Source of the DNA: a virus
Length of the DNA: 23,851 bases
Reading direction: 5' to 3' (one strand)
Virus record (IMG/VR): IMGVR_UViG_3300024346_000508
Location: 1-23,851 of that record
Shown one piece after another: positions 1-23,851 of the stretch. How positions within the stretch are numbered: the stretch's first letter is position 1; every line of letters begins with the position of its first letter. Under the pieces are notes generated by a model. It saw nothing but the letters and a program-made list of their open reading frames with translations. It did not search any database and was not told the origin of the DNA. The position numbers and the translations under genes are program-made.

Positions 1-1784
1 ATAGTAAATTAGATGGAATTGCGACAGGTGCAACAAATACAGCAGCTCCACACTATACTTCAGCAATCTCTGTAGGTGATGGTGGTTTAACTCAGAAAAA
101 CTTTACAACCACATTAAAAAACAAATTAGATGGAATTGCGGCATCAGCAACTAATGTTACTAATAACAACCAACTAACGAATGGTGCTGGGTATATCACT
201 TCATATACTGATACAAATACTGTTGATATGGGTGATGGATTCATAATCGCCAATTCAGATGGTGAAGACCAATTTACAGTAACAGAAAACGAAGAGGTTA
301 GATTCGCTGGTAGTGGTGCTACTTCTGTAGCATTTGATGCAGAAACTCAAAAAGTAACAATCTCATCTACTGATAACAACACCACTTATTCAGTTGGTGA
401 TGGTGGATTAACACAAAAGAATTTTACCTCAACATTAAAAACTAAGTTAGATGGAATCGCTACATCAGCAACTAATGTTACTAATAACAACCAATTAACA
501 AATGGTGCAGGGTACATAACATCATTTACAAATACCGTTGATATGGGTGATGGATTTAAAATCGCTAACTCTGCTGGAACAGACCAATTTACAGTAACGG
601 AAAATGAAGAAATTAGATTCGCTGGTAGTGGAGCAACATCAGTAGCATTTGATTCATCTACTCAAAAAGTAACAATCTCATCTACTGATAACAACACCAC
701 TTACTCTGTAGGAGATGGTGGTTTAACACAAAAGAACTTCACAACAACTCTAAAAAATAAATTAGATGGTATTGCGGCATCTGCAAATAACTTTGAATTT
801 GGAGTTGGAATTGATGGTGGTGAAGCTTTAGGAGTTTCAAGTGGTGGAAAAGTTGATTTCATAGGTGGAACTAACGTAACTCTTACACAAGATGGTGAAA
901 CTGGTGCAATTACAATTACATCAACCGATAATAACACAACATATTCAGTAGGTGATGGGGGATTAACACAAAAGAATTTCACTACTACTCTAAAATCTAA
1001 ATTAGATGGTATCGCTACATCAGCAACCAACGTAACCAATAACAATCAATTAACGAATGGTGCAGGATATACAACTAATAGTGGTACTGTAACTGGAACT
1101 GGTTCATCGAACAGAATCGCAACATGGTCGACTAGTACAAATATTTCATCTCAATCCGATTTAACATTTGATGGAGTAACTTTAGTGGCAGGGGTGGATG
1201 GTTCTACAGGTGGTAGAGTTAGAACTGGTGATGGTTCATCATCAGCTCCAGCGTTTAGTTTTGTTGGTGATAATAATACAGGATTCTATTGTTCCACTAC
1301 AGATACAATTGCTGCCACAACAGGTGGTACTCAACGATTAACTATCAATTCGAATGGTATGAAAGTTAATAGTGGAGCATTGGGTGTGAACGTAAACGCA
1401 TCTACTACTAATGGTAGAATTGATGCATCAAATGATATTGTTGCATACTCATCTGATAAAAGATTAAAAGAAAATATTAAAGTAATTGAAACTCCTTTAG
1501 ATAAATTAGATAAACTATCTGGTTTCACTTATAATTGGAACGAAACGGCAAACAAAATTGCGGGATTTGATAAAGAAGAATCAATGGTAGGTGTGTTTGC
1601 ACAAGATGTTGAAAGTGTATTACCAGAAGCAGTTAAAAGAGCACCATTTGATAACGATGGTGAAGATGGTTCTATATCAGGTGAAAATTATCTAACGGTA
1701 CAATACGAAAAATTAGTTCCATTATTGATTGAATCAATAAAAGAATTAAAATCAGAAATTGAAGAATTAAAAAGAGGTAAATAA
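1..1784 (+). CDS. Tail fibre protein with C-terminal S74 chaperone domain (5' partial)
   Basis: The reading frame is open from the window edge (first full codon at 3), so the true start lies upstream; the ATG at 228 is internal. The visible 593 residues are a chain of repeated beta-rich modules (SVGDGGLTQKNF at 69, 390, 705 and 945, each followed by KLDGIA) and end in the peptidase S74 / intramolecular chaperone signature SSDKRLKENI at about 1449-1478, with a C-terminal coiled coil (IKELKSEIEELK). In this family the C-terminal domain drives trimerisation of the fibre and then cuts itself off next to the conserved Ser-Asp. The protein is inferred to be a trimeric receptor-binding fibre or spike on the virion. 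The downstream gene overlaps its stop by one base, suggesting co-translation. S74 assignment is strong; which T4 fibre it replaces cannot be told. Confidence 0.88.
   Translation, partial: SKLDGIATGATNTAAPHYTSAISVGDGGLTQKNFTTTLKNKLDGIAASATNVTNNNQLTNGAGYITSYTDTNTVDMGDGFIIANSDGEDQFTVTENEEVRFAGSGATSVAFDAETQKVTISSTDNNTTYSVGDGGLTQKNFTSTLKTKLDGIATSATNVTNNNQLTNGAGYITSFTNTVDMGDGFKIANSAGTDQFTVTENEEIRFAGSGATSVAFDSSTQKVTISSTDNNTTYSVGDGGLTQKNFTTTLKNKLDGIAASANNFEFGVGIDGGEALGVSSGGKVDFIGGTNVTLTQDGETGAITITSTDNNTTYSVGDGGLTQKNFTTTLKSKLDGIATSATNVTNNNQLTNGAGYTTNSGTVTGTGSSNRIATWSTSTNISSQSDLTFDGVTLVAGVDGSTGGRVRTGDGSSSAPAFSFVGDNNTGFYCSTTDTIAATTGGTQRLTINSNGMKVNSGALGVNVNASTTNGRIDASNDIVAYSSDKRLKENIKVIETPLDKLDKLSGFTYNWNETANKIAGFDKEESMVGVFAQDVESVLPEAVKRAPFDNDGEDGSISGENYLTVQYEKLVPLLIESIKELKSEIEELKRGK
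69..1077 (+). repeat. In-gene tandem modules of the tail fibre
   Basis: The protein segment SVGDGGLTQKNF...KLDGIA occurs four times, starting at 69, 390, 705 and 945. Copies two and three are exactly 315 nt apart and belong to a longer 105-residue unit (MGDGF...FTVTENEE...) that starts at 228 and again at 543. The following NNNQLTNGAGY segment is present after copies one, two and four but replaced by a different segment after copy three. This is coding repetition typical of fibres that lengthen or swap by recombination between modules. Confidence 0.85.
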
Positions 1785-2230
1785 TGGCATTAGCATCATC
1801 AGGTACAATATCAGTAAGTCAAATTAATACGGAGTTGGGTAGAACATCTACTTCATCTAATACATCTCTAACAAGTTTAAATACCGGAGCTCATGTTTCT
1901 ATTAATTCGAACTCTACTTCAAAACCAAATTCATCAACACCTCATCAAATGAGTGAATGGTACTCATACAATCATTCCACTTCTGGTACATCATATACAA
2001 GTATTGTTTTCTACTATTCCGAAGATGAAGGAAGTAAATGTGAATCAGAATCTAGTGTAACAGTTTACTATGATGAAACAGAAGAAGTTGATGTAGATTT
2101 ACAACTTTATGCTGATGAAGAGGGTTCTGAAACAGCCGCAGGTGGATATTACAAATATGTATTCTCAAATAGTGGTTGGGTTGTAAATGAAGATGGAGAG
2201 ATTGTAGATTCTTTCAGTTGTGGAAGGTAA
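1784..2230 (+). CDS. Small tail-fibre-associated virion protein
   Basis: A 148-residue protein whose ATG overlaps the fibre stop codon (TAATG). The N-terminus (SGTISVSQINTELG) is a motif often seen at the start of phage tail/adhesin proteins, where it is followed by Ser/Thr/Asn-rich segments and a short WYSYNH-like element. The second half is acidic (SEDEGSKCESESS, YDETEEVDVDLQ) and Tyr-rich, suggesting a compact beta domain. No signal peptide or membrane segment is visible. Its position directly after an S74 fibre suggests a fibre tip, adhesin or fibre-assembly role, but this is inference; no catalytic motif is visible. Confidence 0.65.
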   Translation: MALASSGTISVSQINTELGRTSTSSNTSLTSLNTGAHVSINSNSTSKPNSSTPHQMSEWYSYNHSTSGTSYTSIVFYYSEDEGSKCESESSVTVYYDETEEVDVDLQLYADEEGSETAAGGYYKYVFSNSGWVVNEDGEIVDSFSCGR

Positions 2231-2293
2231 CTATCTGATAATCAACGTATTGTGATGATAGTGATAGTGTAACTGATTGATAATGAACAAGTT

Positions 2294-2887
2294 ATGATGT
2301 ATGGATTAAAAGAATATTTAGAAGGTCCTGTTGTATTTACAAAAACTGAACTATTAGAAACTCAACATTTTAATGGATATCAACCAATTATGTCAACCAA
2401 TGAATCTGAGTTGATGAAGGAATCAGCGGATATTTTATGTTCCAATAGTGGTTCTGTTTTAAATGTAGGATTTGGTTTAGGAATCATAGATACATACATT
2501 AGAAATCACAATCCAAAAGAACATCATATAATAGAAGCTCATCCACAAGTTTGTGAAAAGGCGAAAGAGATGGGGTTTGATGTGTATTGTGGTAAGTGGG
2601 AAGATATAATAAAAGATTTTATAAAAGAGGGTAAAACTTTTGATAGTATTTATTTTGACACATATGTTTTTAACTTTAAAGAATATCCTCAATGGGCACC
2701 ATTCACAAAAGTAGTTCCTAAATTATTAAATCCAAATGGAATATATTCTTATTTTAACAACAATTCTGCTAAAATAGAAAAAGTAGAAGAAATTATAGAA
2801 TCATTTGGGTGGGAAAAACACAAAAAAACAATACCAAAATCAAACATTTATAAATCTTATGAATTGATATGGTACATAAATAAGTGA
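2294..2887 (+). CDS. SAM-dependent methyltransferase, guanidinoacetate/Rmt2 arginine-methyltransferase type
   Basis: A 197-residue class I methyltransferase. The SAM-binding motif I is VLNVGFGLGIID (residues 55-66), followed by IIEAHP (79-84), where the acidic residue would hold the ribose of SAM, GKWEDII at about 100-106 and FDSIYFDTY at 116-124. The combination NVGFGLGIID, IIEAHP and FDTY is characteristic of guanidinoacetate N-methyltransferase and of Rmt2-type protein arginine N-methyltransferases, both of which methylate guanidino nitrogens. The length fits the bare catalytic domain; Rmt2's N-terminal ankyrin part is absent. It lies in a 63-nt-spaced position after the fibre genes without its own visible promoter or terminator, so it is probably read through with the tail operon. 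The start could be 2294 or 2297 (ATGATG); no clear Shine-Dalgarno. The substrate is unknown: a virion or host protein arginine or a small guanidino compound are all possible. Confidence 0.8.
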   Translation: MMYGLKEYLEGPVVFTKTELLETQHFNGYQPIMSTNESELMKESADILCSNSGSVLNVGFGLGIIDTYIRNHNPKEHHIIEAHPQVCEKAKEMGFDVYCGKWEDIIKDFIKEGKTFDSIYFDTYVFNFKEYPQWAPFTKVVPKLLNPNGIYSYFNNNSAKIEKVEEIIESFGWEKHKKTIPKSNIYKSYELIWYINK

Positions 2888-2903
2888 TTCTTAAAGATTC
2901 TCA

Positions 2904-2911
2904 TATTTATA
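2904..2911 (+). promoter_or_regulatory. Putative phage late promoter (TATTTATA) for the neck genes
   Basis: The core TATTTATA lies in the short gap before the gp13-like gene, 22 nt upstream of its ATG, and is followed by the ribosome-binding sequence TAGGAG. No TTTG lies 20 nt upstream, so it is not the host-type promoter. The same core recurs before five other transcription units of the window and, as a one-base variant, before the sheath gene. Confidence 0.6.
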
Positions 2912-2933
2912 TAAAAGAATTAGGAGATAGTAA

Positions 2934-4094
2934 ATGGCAGTAAACATTCCAATATGGCCGGGCTCATCATCTTTCTCAGCTGGTAAAACACCTTTTGGGC
3001 ATTATGATACCGATACAGAGTTTCAATCATCAGTTGATAAAACAGCTGGGTGGTGTGCAAAACGTTTGGGTTATCCTATAGTTGATATAGAACTACAGGA
3101 TATAAACTTCTATGCTTGTTTTGAAGAAGCGGTAACAGAATACTCATCACAAGTAAATCAATTTAATATTAGAGAAAATTTACTTAATTTAAAAGGACAT
3201 TCTACATCATCTAATCTATCACAAACTCAACTTAATGCAAATTTAGGTGGGTTAATAACATTATCTAAAGATTATGGTAGTGAAGTTGGTAGTGGTGGTT
3301 CGTTAACATATTATACAGGTTCATTTTTAGCTCAACCTGGTAAACAAATTTATGATTTAAAAGATATAACTGATTCAAGTTCATCTTTAGAAGCAGGGGT
3401 AGTTGGAACAGATAATTTTGAAATAAAAAAAATGTTACACAATGCTCCACCTGCGATGGTTAGATACTTTGACCCATTCGTAGGAACTGGTTTAGGTTCA
3501 CAACAAATGATGGATACATTTGGATGGGGTAACTACTCACCTGGTGTTTCATTTATGATGCAACCACTTTATGATGATTTATTAAGATTACAGGCGATTG
3601 AATTTAACGATAAAGTTCGTAAATCTCAATATGGGTTTGATATTCAAAATAATAGAATTAGATTATTCCCAATACCAAATCATACTTATAAGATACATTT
3701 TCACTATGTCTTAGAATCAGAACGAAATAATTCCATAATATCAGATTCAGTAGTATCCGATTTTTCAAACGCTAAATATGATAGAATTGAATATACACAC
3801 ATAAATCACGTAGGTAGAAGGTGGGTTGAAAAATATACATTAGCATTGGCTAAAGAAATGTTAGGTGCAGTAAGAGCTAAGTTTAGTTCTGTACCAATAC
3901 CTAACTCAGAAATAACTTTAGATGGTGCCGATTTAAGAAGTGAAGCGGCCACAGAAAAGGAAATCTTAATTACAGAATTAAGAGAAAACTTAGAAGCTAC
4001 TTCTAGAAAAGCATTATTACAAGCACAACAAGAAGAATCAGAAGCGATGGAACAAACTCTTAACAGAGTTCCTCGTGCAATTTATATAGGGTAA
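2934..4094 (+). CDS. gp13: Neck protein, T4 gp13-like
   Basis: A 386-residue protein. After a short Pro/Ser N-terminus, residues about 35-75 contain the pattern CAKRLGYPIVDIELQD followed by an acidic helix (FEEAVTEYSSQ), which resembles the RLG-P-V-(I/V)-(D/E)-(I/V)-E-(L/V) region at the start of gp13-like neck proteins in T4-like marine phages. T4 gp13 is somewhat shorter (309 residues). Neck proteins gp13 and gp14 close the filled head and join it to the tail. The gene is preceded by AGGAG seven bases before ATG and is followed after three bases by a gp14-like gene, the T4 order 13-14-15, which supports the call. Confidence 0.7.
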   Translation: MAVNIPIWPGSSSFSAGKTPFGHYDTDTEFQSSVDKTAGWCAKRLGYPIVDIELQDINFYACFEEAVTEYSSQVNQFNIRENLLNLKGHSTSSNLSQTQLNANLGGLITLSKDYGSEVGSGGSLTYYTGSFLAQPGKQIYDLKDITDSSSSLEAGVVGTDNFEIKKMLHNAPPAMVRYFDPFVGTGLGSQQMMDTFGWGNYSPGVSFMMQPLYDDLLRLQAIEFNDKVRKSQYGFDIQNNRIRLFPIPNHTYKIHFHYVLESERNNSIISDSVVSDFSNAKYDRIEYTHINHVGRRWVEKYTLALAKEMLGAVRAKFSSVPIPNSEITLDGADLRSEAATEKEILITELRENLEATSRKALLQAQQEESEAMEQTLNRVPRAIYIG

Positions 4095-4097
4095 CAA

Positions 4098-4625
4098 ATG
4101 GCACTATTCGGTGGACAGAGAGATGCGGCACTTTTCAGAAAGATTAATAAGGAGTTAATAAACGATGTTATTGATACTGAAGTTTATTACTACAAATTAA
4201 TTATAGATGAAACTAAAGCAAACCTATATGGTGAGGGTAAGAATAAAACTTATTATAATCCTATAAAAATACCTACATTAGTTGATAGAACTAATGCTGA
4301 GCAGGTATTTGATGATTTTGGTTCATCTTATACTAGAAATGTAAACTTTTACTTTTTAAGAGATACATTGAATGATAAAAATGTATATCCAGAGGTAGGT
4401 GATGTTATTGAGTGGAATGATGAACAACATATTATAGATGTAACATTTACAAACCAATTCTTTGCAGGTAAGAATCCTGATACTTGGGATGGTGGTGATT
4501 CACAAGGATATAATTTATCTATTATATGTGAAACTCATGTTGCTAAGAAAAGTCAATTACAATTAAGAGATGATGTTAGAGTAGGAGTTAATAGTAATAC
4601 TAACGATTTACCGATAGGAATTTAA
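4098..4625 (+). CDS. gp14: Neck protein, T4 gp14-like
   Basis: A 175-residue protein with the features LYGEG...YYNPI (residues about 43-60) and VYPEVGDVIEW followed by IDVTFTNQFFAGKNP and a C-terminal LSIICETHVAKKSQL. This succession (LYGE, PEVGD..W, NQ...GK.P, THxxxxSxL) matches the neck protein gp14 of marine T4-like phages. It would form the ring between the head portal side and the tail terminator. It starts three bases after gp13 and ends one base before the gp15-like gene, so the three are probably made from one message. T4 gp14 is longer (about 256 residues). Confidence 0.72.
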   Translation: MALFGGQRDAALFRKINKELINDVIDTEVYYYKLIIDETKANLYGEGKNKTYYNPIKIPTLVDRTNAEQVFDDFGSSYTRNVNFYFLRDTLNDKNVYPEVGDVIEWNDEQHIIDVTFTNQFFAGKNPDTWDGGDSQGYNLSIICETHVAKKSQLQLRDDVRVGVNSNTNDLPIGI

Positions 4626-4626
4626 A

Positions 4627-5436
4627 ATGGCATATAAGTATAGAACAAATAGAGATGAAAAGGTAGATTTAAAAAAAATAGATAGTTCTTTTTCAGATAC
4701 TCCTGAATTGAATAAAGCCAGACAGATTTCTCGTAGAAATGATGATGTAAAAAATGCATATATTGGTATTTACGATATTGATTTGGCATTTAAAGATTTT
4801 TTAGAAATAAATGTAAAACCAACTATTGAAGAAAACGGAAAGTTTATTCCTGTACCTGTAATGTATGCATCACCTGAAAATTGGTCATCTGCACAAAGAG
4901 ATGGTTTTATGAGAGATGGTAATGGTAAGGTACAAACACCTCTTATCTCATTTAAAAGAAATTCATTAGATATTAATACAGAATATTCAAAACTAAAAGT
5001 ACTTACAGATGAAGATAGTACTAGACCATTCGTAAAATCATTTAGTAAAAATAATAGATACGATGCGTTTTCTCAATTAACAGGAATGCAACCACCAAAA
5101 AAGGAACAATACTTAATAGATGTACCTGATTATGTAAATATCTCATATGATTTAATTGTATGGTGTGATTATATGGAAGATTTGAATAAATTAGTAGAAC
5201 AGATAGTTTATTTCCAAGGTGGTGCATTTGGTGATAGATATAAATTCCAAATCAAAGGGGAATCTTATTCATTTGAAACTACAAATGGAGTAGGTGAAGA
5301 AAGAATCGTTAGAAGTAACGCAACCCTTGCAGTTAAAGCGTATTTAGTACCAGAAGATAAGGGTAAAAAGACAATTAATACACAAAAAACTTTTGGATTA
5401 TCAAAAATTGTTTGGAAAACTAATCTTTCAAAATAA
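4627..5436 (+). CDS. gp15: Tail terminator / sheath stabiliser, T4 gp15-like
   Basis: A 269-residue protein, close to the 272 residues of T4 gp15. Recognisable stretches are IPVPVMYASPENW (compare VPITYASKEHF in T4), TPLISFKRNSLDIN, and a central VNISYDLIVWCDYMEDLNKLVEQIVYF, which parallels the T4 segment with Y-E-L...TRYEDDM..IVEQILPYF. gp15 caps the finished tail tube and sheath and docks the tail on the neck. The gene ends just before a late-type promoter and has no terminator hairpin after it. In T4 the terminase genes 16 and 17 come next; here they are absent from this position. Confidence 0.75.
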   Translation: MAYKYRTNRDEKVDLKKIDSSFSDTPELNKARQISRRNDDVKNAYIGIYDIDLAFKDFLEINVKPTIEENGKFIPVPVMYASPENWSSAQRDGFMRDGNGKVQTPLISFKRNSLDINTEYSKLKVLTDEDSTRPFVKSFSKNNRYDAFSQLTGMQPPKKEQYLIDVPDYVNISYDLIVWCDYMEDLNKLVEQIVYFQGGAFGDRYKFQIKGESYSFETTNGVGEERIVRSNATLAVKAYLVPEDKGKKTINTQKTFGLSKIVWKTNLSK

Positions 5437-5443
5437 ATTTTAA

Positions 5444-5451
5444 TATTTATA
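5444..5451 (+). promoter_or_regulatory. Putative phage late promoter (TATTTATA)
   Basis: The TATTTATA core begins eight bases after the gp15-like stop and 36 bases before the ATG of the small coiled-coil gene. No host -33 TTTG lies at the right distance. An AAGG ribosome-binding sequence sits four bases before the ATG. Confidence 0.6.
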
Positions 5452-5479
5452 TACAATAATAATATAATAAATTAAGGTT

Positions 5480-5779
5480 ATGGCAGAAGTAAAAAACGTA
5501 AAAGAACAAGAAGTAATAAAATTTACCGAAGAAGAAATTTCAAGTATCAAAGGTTTTAGAGATAATTTCTCACAGATTACAGCTAGATTAGGTGAAATCG
5601 AAATAGAAAATATTATTTTAAAATCCCAACAATCTACTCTTGATAAACTTAAATTAGATGAAGAATCTAAATATGTAAAACTAAGAGAAGAAGAAATCAA
5701 ATTGGCTGGTGAATTAAAAGAAAAATACGGAGATGGTGAATTCGATTTAGAAACAGGTATTTTCACACCGGTCAAATAA
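5480..5779 (+). CDS. Small acidic coiled-coil protein upstream of the tail sheath
   Basis: A 99-residue, Glu/Lys-rich, almost entirely helical protein with heptad-like spacing from about residue 18 to 82 (for example EIENIILKSQQSTLDKLKL) and a short C-terminal beta-like end (GDGEFDLETGIFTPVK). No cysteine, membrane segment or enzyme motif. Proteins of this size, ending in a KYGDG-I/F-D-x-E-TG-x-F/I-TP type motif, recur in marine T4-like tail operons, but I know of no established function. Its place between gp15 and gp18 suggests a tail or assembly (chaperone-like) role by inference. Confidence 0.7.
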   Translation: MAEVKNVKEQEVIKFTEEEISSIKGFRDNFSQITARLGEIEIENIILKSQQSTLDKLKLDEESKYVKLREEEIKLAGELKEKYGDGEFDLETGIFTPVK

Positions 5780-5804
5780 ATATATCGTTTCATAATTTTC
5801 TAAG

Positions 5805-5812
5805 TATTTATT
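5805..5812 (+). promoter_or_regulatory. Putative late promoter variant (TATTTATT) for the tail sheath
   Basis: TATTTATT, one base off the TATTTATA core, lies 37 nt before the sheath ATG, in a 70-nt gap. The gene itself has a good ribosome-binding sequence, AATAGGAGAATCAAATG. Confidence 0.5.
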
Positions 5813-5849
5813 AGTATAATAAACCAAAAGAAATTAATAGGAGAATCAA

Positions 5850-8255
5850 ATGGCAGAAAGAATAGTAAGTCCTGGAGTATTTACAAGAGAAAAGGATTTG
5901 TCGTTTCTACCTCAAGGGATTGGTGAAATTGGAGCAGCATTAGTAGGGTCAACAGTTAAAGGCCCAGCATTCGTTCCAACTCAAGTAGACTCATTTCAAA
6001 AGTTTCAGCAAGTATTCGGTGGATTGACAGAAGATTCATATCTACCATATACCGCTCAAGCTTATTTGGAAGATGCAGGAACTGCAACAATCGTTAGAGT
6101 ATTAGGACAAGATGGATACACTCTTGAGAATCCAATTGTATTAACAGTATCATCATCAGATGGTACAAAAGTTGCTGCAATTATCCACCCAACAACACAA
6201 ATTACATCAGATGTTGATGTATTTAATTTTTCATCAATATCAGACCACTTTGGAAGTACAGAAGTATCTGCATCCCAATTTACATTGCAAGTATCGGGTT
6301 CATCCACTGGAGTAGCTACTAATGTTAGTGCTTCATTAAACCCAACAAGTGATGATTATTACACAAAATCATTTGGATTTTCTCCAAAAGGTGATGGTAA
6401 AGGATATGTTTTAGCAAACTTTAAAACATTCCAATCAGCTTCATTTGCTAATGATGGTGAGATTCCTGTAGTAACAATAGATGTTGCTAAGGATATTGAT
6501 TACTCAAAAGCATATACTGAAGCAAACACACCTTGGGTTACATCACAAAAAGTTGGTGGTAATACATCAAACTTAATTAAATTCCATACATTATCACATG
6601 GTACATCTACTAACTATGAATTCAAAGTAGGAATACAAGATATCAAACCAGCTGGTTCGGTTCCTGGTTCTGAGTACGGTTCATTTACTGTAGTTGTAAG
6701 AAGAGTAGACCAAGATAAGATTGTTGGTTCACCATATGTTAATGTTACGGATTCGGATATTAGACCAAATATTGTTGAACAATTTCAAGGAGTTAACTTA
6801 AATCCTGATTCACCAAACTTTATCGCAAGAGTGATTGGTGATAAGTACATTACAGTTGATTCAGATGGGAAACTTTCAACTAACGGAGATTATCCAAACA
6901 ATTCAGAAAACATTAGAGTAGAAGTATCTGCTGCAGTAAGAGATGGAGCTATTGATGAATCATTAGTACCATTCGGATTCGCAGCATTACAAAATCCATT
7001 TGGAAGTGGTGTTTCATTACCAAATCCAACTTACATAGGTACTCAGTTAATCAATCAATCATATAATCCAAAGAAATTCTTAGGATTTGATTTTGATTTT
7101 GCAAGTACTGATAATAGAAACTTCTTATTACCTACACCAGATAGTTCAACCGCAATAGTGGGAACAGCTTTCTATTTAGGTGATTACTCACAAAACGTAA
7201 ACGCTAACTTCCCATCATCAGCATCACCATATAGTAGTACTATTAACTTGAATGATTTAGAAACATCTATTAATTCAAGAAAATTCGTAGTACCATTTCA
7301 AGGTGGATTTGATGGATACAAACCAAATAGAATAGTTTCTATGGGTAGTGATATCACTGCAGGAAATACACAAGGGTATGATTGTTCTTCTAACACCGCA
7401 ACTGGTACAGTTGGATTCAGAAAAGCAATTAACTCAGTATCTAATCCTGATGAATTTGATATCAATATGTTAGTATTACCAGGTATCATCCACAGATTAC
7501 ATTCTTCAGTATCAGTATTCGCTAAAGATATGTGTGAAGATAGACAAGATGCATTCTTTATTATGGATGCTTCAGCATGGAGTGATTCAATATCTACGGC
7601 AGTTAACGCTGTTCAAGCATTTGATTCAAACTATGTTGCATCTTACTATCCTTGGGTTAAGATACTTAATACAGATAAAAACAAACCTGTTTGGGTGCCA
7701 CCATCGGTTGTACTTCCTGGCGTTATCGCATTTAACGACCAAGTAGCCGCTGAATGGTTCGCTCCTGCTGGATTGAACAGAGGTGGATTAACTTCAGTAA
7801 TTGAAGCTAAGACAAGATTAACGAGAGTTGAGAGAGATGCACTTTACGAAGGTAGATTGAATCCTATCGCTACGTTCCCTGGACAAGGTGTTACTGTATT
7901 TGGACAGAAAACATTACAAGCTAAACCATCTGCATTGGATAGAATCAATGTAAGAAGATTGTTAATTGCTGTTAAGAAGTTTATTGCTTCTTCAACTAGA
8001 TACTTAGTGTTCGAAAATAACACTGCGGCGACTAGAAACAGATTCTTATCAATCGTTAATCCTTACTTAGAATCAATTCAACAAAGACAAGGTTTATATG
8101 CATTTAAAGTGGTGATGGATGAAACCAACAACACTCCAGATGTAATTGATAGAAACATTATGGTTGGTGAGATTTTCTTACAACCAGCAAAAACAGCAGA
8201 ATTCATAGTTCTTGACTTTAACGTACTACCAACTGGGGCAGCATTTCCAGAATAG
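5850..8255 (+). CDS. gp18: Contractile tail sheath protein, T4 gp18-like
   Basis: An 801-residue protein that opens with the sheath signature SPGVFTREKDLS and LVGSTVKGPAFVPTQV, then FGG...YLPYTAQAYLEDAG. The conserved C-terminal core (about residues 560-800) includes PPSVVLPGVIAFND, WFAPAGLNRG, ARLTRVERD-type (here TRLTRVERDALYEGRLNPI), DRINVRRLL and a final Ile/Leu-rich strand segment. These are the parts that interlock between sheath rings and that every contractile sheath shares. It is longer than T4 gp18 (659 residues); the extra length is in the middle, where variable surface domains are normally inserted. It is the driver of tail contraction. It has its own late-type promoter and is closed by a strong terminator, consistent with very high expression. 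Confidence 0.93.
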   Translation: MAERIVSPGVFTREKDLSFLPQGIGEIGAALVGSTVKGPAFVPTQVDSFQKFQQVFGGLTEDSYLPYTAQAYLEDAGTATIVRVLGQDGYTLENPIVLTVSSSDGTKVAAIIHPTTQITSDVDVFNFSSISDHFGSTEVSASQFTLQVSGSSTGVATNVSASLNPTSDDYYTKSFGFSPKGDGKGYVLANFKTFQSASFANDGEIPVVTIDVAKDIDYSKAYTEANTPWVTSQKVGGNTSNLIKFHTLSHGTSTNYEFKVGIQDIKPAGSVPGSEYGSFTVVVRRVDQDKIVGSPYVNVTDSDIRPNIVEQFQGVNLNPDSPNFIARVIGDKYITVDSDGKLSTNGDYPNNSENIRVEVSAAVRDGAIDESLVPFGFAALQNPFGSGVSLPNPTYIGTQLINQSYNPKKFLGFDFDFASTDNRNFLLPTPDSSTAIVGTAFYLGDYSQNVNANFPSSASPYSSTINLNDLETSINSRKFVVPFQGGFDGYKPNRIVSMGSDITAGNTQGYDCSSNTATGTVGFRKAINSVSNPDEFDINMLVLPGIIHRLHSSVSVFAKDMCEDRQDAFFIMDASAWSDSISTAVNAVQAFDSNYVASYYPWVKILNTDKNKPVWVPPSVVLPGVIAFNDQVAAEWFAPAGLNRGGLTSVIEAKTRLTRVERDALYEGRLNPIATFPGQGVTVFGQKTLQAKPSALDRINVRRLLIAVKKFIASSTRYLVFENNTAATRNRFLSIVNPYLESIQQRQGLYAFKVVMDETNNTPDVIDRNIMVGEIFLQPAKTAEFIVLDFNVLPTGAAFPE

Positions 8256-8275
8256 TATATAACTAATAATATCAG

Positions 8276-8312
8276 CTCCCCTAAAATAAATTAGGGGAGT
8301 TGGTTATTTTTT
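8276..8312 (+). terminator. Rho-independent terminator after the sheath gene
   Basis: A perfect 9-bp stem CTCCCCTAA (8276-8284) / TTAGGGGAG (8291-8299) with the loop AATAAA is followed by a U-rich tail TTGGTTATTTTTT. It lies 21 bases after the gp18 stop and just before the tube gene's promoter. Confidence 0.88.
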
Positions 8313-8323
8313 AAAAAGAACTA

Positions 8324-8331
8324 TATTTATA
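8324..8331 (+). promoter_or_regulatory. Putative phage late promoter (TATTTATA) for the tail tube
   Basis: TATTTATA within CTATATTTATATT lies about 12 bases after the terminator tail and 28 bases before the tube ATG, which has CGGAG as ribosome-binding sequence. No TTTG at the host -33 position. Confidence 0.62.
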
Positions 8332-8359
8332 TTAAAGAAAGAATAACGGAGAAAACTAA

Positions 8360-8848
8360 ATGGCACAACTATTAGACCCAACAGAAGTAATGTTCACATC
8401 ATTCGAACCGAAGATGTCGAACAGATTTATTATGTACATTGAGGGTATCCCAGCGTATTTAATAAAAGCCGCTAACAGACCAGAAATAACAAACGGAAAG
8501 GTTACAATTGACCACGTTAACGTTAGAAGATATGTTAAAGGTAGAAGTGAGTGGAGTGATTTAACGATTTCACTATATGACCCAGTAGTTCCTTCAGCAG
8601 CACAAGCAGCTATGGAATGGGTAAGATTACACCACGAATCAGTAACGGGCCGAGATGGTTACTCTGATTTCTACAAAAAAGATATCACATTTAACAGTTT
8701 GGGTCCTGTTGGTGATAAAGTAGAAGAGTGGACACTTAAAGGTGCATATATCCAAACCGCAAAGTTCTCAGATATGGACTATACTGGTGAAGATTTGGCA
8801 ACTGTAGATTTAACACTTACATACGATTACGCAATACTACAATACTAA
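8360..8848 (+). CDS. gp19: Tail tube protein, T4 gp19-like
   Basis: A 162-residue protein, the same size as T4 gp19 (163). The start is typical of tube proteins: FEPKMSNRFIMYIEGIPAYLIKAANRPEI, followed by DHVNVRRYVKGRSEWSDLTISLYDPVVPS and a C-terminal LTYDYAILQY. The NRF...I.GIPA...K...RP pattern is characteristic of gp19-type tubes. It polymerises as hexameric rings on the tape measure to form the DNA conduit inside the sheath. It is its own transcription unit, flanked by terminators at 8276 and 8881. Confidence 0.92.
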   Translation: MAQLLDPTEVMFTSFEPKMSNRFIMYIEGIPAYLIKAANRPEITNGKVTIDHVNVRRYVKGRSEWSDLTISLYDPVVPSAAQAAMEWVRLHHESVTGRDGYSDFYKKDITFNSLGPVGDKVEEWTLKGAYIQTAKFSDMDYTGEDLATVDLTLTYDYAILQY

Positions 8849-8880
8849 ATACGGATTGTAATAAAAATTGACTATTGAGA

Positions 8881-8908
8881 AACCCTTACAGAAATGTAGG
8901 GGTTTTTT
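8881..8908 (+). terminator. Rho-independent terminator after the tube gene
   Basis: A 10-bp stem AACCCTTACA (8881-8890) / TGTAGGGGTT (8895-8904), with one G-U pair and a GAAA tetraloop, runs straight into a run of U (TTTTTT at 8903-8908). Confidence 0.88.
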
Positions 8909-8922
8909 CGTTTAATTAATTA

Positions 8923-8938
8923 TATTTACATATTTATA
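8923..8938 (+). promoter_or_regulatory. Putative late promoter, two tandem cores, before the gp26-like gene
   Basis: TATTTACA (8923-8930) is directly followed by TATTTATA (8931-8938). The second matches the window's late core exactly. The ATG of the downstream gene is 44 bases further, the longest leader among the late-type units. Confidence 0.55.
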
Positions 8939-8982
8939 TATGGTTAACCAATATTAGAAAAAGTTTTAAAACGAGAAACGTT

Positions 8983-9870
8983 ATGAGTAAAGAAAATTTA
9001 ACAGATGAATACCAGAGTAATCTTTCCAACGATGAAATGGTGGAACTTGCTAAGAAACAATACGAAACAAAGCAAGTATCCGATTATAAATTTCCAACTG
9101 AATTAGTAGATTTACCATCTAAAGGATTAATTTATCCTAAAGATAATCCATTATCTTCAGGTAAAGTGGAAATGAAGTATATGACAGCTAAAGAAGAAGA
9201 TATCTTAACTACACAATCATATATAAAAGATGGAACAGTATTAGATAGATTATTTCAATCACTAATCATAGGTAATGGAGATGGAACTCCAATCAAATAC
9301 ATAGATTTAACTACAGGTGATAAGAACGCAATTATGATTGCTGCCAGAGTATTAGGATATGGTAAAGATTACAAAGTAGAGATACAAGACCCATTTACAG
9401 ATAATAAGCAAGAAGAGGTTATTGATTTAACTCAATTCGAAAATAGTGAATATGATGGTTCTAATCAAACAGAATTACATAAGAATGAGTTTGAGTTTGA
9501 ATTACCTAAGTCTAAGAGAAAAATTACTTTTCAAGCAATGACTGAATCAAAAGAAAGAAAAGTAAAACATCAAATAAAGGCCATTGAAAAGGCAAGTAGA
9601 AAAACTAAAGATGTAACATCAAGAGAACTAACTACAAGATTAAAGAATATGATTCTTTCAGTAGATGGGGAATCTGATGAAACAATTATTAAAAACTTTG
9701 TAGACAATGAATTATTTGCGTTAGACTCACAATCTCTCAGAGCGTATATTAATGATATAATTCCAGACATTGATTTAACATATGAATTTGTATCTGAAGA
9801 GACTGGGGAAAGGAGAGAAATGCTACTGCCAATGGATGCGGGGTTTTTTTGGCCTTCATCAAAGTTATAG
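8983..9870 (+). CDS. gp26: Baseplate hub protein, T4 gp26-like (T4_baseplate family)
   Basis: A 295-residue protein. The N-terminal part after a short acidic leader reads FPTELVDLPSKGLIYPKDNPLSSGKVEMKYMTAKEED, with YIKDGTVLDRLFQSLI and AARVLGYGKDYKVEIQDPF behind it. The LPSKG..YP...PL.SG.VE.KYMTAKEEDIL core is the hallmark of the T4 baseplate family that includes gp26; T4 gp26 is 208 residues, so this one has an extra C-terminal helical region rich in charged residues. It is thought to act in baseplate hub assembly. The last residues, DAGFFWPSSKL, end 35 bases inside a second gene read in the +1 frame, at a T-rich slippery sequence; see that entry. Confidence 0.75.
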   Translation: MSKENLTDEYQSNLSNDEMVELAKKQYETKQVSDYKFPTELVDLPSKGLIYPKDNPLSSGKVEMKYMTAKEEDILTTQSYIKDGTVLDRLFQSLIIGNGDGTPIKYIDLTTGDKNAIMIAARVLGYGKDYKVEIQDPFTDNKQEEVIDLTQFENSEYDGSNQTELHKNEFEFELPKSKRKITFQAMTESKERKVKHQIKAIEKASRKTKDVTSRELTTRLKNMILSVDGESDETIIKNFVDNELFALDSQSLRAYINDIIPDIDLTYEFVSEETGERREMLLPMDAGFFWPSSKL

Positions 9871-10057
9871 AAAGCATTTACACTCTCACATTTTTGACCT
9901 CATTTATCATGGAAATGGTGGATTCAATTTTACGGATGTTTACAATATGCCAATATGGGTTCGTAAGTTCTACATCGGTAAAATAATTGAATTTAAACAG
10001 GAAGAAAAAAAGGCTAATGATAAAGAAATGAGAAAAGCTAAATCAAAATCAAGATAA
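9836..10057 (+). CDS. Overlapping +1-frame partner of the gp26-like gene (possible hub assembly chaperone, frameshift product)
   Basis: This frame overlaps the 3' end of the gp26-like gene. The first in-frame ATG with a modest overlap is at 9836, giving 73 residues; an ATG at 9782 in the same frame would give 91 but adds a stretch with unconvincing composition. The protein-like part begins near SYRKHLHSHIFDLIYHGNGGF, then FTDVYNMPIWVRKFYIGKI and a Lys/Glu-rich helix. A short hub-assembly protein following gp26 is expected in marine T4-like phages (gp51-like), but I cannot prove that identity. Neither start has a well-spaced ribosome-binding sequence, while the zero frame contains TTT TTT T GG at 9844-9850, where a +1 slip would fuse both proteins. 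So it may be made by reinitiation, or as the C-terminal part of a 357-residue fusion. Confidence 0.6.
   Translation: MRGFFGLHQSYRKHLHSHIFDLIYHGNGGFNFTDVYNMPIWVRKFYIGKIIEFKQEEKKANDKEMRKAKSKSR
9841..9853 (+). other. Candidate +1 frameshift site (seven-T run)
   Basis: In the gp26-like frame the codons are GGG TTT TTT TGG. A tRNA-Phe on the second TTT can move one base forward onto another perfect TTT, after which translation continues GGC CTT CAT in the frame of the downstream gene. The zero frame stops 17 bases later (TAG at 9868-9870). Confidence 0.45.
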
Positions 10058-10066
10058 GAATTGAAG

Positions 10067-10090
10067 AACCTAACTATTTGTTGGGTTTTT
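10067..10090 (+). terminator. Rho-independent terminator after the gp26-like unit
   Basis: An 8-bp stem AACCTAAC (10067-10074) / GTTGGGTT (10080-10087), containing one G-U pair and a five-base loop, is followed by TTT; the U tract is short. It lies 10 bases after the stop of the overlapping gene and 4 bases before a late-type promoter. Confidence 0.7.
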
Positions 10091-10093
10091 CTA

Positions 10094-10101
10094 TATTTAT
10101 A
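10094..10101 (+). promoter_or_regulatory. Putative phage late promoter (TATTTATA) for the tape-measure operon
   Basis: CTATATTTATAAA follows directly on the terminator and lies 27 bases before the ATG of the 63-aa gene (ribosome-binding sequence AAGGGA). It is the last late-type core before the block of closely spaced genes ending at 18734, so it may drive all of them. Confidence 0.6.
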
Positions 10102-10128
10102 AACGAATAAAACTATTAAGGGAATGTA

Positions 10129-10320
10129 ATGGCAAAATTTACAATAAAAGAAAGATTAGAAAATCCTCAACTCAGAGAGGGCCTTTTAGATAATATAATT
10201 AAAAAAATATTAAAAGGTAAACTAAAGGCCAAAAAGGGTGAATTTCAAGCTATACTTAAAGCAAAGTATGGTTCAGATGATAAAATTCCACAATATCAAA
10301 AAGATTTTATGAATCTTTAA
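10129..10320 (+). CDS. Small basic protein before the tape measure
   Basis: A 63-residue, Lys-rich (about a quarter Lys) helical protein with the segment LENPQLREGLLDNIIKKILKG and a C-terminal KIPQYQKDFMNL. No motif that I can tie to a function. It is the first gene after a terminator and late-type promoter and precedes the tape-measure gene by 19 bases, the place where many tail operons carry a tail assembly chaperone; that role is a guess from position. Confidence 0.65.
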   Translation: MAKFTIKERLENPQLREGLLDNIIKKILKGKLKAKKGEFQAILKAKYGSDDKIPQYQKDFMNL

Positions 10321-10339
10321 TGATTTAAAAGGAAACTAA

Positions 10340-12835
10340 ATGGCCACAAAATCACCAGAAGAACAAGCGGCATACTTGAAAGGTATGCAATCCTACACCA
10401 AAGGTGTTGTAGACGATATGAAAGCCGTTGATGGGTTATCTAAATCTACTTCAAAGAAGATGGAAAACATTCTTTCTTCTATGAAAGGACAAGGTTCTGC
10501 GGCTGGTGCTTTACAAGCTCTACAAGCTAAAAGAGCAGAATTCATCGAAACAGAAGTAAAAGCAGGTAGAAAAATAGCTAAAGCAGCTTTAGAGCGGTTG
10601 GACCTTACAGAGCGACTTTTAAAGAAAAAAGCTGAAATGGAAACCATTGAAGGAAACATAAAAGATATAGGACAAGATTTCGCCAAAGATTTAGGTTCTG
10701 TAGTTGGGTTATCAGGTCAGGTCACGAATGCACTTATGAATGTGGGTTTTAAATTAGCAGCTTTACTTTTAATAAAAGAAGTTCTTTCATACTTTTTGCA
10801 AACTTTTACCGCCGCCAAAGGCCTTAGTACTGAATTAGGTATTGGATATGGTGAAGCTGCCAAACTCTCTGCTCAAGCAAAAATAGCTTCCTTATCTTTC
10901 GAAGGTATGATGTTAGGTGGTGAAAAACTAAACTCAGCAATGCAGAATCTTGTTAAAACTACAGGTAATGTAAGAATGTCTAATCGAATGATTAAAGATG
11001 TTGCTATGTTAACCGAACAACTCGGTTCAACTGATGCTGTAAGTTTAACTCGTTCATTAGATAATGCTGGTCATAGTACAAAAGAATTGATGGCGTTTGC
11101 AAAAGAACACGCCGAACTAGTTGGTGGAACTTCTGCTGATGGTATGAAATTCTTAGCTCAGAATCAGTTTGCTCTAAACGATATGACTGAGGATGATATA
11201 AAACTTCAAATTGAAAAAGGTATTCGTATGAAGCAAATTGGTGCTGATATGGAGGCCGTCAACAAACTTGCGAGTGAGGCATTAGATATTGAATCATCTA
11301 TTAAAAATGAGATGAAACTCAGAATGATGACCGGTAAAGATATCAATATGAATGCCCTCAGAGCCGCTCAAGTATCTGGTGATTCTGCAAAAATAGCAGA
11401 AGAACAGGCAAAGTTAATAAAAGATTTAGGACCATCTCTCGCTACCAATCTTCAAATGCAAAGATTAATCGGTGATGCCACAGGTATGAGTAAAGAACAA
11501 ATGTTAAACTATGCAAATGCCACAGGTGAAGCGGGTGATAGACTGAAAGATAATACAGCTGAGGCCGGAATGTTAAACGGAATGTTTGATGGTATGGGTA
11601 ATATAGTAGGAACTGTTTTATTGGCCATTGCTGGATTAGGAGTAGCAATGTTAGCATTGTGGGGAATATCAAAATTATTCGCTTTCTTTAAATTAGGTAA
11701 TCCTGTTACAGGTTTTATTAAGGATTTTGGTGATAAAGATGTACTTTTTGGTGCTGCCACTATGGTATTAATAGCTGGTTCGATGTTAATATTCGCAATG
11801 GCGATGGGTAAATTTGGTGAAGTTATTAGTATGGACACTATTGGTAGTGTAGTAGCTGGTTTAGTATTATTCGGTGTTACAATGGCCATATTTGGGAGTT
11901 TACTTTCTACAGCAACTGTGGCTCTAATATATGGTGGAGTTGGGTTGTTAGCAATTTCAGCAGCAATGTTAGTATTTGGATTCGCACTTCAGGCCATTGG
12001 TAAAGGTTTAGAAGTACTTGCCGGATTATCTGAAAGTCTTGGTGATTTACTATTAGTAGCAATTGCTTTAGTTCCAATTGGAGTGGCACTATTGGCATTT
12101 TCCATAATGGCCGCCGCTTCCGCTCCTTTTCTTGTAATTGCTGGAATTGGGTTCTTAGCATTTGGATTGGCATTAATTGGATTAGGTGTTGGTATGAGTG
12201 TGATAGGTGCTCTTTTACCAGTATTTGTTGCAGGATTAACATCGTTAGCTAGTATCGCTGGTGAATTACCATCATTGGCCTTAGGATTAGGTTTACTTGG
12301 TGTGGCATTAATTCCATTTGGATATGCTATGGGTTTAATGGCAGTTGCACTTCCTGGTTTATTAATATTTGCTGGTGGTTTAATTTTAGTAGGATTGGCG
12401 TTATCATCAATGAGTGGTGGAATGGATATATTAAATGGAATGTCCCAATCCGTAGGAATGTTGATAAGTTTAGTTCCTGGTTTATTTTCTCTGGCAACTG
12501 CATTTGGAGCATTAGGTTTAGGATTGGTAGGATTGAGTTATGGATTGGCCGCCGTTGGTTTATCATTACCTGTATTATTGGCATTAAGTATGGCCTTACC
12601 TATAATCGCTGATGCTTTAGGATTCGGTGGTGGTGATTCAGAATCCTCTTCATCGGAAACTACAGATGGTGGTGGTATGAGTGAAGTAGTTAGTGCTATT
12701 AAATCTTTAGATGAAGCTGTAAGAACTCAACCTATAGTGTTACAGGTTAATAATAAAACAGTACAGGTTCTAAGAAGAAAAATTGAAGAATCTCAATCGA
12801 TTGGTAATACTCAAAAAAGTGGGGGAAATAAATAA
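10340..12835 (+). CDS. Tail tape-measure protein
   Basis: An 831-residue protein. The N-terminal 400 residues are helical with long Lys/Glu/Ala coiled-coil runs (about 20-120) and one hydrophobic segment near 140-155. Residues about 420-760 are a series of very hydrophobic Gly/Ala/Leu segments (for example VLLAIAGLGVAMLALWGI), enough for eight or more membrane spans. It closes with a soluble QPIVLQVNNKTVQVLRRKIEE tail that likely contacts the baseplate hub. Long helical sequence plus a block of hydrophobic segments, placed after tube and hub genes, is the usual shape of a tape measure, which sets tail length and is ejected into the cell envelope; T4's equivalent is gp29 (590 residues). Its stop overlaps the next start by one base (TAATG). 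It has AGG ahead of its ATG. Confidence 0.8.
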   Translation: MATKSPEEQAAYLKGMQSYTKGVVDDMKAVDGLSKSTSKKMENILSSMKGQGSAAGALQALQAKRAEFIETEVKAGRKIAKAALERLDLTERLLKKKAEMETIEGNIKDIGQDFAKDLGSVVGLSGQVTNALMNVGFKLAALLLIKEVLSYFLQTFTAAKGLSTELGIGYGEAAKLSAQAKIASLSFEGMMLGGEKLNSAMQNLVKTTGNVRMSNRMIKDVAMLTEQLGSTDAVSLTRSLDNAGHSTKELMAFAKEHAELVGGTSADGMKFLAQNQFALNDMTEDDIKLQIEKGIRMKQIGADMEAVNKLASEALDIESSIKNEMKLRMMTGKDINMNALRAAQVSGDSAKIAEEQAKLIKDLGPSLATNLQMQRLIGDATGMSKEQMLNYANATGEAGDRLKDNTAEAGMLNGMFDGMGNIVGTVLLAIAGLGVAMLALWGISKLFAFFKLGNPVTGFIKDFGDKDVLFGAATMVLIAGSMLIFAMAMGKFGEVISMDTIGSVVAGLVLFGVTMAIFGSLLSTATVALIYGGVGLLAISAAMLVFGFALQAIGKGLEVLAGLSESLGDLLLVAIALVPIGVALLAFSIMAAASAPFLVIAGIGFLAFGLALIGLGVGMSVIGALLPVFVAGLTSLASIAGELPSLALGLGLLGVALIPFGYAMGLMAVALPGLLIFAGGLILVGLALSSMSGGMDILNGMSQSVGMLISLVPGLFSLATAFGALGLGLVGLSYGLAAVGLSLPVLLALSMALPIIADALGFGGGDSESSSSETTDGGGMSEVVSAIKSLDEAVRTQPIVLQVNNKTVQVLRRKIEESQSIGNTQKSGGNK

Positions 12836-15800
12836 TGGCACTTAAAGATATGAAATCGGATTTGTCCAAATTTAGAATGCCAAAGAAAGAACCTTTACAA
12901 TCTAAAGAAAGAGTTGATGTTAATAAGAACTTAAATAAAACACCTTTAAGTTCAATGGCTGAATCTGCTCCTAAGATTCCACGTTCTACTACTACAGTTA
13001 ATAAAGAAGGTGTAAATCCTCAAAAAGTAAACCAATCAGAAAAGTTTAAAGGTGAAACTTCACCTCAACCTATGGATAACTCAGAAAAGTTCTTAGGTGA
13101 AACAACTACTAAACCAATGAGTTTAGAAGAAAGATATTTAGGTCAAACCGACCCTACAAAAGCAAATAACTCAGAACAGTTCTTAGGAGAAACTACTCCT
13201 AAATCAATGAACAATCAATCTCAGTTTTTAGGTGAAACAACTCCTAAACAAGCTAATAATAAAATACAGTTCTTAGGAGAAACAACTCCTAAGCAGGCAG
13301 ATAATGAATCTAAGTTCTTAGGTGAAACAACACCGAATGAATCTGATAGAAGTTCTAAGTTCTTAGGTGAAACAACACCGAATGAATCTGATAAGAGTTC
13401 TAAGTTCTTAGGTGAAACAACACCAACTGAGATGAATAATCAAAGTAACTTCTTAGGTGAAACAACACCAACTGAAGCAAACAATCAATCTCAGTTCTTA
13501 GGTGAAACAACACCAACTGAAGCAAACAATCAATCTCAGTTCTTAGGTGAAACTACTCCACTATCATCAGATAGAAGTTCTAAATTTTTAGGAGAAACAA
13601 CACCAACTCCAATGAATATTCCAAATGGTGAAAACGGATTGGGTGAAACAACACCAAGTGATTTTTCATTTAAAAATAAATTAGAGAACGAAGGAAAAGA
13701 TTTTAAAGAAGTAAACTATTTTCAAGATATTCATTCAAAAGGATTCACATCTAGATTCGGTGGAGTTGAGGCAACTAAGTTTGTTGGTGTAAATCCTAAC
13801 AATACTGTATTTGATAGTACAAATTCATTGTATTCTAATCCTAACAATTTTTTACATAAAGGTAAATTTACATTAGGTTCTACATATAGTAAATCATTCA
13901 ATGATGTAGCAGGATTGAATTCAGGAGAAGAAGGATTTGGACTTGGTAAAGGACATGCTCAACGAAAATCACCATCATTTTTAGATGAAATGTACAGTAA
14001 GTTTAATCTTAAAGATGATTCATTTAATAGAGGATTAGGTTTATTCAGACAACCATTTATATTAAGAGGTATCCAACGAAGAAAAGTTTCTAAAGGAGAA
14101 CCACAGGTTTGGGGACTGGGTGGATTTAATTATGATGAAGGTGCTATCAGAGGTGGTATCGTTACATCAACTGTTAGAGCACTTATAGATGTTGCTAGAA
14201 TCGGTAGTTGGTTCGCATCTGTTCCTGGTATATTATGGGGAGCAAAACAATTCGGAATGCAACGTCAACAACAGTTTGGAAAATTATGGACACCTGTTAA
14301 TATGTTGGCTGCAATTGGTGGACAACATATTGGTTTAAAACCTATGAGAGCTGGTCTAATACCATTAGATGACCCAACTGTAAAATATGGAACTATTCTA
14401 AAAGGATATGAAGTTGCAGAAAATGCTGGGTTTCTTGCAAAAAAGGCAGCTTCCTTATTAGCTCAGTATGATACCTTAGATATAGTATATGGAAAAACTG
14501 TAAAAGGTTTTAAATTTAAAAACGGTGTTGGTGATACTTGGAAATCTGATAAACAAGGTGGTTTTAATTCACTATATGGTATAAACATAACAGGTCCAAG
14601 TGAACATAGAAGATATGTAAATACATTTGCAAATCAATCAAAAGATAACGCAGCTGATAAGGCCAACTATAAACAAAAGTTTAATCCTTTAACAGAGGCT
14701 ATGAAAACAGGTGATGTATCACTAAGAGATACATATGTTCAAGAAGGTAGTACGTTTGAGCCAGGTAAAACACCCATAGGTGAAGATATAGGTTCTGTAG
14801 ATAAGGTATCTGGAACTGATTATCTTAAAAGAAGATATGATACTAGTAACAAGCAGGAAAATCCAGATGATTTTGCTGGAAGAAAATATGATAACGAAGT
14901 TCCGTATAGATTCACACAAACAACCACATCAGAAGGTACAGTAGATGATTTTGCAAAAGAAACTGATTTAGGTCTAAACGCAAATAACTTACCAGCTTCG
15001 TTTTTAAATAATAAAATAAGAACTGAAGATGGTGACCCTCATAATCTAGAAAAGAAGGGGAGTGATACGGAACTTACTATAAGAGATTACGAAACAATCG
15101 CATATGGTAATATACCCAAAAGAGGAACTAACGATGGCCTAATAGATTTTAGAAGTTTATTAACTGGTAATGAAAAGAAAAGGGCTGACGTTTCTAAATA
15201 TTCAGAAAATCGATTAGAAGTAAAGAGTGGATTTAATACTCCTGGTTTAGTTGGAGCGGATAGAACAGATTATACAAAAGATACAACAAGATTTGATGCA
15301 GTACAGGCATTAAGGCCAGTTGCAACTAAAGCTGAGTTAAAAAATGATTTGGTTAAATTTTACTTACAACCTATTAGTAAAAAAGATACAGGTGATGAGT
15401 TTTATCAATTCAGAGGTACTGTGAATGGTATAACAGAAACATTCTCACCATCTTGGGATTCTTTAAAATTTAGTGGTAGAGCAGACCAAGGATACAAATA
15501 TAGTTCATTTGAAAGAAGTGTATCTTTTAATTTCAAAATGTGGGCAACTTCTCGTACTGAGATGAAACCTATGTATGAAAAATTAGAAGCTCTTTCTACA
15601 TTTACAATGCCATTGTATAGAGGTTCAACAGCTTATCAAGGAATTTTAGTAAAAATGACATTAGGTGATTTGTATGTAGATAAATTAACATTTATTGAAT
15701 CACTTTCATATTCATTTCCAGATGAAGCACCTTGGGATGTTAATTTAGATGGAAGTGATTTGGGAGTTAGACCTATGGGTATCGATATTTCAATCGGATT

Positions 15801-15864
15801 TAAAATATTAGATGATGTAAGACCTGAGTACAAAGCTCAAGTTTATGATTTAGGGTGGAGATAA
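12835..15864 (+). CDS. Large baseplate-associated protein with FLGETTP repeats
   Basis: A 1009-residue protein in three parts. Residues 1-70 are Lys/Ser/Pro-rich. Residues 71 to about 276 are a tandem array of 15-residue units beginning FLGETTP. Residues about 400-490 contain a Gly-rich/hydrophobic stretch (WGLGGFNYDEGAIRGG, then DVARIGSWFASVPGILWGAKQFG) similar in style to a region found in large baseplate proteins of other phages of this group. The C-terminal 170 residues (from about 836) are beta-rich, FYLQPISKKDTGDEFYQFRG to a final DLGWR, resembling a tube- or baseplate-type fold. It sits between tape measure and the LysM baseplate gene, coupled to both (1-nt overlap; 1-nt gap), so a baseplate/tail-tube-cap role (the slot of T4 gp48/gp54) is likely, though not established. 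The repeat region has no counterpart I recognise. Confidence 0.7.
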   Translation: MALKDMKSDLSKFRMPKKEPLQSKERVDVNKNLNKTPLSSMAESAPKIPRSTTTVNKEGVNPQKVNQSEKFKGETSPQPMDNSEKFLGETTTKPMSLEERYLGQTDPTKANNSEQFLGETTPKSMNNQSQFLGETTPKQANNKIQFLGETTPKQADNESKFLGETTPNESDRSSKFLGETTPNESDKSSKFLGETTPTEMNNQSNFLGETTPTEANNQSQFLGETTPTEANNQSQFLGETTPLSSDRSSKFLGETTPTPMNIPNGENGLGETTPSDFSFKNKLENEGKDFKEVNYFQDIHSKGFTSRFGGVEATKFVGVNPNNTVFDSTNSLYSNPNNFLHKGKFTLGSTYSKSFNDVAGLNSGEEGFGLGKGHAQRKSPSFLDEMYSKFNLKDDSFNRGLGLFRQPFILRGIQRRKVSKGEPQVWGLGGFNYDEGAIRGGIVTSTVRALIDVARIGSWFASVPGILWGAKQFGMQRQQQFGKLWTPVNMLAAIGGQHIGLKPMRAGLIPLDDPTVKYGTILKGYEVAENAGFLAKKAASLLAQYDTLDIVYGKTVKGFKFKNGVGDTWKSDKQGGFNSLYGINITGPSEHRRYVNTFANQSKDNAADKANYKQKFNPLTEAMKTGDVSLRDTYVQEGSTFEPGKTPIGEDIGSVDKVSGTDYLKRRYDTSNKQENPDDFAGRKYDNEVPYRFTQTTTSEGTVDDFAKETDLGLNANNLPASFLNNKIRTEDGDPHNLEKKGSDTELTIRDYETIAYGNIPKRGTNDGLIDFRSLLTGNEKKRADVSKYSENRLEVKSGFNTPGLVGADRTDYTKDTTRFDAVQALRPVATKAELKNDLVKFYLQPISKKDTGDEFYQFRGTVNGITETFSPSWDSLKFSGRADQGYKYSSFERSVSFNFKMWATSRTEMKPMYEKLEALSTFTMPLYRGSTAYQGILVKMTLGDLYVDKLTFIESLSYSFPDEAPWDVNLDGSDLGVRPMGIDISIGFKILDDVRPEYKAQVYDLGWR
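13045..13662 (+). repeat. Tandem array of 15-residue FLGETTP units
   Basis: Twelve consecutive 45-nt units start at 13045 and run to 13584, followed by a degenerate unit (FLGETTPTPMNIPNGENG) and a final LGETTP. Each unit is F/Y-L-G-E-T-T-P plus eight variable polar residues (NNQSQ, SDRSSK, KQANN). The first three are the most divergent (FKGETSP, FLGETTT, YLGQTDP). Units 10 and 11 have identical protein sequence (FLGETTPTEANNQSQ) and almost identical DNA, a recent duplication. Because the period is a multiple of three, copy number can change without breaking the frame. Confidence 0.9.
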
Positions 15865-15865
15865 G

Positions 15866-16165
15866 ATGGAAAATAGATACAGCGATATAAAAATTATTAA
15901 AACCGAGCAGGGTAAACGATACAAAAAAACTGTAGTATATCCTAAAATGATAAAAACTGTAGATGATACCTATATCATAGCTATTCAAGGTGATAGGTTG
16001 GATAATCTTGCTTATAAATATTTTGGTGATTCTAGATTATGGTGGATATTAGCCAGAGCTAATTATTTAGGTAAAGGTGATTTAACAGTTCCTATTGGTA
16101 AACAAATAAGAATCCCATCGGACTATCTATCAATAGTAGATGAATATAATACTTTAAATGAATAA
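15866..16165 (+). CDS. gp53: LysM-type baseplate wedge protein, T4 gp53-like
   Basis: A 99-residue protein whose second half is a LysM-like fold: GDRLDNLAYKYFGDSRLWWILARANYLG followed by VPIGKQIRIPSDY. The D-x-L..LA..YFGD..LWW.IA.AN pattern with a P.G..IRIP end is shared by gp53-type baseplate proteins and other small tail LysM proteins, where it holds wedge proteins together rather than binding peptidoglycan. It starts one base after the previous stop and ends five bases before the hub gene, so it belongs to one message with them. Which of the small LysM tail proteins it corresponds to is less certain than the LysM call. Confidence 0.8.
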   Translation: MENRYSDIKIIKTEQGKRYKKTVVYPKMIKTVDDTYIIAIQGDRLDNLAYKYFGDSRLWWILARANYLGKGDLTVPIGKQIRIPSDYLSIVDEYNTLNE

Positions 16166-16170
16166 CAGTT

Positions 16171-18084
16171 ATGGCTAAAACATTCGAATTAAATCCAGGA
16201 TTTCCATCAGGAGCTGCGAAAGTACTAGAGGCGAGAGGTAAACGTGTTAAGGAAAAGGAATTAAATTTCAATTACAAACGATACGCTTATATCTATCTTA
16301 CATCTGATTCCTCTAAGGCAAAGGAGGCACCTAAAGATAGTGATGGAGATTCAATCTCATTATTTGATTTATATGGAAAAAAAGGATTAACAATTGGAAT
16401 ACCACCATCAGGAGGTCATTTAAGTTTATATGATATTGAAAATGGGAAGAGAAGATTAAAACCTCAGATAACAAGTGTAACTATGAACCAAAGTGGTGGT
16501 GGTGATGTATATAACTCATTTATAAGAGAGATAGATATCGCATTCAAAGCTTACTCACTAGCACAAATGAATCGAATAGAATATGATTTATTTAGATTAG
16601 GTTCAACTATTACACTAAACTATGGATGGTTACAACCTTTAGATTCAAAGCACGAAAAAGGTTCGGTTGCAATGACAGTTTATAACTTTGGGTTCACAAT
16701 GGAATCGGATGGTACATTTAATTGTACTATGTCAGGTATTTCTGGAGATTTTATGGCCGATGCTCCTAGAGTTGGTGGTTTGATACAATTAACCAATGAT
16801 GGTGAAATTAAGGCAATGGGTGAAAAACCTACCAATCCTGTTGATGTAGCTGGTGCTTTAATTGCAATGTATAAAAATGCATTTGGGTTAGATTCTGATG
16901 AAAAACCAGCTGATGATGGAATTGAAAACGGTAGTTTAGAACATAAGGTAGCCGAAGGTGATTCAAACGTAAATTTATTTATGGGTGCTATAAAAAACGT
17001 TGGTGCATCTGATGGTTTTATGGGAATAGGTGCAGATGACCCGTTCAGAGCCGCATTTACAACTCTTAAATCACTTATATATCTTTTGAATAAAACATCA
17101 GGAGATTCAAACAAACAAACATTTGTAATAGATACTAAAGGTGGTGGTCATTATGGTGGAATAGAACCTGTAGATAAAAAATTTGGTTCATCTGACCCAC
17201 GTAAATATATTCTACCAGGTGTTTTTGCAGATTATGGTGAAGAAAATGAATTTCAATCAGCATTGGCAGGAGCTGGATTTAGTGACACAAAAATAGATAA
17301 TATATTAATATCTATTGATGAAATTAATCAAATATTTTCTAATAAAGGAAGAACTGTAAATGAAATCTTTCAACCACCAACTGCTAAAGAGGTTATAGAT
17401 GAACTCGGTAGTAGAATTGCTAACGTAACAGGTGGGTTAGTTCAATTAAGAGTAGAGCGTGTTGATGGTAATGCACAAGCACAGTATTTAATTGTAAACA
17501 AAGTAAGTAAACTACAGGCTCAGAAACCAAAAGCAGTTCATAGATTTATTACAGTAGGTGAAAAATCTCATGTAACAAGTATATCTATAGAAACTGAGTT
17601 TGATGCTGATTTGATGTTAATTATGACAAAGGGTAATGTTAAAAATGGTAATATCCCATTAGGGCCACTTCAAAGTGTTTATAAAGAGATACCAAATATA
17701 GCCCTTTCTAAAGAAGCCACAGATGCAAAAGCAAAGGCCCAAGATGAAGCTACAAACGCAAAGTTTAGTGTAGGTAAAGATGGGTTAGATGACCATAAAG
17801 CAGGTACTATTGCAAATACTATGAAATTACTTCTTACAACTCCAGAGGGAAAAGACCCAAAAAAAACAATAACACCTGTATTACCATTTCAATTAAAATT
17901 AAATATAACTTTACCTGGAATAGATGGAATACCATTTTTAGCACCAGTTGGGGTTGATAGATTACCATCAAGATTTAGAAAAGCTGGGGTTAAATTTTTA
18001 GTAACTTCAACTGAACATTCTTTTGATGGACAAGGTAAGTGGGAGACCAATCTTAAAGCTGTAATGACTATGGGGGATATATAA
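16171..18084 (+). CDS. Baseplate hub protein (gp27/gpD-like)
   Basis: A 637-residue protein. Residues about 100-155 carry a beta-strand-rich segment (TSVTMNQSGGGDVYNSFIREIDIAFKAY) and IEYDLFRLGSTITLNYGW, typical of hub proteins in which strands are built into a tube-like barrel. The end, FLVTSTEHSFDGQGKWETNLKAVMTM, is the usual closing strand pair of tail hub proteins (F.V....H....G.W.T.L.A.M). No lysozyme domain and no catalytic motif visible. Position after LysM and tape measure fits the hub (T4 gp27 slot), but I see no gp5-like spike gene next to it. A charged helical insert lies around residues 510-550. Stop overlaps the next start by one base. Confidence 0.65.
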   Translation: MAKTFELNPGFPSGAAKVLEARGKRVKEKELNFNYKRYAYIYLTSDSSKAKEAPKDSDGDSISLFDLYGKKGLTIGIPPSGGHLSLYDIENGKRRLKPQITSVTMNQSGGGDVYNSFIREIDIAFKAYSLAQMNRIEYDLFRLGSTITLNYGWLQPLDSKHEKGSVAMTVYNFGFTMESDGTFNCTMSGISGDFMADAPRVGGLIQLTNDGEIKAMGEKPTNPVDVAGALIAMYKNAFGLDSDEKPADDGIENGSLEHKVAEGDSNVNLFMGAIKNVGASDGFMGIGADDPFRAAFTTLKSLIYLLNKTSGDSNKQTFVIDTKGGGHYGGIEPVDKKFGSSDPRKYILPGVFADYGEENEFQSALAGAGFSDTKIDNILISIDEINQIFSNKGRTVNEIFQPPTAKEVIDELGSRIANVTGGLVQLRVERVDGNAQAQYLIVNKVSKLQAQKPKAVHRFITVGEKSHVTSISIETEFDADLMLIMTKGNVKNGNIPLGPLQSVYKEIPNIALSKEATDAKAKAQDEATNAKFSVGKDGLDDHKAGTIANTMKLLLTTPEGKDPKKTITPVLPFQLKLNITLPGIDGIPFLAPVGVDRLPSRFRKAGVKFLVTSTEHSFDGQGKWETNLKAVMTMGDI

Positions 18085-18734
18085 TGAGTGATTTTAAAAG
18101 AAAACGATTATTTTATACAAAACCTCAAATTACTAATGGGTTAGTTACAAAGGGAGAGGAGTGGATGTTTTCGGATGGAACTGAGTACATTGGTCAGTAT
18201 CACAAATACACCACAGGTGAAGTATTTACAGAAGCAAATTTTGTTCAAGATAAATCACGTAAACTAATACCTTATGTTCGATTACAAACTGAAAGTGGGG
18301 AGTTAGTTGAATTAATTGGTGGTTCTAAATTTGATTTTGGTAAAAATTTTATATATGATGATATTAAAACAGTAAAAATAAAAAAATCTAAATCACCATC
18401 ATTGGCAATGATAAAAGTTTCCGATAAAGATATTAAAAGAGGGTGGATGGTTCGATATTTTGCCTCTAAAGTAAATGATGAACAAATTTTAGAATTAAAT
18501 AAAACAGATTACGATAAAGTTGCAACGGATAATGGGTTACCTCAATTTATTTGGGAAAAGTTTAATTTAAGATGGAAAATATCAGGCCGAAGAAACGATT
18601 TAGTAGACCCTAAAACTGGAATAATTACGGAATCTGGTATAATAGATACTAATCAACGAACTATTGATTTAGTATCCGAAGAATATCCTGATTTAGTAGA
18701 TATTTTGGTTGATTTAACAGAATTCTCTGTTTAA
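18084..18734 (+). CDS. Conserved-looking virion/baseplate protein of unknown function
   Basis: A 216-residue protein. The N-terminus reads FYTKPQITNGLVTKGEEWMFSDGTEYIGQYHKY followed by TGEVFTEANF and IPY; a Tyr-rich beta segment with the pattern DG-x-EY-x-G-x-YH recurs in proteins near the end of structural operons in marine phages, but no function is established. The rest is mixed alpha/beta with a basic middle (KTVKIKKSKSPS). It overlaps the hub gene by one base and is the last gene of the late block; no clear terminator hairpin follows. Baseplate or connector role is inferred from position. Confidence 0.6.
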   Translation: MSDFKRKRLFYTKPQITNGLVTKGEEWMFSDGTEYIGQYHKYTTGEVFTEANFVQDKSRKLIPYVRLQTESGELVELIGGSKFDFGKNFIYDDIKTVKIKKSKSPSLAMIKVSDKDIKRGWMVRYFASKVNDEQILELNKTDYDKVATDNGLPQFIWEKFNLRWKISGRRNDLVDPKTGIITESGIIDTNQRTIDLVSEEYPDLVDILVDLTEFSV

Positions 18735-18738
18735 AACT

Positions 18739-18766
18739 TTAACAAAAATTTAACAATTTCTTAACA
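18739..18766 (+). repeat. Three TTAACA hexamers at 11-bp spacing upstream of a promoter
   Basis: TTAACA occurs at 18739, 18750 and 18761, each 11 bp apart, in the gap between the late block and the replication-side genes. The third ends 7 bp before the -33 TTTG of the promoter at 18773. Helically phased copies on one face of the DNA in this place would suit an activator site or an A/T-rich upstream element. Confidence 0.45.
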
Positions 18767-18772
18767 TTAAAA

Positions 18773-18804
18773 TTTGGTAAATCCAAATAAAAGTCGTATA
18801 TTAG
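18773..18804 (+). promoter_or_regulatory. Host-type (Bacteroidota) promoter before the replication-side genes
   Basis: TTTG at 18773-18776, then a 20-base spacer ending in CG, then TATATTAG at 18797-18804. The Bacteroidota consensus is TTTG about 19-21 bases before TAnnTTTG. It is the first promoter of this class in the window and marks the change from late structural to replication genes. Confidence 0.8.
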
Positions 18805-18815
18805 TAGTGTAATAA

Positions 18816-18833
18816 GGGTTGAGAGTTTAACCC
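18816..18833 (+). promoter_or_regulatory. 5'-end hairpin in the leader of the 88-aa gene
   Basis: GGGTT (18816-18820) can pair with AACCC (18829-18833) around an eight-base loop. An outer AGTG/CACT pairing (18806-18809 with 18834-18837) is also possible. It lies a few bases after the expected transcription start and 16 bases before the ATG, so it would be the first thing in the transcript; such 5' hairpins protect messages from decay. Function is inference. Confidence 0.4.
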
Positions 18834-18849
18834 CACTAATAATTAAAAA

Positions 18850-19116
18850 ATGACAAAAATAGAAAAGTTCCAAAAATCAATTGAGGGTGTTAAGTTCACT
18901 CCAGCTCAAAAAAAGATTGTTGATTTAATCCTTAAAGGATATGAAATCAAAGTTGTTAACAAACACCGAATGAATGGTGGTGAAATGATGTGGAAATCTC
19001 CATATTCAGATTATTTAGAACACGCTGGTAAAGTTTACAAAGCGTTCTTCAATGTGTTCTATCAGATAAAGAAACAAAAAGGAATCGAAATTCCTACTAA
19101 CCTTTTTTGTAGTTAA
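18850..19116 (+). CDS. Small basic protein, unknown
   Basis: An 88-residue protein with many Lys. Residues about 15-40 read KFTPAQKKIVDLILKGYEIKVV, a helix-plus-helix pattern, followed by NGGEMMWKSPYSDYLEHAGKVYKAFFNVFYQIKKQKG. The 'F-T-P-A-Q-x-K-I-V/I-D-x-I' opening resembles the beginning of small winged-helix-like phage proteins, which could suggest nucleic-acid binding, but this is weak. First gene behind a strong host-type promoter, so likely expressed early; its stop is three bases before the next start. Confidence 0.7.
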   Translation: MTKIEKFQKSIEGVKFTPAQKKIVDLILKGYEIKVVNKHRMNGGEMMWKSPYSDYLEHAGKVYKAFFNVFYQIKKQKGIEIPTNLFCS

Positions 19117-19119
19117 GAT

Positions 19120-19296
19120 ATGAGTAATTTAGATGATATGTTCGGTGGAAATCCAGTAAAAGAAATATCCAAAATTTTAGATGAAATGTTACTATTCGTA
19201 AAAACGGCCGGCAAGGTTACTGATTGTGGAGTTTGTAAAAACACAAAAGTATATTTAGGAAAAGAATGTAAGGTTTGTTTGGATAAATCAAAATAA
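19120..19296 (+). CDS. Zinc-ribbon-type peptide
   Basis: A 58-residue reading frame starting at ATG 19120, three bases after the previous stop. Cysteines at 36, 39, 50 and 53 form two CxxC pairs (CGVC and CKVC) separated by ten residues, the arrangement of a small treble-clef/zinc-ribbon knuckle. The N-terminal half is an amphipathic helix (VKEISKILDEMLLFVK). Small zinc ribbons in phages are often transcription or translation modulators, but nothing here shows the target. The -33 element of the next promoter lies inside its 3' end. Confidence 0.65.
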   Translation: MSNLDDMFGGNPVKEISKILDEMLLFVKTAGKVTDCGVCKNTKVYLGKECKVCLDKSK

Positions 19297-19309
19297 ATTC
19301 GTATATTTA
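19278..19309 (+). promoter_or_regulatory. Host-type promoter inside the zinc-ribbon gene, driving the polymerase gene
   Basis: TTTG at 19278-19281, 20-base spacer ending in CG, then TATATTTA at 19302-19309. If the transcription start is about four bases after the -7 element, it falls on the ATG at 19313, giving a leaderless message, or leaves 33 bases before the alternative ATG at 19346. Confidence 0.72.
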
Positions 19310-19312
19310 CAT

Positions 19313-20575
19313 ATGGTTAAATTTCTAAGCAGTGGTAATATCACAATGGATAAGGTATATATTCACCCTATATGGGAGAGTGTATCCGTACACCCATGCA
19401 TAGATAGTTTATCTATGTTGTACATATACGATATAACCAACGATACAGAAGTTGTAATCAACTTAAAAAATATAGACAACCAAACAACCACATTAGATAA
19501 GTTTACGTTTCAGTTCAACGAATCATATATATACGATGATAAATCGTTCTTAAACATTCTTCAGATACCGAACTCAGTTGATGCAGGTTTAGTAAAATAT
19601 TTACAATCGAATTCCCCACTACAATCTAATCTAACACCAACACATCTTTTTTATCATCGTAGATTCAATTCTCTCAAAGGTGTTAATAATCTTATTCCTA
19701 TATTAAAACACATAGAATCAATAAGAGATGTGAAAGATGAATTCCTACAGTATTACGATTTGGGTGGGGAATATTTCGATTGTGTGAAGAAATTTTCCAA
19801 TTTCTATATAAAGTCATTACACTTAGTAGAACGAAATGGGATACATACTACAAATGGGTTAGAGTGGACTCAATATCATCCGTTCACAATAACTTCTCGT
19901 CCTTCAAACAATTGGGGTGGAGTGAATTATGCCGCACTTAATAAAGATGATGGTAGTAGGGATAGATTCGTTAGTAGGTTCGAAGGGGGTAAATTGGTAC
20001 AATTCGATTACGATGCTTATCACCCACGTATTATTGGTAAGATGGTAGGTGAACCGATTCCATTGGATGTGAGTGGACACCAAACCTTAGCAGATATGTA
20101 TGGAGTACCTTATAATGATTCAAAAGCAATCACATTCCGACAATTGTATGGTGGAGTACAAGAGGAATATCTACATATTCCTTTATTCTCAAAAGTTTCA
20201 CACAAAATTGATAAAATGTGGATGGAATTTAATCGTAGGGGTTATGTTGAAACTCCATTAGGTAGAAAACTATCAAAATCTAACCTTAGAGATATGAATG
20301 CTAACAAATTATTCAACTATATGTTACAAGCTACCGAAACAGAGTTAAATATGAAGATATTAAGTAAAGTAATGGAGTATTTAAAAGAAAAACAATCAAA
20401 AATGGTTTTATATACTTATGATTCATATTTATTGGATGTACATCCTTCTGAAAATGAACTTTTAAAAAATTTAAAGATACTTATAGAAGGGAATGGATTT
20501 CCTACAAAAATAGAAATCGGAGATAGATATTCTGAAATGAAATCTATTGATTTAGAAATAACGGAACAAATATGA
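19313..20575 (+). CDS. Family A DNA polymerase-like protein without exonuclease domain
   Basis: A 420-residue protein. From residue 192 the palm and fingers of a family A polymerase can be followed: TSRPSNNWGGVN (the T-x-R-x-S...N primer/template region of Pol I), motif A FDYDAYHPRI with the catalytic Asp232, motif B K271-xxx-F275-xxx-Y279-G280 (same spacing as K758/F762/Y766 in Pol I), GYVETPLGRKL, NYMLQAT (N335, Q339, T341, as in N845/Q849/T851) and motif C YTYDS with Asp370. Deviations: the Arg four residues before K271 is Tyr, and the Glu after the motif C Asp is Ser. The N-terminal 180 residues contain no recognisable 3'-5' exonuclease motif. Both metal-binding Asp are present, so catalysis is plausible. 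I keep the longest frame; the ATG at 19346 (MDKVYIHP) is a serious alternative because the promoter overlaps the first start. T4 itself uses a family B polymerase. Its stop overlaps the next gene by four bases (ATGA). Confidence 0.78.
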   Translation: MVKFLSSGNITMDKVYIHPIWESVSVHPCIDSLSMLYIYDITNDTEVVINLKNIDNQTTTLDKFTFQFNESYIYDDKSFLNILQIPNSVDAGLVKYLQSNSPLQSNLTPTHLFYHRRFNSLKGVNNLIPILKHIESIRDVKDEFLQYYDLGGEYFDCVKKFSNFYIKSLHLVERNGIHTTNGLEWTQYHPFTITSRPSNNWGGVNYAALNKDDGSRDRFVSRFEGGKLVQFDYDAYHPRIIGKMVGEPIPLDVSGHQTLADMYGVPYNDSKAITFRQLYGGVQEEYLHIPLFSKVSHKIDKMWMEFNRRGYVETPLGRKLSKSNLRDMNANKLFNYMLQATETELNMKILSKVMEYLKEKQSKMVLYTYDSYLLDVHPSENELLKNLKILIEGNGFPTKIEIGDRYSEMKSIDLEITEQI

Positions 20576-22821
20576 AAAAATTTCTTAACGAATTAGCTAG
20601 GTTATGGTGGGTTGAAGTTGGAACGGAACTAAAGAACCCAATATCAGAGAAGTCATTAAACGGATTGAGAGTAATCCTAAAAGAAGAATATGACTTTGAT
20701 TCAGAAACAATCGAATATATAATAGAATCTGCAGTTAAAACTCCTACTAATTTTCATTTAGGTGGAAATAGAGAATCAGGTATGCAGGTGGGTTCAAATG
20801 ATACAGCAGTATCGGCACATTTACATAGTGATGAAGATGATGATAAAGATGGTGCTATTGATTACGATGAACCATTAGAAGAGGAAGAAAAAGATGAAGA
20901 AGAAGATTCAAAAGATGAAGAAAGACCTGATGGTGGGGATGATAAAGAAAAAGTTATCAAAGACTTATCAAAAAATGCTCTTACTGCTTACGAAAAAGAC
21001 AAATTAAAAAAAGAAGATGTTTACGTTAAGAATAAGAAATCAGGTTCGGTTTACACAGTAAAGAAAGTAAATCCTGAAACTCATGTAGAACCTTCAAAAG
21101 ATGATATTGAGAAGGCTAAAGAGGATGATAAATCAGATACAGATGATACACCGAAGGAAGTAAAAGGTATTGAAAACGGAACTTTATCAGATAGTAACGA
21201 TGAACTTTCAGATGGTGCAATAAAACAAAAAGGTTTAGAAATAGGATATAAAGAAACTGATGATTTTAAACCCGCACCTGGTAATGCTGGTTCAATGTTG
21301 GCAGAAATAATGACAGGTGAGGTAGCTTCTATTCTTGAAAATAATCCTAATATGAGTGATGAAGAACTATTTGAAGCCATTTACAACCATGTTAAAGATA
21401 CTACACTTGGAAAACAAAACGGAGATTATACCAAAAAAACAAATAAAAGTGGTAAGTATGCGGATAAAAATGCTGATTTAATGAAGAAGTGTGAATCCAT
21501 CGGTAAAGCTGGTAGAGAAAAACATCAAAGAATGAATGAGGGTGTAGATAAATTAGCGAATGATGGTAAGATAACTAAACCAGTAAAAACAAGAAACTTT
21601 TATGGTCACAAAGAATCAATAGATAAGCAGGTTCAACTGATTGAAAAAAGTGAAGGGCCTTTTTACACAAATAATGGGGTAGAAGTACCCAAAGATGTAC
21701 TTATAGATTTAATTAAAAAAAGTGGTGGTGGTGAAAATCCGAGTGATACCTCATCAATTGCTATGGATGAGAATGGTAGAGGGGTTGTAACATTTCATTC
21801 AGATAAGTTAAGTACTGCTGATATACAAGCAAACTCAACACCTAATAAAGAAAGTGAAAACGCTAAAGAAATAATTGATAGTTCAGATTTATCAGATGAT
21901 GATAAAAAGAAATCAAAATCTACAATAGAAAATGGTCAAAAAAAGTTGGCTGAAAAGGAAAGTGAACTAAAAGAGGCGGCTAACGGCCCTTCGAGAGAAA
22001 TGGCAAATGCTGATTTATCAGAAATTCTTAAAAATGCTAAAAATAATACTAATTCCGATGGTACTCCTAATAAGGATAAAACAAGTACTCGTTTAGGAAA
22101 GATTCACGGAACTAGAGAAACTAAAAAAAGAATATTAAAATATTTACCAGATGGGGCATCTTATGATGATGCATCTGAAGAACAAAGATTAAAAGCTTAT
22201 TTTGATTATATGGGAGATGATAATAAAGAAATAGAACCTACTGGTGACCAAGTAAAATTCTTATATAGAGTGGCAAAACAAAATGGGTATGATATATCAT
22301 CAACACTTGGAAAAATCAGAGAAGAAAGTTTACAGATACAAAGAGATACACACTCAGAGTTGAATGAACAAAGTGTTACATTACCTAATGGTGATAAGAA
22401 ACCGATGGGTGATTTTATCGAAGCAAAAAATGTAATGGATAAATTACATATCGGAGTAGTAGATGGTGAAGATGGTAAGGGTGTTGGTAAGTATCCTGGT
22501 CTATTTAATCTAAATATGGGTGGAACTGTAGTTGAAGCCGATGAATTGAAAAATTGTTTAAATGTTGATAACTCAGATGATTTTGTAACACATTTTGATG
22601 TAGGTGAACCTGGTGATGGAGAAGAAGTAACTAAAAATGTAAAAACAGGTCAAACAACAGGTAGAAATATTTTTGTATATGCTGTTACAAAGGATGGTAA
22701 ACGAACTCCTCTTGCTGTTAAAACACAAAGAAGTAAACAAGGTGAGGATGGAAAGTTAAGTACAACCTATCAATGGCATAAAGATACACAAAATTGTTTT
22801 AAGACGGGAAAACGAAAGTAA
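20572..22821 (+). CDS. Large acidic protein of unknown function, coupled to the polymerase
   Basis: A 749-residue protein that I do not recognise. Its start overlaps the polymerase stop in ATGA, implying translational coupling. Residues 1-65 form a predicted helical domain (MKKFLNELARLWWVEVG...). Residues about 85-125 are an Asp/Glu-rich low-complexity stretch, and the next 100 residues stay charged. The middle (about 240-290) contains AGSMLAEIMTGEVASILE and ADKNADLMKKCESIG, helical and possibly a folded domain. The C-terminal 120 residues are beta-rich and end with VKTQRSKQGEDGKLSTTYQWHKD and FKTGKRK, which has some feel of a nucleic-acid-binding or nuclease-like strand-turn region but with no clear catalytic set. 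No signal peptide or membrane segment. It could be a virion-interior, replication or DNA-protection protein; undecided. Confidence 0.65.
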   Translation: MKKFLNELARLWWVEVGTELKNPISEKSLNGLRVILKEEYDFDSETIEYIIESAVKTPTNFHLGGNRESGMQVGSNDTAVSAHLHSDEDDDKDGAIDYDEPLEEEEKDEEEDSKDEERPDGGDDKEKVIKDLSKNALTAYEKDKLKKEDVYVKNKKSGSVYTVKKVNPETHVEPSKDDIEKAKEDDKSDTDDTPKEVKGIENGTLSDSNDELSDGAIKQKGLEIGYKETDDFKPAPGNAGSMLAEIMTGEVASILENNPNMSDEELFEAIYNHVKDTTLGKQNGDYTKKTNKSGKYADKNADLMKKCESIGKAGREKHQRMNEGVDKLANDGKITKPVKTRNFYGHKESIDKQVQLIEKSEGPFYTNNGVEVPKDVLIDLIKKSGGGENPSDTSSIAMDENGRGVVTFHSDKLSTADIQANSTPNKESENAKEIIDSSDLSDDDKKKSKSTIENGQKKLAEKESELKEAANGPSREMANADLSEILKNAKNNTNSDGTPNKDKTSTRLGKIHGTRETKKRILKYLPDGASYDDASEEQRLKAYFDYMGDDNKEIEPTGDQVKFLYRVAKQNGYDISSTLGKIREESLQIQRDTHSELNEQSVTLPNGDKKPMGDFIEAKNVMDKLHIGVVDGEDGKGVGKYPGLFNLNMGGTVVEADELKNCLNVDNSDDFVTHFDVGEPGDGEEVTKNVKTGQTTGRNIFVYAVTKDGKRTPLAVKTQRSKQGEDGKLSTTYQWHKDTQNCFKTGKRK

Positions 22822-22836
22822 ATACGGAGAGAATGA

Positions 22837-23226
22837 GTGAGAACGCAATTATTATGTACTTTTACAACAGAATCTTCGTTTGAAGGTTTATTAACTAAAA
22901 TATTCGATGGACATGAACTATTCAGCAGAAAGATATTCATACTGAAATTAGAACCATCCAAAGAATTGGTGATTAGTTATAATATCATACCAAACAAAGA
23001 ACATAGATTCTTACCTAACACCATTATGGTACATAGGAAGAAGGAATCAAACACAATATATACAATCAACGCATTAAATCGTTTGATTAAAGATTTGAAT
23101 GGTGGAAAAGAAGATAAATCATATCAGGTAAAGTGGAATGATTATCGTAATTCAGTAATCCTAACCGATGGTGAGGGTTATAAGGTAATGACAACAAAAT
23201 TATTCAGAATAGTTGATGTTAACTAA
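22837..23226 (+). CDS. Conserved-looking 129-aa phage protein, unknown
   Basis: The frame has a GTG start at 22837 behind CGGAGAGAA, a fair ribosome-binding sequence; no in-frame ATG lies near (the overlapping ATG at 22833 is in another frame and stops after 16 codons). The protein has LLCTFTTESSFEGLLTKIF, an IFILKLEPSKELVISYNI strand pair, TIMVHRKKESNTIYTINALNRLIKDLNGG, then VKWNDYRNSVILT and KLFRIVDV. The HRKKE-(S/T)-NT-(I/L)-YTINALN-x-LI block with a strand-rich surround is a pattern I associate with a small protein family of T4-like marine phages lying near gp32, without a known function. Between the polymerase unit and gp32, so probably a replication-side protein. Confidence 0.7.
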   Translation: MRTQLLCTFTTESSFEGLLTKIFDGHELFSRKIFILKLEPSKELVISYNIIPNKEHRFLPNTIMVHRKKESNTIYTINALNRLIKDLNGGKEDKSYQVKWNDYRNSVILTDGEGYKVMTTKLFRIVDVN

Positions 23227-23236
23227 AAAATTTTAA

Positions 23237-23244
23237 TATTTATA
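23237..23244 (+). promoter_or_regulatory. Late-type core (TATTTATA) just before the Cys-rich peptide
   Basis: A full match to the TATTTATA core lies only four bases before the ATG at 23249. If start-site spacing is as in T4, transcription would begin at about the ATG, giving a leaderless message or serving gp32 further downstream. Confidence 0.5.
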
Positions 23245-23248
23245 GTAT

Positions 23249-23344
23249 ATGAAAGAATGTAATTGTACCGAATGTATTTGTGAATCAAAAGTTGAGTGTG
23301 GCTCATCTTGTGGTTCGAACAATCAATGTGATTGTTGCAAATAA
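23249..23344 (+). CDS. Nine-cysteine peptide, metallothionein-like
   Basis: A 31-residue frame from ATG 23249 to TAA 23342-23344. Cysteines are at 4, 6, 9, 11, 17, 21, 27, 29 and 30, nine of 31 residues, in CNC, CIC, CDC and CC clusters separated by Glu/Ser/Asn. That density and spacing are typical of small metal-thiolate cluster peptides (metallothionein-like), which bind Zn, Cu or Cd. It contains no hydrophobic core and no signal peptide. It lies between the 129-aa gene and the gp32 promoters. A chance frame is possible because it is so short, but cysteine codons are rare elsewhere in this region, which argues for a real peptide. Confidence 0.55.
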   Translation: MKECNCTECICESKVECGSSCGSNNQCDCCK

Positions 23345-23355
23345 ATTAAAAAACA

Positions 23356-23387
23356 TTTGGTAGTTTAAAATATTTTTCGTATATTAG
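23356..23387 (+). promoter_or_regulatory. Host-type promoter P1 upstream of gp32
   Basis: TTTG at 23356-23359, 20-base spacer ending in CG, TATATTAG at 23380-23387, the same -7 octamer as the promoter at 18773. Its transcript would begin close to 23391, at the foot of an inverted repeat. Confidence 0.78.
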
Positions 23388-23394
23388 TACCATA

Positions 23395-23424
23395 TCAACA
23401 CATGGGATTAAATAGTGGTGTTGA
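23395..23424 (+). promoter_or_regulatory. Inverted repeat at the 5' end of the P1 transcript
   Basis: TCAACAC (23395-23401) and GTGTTGA (23418-23424) are a perfect 7-bp inverted repeat around a 16-base interval. In RNA it makes a hairpin at the very 5' end; in DNA it could be an operator. T4 gene 32 messages also carry a 5'-terminal structure upstream of an unstructured leader, but whether this is a functional analogue is inference. Confidence 0.45.
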
Positions 23425-23443
23425 AATAAAAAGTGAAATATAA

Positions 23444-23475
23444 CTTGGAAGTTTGAAAAAACTTTCGTATATTTG
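23444..23475 (+). promoter_or_regulatory. Host-type promoter P2 upstream of gp32
   Basis: CTTG at 23444-23447 (TTGG one base later), 20-base spacer ending in CG and a perfect consensus -7 element TATATTTG at 23468-23475. The ATG of gp32 is 39 bases further, in an almost purely A/T leader with AAAGG as ribosome-binding sequence. Confidence 0.78.
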
Positions 23476-23514
23476 TTTAAATAATAATTAATAATAACTA
23501 AAAAAAGGTAAATT

Positions 23515-23851
23515 ATGGCAATTGACTTAAATGCAATCCGAAACCGTTTGGACAGTCTACAAACGAAAACAACAAAGACTGACAATTTGTGGAAACCAAA
23601 ACCTGGTAAACAACAAGTAAGAATCGTTCCTTACGTTCACAATCCATCAAATCCATTTATCGAACTATTTTTCCACTACAACTTTGGTGGTAAGAATATT
23701 CTTTCACCTCAAACACATGGTGAGGCAGACCCATTAGTGGAGTTCGCTGACCAATTGAAATCGACTGGTGATAGAAACGATTGGAATCTTTCAAAACAAC
23801 TTACTCCGAAAATGAGAACTTATGTTCCTGTTATCGTTAGAGGTGAGGAAT
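23515..23851 (+). CDS. gp32: Single-stranded DNA-binding protein, T4 gp32-like (3' truncated by the window)
   Basis: The visible 112 residues start at ATG 23515 (AAAAAAAGGTAAATTATG) and run off the window end. After a basic N-terminus (residues 1-24), the core matches the start of the gp32 OB-fold: LWKPKPGKQQVRIVPY, then FIELFFHYNFGGKNILSPQTHGEADP. In T4 the corresponding stretches read WKLKLD...QAVIRFLP and ...THGDYDSCPVC. The four zinc ligands of T4 are not visible here: the position of the CPVC pair is occupied by PLVEF, so this gp32 probably lacks the zinc finger, as do cyanophage versions. It coats single-stranded DNA in replication and recombination and would work with the polymerase-like protein upstream. 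Two host-type promoters precede it. Confidence 0.85.
   Translation, partial: MAIDLNAIRNRLDSLQTKTTKTDNLWKPKPGKQQVRIVPYVHNPSNPFIELFFHYNFGGKNILSPQTHGEADPLVEFADQLKSTGDRNDWNLSKQLTPKMRTYVPVIVRGEE

Follow-up and report, generated by a model that had tools for sequence, protein, structure and literature searches.

What does a chain of fifteen-residue FLGETTP repeats do in a phage protein encoded among baseplate genes, and what does each repeat bind? The prevailing view makes the tape-measure protein (TMP) the sole determinant of tail length, and the means by which the tube ends at the correct ring are a matter of debate. The repeats lie in a 23,851-base fragment of an uncultured virus (the window, i.e., the whole stretch of DNA analyzed), where the gene of the array protein (ORF 12835-15864, + strand, 1009 aa) sits between those of the TMP and a LysM baseplate protein, in the following setting:

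5850..8255, + strand: tail sheath protein (58% identity to the sheath of Microcystis phage Mel-JY01; thousands of sheath matches)
8360..8848, + strand: putative tail tube protein, 162 aa (follows the sheath, constant length; assigned by gene order, no family match)
10340..12835, + strand: TMP, 831 aa (position, homologous stretch in Mel-JY01, heptad periodicity)
15866..16165, + strand: LysM baseplate protein, gp53/A-1(L) gp16-like (phrog_7145 baseplate wedge, 1e-14)

The putative tube protein has 162 residues in 46/46 relatives measured, and the gap between the TMP and array genes ranges from -1 to +12 nt in relatives. A hub-like protein is encoded downstream of the array gene and a gp26/51-like assembly factor (phrog_150) upstream. 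The latter (8983-10057) occupies two overlapping frames that meet at GGGTTTTTTTGGCC, just ahead of the first stop; in 29/29 relatives the gene keeps its two ORFs, its T7-GG run and the same shift (+1 or -2), a pattern in the sequences that suggests a conserved programmed frameshift or transcriptional slippage. Elsewhere, positions 3-1784 of the window encode a protein resembling a tail fibre, which carries a ~315-bp tandem repeat and ends in an endosialidase-type chaperone domain (Peptidase_S74). A 420-aa protein (19313-20575) that by eye resembles the polymerase portion of family A DNA polymerases adjoins the baseplate genes; in Mel-JY01, a DNA polymerase I gene likewise lies downstream of the baseplate genes.

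The repeat array

Five parts of the array protein can be told apart:

12835..13044, + strand: conserved N-terminal segment (MALKDMKSDLSKFRMPK...), residues 1-70 (invariant residues in relatives)
13045-13662, + strand: FLGETTP array, twelve 45-nt units (13045-13584) followed by a 51-nt unit and a last core, GLGETTP
13711..13839, + strand: single B-type unit, ~41-44 aa, VNYF.DIH..GF...TKFVGV....FD..SLYSN (boundaries by eye)
13969..14394, + strand: conserved middle module, SPSFLDEMYxKF ... IRGG ... KQxGLQ, helical (invariant columns, predicted helices)
15313..15861, + strand: predicted C-terminal tube-initiator domain, residues 827-1009 (structure model, fold matches)

The initial annotation had described fifteen-residue FLGETTP repeats in twelve regular 45-nt units, and the ORF, a motif scan and Tandem Repeats Finder (scores 232-380 at a threshold of 50) bear out both the array and its coordinates. 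The motif scan finds 14 cores, thirteen plus a degenerate last one, spaced by 15 residues twelve times and then by 17; each FLGETTP is trailed by an eight-residue linker. The core, said to be strictly F/Y-L-G-E/Q-T, is better written [FY]-[LK]-G-[EQ]-T: the second residue can be L, K or sometimes I, and the seventh need not be P. A set of 401 distinct cores from relatives shows synonymous variation in the conserved codons (Gly GGT/GGA/GGG/GGC; Thr ACA/ACT/ACC/ACG), which places the conservation at the protein level. LGE fits the L-x-E cleavage site of prohead proteases; this idea was set aside, as FKGE stands in many of the units and the protein belongs to the tail.

Units 10 and 11, previously called nearly identical, are indeed close kin, and the wording was an understatement: they share 45/45 bases. 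Units 7 and 8 share 43/45, differing at two. The view that copy number is changing is supported; near relatives have 4-23 copies. The picture of a flexible string also stands: in a full-length structure prediction the array has pLDDT values of 30-45 and lacks secondary structure, and is thus predicted to be disordered. The model of the 1009-aa protein has a mean pLDDT of 41 and is informative only for the C-terminal domain and for the lack of order in the array.

Upstream of the array, residues M1, L3, K4, D5, K7, S8, L10, R14 and P16 are invariant across 21 relatives. The N-terminal segment could possibly serve as an end anchor; a similar motif, DLKSL[RK][YF], also occurs in array-less relatives, so a role as an anchor of the far end is not necessary.

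A predicted tail-tube initiator

The array protein has no PHROG or Pfam match and no significant PDB sequence match, searches that distant relatives may escape. A model of the last 183 residues, built with 47 relatives, has a pLDDT of 85.6 and matches tube-initiator structures over 140-150 residues at Z 10-12: phage P1 9ay5_G (Z 12.0), the A-1(L) initiator 8kea_P (Z 11.0), T4 5iv5_BE (Z 10.8), which from its residue numbers we take to be gp48, and AFP/PVC (Z 10.7); Foldseek gives E 1e-6. The suggestion that the C-terminal part is of baseplate type is thereby supported. The surrounding TMP, LysM (gp53-like) and hub genes are those that accompany tail-tube initiators of the gp48/gp54 and A-1(L) gp18 type. 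From model and neighbourhood, the array protein is predicted to be a tail-tube initiator whose C-terminal domain would form the first tube-like ring on the baseplate.

The protein shares the tube-like beta-barrel domain, the gene neighbourhood and, by prediction, the place as first tube ring with T4 gp48/gp54, A-1(L) gp18, the P1 baseplate tube-like protein and the AFP/PVC initiators. In contrast to A-1(L) gp18, in which the beta-barrel occupies residues 2-180 (PMC10966104), its barrel domain is C-terminal and follows ~800 residues that include an array matched to TMP length, a proxy for tail length.

Array copy number scales with TMP length

The first scan recovered forty-four related loci, and many more were added later; bacterial genome contigs yielded no relative. 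In a set of 53 distinct phages whose TMPs are complete, the number of FLGETTP units follows TMP length with r 0.94 (Spearman 0.93) and a slope of 30.2 TMP residues per unit (bootstrap CI 27.3-33.4); for all 66 phages together, r is 0.93. Phylogenetic independent contrasts, computed with floored branches on a tree of the post-array part of the array protein and tested for leverage, give r 0.88 and a slope of 25.9 (CI 21.2-30.0), with 32 concordant against 7 discordant contrasts (p = 7e-5). Dropping the top 1-10 contrasts leaves r at 0.70-0.84 (0.72 without the ten largest). A first version of the contrasts, with r 0.98, rested on very short branches, and the floored value is preferred.

Could the correlation be an effect of lineage or gene size, with an array that serves host binding, cargo or spacing by a disordered chain and has nothing to do with tail geometry? 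Some control proteins do show raw correlations of 0.45-0.69 before phylogenetic correction. These vanish in the contrasts (|r| <=0.21, none significant, for the sheath, hub, LysM protein, two other neighbours and the rest of the array protein), whereas the array-TMP link holds at 0.88-0.92 in the control-matched sets; the slope, moreover, equals the residues-per-ring value known from other tails (see below). An unrelated role is highly improbable. The array copy number and the TMP length scale together.

The fit is not perfect. Eleven later-added phages fall on the original line (RMSE 28 aa), but over all 13 later-added loci, two of which carry a third repeat type, the line has no predictive R2, in part because their range is narrow. 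Three comparisons show unequal unit numbers at unchanged TMP (12 vs 13 in L018/L035, 13 vs 14 in L086/L090, 14 vs 17 in L028 vs L007): either the matching is inexact or some assemblies miscount, and some of these one-to-three-unit differences may arise from metagenome assembly of repeats. The outliers are L134 (18 units, TMP of 788) and the two loci with the third repeat type, L259 and L264. The N-terminal parts of the TMPs of the window and L001 are strongly unlike, a difference seen between otherwise close relatives, which suggests that N-terminal TMP modules are swapped while length stays matched to the array.

Interchangeable units in the same slot

The [FY][LK]G[EQ]T core is present, in 4-23 copies, in every clade relative whose N-terminal part can be read. 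Other units can take its place. Mel-JY01 WWT39329 (2255 aa) is homologous to the window protein in its middle module and C-terminal part; in its clade, the same slot holds a 44-aa unit, repeated ~17-23x (~23x in Mel-JY01, a cultured phage), that is unrelated to FLGETTP and related to the single B unit that follows the window array. B units occur in 2-3 copies in some relatives, as counted by a simple pattern that may miss divergent units. L259 and L264 have fewer FLGETTP units, with a third, longer repeat type (~85-90 aa) replacing the FLGETTP (A) units. In the N-terminal region, L200 differs from L198 by one extra copy of a ~20-aa unit (KLDDIKKFNTKPLSGLLGKT).

The larger units obey the same arithmetic. 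A model that includes B units assigns 28.4 +/- 1.4 TMP residues to each A unit and 35.5 +/- 8.0 to each B unit (R2 0.92). In the five Mel-JY01-type phages (r 0.97) the TMP lengthens by 0.61 aa for every array aa, or 26.8 aa for every 44-aa unit, and the ~41-aa unit of the FLGETTP clade and the 44-aa units of the Mel-JY01 clade fit one TMP-length rule.

The initial annotation had asked how copy number compares among phages, and whether homologues keep the C-terminal domain without repeats or vary with no conserved core. Clade members invariably retain the core. Farther away, the Mel-JY01 clade has its different repeat, and L202-L204 and Flavobacterium immuto phages have the C-terminal domain without FLGETTP; such absence is confined to distant relatives. 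The existence of these array-less proteins makes the array a lineage-specific addition and, given that their TMPs are also long, one that is not generally required.

A slope close to one unit per tube ring

An alpha-helix rises 1.5 Å per residue and a tube ring is ~40 Å high, which sets the expectation for a helical TMP. In T4, gp29 has 590 residues (PMC3185693) and the tail has 24 tube rings (PMC8718954); the A-1(L) TMP, a helical bundle modelled to residue 689, likewise spans 24 rings (PMC10966104). These tails give 25-29 TMP residues per ring, which the array slope of 26-30 TMP residues matches, pointing to about one unit per ring. A fifteen-residue unit would cover 40 Å at 2.7 Å per residue, feasible for an extended chain.

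The array protein resembles the rulers T4 gp29 and lambda gpH in that its length is proportional to TMP length, a proxy for tail length, at about one unit per ring. By contrast with these TMPs, its array is built of repeats and predicted to be disordered, not helical. It was rejected as a TMP itself: the array has no predicted helix and low pLDDT, and the TMP is encoded by the neighbouring gene.

A proposed string along the tail tube, and its alternatives

The initial annotation had each repeat docking into one copy of a repeated partner, which might be the tube, the hub, the TMP or a host or phage protein carried in the tail. The idea of one partner copy per unit is supported, most strongly by the way copy number follows TMP length at about one ring per unit; this relation speaks for the tube or the TMP rather than the hub or a carried protein. 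We consider it the leading explanation, somewhat more probable than not, that the N-terminal string of the initiator runs along the tail tube, one unit docking per ring, with the unit number matched to the TMP-set length. The string would start from the initiator ring and follow the growing tube, its most likely path being through the lumen alongside the tape-measure bundle; each stacked ring would receive a single unit, either FLGETTP or a larger alternative, so that the number of units would stay matched to tail length. Such a string would line the tube-TMP interface or lock it, and might contribute to fixing tail length or to keeping the TMP in register. The lumenal location, the docking to tube subunits and the direct role in length control are what we infer from these relations; the tube protein encoded at 8360-8848 is the proposed docking partner.

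One unit per ring would be equally expected if the string lay outside the lumen, in the tube-sheath gap or on the sheath surface, and counted sheath or tube rings. The tube-initiator-like C-terminal domain, which puts the base of the string on the inner ring, and the failure to find adhesin-like or fibre features make such an external path improbable.

If the array instead bound the TMP before tube assembly, as a built-in chaperone that keeps the TMP coated and soluble and whose units are displaced when tube subunits add, its unit number would scale with TMP length just as well, the TMP being the ligand, as would be true of a TMP-coating protein like lambda gpG/gpGT; the array and TMP genes are adjacent, and TMP length varies mostly in the hydrophobic part. 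However, unit number rises at much the same rate with polar TMP residues (0.035 units per residue) as with hydrophobic ones (0.026), which weakens the idea of a hydrophobic coating, and the eight TMPs with little hydrophobic sequence follow a similar line (r 0.89, slope 31.5). No common 27-residue period that would match the unit was found in the TMPs: the strong lags vary from phage to phage (52, 56, 62, 80), and as only some of them fall near multiples of 26-28, they were left out as evidence. A separate assembly-chaperone-like gene, with its frameshift, is already present. A TMP-binding chaperone appears rather unlikely. As a gpG/gpGT-type chaperone proper the array protein was rejected: the frameshifted two-part gene before the TMP is 8983-10057, whereas the array is fused to a structural initiator and encoded by a single ORF after the TMP, with no frameshift.

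Implications for tail length

Returning to the string along the tube, we regard as plausible, and hold tentatively, the broader view that the contractile tails of these phages have a second, digital ruler or ladder: an initiator string with one docking motif per ring, built of interchangeable units (15, ~44 or more residues) whose copy number evolves with the TMP, and that helps to set or check tail length. In the open literature searched, with subscription journals outside its scope, no baseplate protein was found whose number of repeats is linked to the length of the tail; the initiator fold is known, and a tail-length-matched array of interchangeable units on an initiator is apparently undescribed there. 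An array with one unit per ring that co-evolves with the TMP would give the TMP a countable partner, making the question of tail length testable by adding or removing repeats, and would provide a readout of tail length for uncultured phages from sequence alone.
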